This document shows, piece after piece, positions 1 through 35,008 of a stretch of 35,008 nucleotides of DNA. The first letter of the stretch is position 1; the number at the start of each line of letters is the position of its first letter. The position numbers were made by a program, and so were the translations under genes. The notes under the pieces are model-generated. The model was not told where the DNA came from. It saw only the letters and a program-made list of their open reading frames with translations, and ran no database searches. This DNA comes from Nocardia cyriacigeorgica NBRC 100375 (lineage in GTDB: Bacteria; Actinomycetota; Actinomycetes; Mycobacteriales; Mycobacteriaceae): NCBI RefSeq assembly GCF_000308555.1, contig NZ_BAFY01000124.1, forward strand, positions 1-35,008. The letters run 5' to 3'.

Positions 1-740
1 CTGAGCAGCGCCAGCGCCGTCGACTCGAAGACCACCGCCAACTCCGACTGCACGCGCCGCAGCTTGCGCCGAGCCGCCACCCGGGTATCGACTCGTAGGT
101 TGCGTTCGTCGGGATGCGGTGGAATGTAGAGCGCCACCACCTGATAGCGCTCGGCGACCGGTATCCCCGACTGGAGTGCCAGCGCGGCGTGTGAGCGGCC
201 GCTGAGCAGCGCCGAGGCGAGGGTCTGGCTGGCGGTCTGATGTTCGCGGGCGACCAGCTGCTGTTCCTTGACATAGGCGTCGGCGACCGCGGCGGAAATG
301 GCTTCGAGCAGTTCGAGGATCAGATCGCTCGCGGCGAGAACCTCGTCGATCTCGGTGGCCGCGGCGCGCGCGGTGACGAGCCCGAAAGCGATGCGCACGC
401 CTTCGTGATACGCGCGCAGGATGGTGCCGAGCGGCACTCCTTCACGGGCCCACTGCGCGGCGGCGGAGCGGACCTCGGTGAAGGCGTTGTCATCGGGAAG
501 GGCGCGCCGGTCGAACATTTCGGCCGCCAGGGCCAGGCAGTAGCGCGTCACCTCGGTGACGTCGCCGCGCATCTGCTCCCCCGGGAGCGTGCGGCAGGGC
601 GCGACGCAGGTGGCGAAGTAGTCGACCATCCGCGCGGCGACACGGTCGGTGTTCTGTAGTGGCACCGAAGCCGGCTGCCCGCCGATTTCGAGGACCGTGT
701 CGTTGTCGCCGACCGAGAGGTCGAGCGCGGAAAAGCTCAT
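1..740 (-). CDS. PucR-type transcriptional regulator, C-terminal part outside window
   Basis: Reading leftwards from ATG at 740, an open frame runs off the window edge, giving about 246 residues. The sequence contains WAREGVPLGTILRAYHEG and LVAREHQTASQTLASALL, both closely matched in the protein at 14184-15182. This is the N-terminal half seen in actinobacterial PucR-family regulators (RsbRD-like N-terminal domain followed by a middle domain); the helix-turn-helix would lie beyond the window. The ligand is unknown. The gene is read away from the small gene at 889-1146. Family assignment is by recognised motifs and internal comparison; the full length cannot be judged. Confidence 0.75.
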   Translation of the reverse strand, partial: MSFSALDLSVGDNDTVLEIGGQPASVPLQNTDRVAARMVDYFATCVAPCRTLPGEQMRGDVTEVTRYCLALAAEMFDRRALPDDNAFTEVRSAAAQWAREGVPLGTILRAYHEGVRIAFGLVTARAAATEIDEVLAASDLILELLEAISAAVADAYVKEQQLVAREHQTASQTLASALLSGRSHAALALQSGIPVAERYQVVALYIPPHPDERNLRVDTRVAARRKLRRVQSELAVVFESTALALL

Positions 741-888
741 GTAGTTGCTCCGTTGCCACCTCGGATGCCGACCGACAACATCCGGTTCGTTCGCCTCACT
801 ATACGAGCGGGCGAGCAACGTGAAAGGTGTTCGTCTCAGATCGGCCGAACTGGTGGCGCGACCGCCGATTTCGCCGACGGGTAGCCGA

Positions 889-1146
889 TCACTCGTCGTC
901 GAGGCCGGCCGACAGATAGGCGGCGGCGGCGAGCCACTGCCTGCAGCGCGGGCCGTGTACCTCGTGGACGCGCAGGATTTCGCGGGCCTGCCGGTAGGTG
1001 AGGCCCGGCGGTTCGGAACCGCAATCGGCGGTGGCTGGTTCCGGTGCCGGGTAGTGGCGCAGGGCATCGGGAAGGTGCCGCAGGGTCTCGACGCCGGAGG
1101 AACCGGAGATCGCGACTCGGCGGGGAGTTCGGAATGGCTGGCTCAT
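889..1146 (-). CDS. Small hypothetical protein (85 aa) with an operator-bearing promoter
   Basis: An 85-residue protein starting MSQPFRTPRRVAI and ending with a more conserved-looking part, GLTYRQAREILRVHEVHG followed by CRQWLAAAAYLSAGLDDE. I do not recognise a named domain. The start at 1146 is chosen over an in-frame ATG at 1164 because GAGGGG sits 8 nt upstream of it. No signal peptide or membrane segment is visible. A TTGCAT/TAAACT promoter overlapping the palindrome at 1258-1275 lies 90-120 bp upstream, which links the gene to the DUF397-XRE pair at 1926-3121. GC-rich shadow frames on the other strand lack ribosome-binding sites. Confidence 0.6.
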   Translation of the reverse strand: MSQPFRTPRRVAISGSSGVETLRHLPDALRHYPAPEPATADCGSEPPGLTYRQAREILRVHEVHGPRCRQWLAAAAYLSAGLDDE

Positions 1147-1236
1147 TTCGACCGCCCCTCGCATCAGAACGTGGGGGGAGGTGTGAATGGCGACGTCGGC
1201 GGGAACTCCGGCGTACCTCCCCGATTCTCATGATCG

Positions 1237-1266
1237 AGTTTAAGTGTCTGTAGCTTGCAAATGCAA
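1237..1266 (-). promoter_or_regulatory. Predicted promoter of the 85-aa gene
   Basis: On the minus strand, TTGCAT (1266-1261) is followed after 18 bp by TAAACT (1242-1237), giving a leader of roughly 85 nt before the start at 1146. The -35 hexamer lies inside the palindrome at 1258-1275. The same arrangement, TTGCAT-18 bp-TAGACT, occurs at 3683-3654 in front of the other small gene, which strengthens both calls. No start site is measured. Confidence 0.55.
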
Positions 1267-1275
1267 GTACATTTG
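1258..1275. promoter_or_regulatory. Palindromic operator, copy 1
   Basis: CAAATG (1258-1263) and CATTTG (1270-1275) form a perfect inverted repeat around the spacer CAAGTA. Copies with the same core occur at 1851-1868 (spacer CAAGAA) and 3675-3692 (CAGATG/CATCTG, spacer CAAGCA). All three lie upstream of small genes in one 3-kb region and I found no further copy in the window. It is likely bound by the XRE protein encoded at 2234-3121; that link is inference. Confidence 0.65.
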
Positions 1276-1828
1276 TAGCTTACATTGAAGAGAACACTTC
1301 GCCGCCGGCCGAGCGGGCGGCCGCTGATCGATGCTGTGTCGCAGGCGGATTCCCGACCGCCGGGAGTCCGCGAGACCTAGTCATACACGGGGAATAGCCC
1401 GCGGGCGCCGATCTGTGCGCACGTCGTCGTTTCGTGACCGAGATGAGGCCGCGCGGCGATCAGTCGCTCGCATTCGCCCTGGTGGGGGCGCCGACGACGG
1501 CATGGTGCCTGCCTGGGCGACGGTGGCCCTGCTCGTCATCATTCGCGGTGTCCGCGCTGGACAGGTGATCATGTCGGCCGCCGTCCGCTGGTAGCGGTCC
1601 ATGCGCTCCCTCCGCCGCGATCTGTCGCCGAACGTCGGCCCCGGCATCCACCCGAACTGCCGCTGGGTCGCTATTTCATTGCGGCAGTGAGCAATTCGCT
1701 CCGCACGTTGGACCTGCGCGAGACACTTGCCGGATGCGGCTTCGTCGGCGCCGCAACCAGTGTCCGGGCCGGTTGCGCCGAGGTCGCGGAAGGGGTCCGA
1801 ATTCGCGGGCGCGCGCGGGCGCGCGCCG

Positions 1829-1837
1829 TGCTATCGT
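1829..1837 (+). promoter_or_regulatory. Possible extended -10 element for the DUF397-XRE operon
   Basis: TGC followed by TATCGT (1832-1837) resembles an extended -10 and would place the start of transcription near 1844, inside the operator array at 1839-1880. That position fits autorepression. No good -35 is visible in the GC tract upstream, so the call is weak. Confidence 0.35.
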
Positions 1838-1838
1838 C

Positions 1839-1880
1839 CAGATGGGTGTGCAAATGCAAGAACATTTGCGTGTGCATCTG
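1839..1880. promoter_or_regulatory. Four-half-site operator array of the DUF397-XRE operon
   Basis: Four hexamers stand at exact 12-bp steps: CAGATG at 1839, CAAATG at 1851, CATTTG at 1863 and CATCTG at 1875. The outer pair and the inner pair are each perfect inverted repeats, so the whole 42-bp element is one nested palindrome with 6-bp spacers. The inner pair is the motif at 1258-1275, and the outer hexamers equal the arms of the site at 3675-3692. The array ends 45 bp before the DUF397 start. It probably binds the XRE-DUF5753 protein as two dimers. Confidence 0.7.
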
Positions 1881-1925
1881 CAAACACTGCGTCTCTGTAA
1901 ACGTCGTAACCGAGGAGTGGGTCCA

Positions 1926-2147
1926 ATGGCGGAGTCAGTCACCAACCGCGTCGCCGGAGCATGGCGCAAGAGCACGTTCAGCAATCCGAGCGGTAACTGC
2001 GTGGAAATGGCGGAGGCGACCAACAACCTGGTGGCCGTGCGCAATTCGCGCGAGCCCGACAGCGGCATCCTGTTCTACACCCGGCCCGAGATCGACGCTT
2101 TCATCCGCGGCGCGAAGGCTGGAGAGTTCGACGATCTGGCTAGCTGA
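1926..2147 (+). CDS. DUF397 domain protein
   Basis: A 73-residue protein beginning MAESVTNRVAGAWRKSTFS, followed by NPSGNCVEMAE, VAVRNSREPDSG and a C-terminal YTRPEIDAFIRGAKAGEFD. This is the usual DUF397 pattern (W-x-K-S-x-x-S, G-x-C-V-E, V-R-D/N-S, F-x-x-G). The start at 1926 has GAGGAG 8 nt upstream; a longer in-frame reading back to 1734 would translate the operator array and is rejected. It lies 86 bp before an XRE-DUF5753 gene. Such pairs are widespread in actinomycetes (for example the Scr1/Scr2-type pair of Streptomyces), where the DUF397 protein is thought to modulate its XRE partner. Confidence 0.92.
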   Translation: MAESVTNRVAGAWRKSTFSNPSGNCVEMAEATNNLVAVRNSREPDSGILFYTRPEIDAFIRGAKAGEFDDLAS

Positions 2148-2171
2148 GAGGTAGCATGGGCCGTCGGTGCG

Positions 2172-2200
2172 GTGTGTTCACGGTCTCAGTTGTGACACAC
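2172..2200 (+). promoter_or_regulatory. Imperfect inverted repeat between DUF397 and XRE genes
   Basis: GTGTG (2172-2176) plus TCAC (2178-2181) pair with GTGA (2192-2195) plus CACAC (2196-2200), with one bulged T and a 10-nt loop. It lies in the 86-bp gap before the XRE start and could be an attenuating hairpin that lowers XRE relative to DUF397 expression, or a binding site. It does not contain the CAAATG/CATTTG core of the neighbouring operators. Confidence 0.3.
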
Positions 2201-2233
2201 TGTGGGTAAATCCCGAGTATCGGAGACGACTCC

Positions 2234-3121
2234 ATGATCGCAGAGCCCGATGACGATGGTCGTGTGCAATCCGTTGTCGCGGAACGTGGTCCGACGGTGC
2301 TACGGATCGCCCTCGGTGGCCAGCTACGCAAGCTGCGGGAGGGCAAGGGCATCACTCGCGAGGCAGCGGGCGACGCCATCCGCGGCTCACACGCCAAGAT
2401 CAGCCGGCTCGAACTCGGGCGCACCGGCTTCAAGGAACGGGACATCCGGGATCTGCTCACCCTCTACGGCGTCCATGATCCCGACGAGCGCGAGTCGTTC
2501 CTGGAACTCGCGCGCAAAGCGAACGAACCAGGATGGTGGCACCGCTACAGCGACCTGCTTCCGTCCTGGTTCGGCACCTATCTGGGGCTCGAGCAGGCCG
2601 CCACCAAAATCCGCACCTATGAGGCGCATCTGGTGCCCGGCCTGCTGCAGACCCCGGAATACACGCGGGCGGTGGTCACCCTCGGGTACGAGGACGCCGA
2701 CACCGATCGCCGCGTCGCGGTGCGTCAGCGCAGGCAGGAAATCCTGCACCGCTCGGATCCGCCCTTCGTGTGGGCGGTGATCGACGAGGCCGCGCTGCAC
2801 CGCCCGGTCGGCGGCGCCGACGTGCATCGTGCGCAGATGCACCATCTCGTCGAACTGGCCCAGCTGCCCAACGTCACCATTCAGGTGGTTCCCTACTCGG
2901 CGGGTGAACACGCCGCGGCGGGCAGCTCGTTCAGCATCCTGCGCTTCGCCGAGCCCGAGTTGCCCGACATCGTCTACCTCGAGCATCTGACCAGCGCGCT
3001 GTACCTGGACCGCCGCGAGGATCTGGCGCTGTACCTGTCGGTGATGGACCGGCTCAGTGTGCAGGCCGCCCGGCCGGAACGGTCGATCGAGATCATCAGC
3101 GACTACGCGAAAGGCCTGTGA
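2234..3121 (+). CDS. XRE-family HTH regulator with DUF5753 domain
   Basis: A 295-residue cytoplasmic DNA-binding protein. An N-terminal XRE helix-turn-helix spans about residues 22-82, including LGGQLRKLREGKGITREAAG and IRGSHAKISRLELGRTGF. The DUF5753 domain follows from about residue 105, recognised by WFGTYLGLEQAATKIRTYE, the VPGLLQTPEYTRAV motif, RRQEIL, and FSILRFAEPELPDIVYLEH. ATG at 2234 has GGAG 8 nt upstream. It is co-oriented with and probably co-transcribed with the DUF397 gene. It is the natural candidate to bind the palindromes at 1258, 1839 and 3675. Its paralogue at 10974-11927 has no such sites nearby. The family is certain; the target sites are inferred. Confidence 0.93.
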   Translation: MIAEPDDDGRVQSVVAERGPTVLRIALGGQLRKLREGKGITREAAGDAIRGSHAKISRLELGRTGFKERDIRDLLTLYGVHDPDERESFLELARKANEPGWWHRYSDLLPSWFGTYLGLEQAATKIRTYEAHLVPGLLQTPEYTRAVVTLGYEDADTDRRVAVRQRRQEILHRSDPPFVWAVIDEAALHRPVGGADVHRAQMHHLVELAQLPNVTIQVVPYSAGEHAAAGSSFSILRFAEPELPDIVYLEHLTSALYLDRREDLALYLSVMDRLSVQAARPERSIEIISDYAKGL

Positions 3122-3140
3122 GCGCGGACACGGAAACACT

Positions 3141-3179
3141 ACGGCCGTGAACGCTTGACGGGCAAGCGATCACGGCCGT
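3141..3179. terminator. Bidirectional terminator hairpin
   Basis: ACGGCCGTGA (3141-3150) pairs perfectly with TCACGGCCGT (3170-3179). After an A/A mismatch, CGCTTG (3152-3157) pairs with CAAGCG (3163-3168) around a 5-nt loop. It lies between the XRE stop and the stop of the convergent gene at 3246, as expected for a shared actinobacterial terminator without a T-run. Confidence 0.85.
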
Positions 3180-3245
3180 CATATCGCGCGACCGCGAAGA
3201 CACCGGCCGTGGCCGGGTGGCATCGCAAGTCGAGCCGGGTTTGCG

Positions 3246-3551
3246 CTATTCCTTGATGAAGCTGGAGGCGACGCGCCAGAAGGTCGCGCTCTGCAACGAG
3301 GTGAAATCCCAATCGTCGGCCAGTGCGTGCACATGGGTGACGATCTGGTCGATATCGAAATCGTAACGAGTTGCCGCACCGGTGGATTCGATGGCGTCGA
3401 TGACGAATTCGACGGCACTTTCCCTGGTGGGGGGCTGGATTCGCTGGCCACCGCGGGCCGAGATCGTACTCATATCAATACCGTTCGCCGACCGGGCAGC
3501 CGGTGCGGGATCGGCAATCGCGAACCGGCCGCTGGGTAATGGTTGTTGCAT
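3246..3551 (-). CDS. Small hypothetical protein (101 aa), probable member of the DUF397-XRE regulon
   Basis: A 101-residue protein starting MQQPLPSGRFAIADPAP, with a disordered-looking N-terminus and an acidic, probably helical C-terminal part (SAVEFVIDAIESTG, YDFDIDQIVTHVHALADDWDF, FWRVASSFIKE). I recognise no family. GAGGGG lies 5 nt before the ATG at 3551; an internal ATG (MSTISARGG) has no comparable ribosome-binding site. The gene is convergent with the XRE gene and shares its terminator. A predicted promoter carrying the same operator core lies about 100-140 bp upstream. It has no signal peptide or transmembrane segment. Confidence 0.65.
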   Translation of the reverse strand: MQQPLPSGRFAIADPAPAARSANGIDMSTISARGGQRIQPPTRESAVEFVIDAIESTGAATRYDFDIDQIVTHVHALADDWDFTSLQSATFWRVASSFIKE

Positions 3552-3653
3552 GAACGCCCCTCACGTCAGGCGGCAGCGAACCGATGGTGATCTCAACCGC
3601 CGGCGCGCTCACGCGGCCTTCTTGGTTGTCCCCTGTAAAGCGTTGTAGGGCTG

Positions 3654-3683
3654 AGTCTAAGTTCATGTGCCTTTCAGATGCAA
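3654..3683 (-). promoter_or_regulatory. Predicted promoter of the 101-aa gene
   Basis: On the minus strand TTGCAT (3683-3678) is followed after 18 bp by TAGACT (3659-3654). It has the same hexamer, the same spacing and a one-base-different -10 compared with the promoter at 1266-1237, and again the -35 lies within the palindrome. Predicted leader is about 95 nt to the start at 3551. Confidence 0.55.
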
Positions 3684-3692
3684 GCACATCTG
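3675..3692. promoter_or_regulatory. Palindromic operator, copy 3
   Basis: CAGATG (3675-3680) and CATCTG (3687-3692) flank the spacer CAAGCA as a perfect inverted repeat. The arms equal the outer hexamers of the array at 1839-1880, and the spacer differs by one base from those of the other copies. It covers the -35 of the promoter for the gene at 3246-3551. Confidence 0.65.
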
Positions 3693-3737
3693 CACGATCT
3701 AATGTGCGCGCGCTCTTCGGTTTTGGCGGGCAAATCC

Positions 3738-4397
3738 TCAGCGTCGCAAGGCCGCGACCGCATCGGCGACCGGCGTCGGGCCGCCGACCAGCTCGAGGGT
3801 CATGCCCGCGGTGTGGCCGGCCGGCAGCAGCGCCGCGAGTACGGCGGCGACGTCGGATCTGGCAATATCGCCGCGCTCGATTCGCGGTGGCGCGAGTGTG
3901 ACGCGGCCGGTGGCGCCGTTGTCGGTCAGCACGCCCGGACGCAGGATCGTCCAGTCGAGATCGCGGGCGCGCAGGTCGTCCTCGGCCTGGGTCTTGGCGT
4001 CGATATAGGCGGCCCAGACCTCGTCGCGGCCGGGCGCGGGCGGCAATCCAGCGCCCATGGTGGAGATCTGCAGGAACCGGCGCACGCCGACCGCTTCGGC
4101 GGCATCGGCCAGCAGCACCGAACCGTCGCGGTCCACGCTGTACTTGCGTGCGGCGGTACTGCCCGGCCCGGCGCCCGCGGCGAAGACCACGGCGTCGGAG
4201 CCCTGGACGGTCGCGGTGAGATCGGCGACGGTCGCGCGTTCGAGATCGATGACGACCGGTTCGGCGCCGACGGCGTAGACCTCGGGGGCGTGGCCGGGGT
4301 TGCGGATCAGCGCCGCGACGCTGTGACCGCGTCCGGTGAGCAATTCGGCCAGCAGAAGTGCGATCTTGCCGTGTCCGCCTGCCATGACGATGCGCAT
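3738..4397 (-). CDS. NAD(P)-binding SDR-like protein (NAD(P)H-binding / NmrA type)
   Basis: A 219-residue atypical short-chain dehydrogenase-like protein. MRIVMAGGHGKIALLLAELL is a Rossmann entry with a glycine-rich loop (GGHGKI), followed by VAALIRNPGH, GSDAVVFAAGAGP, FLQISTMGA, and LDWTILRPGVLTD, the pattern of small NAD(P)H-binding proteins related to YwnB/NmrA. The classic YxxxK is not clearly present (YIDAKTQAE is the nearest match), so enzymatic activity is uncertain. The start at 4397 is favoured over an upstream frame extension because AGGA lies 7 nt before it. It follows the lipoprotein gene on the same strand with 16 bp between them, so they are probably co-transcribed. Confidence 0.82.
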   Translation of the reverse strand: MRIVMAGGHGKIALLLAELLTGRGHSVAALIRNPGHAPEVYAVGAEPVVIDLERATVADLTATVQGSDAVVFAAGAGPGSTAARKYSVDRDGSVLLADAAEAVGVRRFLQISTMGAGLPPAPGRDEVWAAYIDAKTQAEDDLRARDLDWTILRPGVLTDNGATGRVTLAPPRIERGDIARSDVAAVLAALLPAGHTAGMTLELVGGPTPVADAVAALRR

Positions 4398-4413
4398 GGT
4401 CGTGTCCTTTCGC

Positions 4414-4965
4414 TCACCGTTCCGGTCCACCGGGGTTGCAGCGCGCCTCGACGGTGGCCAGGTAGCCGACGTCGGGCCGCCAGGGTTCCAGATTCCAGCT
4501 GGGCTTGTCGGGTGCGACGATGCGGGCCCAGTCCCAGTGGCAGATGAACTGATCCCGCATGCCTGGGCTGCCGGCCTCCGGCGACTGGGCGAGGACCTCC
4601 TGCCAGGCGCGTTCCTCGGATCCGGGGAAGGTGGTCCTGCGGCCGGCCGGCGTGGGGTGGACGAGCAGGCGGGGGCCGTCGATGTTCTCGGTCCAGACGA
4701 CGTTGTCGATCAGGGGCTGACCGGCGTAAGGGTCGACGGTCGGCGCGGAGGCCAGCGGGGTTTCGGCGGGCGCACCGAGCGGTGCGGACGCTGCTGGGCC
4801 GGTCGTGGTGGCGGGCGCGGCGGGGGTGGGTACCGCCGTTGTGCGGGCGGCGGTCGTCGTGGCGGCGGACCTGGCGGCCGGGGAGTCGTCGGAGCCGCAT
4901 CCGCTGAGCGCGAGCGCGGCCGGGATGAGCAGAGCGCAGACCGCCCCTGCGGTTGGTCGCCCCAT
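4414..4965 (-). CDS. DUF2599-domain lipoprotein
   Basis: A 183-residue lipoprotein. The signal peptide ends in a lipobox LSGC (Cys23), followed by an Ala/Thr/Pro-rich linker to about residue 75. The C-terminal domain has VVWTENIDG, CHWDWARI, and WNLEPWRPDVGY ending with CNPGG, which is the pattern of DUF2599 (PF10783). ATG at 4965 has GGAGG 8 nt upstream; the long open frame continuing beyond it is antisense to the lipase at 5122-6249. Expected location is the outer face of the cytoplasmic membrane. Function unknown. It is divergent from the lipase and probably co-transcribed with the SDR gene. Confidence 0.85.
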   Translation of the reverse strand: MGRPTAGAVCALLIPAALALSGCGSDDSPAARSAATTTAARTTAVPTPAAPATTTGPAASAPLGAPAETPLASAPTVDPYAGQPLIDNVVWTENIDGPRLLVHPTPAGRRTTFPGSEERAWQEVLAQSPEAGSPGMRDQFICHWDWARIVAPDKPSWNLEPWRPDVGYLATVEARCNPGGPER

Positions 4966-5121
4966 CTGCCGATCCTCCCGGTCTCGTCGCCGGCACTGTC
5001 TGCCCGGTCCGACCGAGCTTAGTGGTTGCGGTGACCGATGGCCCGAACGCACCGCCACGGGCGCGCATCCCACCGATTGTGGTGTCTTGCCCGTGTGGCC
5101 GCCGACGGCGATAGTCGGTCG

Positions 5122-6249
5122 GTGACGCGGATTCGGATCTCGACGGTGACAGCGGGCGCCGTGCTGGCGGTGACCGTTGTGCTGGCGAATCCGGTGGCCG
5201 CCGCGGCGGCGGAGGCGCCGGGCGCGCTCATCGGGGCGGTGGAGTTGTCGGGACGGCTGTCGGTGCCTGCGGCGGCGTCGGCGCAACGATTGACCTATTG
5301 GTCTCGGGGCCCGCGTGCGCCGATGCAGAGTACGGCGGCGGTGTATCTGCCGCCGGGCCCGGCGCCGGCGGGTGGCTGGCCGATCGTGGCCTACGCGCAC
5401 GGTTCGGTCGGTATCGCCGATCATTGCGCGTTCACCGAAAACCCTCGCGACTACTACCTGGATACTCTCTATCCCCGGCTGCTCGAGGCCGGATACGCGG
5501 TGGTGATCTCCGATTACGTCGGGCTGGGAACACCGGGAACCCATCCGTATCTGGACGGGCCGTCGCAGGCGCGCAGTGTGATCGACGGTGTGCGGGCCGC
5601 GCGTTCGGCCTTCCCCGAACTCAGCTCCCGGTGGGCGGTGCTCGGCCAATCCCAGGGCGGGCAGACCGCGCTGTTCACCGCGCATATCGCCCCTGCCGAC
5701 GCCCCCGAACTCGATTTCCGTGGTGCCGCGGCGACCGGTGCGCCGTCGAATCTGGAGCTGGCGGTGCCGCTGGCCGGCCCGTGGATTCCCCGGCTGCCGT
5801 TGCGGCGCACCACCACATATTTCGGCCTGCTGCTCGCCGGCTTGCGGGTCACCACACCCGAACTCGATATCGACAGCTACCTGACCCCGGTGGGACAGGA
5901 TGTGCTGCGGATTGTGGAGTCCGAGTGCGTCCCCGAAGCCGCCGCGCGGGTCGATGAGATCGCCATCGGTGCGATGCTGAAGCGCCCACTCGACGATCCG
6001 GCGCTGTGGGCGGCCGCCGAGGCGATGATGCGGATACCGACCTCGGGCTACACGACGCCGTTGTTCGTGGCTCAGGGTCTCACCGATCGGGAGGTGCCCG
6101 CGCCGTTGAGCGCGAAACTCATCGCCGAGCTGCACGCCTCGGGAACCGATATGCAGGTGGGGGTGTATCCGGGCGATCACCTCGAGGCCGCCGATCAAGC
6201 CTTACCGGATGTGCTGGTGTTCCTGCATCGCATCCTCGGCAATGGGTGA
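5122..6249 (+). CDS. Secreted lipase/esterase of the alpha/beta-hydrolase fold
   Basis: A 375-residue exported hydrolase. A signal peptide (VTRIRISTVTAGAV then VVLANPVAAAAAEAPG) is followed by VAYAHGSVGIADHC, the nucleophile motif GQSQGG (Ser177), LTDREVP (Asp322) and GDHLEA (His353), a complete triad in order. This is the secretory lipase (LIP, PF03583) type of fold common in Nocardia. GTG at 5122 is preferred because it places the signal peptide at the N-terminus; an in-frame ATG at 5038 would add 28 residues. Neither has a strong ribosome-binding site. Likely substrates are acylglycerols or other esters outside the cell. Confidence 0.82.
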   Translation: MTRIRISTVTAGAVLAVTVVLANPVAAAAAEAPGALIGAVELSGRLSVPAAASAQRLTYWSRGPRAPMQSTAAVYLPPGPAPAGGWPIVAYAHGSVGIADHCAFTENPRDYYLDTLYPRLLEAGYAVVISDYVGLGTPGTHPYLDGPSQARSVIDGVRAARSAFPELSSRWAVLGQSQGGQTALFTAHIAPADAPELDFRGAAATGAPSNLELAVPLAGPWIPRLPLRRTTTYFGLLLAGLRVTTPELDIDSYLTPVGQDVLRIVESECVPEAAARVDEIAIGAMLKRPLDDPALWAAAEAMMRIPTSGYTTPLFVAQGLTDREVPAPLSAKLIAELHASGTDMQVGVYPGDHLEAADQALPDVLVFLHRILGNG

Positions 6250-6261
6250 GCCGCCCATGGG

Positions 6262-6286
6262 CACTGGCACTGTCAATGCCAGAGTG
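6262..6286. terminator. Possible terminator hairpin between convergent genes
   Basis: CACTGGCA (6262-6269) can pair with TGCCAGAGTG (6277-6286) with one bulge and a 7-nt loop. It lies just after the lipase stop and overlaps the stop of the convergent gene at 6273. The stem is short, so the call is weak. Confidence 0.35.
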
Positions 6287-6515
6287 AACTACACGGCAGG
6301 CGGCGCAGCCCGGGCCGGATCATGCCGTCGACGGTGACGGTGAGCCCGGCATGGACTGCGGCCGAGGTGAATTCCCATGCCTCGGTTTTGGTGGCCGCGT
6401 ACTCGAGGATCAGCGCGTCTTCGGGCGTCGGTCCGTCGAAGTAGACGGTGACGCGCCGGGTCGGCATCTCCGTGGGGTGGGTGCGGTAGGCGAATGCGTG
6501 TGCTGTGCCGTCCAT
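6273..6515 (-). CDS. Small hypothetical protein (80 aa)
   Basis: An 80-residue protein starting MDGTAHAFAYRTHPTEMP and containing RRVTVYFDGPTPEDALI, YAATKTEAWEFTSAAVHAG, and TVTVDGMIRPGL. The alternation suggests a small alpha/beta fold, but I recognise no family. AAGGAG lies 8 nt before the ATG at 6515, which decides this start over one 18 nt upstream. It is convergent with the lipase at 5122 and divergent from the lipase at 6795. No signal peptide or membrane segment. Confidence 0.65.
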   Translation of the reverse strand: MDGTAHAFAYRTHPTEMPTRRVTVYFDGPTPEDALILEYAATKTEAWEFTSAAVHAGLTVTVDGMIRPGLRRLPCSSLWH

Positions 6516-6585
6516 GTCACCGTCTCCTTCCACGGCACCGGGATCGGCGCCGTTATCTGTGACGGTAAGTCCTCACCATTGCCGA

Positions 6586-6705
6586 GAACATGTTCCACGC
6601 GGCGTGCTGGACAATTCACAGCGGCACCCGTGGTGGTGTCGGAGATTCTCACCAGTGCGCACGCCGGTGCCTCACAGGCCGGTCGGTTCACACTTGTGAA
6701 TTGTC
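6586..6705. promoter_or_regulatory. Cluster of inverted repeats upstream of the second lipase
   Basis: The gap 6516-6794 holds three symmetrical elements: a 10-bp palindrome GAACATGTTC (6586-6595); an 11-bp inverted repeat GACAATTCACA (6610-6620) matched by TGTGAATTGTC (6695-6705); and a 14-bp palindrome of TTCACA (6687-6692), CT, TGTGAA (6695-6700). The shared half-site TTCACA occurs three times. They are probably operators for the lipase at 6795 and/or the divergent 80-aa gene; the regulator is unknown. Confidence 0.45.
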
Positions 6706-6794
6706 AAAAAGCCGTCCCGGTCATGGGCCGGACGGCGCCGCCACGACAGAGCATGTTCACAAACAGATCGCGAATATCGGGAGGCTCGACGTCG

Positions 6795-8039
6795 ATGTGG
6801 CAGGCCAAACCTTCGACCGGAAAGGGACGGCCGCGTCGTCGGCTGCTGCGTGCGGCGGGCGCACTGGCCGCCGGGGTGATGCTGGTACTCGGCACGGCCG
6901 CACAGGGGAGTACGGCACCGCTGTATCCGGCTCCCGACCCCGACCCGTTCTTCGCCGAACCACCGGACCTGGCCGAGAAACAGCCCGGTGACGTGCTGGC
7001 GGTGCGGCAGATGCCGCCGCTGCCGATATTCCCGGACACCACCGTGACGGTGGTGCGTTTCCGCTCGACCAACTCCACCGGCAAACCGATCGCGGCAACC
7101 ACCACGGTGCTGACCCCGCGCTCGCACCGCAAGGACGGGCCGCTGCTGTCGTTGCAGCACATCATCAACGCGCTCGGAGCCAAATGCTCGGTCTCGCGGG
7201 TGCTCTACACCACCGATCCCGATCTCATGGTGCGTGAGGCGCCGGCGTGGAACGTGCTGTTGCAGCGTGGCTGGAGCATCGCGTTGCCCGACCACCTCGG
7301 CCCGCAATTCGCCTACGGCGCAGCGAAACTGGGTGGCCAGGTGACCTTGGACGGTATCCGTGCGGTCAAACGGGTCGGCGAGCTCGAGGTCGGTAACAGT
7401 CCGGTGTCGATGGTGGGCTATTCCGGCGGCGGGATGGCCACCGCCTGGGCGGCGGCCTTGCAGCCGACCTACGCACCGGAGCTGAACATCGCCGGCGCCG
7501 CGATGGGCGGGGTTCCGATGAATCTGGTGAAGATGCTCGAGGGGCTCGGCTTCGGCTCGCATCCGGTGTTCGGGCTGGCCTTGGCCGCCGGTATCGGCCT
7601 GGAACGGGAATACCCGGACCGGTTCCCGATCAGCGATCAGCTCAATGCCAAGGGGCTGGCCGCGCGGGCCGCGATGGCCAACAGCTGCACCAATGGGTTG
7701 CTGGCGACCGGTGCCGGACACGGTGTGCTGGACTTCGCCGCGACGACCTCGATGGTCGACGACCCGGTGGCGCGGGCGGTTGTCGAGGAGAACAGCCTCG
7801 AGCTCTACGATGGCGCGCCCACCATGCCGGTGTTCGAATGGCATTCCCCGATCGACGGGCTGGTCCCGGTCGACGCCATCGTCAACACCAACCGCCGCTG
7901 GTGTGCGGCAGGCACCAAGGTGCAGGCCGAGACAGTGGCCGTGCCCGACCATCTGACGGCGGCCGTGCTCGGTCTTCCGGCGGCGCTCACCTGGATCGAT
8001 GCCAGATTCCGCGGGGAGCCCGCGCCGAGTAACTGCTGA
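6795..8039 (+). CDS. Secretory lipase (LIP family)
   Basis: A 414-residue exported lipase of the PF03583 type. An Arg-rich n-region and hydrophobic segment (RLLRAAGALAAGVMLVLG) form the signal peptide. The mature protein starts near residue 40 and carries the family pattern PGDVLAVRQMPP, then GYSGGGMA with nucleophile Ser210, SPIDGLVPV with Asp354, and VPDHLTAAV with His386. ATG at 6795 follows GGGAGG by 10 nt; an in-frame ATG at 6753 would lengthen the n-region. The family is related to triacylglycerol lipases of the Candida LIP1 type. It stands next to a related gene at 8254, but a strong terminator separates them. Confidence 0.88.
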   Translation: MWQAKPSTGKGRPRRRLLRAAGALAAGVMLVLGTAAQGSTAPLYPAPDPDPFFAEPPDLAEKQPGDVLAVRQMPPLPIFPDTTVTVVRFRSTNSTGKPIAATTTVLTPRSHRKDGPLLSLQHIINALGAKCSVSRVLYTTDPDLMVREAPAWNVLLQRGWSIALPDHLGPQFAYGAAKLGGQVTLDGIRAVKRVGELEVGNSPVSMVGYSGGGMATAWAAALQPTYAPELNIAGAAMGGVPMNLVKMLEGLGFGSHPVFGLALAAGIGLEREYPDRFPISDQLNAKGLAARAAMANSCTNGLLATGAGHGVLDFAATTSMVDDPVARAVVEENSLELYDGAPTMPVFEWHSPIDGLVPVDAIVNTNRRWCAAGTKVQAETVAVPDHLTAAVLGLPAALTWIDARFRGEPAPSNC

Positions 8040-8063
8040 GCCCGCGAGCGGCGAAATCCGCTG

Positions 8064-8106
8064 GGCGAGGCCGTATCCGCACCGATCGTCACGATCCGGC
8101 CTCGCC
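8064..8106 (+). terminator. Terminator hairpin after the second lipase
   Basis: GGCGAGGCCG (8064-8073) pairs perfectly with CGGCCTCGCC (8097-8106), with a further ATC/GAT pair inside a long loop. It begins 24 nt after the stop at 8039 and precedes the next lipase, indicating separate transcription units. Confidence 0.7.
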
Positions 8107-8253
8107 ACGCGCACAACTCGGGAACGGTGCGGTCTCCAGGTGCGCGCAGCCGCGTAATCTGATCTTCCGGCCCCGGCACACAAGGGGGTTTTCGGGGGTC
8201 GACTACCGCATCACCCGGGCGCCGGCGTCGAGGTCGCTGCAGAGGCGGGTGCC

Positions 8254-9681
8254 ATGAGATCCTTCCGAGCTGTCGTCGTCGCGACCCTGGTCGCGGGGGT
8301 GGTGTCGACCGGCCCCGCCGCGGCGCAACCGCCGTTTCCCGCCCCGCCACCGCCGGCGCCCGCACTGGGTATTCCGTTCCCGCCGTCGGTCCTGCCCGAT
8401 CCGGCGACGGTGCTGCCCGGGATCCAGCAGTGGATCGATCAGGTGGTGCCGCCGCCGCCGATTCCGGCGCTGCCTGCCGGCCCGGCCCAGTCGCCCGCAC
8501 CCACGACCACCTCACCTGCGGTGGCGGCCCTGCATCAGGCGGTGCTGCCCTCGCCGGTGGGTGACCCGATGTTCGATCAGTGGCCCGCCGATCTGGCCGA
8601 CCGGCGCAACGGCGAGGTGCTCGCGATCCGCGACGTGACCGCTACCGCCGCGCCACTGCTGACCGCACCGATCGCCAGGGCCCAGCTGGTGAAGTACCGC
8701 ACCGAGGACGCGCACGGGCGGCCGTCGTTCGCGACCGCGACCCTGGCGGTACCGGCCGCGGCATGGACCGGGCAAGGCGCGCGCCCGGTGGTGGTGAACA
8801 ACCTGCCCATCGACGCTCTCGGACGCGACTGCACACCGGGTTACACGCTCGCACATGGTTTCTCGCCCCACACCGCGCTGACCGACTTCATCCCGCCGAC
8901 CTCGCAACTGGCGTTGCTGCGCGGCTACGCGCTGCTGATCCCCGACCACGAGGGCCCGCGCATGGCCTACGCCGAACCGTACGTGGCAGGCCACGCGGTA
9001 CTCGACGCCATCCGCGCGGTGCGCGCACTGGCCCCGCACGAGTTCGGCACGAGCCGGTTCGCCATCACCGGCTACTCCGGTGGCGCCATCGCTACCCACG
9101 GTGCGGTCAAACTCATCGACGGTTACGCGCCGGAGCTGGCACCGGTGATCGCCGGGGCCGCACTGGGCGGTGTGCCCGCCGACTACGAGATCCTGGCCCG
9201 CAGCATGAACGCCAACCTGGCGTCAGGGGTGTTCATGGCCGCCGTCCTCGCCATCGGCCGCGAGCGCCCGGAGATCCTGGAACGAATGAATCATCTGGCG
9301 CAGTGGGTGGCGACGTCGCCGATGAAGGACCAGTGTGTGTCGGTCTTCGCATTGCCTGGCATCCTGCACCTGCCGATCGACATCGCGGCCGATATGGCCG
9401 ACCCGCTGCGCTCGCCGCTGGCCGCCGACATCTACCGGGTCACCAGGATGAGCGGCCTGCGCTCGGCCACCCCGCTCTACGTCTATCACGGTGAACAGGA
9501 GTTCTGGCTACCCGCCGAGGGGGCGAGGGCGCTGTTCGACGAGCAATGCGCGCTCGGCGCGAATGCCGTCTACCGCGGCGTCTTCGGTGAACACATCATC
9601 GCCGCCGCACTCGGCTATCCGGAGGCCATGCTGTGGCTCGACGAGCGGCTGCGTGGGGTGCCCGCGGTCAGCGAATGCTGA
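8254..9681 (+). CDS. Secretory lipase (LIP family) with Pro-rich N-terminus
   Basis: A 475-residue exported protein. The signal peptide ends near PAAAQPPF and is followed by a Pro-rich segment to about residue 90 that is absent from its neighbour at 6795. Family motifs are NGEVLAIRDV, LIPDHEGP, GYSGGAIATHGA with Ser275, and GEHIIAAALG with His447. In the place where the acid of the triad is expected (HGEQEFWLP, residues 412-420) there is Glu416 rather than Asp. Cys residues in RDCTPGY, KDQCVS, DEQCAL and at the C-terminus may form disulfides. ATG 8254 is the only reasonable start. It probably acts on extracellular acyl esters. Confidence 0.87.
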   Translation: MRSFRAVVVATLVAGVVSTGPAAAQPPFPAPPPPAPALGIPFPPSVLPDPATVLPGIQQWIDQVVPPPPIPALPAGPAQSPAPTTTSPAVAALHQAVLPSPVGDPMFDQWPADLADRRNGEVLAIRDVTATAAPLLTAPIARAQLVKYRTEDAHGRPSFATATLAVPAAAWTGQGARPVVVNNLPIDALGRDCTPGYTLAHGFSPHTALTDFIPPTSQLALLRGYALLIPDHEGPRMAYAEPYVAGHAVLDAIRAVRALAPHEFGTSRFAITGYSGGAIATHGAVKLIDGYAPELAPVIAGAALGGVPADYEILARSMNANLASGVFMAAVLAIGRERPEILERMNHLAQWVATSPMKDQCVSVFALPGILHLPIDIAADMADPLRSPLAADIYRVTRMSGLRSATPLYVYHGEQEFWLPAEGARALFDEQCALGANAVYRGVFGEHIIAAALGYPEAMLWLDERLRGVPAVSEC

Positions 9682-9822
9682 CGGCGATTGTGACCGCCGA
9701 CGACGCGGGCGCGCGCGGGTTGTCGCCCGTCCCAGACTCGCCGCGCAGACCGGCACACCTGGCGAAGCGCCGATACCGTTACCCGGTCCCGGCGGCGTGT
9801 CGCCGGGCCGGAAGGCAGGCAG

Positions 9823-10887
9823 ATGAACCACACCTCGACCACGGCTTCGGCACAGGCCGCCGCCCTCGTCGGACGGCACTACCAGATGGTCGACCACTAT
9901 GAGGTCGGCCGGGAGAAGATCCGCGAATTCGCCCGAGCGGTGCAGGACCCGCACCCTGCGCATTGGCGTGAGGACGCCGCCGCCGCGCTCGGTTACGACG
10001 CCCTGATCGCCCCGCTGACCTTCCCGTCGGTGGTGTGGATGCAGATGCAGCGGGCCATGTTCGAAGCGGTGCTCACCGGCTACGACATCAGTCAGGTCCT
10101 GCAGACCGAGCAGACGATCCGGATGTACCGGCCGCTGGTGGCCGGTGACCGTTTGCGCTGCGACGCCTATGTCGAATCGTTTCGCCAGTTCGGGGACAAG
10201 GACTTCATGGTCACCCGCAATGTGCTGTCCGACGAGCACAAGGAGGTCGTTCAGGTCGCCCACACCACGGTCGTCGCGGTCACCGGCGCCGTCGTCGCTG
10301 ATGAGCTGGCCGCAGCGGTGGACGGAGTGATCATGTCCGGTCATTCGAGGGCCGACCGGGTGGCCCTGGCGGCGCGGCGGGCCGAGGAGGCCGACGAACC
10401 CGCGGTGCTGGAATGTTTCGACGAGCTGACACCGGTCGAACCGCAACCGGCCCGCCCCTCCCGGGCCCGGATCCGCTTCGACGACGTCGCGGTGGGCGAC
10501 ACCCTGCCCACGCGCACGGTCGCGCTCTCACGCGGGGATCTGGTCAACTACGCCGGGGTCTCCGGCGATTCCAATCCGATCCACTACAGCGACCGGGTCG
10601 CGCACGCGGCCGGGCTGCCCGACGTGGTGTCGCATGGGCTGCTCACCATGGGGCTCGGGGCGGGATATGTCACCGAATGGCTCGATGATCCGGCCGCCGT
10701 CACCTACTACGGGGTGCGGTTCGCCGGTTTCGCGCCGATCGAGGCCACCCGCGCGGGCGCGGTCGAATTCCAGGGCCGGATCAAGGCGCTGGACCCGATT
10801 CGCCGCAGCGCGACGGTGGCGATCACCGCGACCTGCGGCGGCCGCAAACTGTTCGGCCGGGCCACCGCCGAGGTCCTACTGCGCTGA
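9823..10887 (+). CDS. Fused HadA/HadB-like (3R)-hydroxyacyl-ACP dehydratase (MaoC family)
   Basis: A 354-residue cytoplasmic protein with two hot-dog halves. The N-terminal half (VGREKIREFARAVQDPHPAH, FPSVVW, LVAGDRLRC) is the HadA-type non-catalytic dehydratase domain. The C-terminal half begins near residue 220 and carries YAGVSGDSNPIHYSD with the catalytic pair Asp249 and His254. Such fusions stand in for the separate HadA and HadB subunits of FAS-II in mycolate-forming bacteria. The start at 9823 follows GGAAGG. It is the catalytically complete paralogue of the protein at 17226-18266. The acyl chain length used is unknown. Confidence 0.87.
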   Translation: MNHTSTTASAQAAALVGRHYQMVDHYEVGREKIREFARAVQDPHPAHWREDAAAALGYDALIAPLTFPSVVWMQMQRAMFEAVLTGYDISQVLQTEQTIRMYRPLVAGDRLRCDAYVESFRQFGDKDFMVTRNVLSDEHKEVVQVAHTTVVAVTGAVVADELAAAVDGVIMSGHSRADRVALAARRAEEADEPAVLECFDELTPVEPQPARPSRARIRFDDVAVGDTLPTRTVALSRGDLVNYAGVSGDSNPIHYSDRVAHAAGLPDVVSHGLLTMGLGAGYVTEWLDDPAAVTYYGVRFAGFAPIEATRAGAVEFQGRIKALDPIRRSATVAITATCGGRKLFGRATAEVLLR

Positions 10888-10973
10888 TCATCGCCGGTCG
10901 TGGCGCGAATGACGGTCGGGCCGAGCGGGTTTCGCGGGCGCTGGGTCGCGCCGATTCGTGGGAGACTCGAAGG

Positions 10974-11927
10974 ATGGGTGCCTCGGAGCTACGTTCTGTC
11001 CCTACCGACATTCCGCGGGCGGCGGGGGAGCGGACCCCGGCGATCGACGGCGGACCGACCGTCTTACGGATGGTGCTCGGCGGCCGGTTACGGCGACTGC
11101 GCGAAGCCGGCAATATCACCAGGGAAGCGGCCGGTGAGCACATCCGCGGCTCGCACTCCAAGATCAGCCGCATCGAACTGGGCCGCACCCCCATCCGCGA
11201 ACGCGATCTGCTCGACCTGCTCGCGCTCTACGGTGTGACCGACCCGGAAGAGATCGACGAATTCCGCAGACTCGCAGCGGAAGCGGGCAGCTCGGGTTGG
11301 TGGCACCGCGATAGCGACTGGCTGCCGAAATGGTTCGACATGTACCTGGGGCTGGAACAGGCCGCGGCGATGATCCGCGGTTACGAACCGCGTGCGGTGC
11401 CCGAACTGTTGCAGACCGCCGACTATGCCCGCGCCCTGATCCGGCTCGCCCACCCCACCGAATCCGAGGACGGCATCGAGCGCCGGGTCGCGTTGCGGAT
11501 GCGCCGCCAGGAGATCCTCACCCGGCCCGACCCACCCCGGCTGTGGCTGATGGTGGAGGAGGCGGCGTTGCGCCGCCGCATCGGCGGTACCGCGGTGTGG
11601 AGTGAACAGCTCGACCGCTTGATGGCGGTGGTGGAGCAGCCGAACGTGACGGTGCAGCTGCTCGCCGACCACCTCGGCGGCCCTGCGCTGACCGAGGGCG
11701 CGTTCACCATGCTGCGCTTCGCCGAGCCCGATCTGCCCGACATCGTCTATATCCAGCAGCTGACCGGCGCACTGTATCTGGACAAACGCGCCGACCTGGA
11801 CGCCTACCGGGCAGTGGCCAACCAGCTGTCGGTGCATGCCACCCCGCCCGAACACACCCCCGGACTGTTGCGGGCGCTGCGCCATCGGGAGCCGCCGATC
11901 CTGCGGCATCCCACCGGCGATCAGTAG
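10974..11927 (+). CDS. Second XRE-family HTH regulator with DUF5753 domain
   Basis: A 317-residue paralogue of the regulator at 2234-3121, strongly alike in the HTH (LGGRLRRLREAGNITREAAG, IRGSHSKISRIELGRTPI) and in DUF5753 (WFDMYLGLEQAAAMIRGYE, RRQEIL, FTMLRFAEPDLPDIVYIQ). It has an N-terminal extension of about 25 residues and a longer C-terminus. GGGAG lies 9 nt before the ATG at 10974. No DUF397 gene is adjacent, and the CAAATG/CATTTG palindrome is not found upstream, so its operator and partner are probably elsewhere. It is separated by 86 bp from the HadAB-like gene and could be read through from it. Confidence 0.92.
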   Translation: MGASELRSVPTDIPRAAGERTPAIDGGPTVLRMVLGGRLRRLREAGNITREAAGEHIRGSHSKISRIELGRTPIRERDLLDLLALYGVTDPEEIDEFRRLAAEAGSSGWWHRDSDWLPKWFDMYLGLEQAAAMIRGYEPRAVPELLQTADYARALIRLAHPTESEDGIERRVALRMRRQEILTRPDPPRLWLMVEEAALRRRIGGTAVWSEQLDRLMAVVEQPNVTVQLLADHLGGPALTEGAFTMLRFAEPDLPDIVYIQQLTGALYLDKRADLDAYRAVANQLSVHATPPEHTPGLLRALRHREPPILRHPTGDQ

Positions 11928-11941
11928 TCGCCCGCGACAGT

Positions 11942-11988
11942 GGCCTGCCCGGCACGCAAGGGTAGGGAACGAGCGTGCCGGGCAGGCC
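11942..11988. terminator. Strong bidirectional terminator
   Basis: GGCCTGCCCGGCACGC (11942-11957) pairs perfectly over 16 bp with the segment 11973-11988, leaving a 15-nt loop. It lies 14 bp after the XRE stop at 11927 and ahead of the convergent accD stop at 12133, as expected for a shared terminator. Confidence 0.85.
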
Positions 11989-12107
11989 GTGCACCCGGTC
12001 GACGCGGCGAACGAGAACCGTGCACGGCACCGACGTTAGGCCACATCGGCGGGTACGGCACGCTGGGCGGCCCGATCTCGGGGATTCTCCGGCTCGGCGC
12101 GGAAACT

Positions 12108-12125
12108 GTTGTGAGCGAACACAAC
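12108..12125 (-). terminator. Weak hairpin after accD
   Basis: On the minus strand GTTGTG, a 6-nt loop and CACAAC form a short perfect stem immediately after the accD stop, followed by AGTTTCC. It could add to termination of accD ahead of the strong hairpin at 11942-11988. Confidence 0.35.
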
Positions 12126-12132
12126 CGACCGG

Positions 12133-13683
12133 CTATACCGGGAACAGGCTGTGCCGGCGCGGATCGTGTTCGGCGACCGCACCCTTCTCGCGCAGCAGCC
12201 GCAACGCGCGCCGGATCTCGAGGCGAGTGTCGGCCGGTTCGATGACGGCGTCGATGTAGCCGCGTTCGGCCGCGATCCACGGCGTAGCGGTGGTGGCGTT
12301 GTACTGGTCGATCATGAAATCCCGCACGGCCTCGCGCTGATCGGCGGGCACCATCGACAGCTGTTTGCGCCCAACGATGCTGACCGCGCTCTGCGCACCC
12401 ATGACCGCGATCCGGGCAGTCGGCCAGGCCAGGCTGACGTCGGCGCCGAGCTGCTTACAACCCATGACCGCGTAACCGCCGCCGTAGGCCTTGCGCACCA
12501 CCACCGTCACGATCGGCACGCTCGCCTCCAGCACCGCGCGGAAGAACCGCCCGCCACGCTTGATCACACCGCTGCGTTCCTCCTCCACACCCGGCAGTAC
12601 CCCGGGAGTGTCGACGACGAACACCAGCGGGAGCCCGAACGCATTGCACAGCCGGATGAAATGGGTGGCCTTGTCCGAACATCGGGCGTCGATGGCGCCG
12701 CCGAGGGCCATCGGCTGATTGGCGACCACGCCGACGCTGCGGCCGTCGACCCGGGTGAAGCCGGTGATCAGATTCGGCGCGGTGGCGGCGCTGATCTCGT
12801 GGAACTCGCCGTCGTCGAACAGACGCACCAGGATGTCGTGCATGTCGTAGCCCTGGCTGTCCGAATCCGGGATGATCGCATTCAGTTCGAGGTCGGACGC
12901 GGTGCGTTCGGGTTCGAGGCCCGGGTTGACCACCGGCGGCTGTTCCAGGCAGCTCGACGGCAGGTAGCCGAGGTAGCTGCGCGCCCACGCGAAGGCGTCG
13001 TGTTCGGTGGCGGCGACGTGGTGCACCGTGCCGTTGGCGGCCTGCACGTGCGCGCCGCCCAGCTCCTCCATGCTGACCTCTTCGCCGGTGACTTCCTTGA
13101 TGACCTCCGGCCCGGTGACGAACATGTAGGACTTCTCGGTGGCGATCAGCACATCGGTGTTGACCGGTGCGTACACCGACCCGGCCGCGCATTTGCCCAG
13201 CATGATCGAGACCTGCGGGACGAAACCCGACAACTTGCCCTGCCTGCGGCTCATCAGCGCATACCAGGCCAGGGAGGTGACCGCGTCCTGGATGCGGGCG
13301 CCGCCGGAGTCGTTGATCGCCACCACCGGGCAGGCGTTGTCGAGGGCGAAGTCCAGCGCCGCGGCCACCTTGCGGCCGAACATCTCGCCCACCGAGCCAC
13401 CGAAGACGGTCTGGTCGTGGGCGATGACCACCACCGGCCTGCCGTCGATGCGCCCGCGCCCGGTCACGACGCCGTCGCCGTACATGGCCTCGCCGGTGCC
13501 GGGTTGGCGCACCAGCGCACCGATCTCGACGAAGCTACCCGGGTCCACCAGGGCGCGGACTCGTTGTCTTGCGCTCGGAATGCCCTTCTGTTTGCGTTTG
13601 GTGATTCCGGCTTCCCCCGCGGGTTCTTCGGCGAGCTCGAGGATGGCCTGTAGCTGTTCCAGCTTTTCTCGGGTACCGCTCAT
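12133..13683 (-). CDS. accD: Acyl-CoA carboxylase beta (carboxyltransferase) subunit, AccD4-like
   Basis: A 516-residue cytoplasmic carboxyltransferase that transfers carboxyl from biotin to acyl-CoA. N-half motifs include [51 protein letters not shown], and the oxyanion loop [12 protein letters not shown]-half motifs include [39 protein letters not shown], and [11 protein letters not shown]. From memory of the family it most resembles mycobacterial AccD4 (long-chain acyl-CoA carboxylation for mycolate condensation) rather than AccD5 or AccD6, but assignment within the family is uncertain. ATG at 13683 has only a weak ribosome-binding site. No biotin-carrier subunit gene is in the window. Confidence 0.9.
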
Positions 13684-14183
13684 CAGTTGTGGATCCAGCC
13701 CTTCGCACTCGCAGGCGCCGAAACAACCGCGAGGCCGAGCCGTGCGGAGGCGCAGCGCTCGATGCTAATGGTGTGCGGGGCCCGGGCACAGCGGCGGAAC
13801 CGATCTGATGGGAGACCTCACAACCGAACGCGCCCGGCTCTCATCCGACCTCGGCGTGCGGTCGCGCGGTGCCGGATGTTTTTGTGGATATTCCCTGATG
13901 GAAAAGACCGGGCTGGTGATCGGTCCTCGAGGCGACGCGGGCCGGTGTCTCCGGTTCTCGGGCGGCCGTACAGTGGCCGCGACGCGGCGCCGGGAAATGC
14001 GCGGCCGGCGCCGCGTCGCATACTTTCTCGCGACCACGGTGATCTCGCGCGCGGACCATCCTACCCGCGGCCCGTTATCTGATTGTGATTCCGCCCAACC
14101 GGCCCGTATCGGGCTCATGACTTCTCCGATTCCCCGGCGCTACGGGCAATTTCGAGGCTGATCACCGATAACGTCCGGTAGTC
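13684..14183. other. 500-bp divergent intergenic region between accD and the PucR-like gene
   Basis: Both flanking genes are read away from this stretch, so it should hold two promoters. I see no convincing coding frame: candidate frames on both strands are Arg-rich and lack ribosome-binding sites. Its main feature is the 15-bp-stem hairpin at 13979-14019, which is unexpected between divergent genes. An AT-richer patch lies near 13880-13910. Confidence 0.6.
13979..14019. repeat. Perfect 15-bp hairpin in a divergent promoter region
   Basis: The segment 13979-13993 (GCGACGCGGCGCCGG) is perfectly complementary to 14005-14019, around an 11-nt loop; the plus strand continues ATACTTTCTC. It is as strong as the terminators elsewhere in the window, but no gene end lies near it. 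It may end a short unannotated RNA, or shape the leader of the PucR-like gene 165 bp downstream. Confidence 0.6.
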
Positions 14184-15182
14184 ATGATGGGCACACAGGC
14201 CGGCGCGGATATCTCGAGCCTGGAAGCGAAACTCGTGCGATTTCTGAGGCGCCGCGGAAGGGGTACCCACGGCGGCGACCTCGCGGCCACCGTGCGGCAC
14301 TGTCTGGCCGAAGCGGTGCAGCAGCTGCATCCGCGCACCGCGCGGCCGGACGCGGGCGCAGCATCGATCGCGGGATCGGCGGCGCGCTGGGCACGCGAGG
14401 GTGTCGCTCTCGAAACGGTGCTCGGCGCCTACCACGAGGGGATTCGTCAGGGCCTGGAATTCCTGGCCGATCACACCACCGCCGACGACGCGCCCGGCGA
14501 CTCGGCGGAACAACTGCTGGCAGGCACCCAGCTGATGGTGCGGGTCCTGGAACTGGTCACCGTCACCGCCTCGGCGGCCTACCTCGACGAGCACCGCCTC
14601 GTCGCCCGCGAACATCAGACCGCCGCCCAGACCCTGGTCTCGGCGCTGCTGAGCGGACACGGGGCCAGCGCGCTGGCCCGGCGCACGGGGATCGCCGTGG
14701 CACCGGCCTACCAGGTGGTGGCGCTGGCGATACCGCCGCATCCGGACGAACTCGATGCCGGGATCGGGGCGGTGTCGGCGGGCCGGCGCAAATTGCGCCG
14801 CGTACAGGCCGCGTTGGCGGCCCCGCTGGGGTCGCGCTCCCTGTCGTTGCTGTCGGCCGACGGCGGCACCGTGCTGATCCCGCAGGATCCCGTCTCCGCC
14901 TTCGCGCCTTCGCCCGCGATGACCGGCGAGGTGCTCGCGGTGGTCGGCGAGGCCGCCGAGGTGGCGCTCACCGCGGTGGTGATCAGCGGCGCCACCGAGC
15001 GGATCCCCGAACTGGCCGGACGCGCCCACGACGTGCTCGAGCACATCCGCGGCGCGGGGCATCCGGCAGGGCTCTACCGGATCACCGAAGGCAGCGAGGC
15101 AGACAGCGGCGAGGCCGACCAGTGGCGATATCTGCCGGTCGCCGACGCGCCGGCCGCCGTACGCATCGGCCGATCCGCCTGA
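14184..15182 (+). CDS. PucR-type regulator-like protein lacking the C-terminal HTH
   Basis: A 332-residue paralogue of the protein at 1-740: WAREGVALETVLGAYHEG and LVAREHQTAAQTLVSALL match it closely. N-terminal RsbRD-like and middle domains are present, and the frame reaches the start of the region that normally leads into the PucR helix-turn-helix (PELAGRAHDVLEHIRGAG, then GLYRI). It then ends in about 35 unrelated residues with no HTH_30. It may be a sensor working through another protein, or a truncated regulator. ATG codons at 14184 and 14187 are both possible; neither has a clear ribosome-binding site. It lies 43 bp before the desaturase gene and is probably co-transcribed with it. Confidence 0.78.
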   Translation: MMGTQAGADISSLEAKLVRFLRRRGRGTHGGDLAATVRHCLAEAVQQLHPRTARPDAGAASIAGSAARWAREGVALETVLGAYHEGIRQGLEFLADHTTADDAPGDSAEQLLAGTQLMVRVLELVTVTASAAYLDEHRLVAREHQTAAQTLVSALLSGHGASALARRTGIAVAPAYQVVALAIPPHPDELDAGIGAVSAGRRKLRRVQAALAAPLGSRSLSLLSADGGTVLIPQDPVSAFAPSPAMTGEVLAVVGEAAEVALTAVVISGATERIPELAGRAHDVLEHIRGAGHPAGLYRITEGSEADSGEADQWRYLPVADAPAAVRIGRSA

Positions 15183-15225
15183 CCGTCCTGCGACGCCGAA
15201 TCCGCCCAGGGACAAGGAGAACATC

Positions 15226-16176
15226 GTGACCACCGCGCTGACCGACCGTGACATCTTGCGTGAACTGGAGCCGATCGCCGAGCGACAGCTCGACGATCAT
15301 CTGCGCAAGGCCAAGGCCTGGAATCCGCACGACTATGTGCCCTGGGACGACGGCCGCAATTTCGCGGCGCTCGGCGGCATCGATTGGGAACCGGGACAAT
15401 CGAACCTGTCGGAAGTGGCGCGCGTCGCGATGGTCACCAATCTGCTGACCGAAGACAATCTGCCGTCCTATCACCGCGAATTGGCCGACACCTTCACCCA
15501 GGACGGCGTATGGGGCACCTGGGTGGGGCGCTGGACCGCCGAGGAAAACCGCCATTCCATCGTGATGCGCGACTATCTGGTGGTGACCAGGGCCGTCGAC
15601 CCGGTCGCGCTGGAACAGGCCCGCATGGCGCATATGACCACTGGTGTGGCGAAACCGGAGAAGGGACCGCAATTCCTGCGCTCCACCGCCTACGTCACCT
15701 TTCAGGAGCTGGCGACCCGGATCAGTCATCGCAATACCGGTATCGTCTGTCAGGAACCGATCGCCGAGCGAATGCTGCAGCGCATCGCCGCCGACGAAAA
15801 CCTGCACATGATCTTCTATCGCACCATCAGCGGTGCCGCACTGGATCTCGCGCCCGACGACATGCTGCGTGCGATCACCGATGTGGTGACCCGGTTTCAG
15901 ATGCCCGGCCTGACCCAACCCGATTTCCGGCGCAATTCGGTGCTGTTGGCCAAGAACGGGATCTACGATCTGCGCCAGCACCTGGATGTGGTGCTGCGAC
16001 CGGTGCTGCGGGCCTGGCGGATCTTCGACCGCACCGATCTCGGCGGTGAGGGCGAGCGTGCCCGCGACGAACTGCACACCTTCCTCGACGATCTCGAGCG
16101 GCGCGCCGTACGGTTCGAGGAACGGCGCGAGGCCGCGGCCGTGCGGCGGGCGGAACGGGCCGCCGCGGCCGGATGA
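15226..16176 (+). CDS. Diiron acyl-ACP desaturase (FA_desaturase_2, DesA-like)
   Basis: A 316-residue soluble stearoyl-ACP-desaturase-type enzyme that introduces a double bond into an acyl chain carried on ACP, using O2 and electrons from a ferredoxin. All six iron ligands are visible: Glu76, Glu107 with His110 (EENRH), Glu161, and Glu191 with His194 (DENLH). It resembles the mycobacterial DesA1/DesA2 group used in mycolate precursor synthesis; which one is not clear. The start is GTG at 15226 with AAGGAG 6 nt upstream. It is followed by the mycolyltransferase-like gene with a 4-bp ATGA overlap, indicating translational coupling. Confidence 0.9.
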   Translation: MTTALTDRDILRELEPIAERQLDDHLRKAKAWNPHDYVPWDDGRNFAALGGIDWEPGQSNLSEVARVAMVTNLLTEDNLPSYHRELADTFTQDGVWGTWVGRWTAEENRHSIVMRDYLVVTRAVDPVALEQARMAHMTTGVAKPEKGPQFLRSTAYVTFQELATRISHRNTGIVCQEPIAERMLQRIAADENLHMIFYRTISGAALDLAPDDMLRAITDVVTRFQMPGLTQPDFRRNSVLLAKNGIYDLRQHLDVVLRPVLRAWRIFDRTDLGGEGERARDELHTFLDDLERRAVRFEERREAAAVRRAERAAAAG

Positions 16177-17222
16177 GCAGACGAATACCGGTGACAGCCG
16201 CGGCGATGGCGCTGGTGGCGGCCGTCTGCGCGACGCCTGCGGCCGCCGCACCCCCGGAATCGGTGCCCGTGTTGGGTTCGCCCGGTCCGGGCACCGAAAC
16301 CACCATCACCCGAACATCATTGATTCGTGTCGAAGTACTCGGCAAACAGCGCATCCGGCTGCACATCGCGTCCGCGGCGATGCGCCGTGTCATCGCCATC
16401 GACACCCTGATCGGGACCGGTCCGGCTCCGCGCCCGACGCTGTATCTGCTCGACGGCGTCGACGGCGAGCAGACCTCGGGCTGGCTGACCAAGGGCGCGG
16501 CCGCGGAATTCTTCGCCGACAAACCGGTCGACGTCGTACTCACCACCGGCGGCACCGGCAGCATGTACAGCGACTGGGTGCGCTCGGACGCGGCCCTCGG
16601 CCTCAACCGCTGGGAAACCTTCCTCACCGAGGAGCTGCCGCCGCTGGTGGAAACCTATCTCGGCGGCACCGGCGTGCGCGCGATCGCCGGGGTGTCGATG
16701 GGCGCGCAGGCGGCGATGATGCTCACCCAACGGCATCCGGGTATGTACCGGGCGGTGGCGGGGATGAGCGGATGCTATTCGACCGCGGATCCGTTGGGCC
16801 GCGCCGTCACCACCATCACCGTCGCCTCTCGCGGCGGGAACCCGGAGAATTTGTGGGGGCCGCCGTCGTCGCCGGAGTGGGCCGCCCACGACAGCTTGCT
16901 CGGCGCCGAGCAGCTGCGCGGCACCGCGATCTACCTGTCGGCCGCCACCGGCGCGCCGACCGGCGTCGATTTGAACGAGGTGGCGCGGGCGCCCGATATC
17001 GTCGCGGCGCTGGGGGAGATGGGCGGCGGTGCGGCACTGGAGGCGGGCGCGCGCTCGTGCACCGAACGCCTGGCCGCCCGGCTCGGCGAACTCGGCATCC
17101 CGGCCACCGTGGAACTGCTGGACCAGGGCATGCACACCTGGCCCGACTTCCGGGCACAGCTGCCGCGGACCTGGCCGACGCTGGCGGCGGCGCTCGGAGT
17201 GCCGGTCACTGGGCCGCGCTGA
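16173..17222 (+). CDS. Secreted mycolyltransferase-like esterase (Ag85/esterase D family)
   Basis: A 349-residue exported alpha/beta hydrolase. The signal peptide ends near ATPAAAAPPE. Motifs follow the Ag85/corynebacterial mycolyltransferase pattern: TLYLLDGVDG, a WETFLTEELPPLV segment, AGVSMGAQAAM with nucleophile Ser175, YRAVAGMSGCYS, NLWGPPSSPEW, and GMHTWPDF with His321. Members transfer mycolates between trehalose esters and the wall, or act as esterases. The ATG overlaps the desaturase stop by 4 bp. A related protein is at 26827-27855; this one has the regular GxSxG, the other an Ag85-like GLSTS. Confidence 0.85.
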   Translation: MSRRIPVTAAAMALVAAVCATPAAAAPPESVPVLGSPGPGTETTITRTSLIRVEVLGKQRIRLHIASAAMRRVIAIDTLIGTGPAPRPTLYLLDGVDGEQTSGWLTKGAAAEFFADKPVDVVLTTGGTGSMYSDWVRSDAALGLNRWETFLTEELPPLVETYLGGTGVRAIAGVSMGAQAAMMLTQRHPGMYRAVAGMSGCYSTADPLGRAVTTITVASRGGNPENLWGPPSSPEWAAHDSLLGAEQLRGTAIYLSAATGAPTGVDLNEVARAPDIVAALGEMGGGAALEAGARSCTERLAARLGELGIPATVELLDQGMHTWPDFRAQLPRTWPTLAAALGVPVTGPR

Positions 17223-17225
17223 ATC

Positions 17226-18266
17226 TCATTCGGTGAAGCGCACTTCGGCGGCGGCGTAGCCGAACAGTTTGCGCCCGTGTGAACGCGCGTCGATGGCGAT
17301 GGTGCCGCGGCGCCCGCTCGGATCGAGCGAAGTGATCCGGCCGCTGAACTCGATCGGGCTCGCCGCCAGCGCCGGCACCCGCAGATAGTGGGTGTTGTGC
17401 GCGAATTGCGCGCGCAGCCGGGTCACGGCGGCGGGATCACCGAGCCAGGAACTCAGGTAGCCCGCGGCCAGGCCGAGCTTGAGCATCCCCGGCGCCACCA
17501 CGGTGGGCAGCCCGCATTCGATGGCGGTGCGTTCGTCGAACAGCACCGGGTTCGTATCCCCGGTGACGCCCGCGTAGTTCACCAGATCACCGCGCGACAA
17601 CCGCAGCACCCGGGTCGGCAGCACCGTGCCGACCCGCAGTGCCGCGGGATCGATGGCGGTGCACGGAATATGCGGCGGCGATATCGCCGTGACGACCTCC
17701 GGGCCGGCTTCGGTGATGGTGCCTGGCACAGTGGTGGAGCGTGAGTCGGTCATCGCCACTCGGCGCACCGCTTCGCTGAGACGTTCGGCCTCACCGGTAC
17801 GAGCCAGCAGGGCCGTCGACCCGGTCTGTACCACCTGGCCCTCGGCATCGGTCAGCACGCTCTTGATCGCCATGACGTCGTAATCGGCGAAATGGCGAAA
17901 CGATTCGAAATAGATATCGCAGGTCAGCTCATCGCCGGCGATGAGCGGGCGGCCGATATCGATCACCTGATCGGCGTGCAGAATCCGGGCGGGGTCGTAA
18001 CCGGTGAGCACCGTGTCCAGGATTTCGCGATGCACCCGGAGCAAGATGATCGACGCGAACGTCGCCGGTGCGATCAAGCCCGGGTATCCCAGTGCGGCTG
18101 CGGCGGATTCGTGCCAATGCGCCGGGTGGCGGTCCTGCACCGCGCGGGCGTACTCGCGAATCTTTTCCCGGCCAACGATGTATCGGTGCGAGGACCGGTA
18201 GCGGTGGTCGAGCAGGGCCCGGACCTGATCGGCGGGTGCGACTGTGCTGGTGGCTACCTGGGACAT
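17226..18266 (-). CDS. Fused HadAB-like MaoC protein with catalytic His replaced by Leu
   Basis: A 346-residue paralogue of the protein at 9823-10887, with the same layout: N-terminal HadA-type half (VGREKIREYARAVQDRHPAH) and C-terminal HadB-type half. In the catalytic loop the sequence is YAGVTGDTNPVLFDE: Asp237 is kept, but the position of the catalytic His is Leu242 (codon CTG, read from 17543-17541). The paralogue has NPIH there. It may be inactive, a structural partner, or use another residue. ATG at 18266 follows AGGAG by 5 nt. The YdcF-like gene lies 47 bp upstream on the same strand. Its stop is 3 bp from the stop of the convergent gene at 17222. Confidence 0.85.
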   Translation of the reverse strand: MSQVATSTVAPADQVRALLDHRYRSSHRYIVGREKIREYARAVQDRHPAHWHESAAAALGYPGLIAPATFASIILLRVHREILDTVLTGYDPARILHADQVIDIGRPLIAGDELTCDIYFESFRHFADYDVMAIKSVLTDAEGQVVQTGSTALLARTGEAERLSEAVRRVAMTDSRSTTVPGTITEAGPEVVTAISPPHIPCTAIDPAALRVGTVLPTRVLRLSRGDLVNYAGVTGDTNPVLFDERTAIECGLPTVVAPGMLKLGLAAGYLSSWLGDPAAVTRLRAQFAHNTHYLRVPALAASPIEFSGRITSLDPSGRRGTIAIDARSHGRKLFGYAAAEVRFTE

Positions 18267-18313
18267 CTGTGCTCCTGGAGAATGCGCTCGGAACGGAAAT
18301 CGGCCCGCTGGGC

Positions 18314-18946
18314 TCAGCGCATGGGGCCGAAGACCCAAGCGGGAACGGGATTGTGGTCGGGAGTGACGGCGGCTGCCACCGGGACGCCGGCGCCGAGGAA
18401 GCTGGCGACCGCGCGGTCGATATGGTCGGCGGAGGTCACCACGACGGCGTCACGGGCGCCGATCTCGTGCATGATCCGCGCCGCATGGTGCGCGTTCTGC
18501 ACGGTGTCGACGGCGGCCGGATCCAGATGTACCCGCTCGGCCGGAATGCCGTGGCGCATCAGCCAGTCCGCCATCGCGACCGCCTCGCTGACGCCGTTGC
18601 GCGGGTTGCCGCCGGTGACGATGATCGGCGAGCCGGGCGCCAGCAGGGCCTGGACGTATCCGGCGCGCAGGCGCGCGATCAGCTCGGGTCGCATGCTGCC
18701 GTCGGGTAGTAGTCCGTAGCCCAGAACAACGATGGCGGTGCCCGGCCCATGCACCTGAGCCAGCGGTCCGGACACGAATTCGGCCGAACCCGTCGAATCG
18801 GCGGCCGCCGCGGGCGGTTGCAGGCCCGACCCGATCACGGCTGCCGCGCCGAGCACCGTGCAGGCGGTGAGCCGGATGGCGAGTCGTCGGCGGCGGGGCC
18901 TGCCTGCGGACTGTGGGCGGGTCGGCGATGCCATCGAGTCGAACAT
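18314..18946 (-). CDS. YdcF-like (DUF218) protein with signal peptide
   Basis: A 210-residue protein. An Arg-rich n-region (RPRRRRLAIRL) and hydrophobic stretch to PPAAAADS form a signal peptide or membrane anchor. The DUF218 core shows AIVVLGYGLLPDGSMRPEL, IIVTGGNPRNGVSEA, ERVHLDPAAVDTVQNA and DAVVVTSADHIDRA. DUF218/YdcF proteins are linked to envelope biogenesis and SanA-like functions; the exact reaction is unknown. ATG at 18946 has GGGAG 5 nt upstream and is preferred over an in-frame start at 19006. It probably forms an operon with the HadAB-like gene downstream. Confidence 0.8.
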   Translation of the reverse strand: MFDSMASPTRPQSAGRPRRRRLAIRLTACTVLGAAAVIGSGLQPPAAAADSTGSAEFVSGPLAQVHGPGTAIVVLGYGLLPDGSMRPELIARLRAGYVQALLAPGSPIIVTGGNPRNGVSEAVAMADWLMRHGIPAERVHLDPAAVDTVQNAHHAARIMHEIGARDAVVVTSADHIDRAVASFLGAGVPVAAAVTPDHNPVPAWVFGPMR

Positions 18947-19328
18947 GGGCGCTCCCAGAAAATGTGCCGGGTGATTGCCACCGTCGGCGGAAATGTATTG
19001 CTCCATGATTCGGCAGCAGCCGATGATTGTGTCGTGATCGGTTGGTTATCTGGAGTATTCACCGATTACCGTGACCGCTTTTCGTGTCGATCCACGTGCG
19101 GTTGTGATTGCTTACCTGCCGCTGCGTTGCGTGCCTGTGAGATCCACGGTGACCGATTCGCGGCGATATCTGTGTGCGGTCCCTAAGGCGAGCAGCGGCG
19201 TTCGTGAGGTTTCCAGACACCGTTGCCGCACGGCGGTTTCCGGGCCGGGCGGACTTAGCGTTGGCGCAGTTTCCGTGCCGTCGACCGGCACGTCGGCACT
19301 GGAGCATCGTTGCTCGGGAAGGCACGTG
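18947..19328. other. 382-bp divergent intergenic region upstream of the class-2 lipase
   Basis: This stretch is noticeably less GC-rich than the surroundings near 18960-19130 and should hold the promoters of the YdcF-like gene (leftwards) and the lipase (rightwards). Frames crossing it on the plus strand are upstream extensions of the lipase frame without a ribosome-binding site. No clear palindrome was found. Confidence 0.5.
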
Positions 19329-20522
19329 ATGAGACGAAGTACCTCTGGTCGGTTGTGGCGTTCGCTGGTGGTGGTGAGTGCGGCGGCGTTGGCGTTGACC
19401 GCGATGGGTGGGCAGGCCGTGGCCGCGCCGACGGAGCAGGATTTGGCCGACTATATTGCCGCGGGGCGGTCGGTGGCGGGGCCGGTGGCCGATTCGGGGT
19501 CGAGTTCGGGGTCGGCGTGTGATTCCGGGAGCGGCGCGGGTTCGGGTAACGGGTCCGGTGACTGTTACGGCGGGTCGGGCTCGAGCTCGGGCTCCTCGGG
19601 TGGGTATGCCTCCGACACCATCGGCTGGGGTCCGGCGCAGACCTCGTGGGTGGCGGCGTTCGCCTACGGGCTGGCCAATGGTGATGCGGCTCCGCCGGGG
19701 GCCAATGATTGGAATTGCAAGCCGACTGCGCAGCATCCGCGGCCGGTGTTGTTGATCCATGGCACGTGGATGAATGCCTATAACGGGTTCGCCTATATGG
19801 GTCAGCCGATCAAGGATGCCGGGTTCTGCACCTTCACCTTCAACTATGGTCGCTCCAACCTGCTCGAGGGTGGGGGTTTGGGGTCGGTGTTGCCGGGGGT
19901 GATGGGTACCGGCTATATCCAGGATTCGGCCAAGCAGTTGGCGGTGTTCGTGGATCGGGTGCTGGCTGCTACCGGGGCGGCCGAGGTCGATATCGTGGCC
20001 CATTCCCAGGGTGGGTCGATGTCGAACTGGTACACCAAGTTCGAGGGGGGTGCGGCGAAGGTGAAGAACCTGATCACCTACGGCGCTACCCATCACGGCA
20101 CCAGCCTCGACGGGATCGGTGCGCTGGGGCGCGCGATCAACAATCTGGGGATCGATATCCTCGGGTTCATCGAGATCTTCGTCGGTCATGCCGGTATCCA
20201 GCAGACCATCGGCTCGGATTTCGTCAACCAGCTCAACGCCAATGGTGACACCGTGGCCGGGGTGGATTACACGATTGTCGGGTCCCGTTATGACGAGATC
20301 ACCAACCCCTATGACCTGACGTTTTTGAAGCCGGGTCCCGGGGCCACGGTCCGTAACATCACCCTGCAAGAAGGGTGTGAACAAGACATCTCCGACCATT
20401 TGACGATGATGTATTCTCCGCGCGCGCTGTCGATCGCGTTGAATGCCTTGGATCCGGTGCAGTTCCCGCAACTGCAATGCACCTTCAACCCCTGGCTCAT
20501 CGGCGGCGGCGGACAACTCTGA
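19329..20522 (+). CDS. Secreted triacylglycerol lipase (lipase class 2 / EstA family)
   Basis: A 397-residue exported lipase. The signal peptide ends near GGQAVAAPTE. Residues about 55-94 are a Gly/Ser-rich low-complexity linker. The catalytic domain has LLIHGTWMNAY (oxyanion region, His144-Gly), VAHSQGG with Ser226, GSRYDEITNPY with Asp322, and SDHLTMMYSPRAL with His357. This order is typical of PF01674 (lipase class 2). Paired Cys residues in the linker and at NWNCKP, GFCTF, EGCEQ and QLQCTF suggest disulfides. ATG 19329 follows GAAGG by 6 nt; a GTG directly before it is an alternative. Confidence 0.87.
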   Translation: MRRSTSGRLWRSLVVVSAAALALTAMGGQAVAAPTEQDLADYIAAGRSVAGPVADSGSSSGSACDSGSGAGSGNGSGDCYGGSGSSSGSSGGYASDTIGWGPAQTSWVAAFAYGLANGDAAPPGANDWNCKPTAQHPRPVLLIHGTWMNAYNGFAYMGQPIKDAGFCTFTFNYGRSNLLEGGGLGSVLPGVMGTGYIQDSAKQLAVFVDRVLAATGAAEVDIVAHSQGGSMSNWYTKFEGGAAKVKNLITYGATHHGTSLDGIGALGRAINNLGIDILGFIEIFVGHAGIQQTIGSDFVNQLNANGDTVAGVDYTIVGSRYDEITNPYDLTFLKPGPGATVRNITLQEGCEQDISDHLTMMYSPRALSIALNALDPVQFPQLQCTFNPWLIGGGGQL

Positions 20523-20681
20523 CCCGACCACCCCCTGGACCGGCGCCCACCGGACCGGATCGACTAACGACTCCGGCGACCGGCCCGATGGCTGCCAGGC
20601 CGCCGCACCTCAGCGTGCCGGCGGACAGGAGACCCCTCAACCCGCCCCTGTCCGTCCCCCGCAACGAGTGCGCGGCGGAAA

Positions 20682-20726
20682 ATGCCCACCGAACGGCCGA
20701 AACGCACCCGGCCGTTCGGTGGGCAT
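20682..20726. terminator. Strong hairpin with 18-bp perfect stem
   Basis: ATGCCCACCGAACGGCCG (20682-20699) pairs perfectly with 20709-20726 around a 9-nt loop. It starts 159 bp after the lipase stop. It has terminator character, but lies further from the gene end than the other terminators in this window. Confidence 0.65.
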
Positions 20727-20750
20727 GCGGCGTTTTCGGGGTGCGTCGAC

Positions 20751-20791
20751 GGCCGTCGGCCGCCATCGACTCCCGATGACGGCCGACGGCC
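20751..20791. terminator. Second strong hairpin after the lipase
   Basis: GGCCGTCGGCCG (20751-20762) pairs with 20780-20791; after a C/A mismatch CATCG (20764-20768) pairs with CGATG (20774-20778) around a 5-nt loop. It follows the 20682 hairpin by 24 bp, forming a tandem barrier before the lcp-like locus. Confidence 0.6.
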
Positions 20792-20955
20792 TGTGCTGTG
20801 TGCGCGAGGCTCGGCTGATGAGATGCCCGCGGCAGGTGAAGGACCCGCGCGGTGGCGCGCTGCATGTCGGTCGGACGACGGTGCGGTGCATCGGGCGTGC
20901 CGGTACCACCTAGGCAACTGGAACAACGATCTTGTGCGAACCCTGTTCGGGCCAT

Positions 20956-21198
20956 TTAAGTTACTGGATATTGCTGACCTGATCGTGCATCGAGCGACGA
21001 GGCTCGATGGCAGCGTCGGCGCTCCAGGGGCTCGTATCGCTTGTCGGCTGCGGATCCATTGCCCCTGGTGATTGGAATCTGTTCAGCGCTGTTGATCATC
21101 TTCAGGTCGATCTACCGCCGCCGGTAGGGGAGTGAACGCACCGTTGCGGCGAAAACGTGTACAAGGTTACGGCGCCCTGTTAAGTTAATGAGTATTCC
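20956..21198 (+). repeat. Diverged direct repeat upstream of the lcp-like gene
   Basis: The 19-bp segments at 20956-20974 and 21180-21198 share 15 positions, beginning TTAAGTTA and containing TATT four bases before the end. The second copy is 78 bp before the lcp start. They may be operators for a repressor of the lcp-like gene or AT-rich promoter parts. Confidence 0.35.
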
Positions 21199-21275
21199 GC
21201 AAGGGCGCGGAGGTGGCGACCGGGCCGCGCTCCGCATGATCGGGATCTTCTTGTACTCGATGAGGAGTAGACGTC

Positions 21276-22517
21276 ATGGATGCAATCAACAGGCGTAACG
21301 CGTTGAAGGCCGGGGGCATTCTGGGCGCGATCGGCGCCATGGCGGTGGTCTCGCCCGCGCGTGCCGAACCCTGGACGTGGTCGCCCAACGGTTCGGTGGC
21401 CGGGTCCGGGACCGGAGCCGACCCGATGACGGTGTGGGATCCCGAGGCCGACGAGCTGGTCGCCGGACTGATCGACCGTGGCGAAGTCCCCAGGGTCAAC
21501 GAATTACTGCGTACCTGGACCAGAAACGGTCAGCCGCTGCCCGACGGGTTGCCGCCGCAACTGCGCGACTTCATGGAGTACGCCCGGCAGATGCCGCACT
21601 GGACCGATCCCGCGAAGCTGAACACCGCGATCGAGTTCAACAAGAAGCGCGGCCTCTACCTCGGTGTGCTCTACGGGTTCGCCAGCGGCATGATGAGCAC
21701 CGTCATCCCGAAGGAAGCTCGCGCGGTGTATTACTCCAAAGGCGGCCACGACCTGAAAGACCGCATCACCAAGACCGCCAAACTCGGCTACGACATCGGC
21801 AGCAACAACGCATACGCCCCGGACGGGGAAATGGTCGTCACCTGCGTGAAGACCCGGCTGGTACACGCGGCGGTGCGGCATCTGCTACCGCAATCCCCGC
21901 ACTGGGTGCAGTCGGCGGAAGAAGACATCCCGATCAGTCAGAACGACATGATGGTGACCTGGCACAGTCTGCCGACGACCGTCATGAAGCACCTGACCAA
22001 TTGGAAAGTGCCGATCCCGCCGCACGAATCGGAGGCATTTCTGCATTCCTGGCAGGTCGCCGGGCACATGCTCGGTATCCGCGACGAATACATCCCCAAT
22101 TCCTGGCCGGAGGCCAATTCCCAAGCGGCACAAGTCCTCGACCCGATCCTGGCGGCTACCCCGGAAGGGGCGCGGCTGGCCGACCGGCTGCTCGGGCTCG
22201 GCGCCAATGTCGATTTCGCCATCCTCAGCAAGCCGGTGCTCGGTTCGTTCACCCGGTTCCTGCTCGGCGACCGAATCGCCGACGGGCTGGCCATTCCCCG
22301 AGAACCGGTCTGGGATCCGCTGCTGCGCCTCAGCTGGGGTCCGTTCATCGCGGTGCGCGAGGGTGTGCTGACCGTGGCCCCGCCGACGGCGGAGGTGTAC
22401 TGGCTGTTCGACGAATTCCTGCGCAAGGGTGCCCTGACCTACCTGTCCGAACTGCGGATGCCGATCAGCATCGAAATCCCCACCATGAACCGCGATATGA
22501 CCAAACCCCATCGCTGA
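21276..22517 (+). CDS. lcp: Latex-clearing-protein-like rubber oxygenase (DUF2236)
   Basis: A 413-residue exported protein. NRRNALKAGG (Arg6-Arg7) is a twin-arginine signal ending near PARAEP (residue 30), so it is folded before export. The body matches my recollection of Lcp, a b-type haem dioxygenase that cleaves cis-1,4-polyisoprene: CVKTRLVHAAVRHLLP (Lys192-Thr193-Arg194), ISQNDMMVTWHSLP (His230), and FLHSWQVAGHMLGIRDEYIP (His257, His264). Length fits the family (about 400). Which His is the axial haem ligand cannot be fixed by eye. GAGGAG stands upstream of the ATG at 21276. No oxiAB-type or lcpR-like gene is adjacent. If not Lcp, it is another DUF2236/MpaB-like oxygenase. Confidence 0.82.
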   Translation: MDAINRRNALKAGGILGAIGAMAVVSPARAEPWTWSPNGSVAGSGTGADPMTVWDPEADELVAGLIDRGEVPRVNELLRTWTRNGQPLPDGLPPQLRDFMEYARQMPHWTDPAKLNTAIEFNKKRGLYLGVLYGFASGMMSTVIPKEARAVYYSKGGHDLKDRITKTAKLGYDIGSNNAYAPDGEMVVTCVKTRLVHAAVRHLLPQSPHWVQSAEEDIPISQNDMMVTWHSLPTTVMKHLTNWKVPIPPHESEAFLHSWQVAGHMLGIRDEYIPNSWPEANSQAAQVLDPILAATPEGARLADRLLGLGANVDFAILSKPVLGSFTRFLLGDRIADGLAIPREPVWDPLLRLSWGPFIAVREGVLTVAPPTAEVYWLFDEFLRKGALTYLSELRMPISIEIPTMNRDMTKPHR

Positions 22518-22548
22518 CCATCCGATTCATCGAACAAGGAGCGCGACA

Positions 22549-22860
22549 GTGCGTAATTCCCTCCGTTGTGCCGCCGCCTCACTCGCGGCGGCGTCCCTGG
22601 TCGGCGCCGCGGCCGGTGCGAGTGCCGACCCAGGAGCTGCCGCATCGGTCACGCCCGTGGCCGAAGCGGGTACCGGATCGTCCATGCTCGACGCCGGCTC
22701 CTCGGCGGCGCGATCGGCCGGAGTCCTTGCGCAGCAAGGCGACATCATCGGCATCATCGTGCTGCTCGGAATCACCCCGTTCCAGATGCTCACCAGCGGC
22801 ATCTGTGATCTGGCCACCGGGTCGGGCCTCGGGAATCCTTGCTCGCCGTCTCGGTACTGA
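22549..22860 (+). CDS. Small secreted protein downstream of lcp
   Basis: A 103-residue protein with GTG start (22549) and AAGGAG 7 nt upstream. The signal peptide (LAAASLVGAAAGASADPG) is cleaved near residue 27, leaving a mature protein of about 76 residues. That contains a hydrophobic stretch GDIIGIIVLLGITPFQML and two Cys residues (GICDLA, GNPCSP). I recognise no named family. It lies 31 bp after the lcp-like gene on the same strand and is almost certainly co-transcribed. A role at the cell surface with Lcp is possible but unproven. Confidence 0.75.
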   Translation: MRNSLRCAAASLAAASLVGAAAGASADPGAAASVTPVAEAGTGSSMLDAGSSAARSAGVLAQQGDIIGIIVLLGITPFQMLTSGICDLATGSGLGNPCSPSRY

Positions 22861-22888
22861 CCCCGCGAGGCCGGCCGACCGATTCACG

Positions 22889-22926
22889 TGCCGATCGCAG
22901 CCGATCACCGATGACGGCGATCGGCA
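22889..22926. terminator. Terminator hairpin between convergent genes
   Basis: TGCCGATCGC (22889-22898) pairs perfectly with GCGATCGGCA (22917-22926) with an 18-nt loop that can itself fold. It lies 28 bp after the small secreted protein stop and before the stop of the convergent dehydrogenase at 23013. Confidence 0.65.
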
Positions 22927-23012
22927 TGGCGGCCCGGGAATACCCGCCGGCGTCGATCACGCCAGACCGGTGCATGCCCGCAGCTGTCACCGATGACCGC
23001 CTTCGGCGCCGG

Positions 23013-24260
23013 TCAGGGGATGACCACCGGCCCCTGGACCGGGGCCGGGTCGTCGGCCCACCGCTGCCCGGCCTCGCGCGGGGTGAGGCCCTGTTCGGCC
23101 CACGCGGCCAGGAGTTGGGCGACCTTCGTGTGCATGATGGTGCGCAGCCGGTCGAAAGAGGTGTCCGGGTCATCGTCGACCTCACCGAGCAACAGCCACC
23201 ACGCCCAGGCCACGGCGCCGGCATTGGCGACGAAATCCGGCACCACCGGAATACCGCGCGCGGCGAGCATGGCCTCGGCTTCCGGTGTGGTGGCCGCGTT
23301 CGCGGCCTCGACGACGATGCGGGCCCGGACCCCGAAGGAATTGTCCGGAGTGATCGCGTAGGAGATGGCCGCGGGCACCAGAATGTCGGTGTCGCAAGAC
23401 AAGATCGCGGTGCGCGGCAACTGCTCGATGCCCTCGGGTAGCCGGGCCCGGTCGATCTCGCCGTAGCCGTCGCGCAGCGCGAGCAGCGTGGGGATGTCGA
23501 GACCGTCGGCGCGGTAGAGCGTGCCCGCGGCATCGGCGACGGCGGTGACCGTCATCCCGGCCTCGTGCAGGTAGTAGGCCGCGGCCCCGCCCATGGTGCC
23601 GATGCCCTGGATCGCCACCGTCGTCCGAGTCGGCGCCTGCCCCCACCAGACAGCTGCCGCCAGGCAGGCGTGCGCGACGCCGTATCCGCCGATCACATCA
23701 CCGAGCAGGAAACCTCCCTCGACCGCCGCGTCGAGTCCCCGGCGCACCCGGGCCAGCGTGGCGGCCGGATCGGCGGCGCGACGGATCGCGGCGTGATAGC
23801 TCTGACCGAGCCCGAGCCTGTCGAACACCTCGTCGATCAGATGCTGCGGAACACCGAGATCCTCCGCGGTGACCCAATGCGCGTCCAGCCACGGACGCAT
23901 CGCCTCGCAGTATCGTTCCAGCACCTCGACCGCTCGCGGATCCTTGGGGTCGAAGTCGATGCCGCCCTTGGCTCCGCCGACCGGAAGGTCGAAAGTGGCG
24001 GTCTTGGCCGCCATCCCGCGCGCCAGGTCTTCCACTTCGCTCATCGTGCACCCCGGACGCATCCGGGTGCCGCCGGTGGCCAGCCCGGCGCGCAGGGTGT
24101 GCACGACCAGATACCCGGTGGCGCCGGTGGGCGCATCGGTCCAGTGCAGGCGCAGATACGGTTCGCTCCGGCGGACAGCGGCGGCGGGTTGCGGCGCAGC
24201 GAGGGCCCCGGCATCGCTGGCCTGCGCGGGACCACCTACCGGTTCGTGCATCGTCGTCAT
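23013..24260 (-). CDS. Glu/Leu/Phe/Val-type amino acid dehydrogenase
   Basis: A 415-residue cytoplasmic enzyme for reversible NAD(P)-dependent oxidative deamination of an amino acid. TGGTRMRPG, ARGMAAKTA (Lys86, substrate), the PVGGAKGGI motif (Lys98, catalytic), VTAEDLGV, the nucleotide-binding QGIGTMGGAAA, and NAGAVAWAW fit the Glu/Leu/Phe/Val dehydrogenase family. I cannot say which amino acid is used. ATG at 24260 follows GGAGG by 8 nt; a GTG at 24269 is too close to that site. The first 30 residues are an Ala/Pro-rich extension. It is divergent from the LysR gene at 24477, which probably regulates it. Confidence 0.88.
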   Translation of the reverse strand: MTTMHEPVGGPAQASDAGALAAPQPAAAVRRSEPYLRLHWTDAPTGATGYLVVHTLRAGLATGGTRMRPGCTMSEVEDLARGMAAKTATFDLPVGGAKGGIDFDPKDPRAVEVLERYCEAMRPWLDAHWVTAEDLGVPQHLIDEVFDRLGLGQSYHAAIRRAADPAATLARVRRGLDAAVEGGFLLGDVIGGYGVAHACLAAAVWWGQAPTRTTVAIQGIGTMGGAAAYYLHEAGMTVTAVADAAGTLYRADGLDIPTLLALRDGYGEIDRARLPEGIEQLPRTAILSCDTDILVPAAISYAITPDNSFGVRARIVVEAANAATTPEAEAMLAARGIPVVPDFVANAGAVAWAWWLLLGEVDDDPDTSFDRLRTIMHTKVAQLLAAWAEQGLTPREAGQRWADDPAPVQGPVVIP

Positions 24261-24380
24261 GGCGGACACCTCCCTGTTCGTGCTCGTGCCGGCCGTCAGG
24301 AAGACGCCGCGTCGCGCACTCTCCGGTCCGGTTTCGAGACCACCCGATTCGGGTACGACCTCTGCTGCCCAGCGTGCATT

Positions 24381-24442
24381 CGCACAGGTTCGTGCGTCTA
24401 TTTACGGTTGGTTCACGGCTGTGTTCACTGTTGCTGTACAGC
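24381..24442. promoter_or_regulatory. Candidate LysR binding region
   Basis: The 216-bp gap between the divergent dehydrogenase and LysR genes has two small symmetrical elements: CGCAC-6 bp-GTGCG (24381-24396) and the palindrome GCTGTACAGC (24433-24442). The hexamer GTTCAC also occurs twice near 24411-24427. Divergent placement suggests LysR control; no specific box can be named. Confidence 0.35.
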
Positions 24443-24476
24443 GCCGCCGAGGTGGGGAACGCTTAGGCTCGGTGAC

Positions 24477-25427
24477 ATGGATCTGTCGCTGGCGCGCCTG
24501 CGGATGTTGCGTGAGCTGCACCGCCGCGGCACGGTGACCGCGGCCGCGTCAGCGCTGCACTACACCGCGTCGGCGGTGTCGCAACAGCTGGCGCAGCTCG
24601 AACGCGACGTCGGTACCCGGCTGCTGGAGCGGCGGGGACGGCGGGTCCAGCTCACCGATCAGGGGGTACTGCTGGCCGAGCATGCCGAAGAGATCCTGGC
24701 TTCGGTCGAGCGCGCCACCCAGGCGCTCGAGGACGCGGCCGAATCGGTGACGGCGAAACTCACCGCCGGGGTGTGGGCGTCGGTGGCCTCCGGCCTGCTA
24801 CCCGACGCGCTCAACGCCCTCGCGCGCACCCACCCCGGGATTCTGGTGCGCACCCGTGAACTCGCCCCGGAGTCGACCGCCGCGGCCGTGCGCGACGGCG
24901 CGCTCGATCTGTCGTTCGTGCTCGACTATTCCAATTACCCGATGGCGTGGGACGGCGGCCTCGAACGCGCGGTCATCGCGGTGGAGCGGCTGTACGCCGC
25001 GGTGCCGGCCGGTGCCGTCCCCGCGACCAGCGTGACCTTGGCCGAGCTGGCCGAACACCCGTGGATTCTGGCCCCGGCCCGGTCGCACTTCGGGCACGCG
25101 GTCCGGTTGGCGTTCCAATCGGCCGGTGTGGCGCCGCGGATCGACCACGAGGTCGAGGAGCAGGCCACCGCCATGGCGATGGTCGCCGCCGGACTCGGCG
25201 TCACCCTGGTGTCCGACCTCGGCCTTGCCTTGCGGCCGCCCGGCGTCGACATCGTCGCGCTCGGCGACATCCTGACCCGCACGGTATCGCTGGCCTACCG
25301 CACCACCACGGCGCGGCGCGAGGCGCTGCTGTTGGTGGTGGACGCGATCAGGGCCGCTGCCCAGGACAAGGGCCTCGGCGCCGACACCGCGCTCCCGGAT
25401 TCGGCCGAGGCGCAGCCGCCACGATGA
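24477..25427 (+). CDS. LysR-family transcriptional regulator
   Basis: A 316-residue regulator. The N-terminal winged HTH spans residues 1-60 (MDLSLARLRMLRELHRRG, AAASALHYTASAVSQQLAQL, GTRLLERRGRRVQLTDQG), with a linker helix and substrate-binding domain from about residue 88 (LLPDALNALARTHPGI, LDLSFVLDYSN, ILAPARSHFGHAV, MAMVAAGLGVTLVSDLG). ATG 24477 is the natural start; the open frame upstream is antisense to the dehydrogenase. It is divergent from that dehydrogenase, the usual LysR arrangement. The effector is unknown, perhaps the amino acid substrate. Confidence 0.92.
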   Translation: MDLSLARLRMLRELHRRGTVTAAASALHYTASAVSQQLAQLERDVGTRLLERRGRRVQLTDQGVLLAEHAEEILASVERATQALEDAAESVTAKLTAGVWASVASGLLPDALNALARTHPGILVRTRELAPESTAAAVRDGALDLSFVLDYSNYPMAWDGGLERAVIAVERLYAAVPAGAVPATSVTLAELAEHPWILAPARSHFGHAVRLAFQSAGVAPRIDHEVEEQATAMAMVAAGLGVTLVSDLGLALRPPGVDIVALGDILTRTVSLAYRTTTARREALLLVVDAIRAAAQDKGLGADTALPDSAEAQPPR

Positions 25428-25445
25428 CGCCCGGCTGCCTCGGTG

Positions 25446-25904
25446 TCAGTTGTCCCAGCCGGCCAGTGCCGAGGCCAGATCAGGCACCTCCAGAATGTCG
25501 ATGGCCTGTTGACGCACATCCGGGCAGGTCTGGGTGGTCACGGTGTCGACGATCGAATTGTCGCGGATCACCTCGTCGTTGAGCCCCTCATTGCGCGCGG
25601 CCCAATTCTGCACGGTGCCGTTGAAGCTCACCTTGGCCACGGTGGAGCCCTGGTCACGCCAGTTGTCGAGTTCGGGCTCGATCATGTCGCACAGCTGCTG
25701 CGCCGCCTGCGGGGTCACGGTGTCCTCGTCCCCCTCGGGCGAGGTCGTCGCCCCCTGGGTGGTCATGGTGATCGTCGGCAGGTCCGGAGTCCGGGGCGCC
25801 GGATCGGACCCATCATCATCCCCACACCCCGCCAGCACCGCACCCGCCGCCACCGCGGCAGCCGCCACCGTCGAACGCATCAGAAAGCCACGAGACCGTT
25901 CCAT
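25446..25904 (-). CDS. Small lipoprotein of unknown function
   Basis: A 152-residue protein with lipoprotein signal: RSTVAAAAVAAGAVLAGC, lipobox LAGC with Cys27, followed by an Asp/Pro/Thr-rich linker. The mature domain (AQQLCDMIEPELDNWRDQG, AARNEGLNDEVIRDNSIVD, QTCPDVRQQAIDILEV) has two Cys residues likely to pair. I recognise the type from actinobacterial hypothetical lipoproteins but no named function. GGAG lies 5 nt before ATG 25904; a GTG directly before it is possible. The stop is 18 bp from the LysR stop. Confidence 0.8.
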   Translation of the reverse strand: MERSRGFLMRSTVAAAAVAAGAVLAGCGDDDGSDPAPRTPDLPTITMTTQGATTSPEGDEDTVTPQAAQQLCDMIEPELDNWRDQGSTVAKVSFNGTVQNWAARNEGLNDEVIRDNSIVDTVTTQTCPDVRQQAIDILEVPDLASALAGWDN

Positions 25905-26084
25905 CACATCTCCTCACGGATAGGGACTACTTGTCGTGGCTGTACCCGATCGATGTACGGACAACCAGGGGGCGGTCGCGGTCGGTGCCTGCCTCCTCAT
26001 CGGCGATGGTGCTGGAGCATATGCGTAGCGCCGCTGCTGCCCAGTGGGCGGTGACGCCGGACGGCCGAAACGCAAGGAGTGACG

Positions 26085-26561
26085 ATGCCCTCGATCCAGG
26101 TAGCTGTGTGCGGACCGCATGACTGCACCGCAGAGGAAGCCGCGAATGCGCGTGTGGTCGGCAGGTTGCTGGCGGAAGCCGGTGCGACCGTGCTGTGCGG
26201 GGGCGGCGGTGGGGTGATGGCTGCGGTGGCCGAAGGGGCCTCGGAGGCCGGCGGGCTGGTGATCGGGGTTCGGCCGGATACGGACCGGGAGGGCGCGTGC
26301 GAGGGCTTGTCGGCTGTCCTGTACACGAATATGGGCCAGGCGCGTAACGCCATCCTGGTCTGGTCCGCCGACGCGATCATCGTCATCGGCGGCTCGTGGG
26401 GGACGTTGTCGGAGCTGGCGCTCGCGAACCGGCGTGGCGCAGTCAGAGTAGTGACGTTGGGCGGGTGGCAGGTTCTCGACGCTCACGGAGAACGTGTCGA
26501 CGCCGGGATCATCGCGAGCAGTCCCGAATCCGCTGTCGACGCCGCGCTCGCTCGGGAGTAG
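26085..26561 (+). CDS. LOG-family / TIGR00725-type Rossmann protein
   Basis: A 158-residue protein of the SLOG superfamily, in which lysine-decarboxylase-like (LOG) nucleotide-binding proteins cleave or bind nucleotides such as cytokinin ribotides. Visible motifs: VCGPHDCT at the N-terminus, GGGGGVMAAVAEGASEAGG (about residues 39-57), MGQARNAI (Arg87), and IGGSWGTLSELA (residues 101-112), a variant of PGGxGTxxE with Glu110 kept. AAGGAG is 5 nt before ATG 26085. The substrate is unknown, and cytokinin activation should not be assumed for this subgroup. It is divergent from the lipoprotein gene. Confidence 0.82.
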   Translation: MPSIQVAVCGPHDCTAEEAANARVVGRLLAEAGATVLCGGGGGVMAAVAEGASEAGGLVIGVRPDTDREGACEGLSAVLYTNMGQARNAILVWSADAIIVIGGSWGTLSELALANRRGAVRVVTLGGWQVLDAHGERVDAGIIASSPESAVDAALARE

Positions 26562-26826
26562 CTCGCCTGACCTGCCCTGGGCCGGGCCGCGCCGTGCGGT
26601 GCAGTCGCCGCGGCGCTGCGGGGCGCGTGCACCTCGGGCGGCGCAGGGAGGACGACGCCGGATTGTGTTGTGTCTCTAGGGGTGAACGCCGACGTTGGTG
26701 AGGTGTCCAGATCCGATCTTGTTCGCCCGGTGAAGCGCTGGGCGAGTTCTAGTTTGGTGATTCACCAGCAGTCGACGACCAGCTGGACGGAACCGAGCGC
26801 CGCCCAGGACAGGAGCTTTGCGTCTC

Positions 26827-27855
26827 ATGATCGGATCTGGAATAGCCCGCCGGACGCGGGGGCGCATGCTCGCGATCGCGATCGCGATGCTGGCTGCGGC
26901 GCCGTGCGCGGCTGCGGTGGCGCCCAGCGCGACCGCCGAGCCGGCATCGGAGATCACCGGGTCCTGGGAGGTCGACGACCGCACGGTGCAGGTGCGGGTG
27001 CATTCGGCGTCGATGGATACCGACATCATGGTGAATGTGCAGCGGCCCGCCGACAGGTCGGTAACGCGGCCGACATTGTACCTGCTCAACGGCGGTGGCG
27101 GCGGGCAGGACAGCGCCACCTGGCAGAAGAACACCGATGTGCTGCGGTTCCTGGCCGACAAGGACGTCAACGTGGTGCAGCCGGTCGGCGGGCGGTGGAG
27201 CTACTACACCGATTGGCGGGCGCGGGACCCGAAACTCGGTGTGTACAAATGGAAGACGTTCCTCACCGAAGAACTGCCGCCGTTGATCGACGCCGAATTC
27301 GGCACCACCGGTGTCAATGCGATCGCCGGGCTGTCGACCTCGGGTACCTCGGTATTGCAACTGCCGATCGCCAAACCCGGCCTGTACCGCGCGGTCGCGG
27401 CCTACAGCGGGTGCGCGCAGATCAGCGATCCGATCGGGCAGCAGTTCGTGAAGATGGCGGTGGAGTCCTGGGGTGGTGGCGACACCGACAACATGTACGG
27501 CCCGCCGGGAGATCCGATGTGGGCGGCCAACGACCCGTATGTCAACGCCGAGGGACTGCGCGGGCTGAAGCTGTTCATTTCCACCGGCACCGGAATTCCC
27601 GGCATGTTCGATGTGTACAACGGCACCCATATGCAGCCGGGCCCGCGCGGTTTCGCCAACCAGCTGGTGCTCGGCGGGTTGATCGAGGCCGCGGTCAACT
27701 GGTGCACACACAATCTGCGCGACCGGCTGCATCAGCTGGGCATCCCGGCCACCTTCGACTTCCAGCCCACCGGCACCCATTCATGGGGGTATTGGCAGCA
27801 GGCGATGAAGGACTCGTGGCCGGTGCTGGCCGAGGGCCTCGGGCTGCCGCGATGA
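26827..27855 (+). CDS. Secreted mycolyltransferase-like protein (Ag85 type)
   Basis: A 342-residue exported protein. A signal peptide (GRMLAIAIAMLAAAPCAAAVA) precedes SWEVDDRTVQVRVHSASMD, TLYLLNGGGGG, WKTFLTEELPPLI, AGLSTSGTSVLQ with nucleophile Ser170, YRAVAAYSGC, DNMYGPPGDPMW and GTHSWGYW with His318. The GLSTS form resembles the GLSMA of Ag85, which lacks the second Gly of GxSxG, and the NMYGP/WAANDP segment is typical of nocardial and corynebacterial mycolyltransferases. It probably transfers mycolates to trehalose or arabinogalactan at the wall. AGGAG lies 11 nt before ATG 26827; a TTG at 26818 is too close to that site. Confidence 0.87.
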   Translation: MIGSGIARRTRGRMLAIAIAMLAAAPCAAAVAPSATAEPASEITGSWEVDDRTVQVRVHSASMDTDIMVNVQRPADRSVTRPTLYLLNGGGGGQDSATWQKNTDVLRFLADKDVNVVQPVGGRWSYYTDWRARDPKLGVYKWKTFLTEELPPLIDAEFGTTGVNAIAGLSTSGTSVLQLPIAKPGLYRAVAAYSGCAQISDPIGQQFVKMAVESWGGGDTDNMYGPPGDPMWAANDPYVNAEGLRGLKLFISTGTGIPGMFDVYNGTHMQPGPRGFANQLVLGGLIEAAVNWCTHNLRDRLHQLGIPATFDFQPTGTHSWGYWQQAMKDSWPVLAEGLGLPR

Positions 27856-28028
27856 CGCCGCACGCACGAGTGGTCGTCGGGTGATCGGTATGGGTAGCAT
27901 CGTCGGCGGCCGCGTCGGCCCGGGAAAGCTGGGTCTTGCCCGGCCAGTGCCGTGCGCTGGATGGTGTGCTGGACCCGCCTGCCGTGTTCGGCGCGGTAAA
28001 GCGATACGAGACCGATAGGGGCGTCGAG

Positions 28029-28505
28029 ATGCAACCGGCACTGCGATGTCTTGTCTGGGAACTGGACAACACGCTGTGGGACGGCGTCGTCTACGACGGC
28101 ACGGCCGGCGCGTTGGACCGGTCCGCCCTGCGCACGCTGCGGGTCCTGAGCGAACGCGGCATGTGGCATGCAGTCGCGAGCCGCGGCGATCGAACCCGCA
28201 CCACGCAGATGTTGCGCAGGCACGGGCTGCACGAGATGTTCTCGGTCGTCGAGATCGGCTGGGGCCGAAAGTCCTCGGCCATCGTCCGGATCAGCCACAC
28301 GCTCGGACTGCGCCTGGATTCCATCGGGTTCGTCGATCCCGAGCCGGTGGAACGGGCCGAGGTGGCGCGGGCGTTGCCGCTGGTGCGTTGCTACGCGGCG
28401 CGCAACGCGGGCATGCTGCTCAACCACCCGGACTTCCGGCCGGTGGTGCGCCCGGACCGCGACCCCACCCCACCGCTCGGCTTCGCGCGGGTTCCCGCAC
28501 GCTGA
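28029..28505 (+). CDS. HAD-like protein of FkbH/HAD-IIIC type with altered nucleophile
   Basis: A 158-residue protein with HAD motifs in order: motif I VWELDNTLWDG (residues 9-19), motif II ASRGDRT (Ser51), motif III GRKSSAI (Lys81), and motif IV FVDPEPVERAEV (Asp103). The pattern DLDNTLWxG is typical of FkbH-like HAD domains, but here the first Asp, the nucleophile, is Glu11 (codon GAA), and the second motif IV acid is replaced (DPE instead of DDN). Phosphatase activity is therefore doubtful; a binding role is likelier. ATG 28029 follows AGGGG by 7 nt. It appears to be a single gene, convergent with the GMC oxidase gene. Confidence 0.82.
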   Translation: MQPALRCLVWELDNTLWDGVVYDGTAGALDRSALRTLRVLSERGMWHAVASRGDRTRTTQMLRRHGLHEMFSVVEIGWGRKSSAIVRISHTLGLRLDSIGFVDPEPVERAEVARALPLVRCYAARNAGMLLNHPDFRPVVRPDRDPTPPLGFARVPAR

Positions 28506-28621
28506 AACCCGCGCTCGCCGACGGTAACCGAGGCGAACTACCCACGCCGCAACCGTGGTGAGCCGAGTGCGGCCGGCCCCCGATCGGGCTCGGCACCACG
28601 ATCGAGGACAGGCCGCCCGGC

Positions 28622-30217
28622 TCAGCTGCGAGCGCCGCGCTCGATGAATGTCGCCGCCTGCTCACCGATCAGCACCGACGGCGCGTGCGTGTGCCCGCGC
28701 ACCAGCACCGGCATCACCGACGCATCGGCCACCCGCAAGCCCTGAACACCACGTACTTCCAGCTGCGGGGTGACGACGCTGGCCGAATCGGAGCCCATCC
28801 GGCAGGTGCCGGCCGGGTGATAGAGGGTGTGGGAGTAGCGGTTGAGCGACAGCTCCAGGGTCTGCTCGATATCGGCGGGCGGCTGCGGCGGGTAGATGAT
28901 GGGCCCGAGGACCGATTTCAGGGCGGGCGACTCGGCCAGCCGCACACAGGTACGCAGCCCGGACATGATCGCGGCCCGGTCCGCGCCCTCGGCATCGGAC
29001 AGATAGCCCGGGTCGATGATCGGTTTGGCGGCCGGATCCTTGGAGGCCAGGCTGATCCGGCCACGGCTGTGCGGGCGCAGCAGCACCGTCGCCAGCACCA
29101 CACCGTGCTCGGTGGGATCGACCAGCCCTTCATGGAAGAACGGGGCAGGTGCGAAGATCAGCTCCAGGTCGGGCAGCTCCAGCTCGGGGTCGCTGCGCAG
29201 GAAGCCGTACGCCTCGCCGACGTTGGAGGTGAGCATGCCGCGGTGGCGCAGCAGATAATCCAGCAGCTGACGTGGTTTCTCGGCCCCGAACAGCGAATCC
29301 GATTCCACTCCGTAGCCGACCGCCGCCACCAGATGATCTTGCAGGTTCGCGCCGACCTCGGGCGCGTGGTACACGGTCTCGATGCCGTGGCGGCTCAATT
29401 CCTCCCGGTCGCCGATACCGGACAGCATGAGCAGCTGCGGGGTGTTGATCGCGCCACCACACAACACCACCTCGCGGCGGGCGGTCGCGGTGACCGTGGT
29501 CTGGCCCTGCCGGAATTTCACACCGGTGGCCCGGGTTCCGTCGAAGAGCACACGGGTGGCCAGCGCTTCGGCGCGCACGATCAGGTTCGGCCTGCGCAGC
29601 GCCGGACGCAGATAGGCGTCGGCGGTGCTCCAGCGCCTGCCGCCGCGCTGGGTCACCATCGTCTGGCTGAAACCCTCCGGCGCGGGCCGGTTGGGCGGCT
29701 CCACGGTGAAACCGCATTCGCGCACCGCCTCCAGGTAAGCGGCGGTCGATCGACGTGGGCTGCGCTGATGGGCGATGTGCAGCGGACCGTCGGTGCCTTC
29801 GTCGGGGTATTGGGCGCCTTCGACGTTCTCGATGCGCCGGTACTGTTCGACGACCTTGGCGAAGCTCCAGTCCTCGCCCGCCAGCAGCGCCCACTCGTCG
29901 TAGTCGGCGCGGAATCCGCGCACCCACATCATCGCGTTCATCGACGACGATCCGCCGAAGGTTTTGCCGCGCGGCCAATAGATCTGGCGGCCGTCGAGTT
30001 CCGGTTGCGGTTCGGTCAGGTAATCCCAGTCGACCTCGCTGCGGAACAGCTTCGCGAACCCCGCCGGGATATGAATGAATTTGTTCTTGTCCTGCGGCCC
30101 CGCCTCCAGCAGCAGCACCGTGGTATCGGGATCGTCGCTGAGCCGAGCGGCCAGCGCCGCGCCCGCCGACCCCGCCCCGACGATCACATAGTCCGCAGCG
30201 ACCTCACCTGTACCCAC
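28622..30217 (-). CDS. GMC-family FAD oxidoreductase (choline dehydrogenase-like)
   Basis: A 531-residue flavoenzyme oxidising an alcohol. DYVIVGAGSAGAALAARLSD is the FAD-binding entry, followed by LLLEAGP, the GMC signature WPRGKTFGGSSSMNAMMW, GAINTPQLLMLSGIGD (second GMC signature), YHPAGTCRMG (active-site His) and GHTHAPSVLIGE at the C-terminus. Length and motifs fit the choline/alcohol dehydrogenase branch; betaine synthesis is not implied, as no aldehyde dehydrogenase or transporter is adjacent. The start is GTG 30217 with GGAG 7 nt upstream. It follows choD on the same strand, but a terminator lies between. Confidence 0.9.
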   Translation of the reverse strand: MGTGEVAADYVIVGAGSAGAALAARLSDDPDTTVLLLEAGPQDKNKFIHIPAGFAKLFRSEVDWDYLTEPQPELDGRQIYWPRGKTFGGSSSMNAMMWVRGFRADYDEWALLAGEDWSFAKVVEQYRRIENVEGAQYPDEGTDGPLHIAHQRSPRRSTAAYLEAVRECGFTVEPPNRPAPEGFSQTMVTQRGGRRWSTADAYLRPALRRPNLIVRAEALATRVLFDGTRATGVKFRQGQTTVTATARREVVLCGGAINTPQLLMLSGIGDREELSRHGIETVYHAPEVGANLQDHLVAAVGYGVESDSLFGAEKPRQLLDYLLRHRGMLTSNVGEAYGFLRSDPELELPDLELIFAPAPFFHEGLVDPTEHGVVLATVLLRPHSRGRISLASKDPAAKPIIDPGYLSDAEGADRAAIMSGLRTCVRLAESPALKSVLGPIIYPPQPPADIEQTLELSLNRYSHTLYHPAGTCRMGSDSASVVTPQLEVRGVQGLRVADASVMPVLVRGHTHAPSVLIGEQAATFIERGARS

Positions 30218-30327
30218 TGTCCATCTCCGATCTCACTGTGTAAGGCAAACATACGAGCACGCGATGGTCACCGGGCCCGATTCCGCCCATCGTGGGCCGA
30301 TCCGCCGCCGACGTCGCCGGATACGCG

Positions 30328-30360
30328 GTGCCCCCGCCGGCGAGACGCCGACGGGGGCAC
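30328..30360 (-). terminator. Terminator after choD
   Basis: GTGCCCCCG (30328-30336) pairs perfectly with CGGGGGCAC (30352-30360). After one mismatch CGGC (30338-30341) pairs with GCCG (30347-30350) around a 5-nt loop. It begins 14 nt after the choD stop on the minus strand and precedes the second GMC gene. Confidence 0.75.
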
Positions 30361-30374
30361 GACGAGACCAGCGA

Positions 30375-32105
30375 TCAGCCTGCCGCGGGGGTGCTGTCGG
30401 AGCGGCGGTTCGGCACGGTCGGCAGCTTCAGCGCGGTGGGGGCATGCGCCGGGACGACCGGGTTACGCGGCGCGACGGGTGCGATGCGCTGATACGGGGT
30501 GTTCTGATCCGGCCGCAGATCCTGCTCGCCCTTGTTGGGCCAGTAGGCGGCGGCGCGCTCGGCCTGGGCGGTGATGGTCAGCGACGGATTGACGCCGAGG
30601 TTGGCCGACACGGCCGCGCCGTCGACGACGCTCAGTGTCGGGTAGCCGTAGACGCGGTGGTAGGCGTCGATCACCCCGGATTCGCGGTCGGCGCCGATGG
30701 CCGCACCGCCGAGGAAGTGCGCGGTGAGCGGGATGTTGAACACCTCGCCCCAGGTGCCGCCCGCGACACCGCCGATCTTGTCGGCCACACGGCGGGTGAC
30801 GTCGTTGCCGGCCGGAATCCAGGTCGGGTTCGGTTGGCCGTGCCCCTGTTTGGAGGTGAGCTTGCGACCGAAGAGCCCGCGCTTGGTGTAGGTGGTGATC
30901 GAGTTGTCCAGATGTTGCATGACCAGCGAGATGATGGTGCGCTCACTCCAGTTGCGCACACTCAGGAAGCTCAGCAACGTCAACGGGTGGCGCAGCGCGA
31001 TGCCGAGGAAACGCAGCCAGCGCGGGATGCGGCCGCCGCCGTCGACCATCAATGTCTGCAACAGGCCCATCGAGTTGGAGCCCTTGCCGTAACGCACCGG
31101 CTCGATATGGGTGTCGGGGGTGGGGTGGATCGAAGAGGTGATCGCCACGCCCTTGGTGAAGTCCTGGCCGGGGATCACCTTCTTGGTGGCCGCGCCGACG
31201 ATGGACTCCGAATTCGTGCGGGTGAGCACGCCCAGCCGTTCGGACAGATCGGGCAGCACGCCCTGATCGCGCATGGCGTGCAGTAGCTTCTGGGTGCCGA
31301 GGGTGCCCGCCGCGAGCACCACATTGCCCGCCGTATAGGTGGCCGGGCTCTTGCGCACCCAGGCGCCGGTGCGTTCGGTCGCCACTTCCCAGGTGCCGTC
31401 CGGCTGCGGGCGCAACGCGGTGACGGTCGTCATCGGAATGACCTGCGCGCCCGCCTTTTCCGCGAGGTAGAGGTAGTTCTTCACCAAGGTGTTCTTGGCG
31501 CCGTACTTGCAGCCGACCATGCAGTCGCCGCATTCCAGGCATCCGGTGCGCTCGGGTCCGACACCACCGAAGTACGGATCCTCCACCGTCTTACCGGGTT
31601 CGCCGAAGAACACCCCGACCGGTGTCTGCACGAAGGTGTCACCGACGCCCATGTCCTCGGCGACCTGCTTGAACACCTCGTCGGCCGGGGTCATGTGCGG
31701 GTTGCGGACGACGCCGAGCATTTTCTGCGCCTGCTCGTAGTACGGGGTCAGCTCGTCGCGCCAGTCGGTGATGTCGCGCCACTGGGCGTCCTGGAAGAAC
31801 GGCTCCGGCGGCACATACAGGGTGTTGGCGTAGTTGAGCGATCCGCCGCCGACACCGGCGCCGCCGAGAATCAGCACATCGCGCAGCGGGTGGATGCGCT
31901 GGATGCCGTAGCAGCCGAGCTTAGGTGCCCACAGGAACTTGCGCAGATCCCAGCTCGTCTTGGGCAGCTCGTCGTCGGCGAAGCGGCGGCCGGCCTCGAT
32001 GACGGCGACCTTGTACCCCTTCTCCACCAGTCGCAGCGCCGTGACGCTGCCGCCGAACCCGGACCCGACGATGAGGACGTCGTAGTCCGTCGCTTGCTCA
32101 GACAT
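30375..32105 (-). CDS. choD: Cholesterol oxidase / 3-beta-hydroxysteroid oxidoreductase, ChoD-like
   Basis: A 576-residue GMC-type flavoprotein. VLIVGSGFGGSVTALRLVEKG binds FAD, and long stretches such as KTSWDLRKFLWAP, LGCYGIQRIHPLR, GGAGVGGGSLNYANTLYVPP, TRTNSESIVGAAT, SSIHPTPDTHIEPVRYGKGS and FNIPLTAHFLGGA match my recollection of Mycobacterium tuberculosis ChoD (about 578 aa). It has no signal peptide, so it is probably intracellular. Residues 189-199 carry CLECGDCMVGC, a ferredoxin-like CX2CX2CX3C. GAGGAG is 7 nt before the ATG at 32105. A MerR gene lies divergently upstream, with a palindrome in the choD promoter. Confidence 0.92.
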   Translation of the reverse strand: MSEQATDYDVLIVGSGFGGSVTALRLVEKGYKVAVIEAGRRFADDELPKTSWDLRKFLWAPKLGCYGIQRIHPLRDVLILGGAGVGGGSLNYANTLYVPPEPFFQDAQWRDITDWRDELTPYYEQAQKMLGVVRNPHMTPADEVFKQVAEDMGVGDTFVQTPVGVFFGEPGKTVEDPYFGGVGPERTGCLECGDCMVGCKYGAKNTLVKNYLYLAEKAGAQVIPMTTVTALRPQPDGTWEVATERTGAWVRKSPATYTAGNVVLAAGTLGTQKLLHAMRDQGVLPDLSERLGVLTRTNSESIVGAATKKVIPGQDFTKGVAITSSIHPTPDTHIEPVRYGKGSNSMGLLQTLMVDGGGRIPRWLRFLGIALRHPLTLLSFLSVRNWSERTIISLVMQHLDNSITTYTKRGLFGRKLTSKQGHGQPNPTWIPAGNDVTRRVADKIGGVAGGTWGEVFNIPLTAHFLGGAAIGADRESGVIDAYHRVYGYPTLSVVDGAAVSANLGVNPSLTITAQAERAAAYWPNKGEQDLRPDQNTPYQRIAPVAPRNPVVPAHAPTALKLPTVPNRRSDSTPAAG

Positions 32106-32144
32106 GGGGAAACTCCTCGGTGGGCGTCGGCAGTGACGCCGGTT

Positions 32145-32173
32145 ACGCTAATGACGACAGTTGGAACTGTCAA
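32145..32173 (-). promoter_or_regulatory. Predicted choD promoter
   Basis: On the minus strand a consensus -35 TTGACA (32173-32168), a 17-bp spacer and -10 TAGCGT (32150-32145) stand 40 bp before the choD start. The perfect palindrome at 32156-32171 covers the spacer and the inner part of the -35, a placement typical of MerR-family control. Confidence 0.65.
32156..32171. promoter_or_regulatory. 16-bp perfect palindrome, probable MerR operator
   Basis: GACAGTT (32156-32162) and AACTGTC (32165-32171) flank a GG dinucleotide, a perfect inverted repeat. It lies between divergent choD (start 32105) and merR (start 32206), within the choD promoter spacer and 22 bp upstream of the likely merR -10. 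The MerR protein is the obvious ligand; this is inference from position and symmetry. Confidence 0.65.
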
Positions 32174-32193
32174 CGAAGGGTGCGCTTGGTATC

Positions 32194-32199
32194 TATGCT
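32194..32199 (+). promoter_or_regulatory. Likely -10 of a leaderless merR transcript
   Basis: TATGCT (32194-32199) is followed by GGTCGC and then directly by the GTG start of merR at 32206, so transcription would begin at or within a base of the start codon. No ribosome-binding site is present. Leaderless mRNAs are common in actinobacteria. Confidence 0.45.
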
Positions 32200-32205
32200 G
32201 GTCGC

Positions 32206-32895
32206 GTGTCCCGATACAGCCGCACCCAGCTGGCCGAACTGAGCGGCGTCCCGGCGCGAACGATCCGCTACTACCACTCGCTCGGTTTGCTCCCCAAACC
32301 CGAGCGAGTCGGCAAAGAGGCGCTCTACCGCACCGAACACCTCGACCGGCTGCGCGACATTCTCGCCATGCAAGCCCGCGGCCTGCGGCTGGACGCGATC
32401 CGCGAGGTCTTCGCCAGCGACGCCGGTGCGGGCGCGAGCGACTGGCGTGCGGTCTTCGACCCGCGCAAACCCGGGCATTCCGACCAATCCGCCGTCCTCG
32501 ATGACGACGAGCTCACCGAACTGCTCGGCGATCGTCGTCCCGACATCCTCGACGAACTGCTGGCCGCCCAATACCTGGAACGGCATGGCGAGAACTGGGC
32601 GATCCCGGACCTGCCCATGCTCAAGGGCGCGCTGATCCTCTACGACGTCGGCACCGACGTCACCCTCAGCGGCGCGCTACGCAAACTGATCCGGGCACGC
32701 ATCGCCGAGCTGGCCGACGAAATGGTGCGCACCTTCCGCGACGCCGCCGCGACCAGCTACGGCGGCGAGGGCATCGGCAGCGACCTGAGCCGGTTCCGTG
32801 ACCGCTTCCGCGCCGCGGCCTGGGAAGTCGGCGGCGCCACACTGGCCGACGAGATCGAACGCGCGGTCGCCGAGCTCGACGAATCCGGACGTTGA
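32206..32895 (+). CDS. MerR-family transcriptional regulator
   Basis: A 229-residue regulator. The N-terminal MerR winged HTH (SRTQLAELSGVPARTIRYYHSLGLLPKPER, then YRTEHLDRLRDI and LRLDAIREVF) spans residues 4-70, followed by an acidic linker and a helical C-terminal domain (LRKLIRARIAELADEMV, FRDRFRAAAWEVGG) of unknown ligand. It has no Cys-based metal site. GTG at 32206 is chosen because the HTH starts there and a -10 stands six bases before it; a TTG at 32161 lies inside the palindrome. Its position and the operator point to control of choD and itself. Confidence 0.88.
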   Translation: MSRYSRTQLAELSGVPARTIRYYHSLGLLPKPERVGKEALYRTEHLDRLRDILAMQARGLRLDAIREVFASDAGAGASDWRAVFDPRKPGHSDQSAVLDDDELTELLGDRRPDILDELLAAQYLERHGENWAIPDLPMLKGALILYDVGTDVTLSGALRKLIRARIAELADEMVRTFRDAAATSYGGEGIGSDLSRFRDRFRAAAWEVGGATLADEIERAVAELDESGR

Positions 32896-32970
32896 ATCCC
32901 GCGCCGAAGCGTGGGGGAGCGGTGATCACTGTTGTTGACATCGCTCTCGGTAGTGATTCAGGGTGACACC

Positions 32971-33663
32971 ATGACCACACCGAGGGCCCGTGCCCGCGCC
33001 CAGACGATGGATGACATCAAACGCATCGCGCGCGCCCAGCTGGCCACCGAGGGGGCGGCCGCTCTCTCGCTGCGCGCGGTCGCCCGCGAACTCGGCGTGG
33101 TCTCCTCGGCGGTCTACCGCTACGTCCGCAGCCGCGACGAACTGCTGACTCTGCTGGTGGTCGACGGTTACGACGCGCTCGGTGACGCCGTCGACGCCGC
33201 GGTCGCGGCAGCATCCGCCGATCCGGCCACGCGGCTGCGTGCCGCCGCCCACGCCGTCCGTGACTGGGGCCTGGCCGAACCTGCCTGGTACGGACTGCTT
33301 TTCGGCACCCCGGTGCCGGGCTACGCGGCGCCGGCCGAACAGACCGTCGCGCCGGGCACCCGCGTCATCGCGACGCTGCTGCGCCTGGTCGAAGCCGCGC
33401 ACCGCGACGCGGCCCTGCGCGAGCCCGCCGAGACCGAATCGATTTCCACGGCCACCCTCGGCGATTTCGCACGCATCCGAACCGAATTCGGCATCGACAT
33501 CCCCGACTGGCTGCTGGCCCGGGCGTTGGTGCTGTGGAGCGCGCTGTTCGGCGCGGTCAGCTTCGACGTCTTCGACATGTACGGCCACGGCACCTTCACC
33601 GACCGGACCGAGGTGTTCGACCTGCAGTTGACCGGTTGGCTAAGCCTGCTCGGATTCCGCTGA
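32971..33663 (+). CDS. TetR-family regulator (WHG-type C-terminal domain)
   Basis: A 230-residue regulator. TetR HTH occupies about residues 10-58 (DDIKRIARAQLATEGAAALSLRAVARELGVV, SSAVYRYVRSRDELLTLL). The C-terminal domain includes RAAAHAVRDWGLAEPAWYGLLFGTPVPGY, the pattern of the TetR C-terminal WHG (TetR_C_33) group. ATG 32971 follows AGGG; upstream an 8-bp palindrome GTGATCAC (32922-32929) and a TTGACA (32935-32940) may belong to its promoter. Its last 24 bp overlap the end of the convergent TetR gene. The ligand is unknown. Confidence 0.9.
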   Translation: MTTPRARARAQTMDDIKRIARAQLATEGAAALSLRAVARELGVVSSAVYRYVRSRDELLTLLVVDGYDALGDAVDAAVAAASADPATRLRAAAHAVRDWGLAEPAWYGLLFGTPVPGYAAPAEQTVAPGTRVIATLLRLVEAAHRDAALREPAETESISTATLGDFARIRTEFGIDIPDWLLARALVLWSALFGAVSFDVFDMYGHGTFTDRTEVFDLQLTGWLSLLGFR

Positions 33664-34326
33664 ACCCGCGCCGGGCCGCTCGGCGCCGCACAGGATGAGT
33701 GCGGTCCTGGTGAACAGCGGCGCCAGTTCCGGCAAACGCTCGGCACCGCGCTCGTACAGGCAGGCGACGATCCGTTCGTTGATCCCGCCGAGCAGCATGT
33801 CGATCAGCGCGGGATCCGGATCGACGGGAACCTCACCGCGCTGCACGCCGAGCCGCCCGACCGCAAGGATGTGCTCGGCGAACAGCTGATGGACTCGTGC
33901 GCGATGCTCGACCAACGCCGGTCCGGCGGCGAGGATCTCGATGTAGAGCGCGCGCGTCGCGGCCGGCCGGGCGGCCAGGATTTCCAGGAACACCCGGAAC
34001 GAGGTGTGTACCCGTTCGGCGATCGGGGTGTCGGCGCCGAGCGTGATCGTCTCGGCGAGCAGCTCGAGACAATCGGCGACCGCGCTGTCGTAGGCGGCGG
34101 CGAAGCATTCCTCCTTGGCGCCGAACAGGGCATAGAAGGTGCGCCGGGCGACCCGGGCCCGCCCGACGATCTCGGTGACCGTGGTCGGCGCGTAACCCAG
34201 CTCGCCGACCGCTTCCAACGCGGCCGCACACAACCGCCGGTACTGCGAGTTCTCGACTTCCTCGCGGGTGAGGCGGTGCGGGCCATGAGGCAGCCGATCG
34301 GGCGGCCCATCAGTCAGCACGGTCAT
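33640..34326 (-). CDS. TetR-family regulator
   Basis: A 228-residue regulator. The HTH lies at about residues 27-75 (SQYRRLCAAALEAVGELGYAPTT, VTEIVGRARVARRTFYALFGAKEECF). The C-terminal ligand domain (FRVFLEILAARPAATRALYIEIL, RRTALI-like end FTRTALILCGAERP) is not assignable to a ligand. ATG 34326 has no ribosome-binding site, but a -10-like TATCCT lies six bases before it, suggesting a leaderless mRNA. It is divergent from the CocE-like hydrolase at 34481, a likely target. Its C-terminal end overlaps the neighbouring tetR by 24 bp. Confidence 0.9.
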   Translation of the reverse strand: MTVLTDGPPDRLPHGPHRLTREEVENSQYRRLCAAALEAVGELGYAPTTVTEIVGRARVARRTFYALFGAKEECFAAAYDSAVADCLELLAETITLGADTPIAERVHTSFRVFLEILAARPAATRALYIEILAAGPALVEHRARVHQLFAEHILAVGRLGVQRGEVPVDPDPALIDMLLGGINERIVACLYERGAERLPELAPLFTRTALILCGAERPGAGSAESEQA

Positions 34327-34332
34327 GCGACC

Positions 34333-34338
34333 AGGATA
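34333..34338 (-). promoter_or_regulatory. Likely -10 of a leaderless tetR transcript
   Basis: On the minus strand TATCCT (34338-34333) is followed by GGTCGC and the ATG at 34326. The same GGTCGC hexamer separates the -10 and start of merR at 32206. No ribosome-binding site lies between. Confidence 0.4.
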
Positions 34339-34480
34339 TGGGCTCGGCCGCCACCGTCTCTCCGCGGCGACCGGGCAGCGGTGAGATCCAGGTCATAGTT
34401 GCCACCGAATGTGATCCAACCTATGGTTACCCGCGAGTCAGGAACGATGGAGTTCCGCTCTTGTCGGGATGAGGGGACAC

Positions 34481-35008
34481 ATGATCAGACATCGACGTCT
34501 CGTCCGGAGTGCCGTAGCCACCCTGGTGAGCATCGTCGCGGTCAGCGCCGCGCTGGTGGCCGCCCAGACCGGGCAGGCACAACCGGACGGCGGCGCGCTC
34601 GGCGCGCACTGGACCGCCACCCACGACGGCCCACGCGCCCACCCGAATGTGCACATCGACTGGGATGTGCCCATCACGATGAGCGACGGCACCGTCCTCA
34701 AAGCCAACATCTACCGTCCGGCCGACGCCGCGGGCAGGCCGGTCGAGGAGAAGACGCCGACGATCGTCAACCTCACCCCGTACACCAAACTGGTCGGCAA
34801 CGTGCTGGATTCGGCGCTCACCTTCCCGGTCCTGGCCGACGCGTTGACCGAGCTCTTCAAGAGCTTCGACCTGTCCGCCTACGGCCTCGGCGGCCTCACC
34901 GAGATCACCAAGGCCATGCCCGCCGGCACCCTGCGCTCCTTCGGCGTGGACCGCAAACTCATTCAGAGCGGCTACACCCAGGTCGTCGTCGACGTGCGCG
35001 GCACCGGA
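34481..35008 (+). CDS. Secreted CocE/NonD-family hydrolase (X-Pro dipeptidyl-peptidase S15 type), truncated by window end
   Basis: The frame from ATG 34481 is open to the window end (176 codons). A signal peptide (RHRRLVRSAVATLVSIVAV, then ALVAAQTGQAQPDG) is followed by VPITMSDGTVLKANIYRPAD, IVNLTPYTKLVG and, at the edge, SGYTQVVVDVRGTG, which is the N-terminal pattern of CocE/NonD hydrolases just before the nucleophile region. The active-site Ser is beyond the window. GAGGGG lies 4 nt upstream of the start. The divergent TetR at 33640-34326 may control it. An inverted pair GGAAC/GTTCC (34441-34456) lies in the gap. Confidence 0.85.
   Translation, partial: MIRHRRLVRSAVATLVSIVAVSAALVAAQTGQAQPDGGALGAHWTATHDGPRAHPNVHIDWDVPITMSDGTVLKANIYRPADAAGRPVEEKTPTIVNLTPYTKLVGNVLDSALTFPVLADALTELFKSFDLSAYGLGGLTEITKAMPAGTLRSFGVDRKLIQSGYTQVVVDVRGTG

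Follow-up and report, generated by a model that had tools for sequence, protein, structure and literature searches.

The four-armed array at positions 1839–1880 is probably an autoregulatory operator. The neighbouring XRE-DUF5753 protein, a Sco1979-family regulator, is predicted to bind an 18-bp core that occurs in the array and at two sibling sites, and to repress three promoters. Sequence comparison establishes that three cores exist, that they are conserved, and that they stand at fixed positions beside predicted promoter boxes. All coordinates refer to the window, the whole stretch of 35,008 nucleotides of Nocardia cyriacigeorgica NBRC 100375 (contig NZ_BAFY01000124.1) that was analysed.

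Three phased sites in the window

The first-pass annotation described four half-sites at exact 12-bp steps, forming an outer and an inner perfect inverted repeat, and judged a chance origin unlikely. The sequence bears this out: CAGATG (1839–1844), CAAATG (1851–1856), CATTTG (1863–1868), and CATCTG (1875–1880) lie exactly where they had been placed, and each pair is a perfect inverted repeat. The array is real and is not a chance arrangement, as the four-arm pattern at up to three mismatches matches once in the window versus in none of 100 dinucleotide-preserving shuffles. A separate site at 3675 has the arms ascribed to it, and a third site (1258–1275), whose arms are the inner arms of the array, had been overlooked.

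Of the 128 CANNTG hexamers in the window, those spaced at 12 bp form three runs, starting at 1258 (two copies), 1839 (four), and 3675 (two); runs at any other step from 7 to 30 never exceed two copies. Three 18-bp cores, starting at 1258, 1851, and 3675 (sites A, B, and C), fit CARATGCAAGNACATYTG, which at up to three mismatches is found three times in the window versus 0.11 expected. Their inner 6 bp are CAAGTA, CAAGAA, and CAAGCA. Genome-wide, CANATG-N6-CATNTG occurs at five places, three of them within this 2.4-kb stretch. The features of the locus are as follows.

889–1146, minus strand: left small gene, 85 aa, no family found (Pfam, NCBIfam)
1237–1242, minus strand: TAAACT, predicted as the left gene's -10 box, at a distance of 15 nt from site A (TANNNT, 64/67 loci)
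1258–1275, plus strand: core of site A, CAAATGCAAGTACATTTG, preceding the left small gene (pattern search and comparison)
1261–1266, minus strand: TTGCAT, a possible -35 box within site A, spaced 18 bp from the -10 box (sequence)
1829–1837, plus strand: TGCTATCGT, predicted as the extended -10 box for the DUF397-XRE operon (TGNTANNNT, 74/74 loci)
1839–1844, plus strand: half-site h1, CAGATG (sequence)
1851–1868, plus strand: site B core CAAATG-CAAGAA-CATTTG, comprising h2, centre, and h3 (core pattern search and comparison)
1875–1880, plus strand: half-site h4, CATCTG, 12 bp beyond h3 (comparison of DUF397 promoters)
1912–1917, plus strand: GAGGAG, likely ribosome-binding site of the DUF397 gene (sequence)
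1926–2147, plus strand: DUF397 protein, 73 aa (Pfam PF04149, 66.7 bits, cut-off 24)
2234–3121, plus strand: XRE-DUF5753 regulator, 295 aa, Sco1979 family, likely binder (PF13560, PF19054, NF058600.1)
3246–3551, minus strand: right small gene, 101 aa, no family found (Pfam, NCBIfam)
3654–3659, minus strand: TAGACT, predicted as the right gene's -10 box, at a distance of 15 nt from site C (TANNNT, 70/70 loci)
3675–3692, plus strand: core of site C, CAGATGCAAGCACATCTG, preceding the right small gene (pattern search and comparison)
3678–3683, minus strand: TTGCAT, a possible -35 box within site C, spaced 18 bp from the -10 box (sequence)

Genes and proteins of the module

The DUF397 and XRE genes are adjacent and score above the cut-offs of PF04149, PF13560, and PF19054, as in XRE-DUF397 pairs of the WhiJ/BldB type, and the conserved array sits at their predicted promoter. 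The XRE protein also matches the NCBIfam Sco1979 equivalog NF058600.1 with 406.1 bits, above the curated cut-off of 350; a close solved relative was not found, the best match being ClgR (E 0.01). DUF397 is common in this genome (24 matches). PADLOC, consulted on the question of a type II toxin-antitoxin system, gave no match.

The two small proteins match no Pfam or NCBIfam family, including any DNA-binding family, and the right one has only weak PHROG matches of unknown function (best E 0.01). The right gene could alternatively encode 75 aa from its second Met, which is invariant in the alignment. We found 101 homologues of the left protein and 19 of the right, all from Nocardia or Nocardiaceae wherever the source names the organism. 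The left protein contains a C-x18-H-x2-H-x3-C set in which both H and the last C are invariant in 97 rows and the first C is conserved in at least 90%, possibly forming a metal site. Structure predictions were of low confidence (mean pLDDT 66.7 left, 68.4 right), and a fold search with the predicted right protein, at that same mean pLDDT, returned no match with E below 5.

Another XRE protein of the Sco1979 family is encoded at 10974–11927 (plus strand; 358.9 bits) with a recognition helix, SHSKISR, close to that of the module XRE; CANATG-N6-CATNTG was not found near it in the window. On the minus strand, 1–739 looks by eye like the first part of a PucR-like regulator truncated at the edge of the window.

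Conservation in Nocardia and the wider order

A Nocardia motif search, as the first-pass annotation had proposed, finds the exact core in 146 of 148 genomes, with one to four copies each; a reversed-pattern control gave one match. Among 200 genomes of the order, three of which are Nocardia, just one of the 197 others has an exact core, CACATGCAAGTGCATGTG, which looks like chance.

For closer comparison we used the 80 loci that carry the best 80 of 184 XRE relatives. In this set, CANATG-N6-CATNTG with the centre left free occurs 139 times, and 138 of these sites have a centre starting with CAAG even though all six bases were free. The 6-bp spacers of the original description are therefore constant in length, but the central one is no free spacer. 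The exact form CANATGCAAGNNCATNTG is present in 73 of these 80 loci. It is absent from L061 and L064, which have near-cores with CG replacing CA at all three sites, and from L100 and L106–L109, which were matched by neither the DUF397 nor the small-gene queries and are apparently paralogous. The hexamers and their 12-bp spacing are thus conserved at orthologous loci.

The cores track the same genes despite changed gene spacing: compared with L034, the right gene of L035 is about 2 kb more distant, and its core is still next to it. Distances from core to promoter box are fixed or nearly so, and those from core to core are variable. These observations, and the presence of the same genes genus-wide, leave a mobile element or recombination site scarcely conceivable as the explanation of the sites, although in most genomes the cores share one orientation and bracket the locus.

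Exceptional genomes mostly fit the operator reading. G119 yields no XRE match at 1e-80, but its two cores flank an XRE gene that is matched in two pieces and adjoins DUF397 and both small genes; the two-piece match suggests that this gene may be broken or misassembled. G124 has no exact core, and two one-mismatch cores bracket its XRE gene. In G133, an XRE match at 1e-80 and an exact core are both missing. In L185 and L195, both from G119, the XRE gene appears as two overlapping pieces and both cores are kept.

Additional exact or near cores were inspected at 11 loci, and at none of these did the promoter boxes follow the module's arrangement (for L001, which is C1:8827 in the present genome, one orientation was covered), so the core alone is no marker of module promoters. 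Those extra-core loci that were compared with the module proteins gave a sole match, a 31% XRE relative in L205. In L196 and L178 (position 1501), the core adjoins what looks by eye like a different regulator-like gene, without the module promoter layout. An additional core is seen in L059 and L080 between the left gene and the PucR-like side.

Predicted promoter layout at the three sites

Homologues with enough upstream DNA were available in the set (best 80 of 184 relatives) for the left gene in 73 of 80 loci, for DUF397 in 75, and for the right gene in 70. A usable core was present in 67/73, 74/75, and 70/70 of these, respectively; the six left and one DUF397 rows without one were dropped from later counts. 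On the gene strand, TANNNT and the core are separated by exactly 15 nt in 64 of 67 loci at site A and in 70 of 70 at site C (loci from the best 80 of 184 relatives), TAGACT and TAAACT being the commonest forms. With the predicted -10 box at exactly this distance, the core at A and C would cover the -35 region. At site B, all 74 loci from the same best 80 of 184 have an extended -10 box, TGNTANNNT, whose end precedes the core by 12–15 nt, where shuffling gives about 1.7.

The composite pattern TGNTANNNT-N(12-15)-core-N6-CANNTG has a single match in each of 121 of 148 Nocardia genomes and no control matches. It was not found in the other 27 of the 148; some named loci have TGTAAG within the site-B core, and such variants escape this pattern. 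What had been read as a single operator is instead one of a three-promoter set, with the two-arm form standing at two other genes.

Counting the last base of the predicted -10 box as -7, which makes the starts predictions as well, we place the core at A and C at approximately -45 to -28 and the core at B at approximately +7 to +24, with h1 near the start and h4 at approximately +31 to +36. The palindromes of site B would be transcribed, as the -10 box is just upstream, which raises the alternative that the array is an RNA element that exerts control through a hairpin in the DUF397-XRE leader. At A and C, however, this core is upstream of the predicted start and would stay untranscribed, and we consider an RNA element very improbable.

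Arms, centre, and symmetry

The array is not conserved uniformly. Among the DUF397 promoters of the best 80 of 184 relatives, h4 (CANNTG, 24 bp after the core start) is kept at site B in 73 of 74, and h1 at -12 is an exact CANATG in 11 of 74. The corresponding positions at the other sites are nearly empty: an exact h4 occurs in fewer than 4 of 67 loci at A and fewer than 4 of 70 at C, and allowing one mismatch to CATNTG gives 6/67 and 0/70. With one mismatch, h1 is present in 14/74 at B, 0/67 at A, and 0/70 at C. The four-arm array of the window is, on these counts, the fullest form of a mostly three-arm array. A rough parsimony count on the XRE tree gives four changes for h1, and all rows with h1 fall in one 39-row clade. 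The nested four-arm design that had been proposed as a new regulatory code does not hold as a general rule, with arm 1 exact in 11/74 and arm 4 kept in 73/74; as judged from sequence, the nested two-dimer arrangement is a form found in part of the genus. Two cooperative dimers at the array of the window are possible.

With the inner bases left free, the left arm at site A has A before TG in 67/67 and the right arm has the mirrored T in 67/67; at site C the counts are 66/70 and 70/70. These mirrored bases indicate that the half-sites are inverted and not direct. Site B has a tandem component as well, since the 16-mer around h2 repeats 24 bp downstream with a mean identity of 0.63 versus 0.06–0.42 at other offsets from 6 to 40 bp. 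We considered a direct-repeat reading of the operator and prefer an inverted core with an extra arm, because the inner bases at A and C follow inverted symmetry. A general 12-bp rule in the DUF397 upstream regions of this genome was also set aside, the signal being weak and confounded by codon periodicity.

Comparison with known systems

XRE-DUF397 pairs of the WhiJ/BldB type are numerous in actinobacteria, and to our knowledge few of their binding sites are known. Among better known XRE-type helix-turn-helix proteins, lambda CI and P22 c2 read inverted half-sites of 18-bp operators over a promoter; unlike these, the module has a conserved CAAG centre and, at one promoter only, extra half-sites at exact 12-bp steps.

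The first-pass annotation regarded the operator logic of DUF397/XRE pairs as nearly blank, which overlooks WhiJ9 of Streptomyces venezuelae. In the accessible part of PMC10294661, WhiJ9 binds three direct repeats, CGXXCTCAAC, mapped to one intergenic region downstream of its own promoter, and the data are consistent with autorepression. Like the module, the iosA-whiJ9-bldB9 locus places a WhiJ-type XRE beside DUF397 and a small orphan protein, and in both the site is downstream of the regulator's own promoter, which in our case is predicted. The loci differ in that WhiJ9 has direct repeats in one intergenic region, whereas in the module three promoters share an 18-bp inverted-repeat core, to which the regulator operon adds a half-site; the module small proteins have no detected kinship to known families. 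The WhiJ9-type repeat CGNNCTCAAC is absent from the module and matches the window only at 6105, 16598, and 24806, which is chance level.

The Streptomyces coelicolor pair SCO1979/SCO1978 is of the same family, as the window XRE passes the NCBIfam Sco1979 equivalog cut-off, and SCO1979 is cited in the portion of PMC12565409 available to us as autoregulatory, binding upstream of its own gene. The best-scoring loci of the class (L146–L154, probably Streptomyces) differ from the module in carrying CACTCTN9AGAGTG (8/9) together with a different recognition helix; this Streptomyces-type Sco1979 operator has no match in the window at up to two mismatches. Scr1/Scr2 (SCO4441/SCO4442) and other S. coelicolor pairs likewise consist of an XRE-DUF5753 and a DUF397 protein. 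Such pairs have been studied through overexpression and antibiotic production (PMC6262351, PMC10364602), and the accessible text of these two papers yielded no binding motif or site sequence, the word operator appearing twice in PMC6262351 without a sequence. As far as PMC10364602 could be consulted, 14 S. coelicolor DUF397 proteins had no clear toxic effect. Clusters of whiJ genes are described in the accessible part of PMC4255298.

An autoregulated XRE-DUF397 pair is a known kind of system; the operator anatomy, the three-promoter set, and the two small target genes appear new. A literature search conducted largely outside subscription papers found no description of this operator.

Proposed mechanism

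An XRE dimer on the core at A or C would cover the -35 box (candidate TTGCAT) and keep RNA polymerase off, and XRE bound at B, just after the extended -10 box, would prevent initiation or clearance. Autorepression would be tighter or more graded owing to the extra arms there. We infer that the XRE protein binds these sites, that it represses and does not activate, that the extra arms act cooperatively, and that DUF397 tunes binding.

The sign of control at A and C could differ from that at B, with the XRE protein repressing its own operon and activating the small genes, perhaps without its DUF397 partner. The nearest tested case points in this direction, so that A and C might be activator sites: loss of WhiJ9 raises whiJ9 transcription about two-fold, and WhiJ9 likely activates iosA, the small orphan protein gene (accessible part of PMC10294661). 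Operators A and C, moreover, are upstream of the predicted -10 box and B is downstream. However, in the same source a distance of 113 bp separates the WhiJ9 site from the iosA start downstream of it, whereas the core at A and C is centred near -36.5, over the -35 box, where occlusion is the simplest outcome. We consider activation from A and C rather unlikely and retain repression at all three promoters as the preferred reading.

More tentatively, the locus may be a genus-wide three-promoter switch, in which one XRE-DUF5753 exerts two control strengths, on two-arm effector sites and on its own three- or four-arm operon; the small effectors would form a new protein class, with the C-H-H-C set possibly serving metal-binding feedback. 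If this two-strength switch is true, the effectors and the regulator would respond at different protein levels. The base-level operator, predicted promoters, and small candidate regulon make the ligand, the role of the partner, and the sign of control directly testable, and two unnamed small protein families gain a first predicted regulatory link.

The likely reader of the core

Among the module proteins, only the XRE protein has a recognised DNA-binding domain (Pfam). The attribution of the array to the DUF397/XRE locus, with the XRE-DUF5753 protein as its predicted and most likely binder, has gained support from the conservation described above. The core at B has the same chromosomal orientation as those at A and C, though its gene points the opposite way. 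A -35 reading of CAAG fails at B for this reason, so the XRE protein probably contacts CAAG too.

The core might have another reader: an XRE paralogue that shares the helix, the DUF397 protein, or a small protein. L170, in the same genome, has a helix, GSHAKISRLELGR, identical to that of the module XRE, which makes cross-talk at shared sites possible, and the genome's 24 DUF397 matches offer further candidates. The exact cores of this genome, however, are at the module locus and none is near L170; BldB, a DUF397 protein, is reported in the accessible text of PMC10294661 as not binding DNA; and the small proteins match no DNA-binding family. Another reader is unlikely, and the module XRE remains the favoured one. 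The same-helix Nocardia paralogues (L170, L174, L100, and L106–L109) have no core in the surrounding DNA examined, so the helix is not sufficient to predict the operator.

At 27 Sco1979-family loci outside Nocardia, the type of recognition helix correlates with the type of operator, with exceptions. The helix APAT/TAAT accompanies CACTCTN9AGAGTG in 8/8 loci; SH(A/S)KISR accompanies a TGCAAG core in 4/5, and SESK does so in 1/13. The single locus with the helix THAT has neither operator type. The four cores of the SH(A/S)KISR type have outer arms that differ from those of Nocardia, with TGCAAGTAC common to them, and are not independent, as three of the four come from one genus. Within these limits, the correlation offers a start for predicting which pair reads which site. 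At L155–L158, XRE-DUF397 loci of another family in the class, TGCAAGTACNGATGCACGTGCA lies shortly before the DUF397 gene and is possibly a distant form of the operator.
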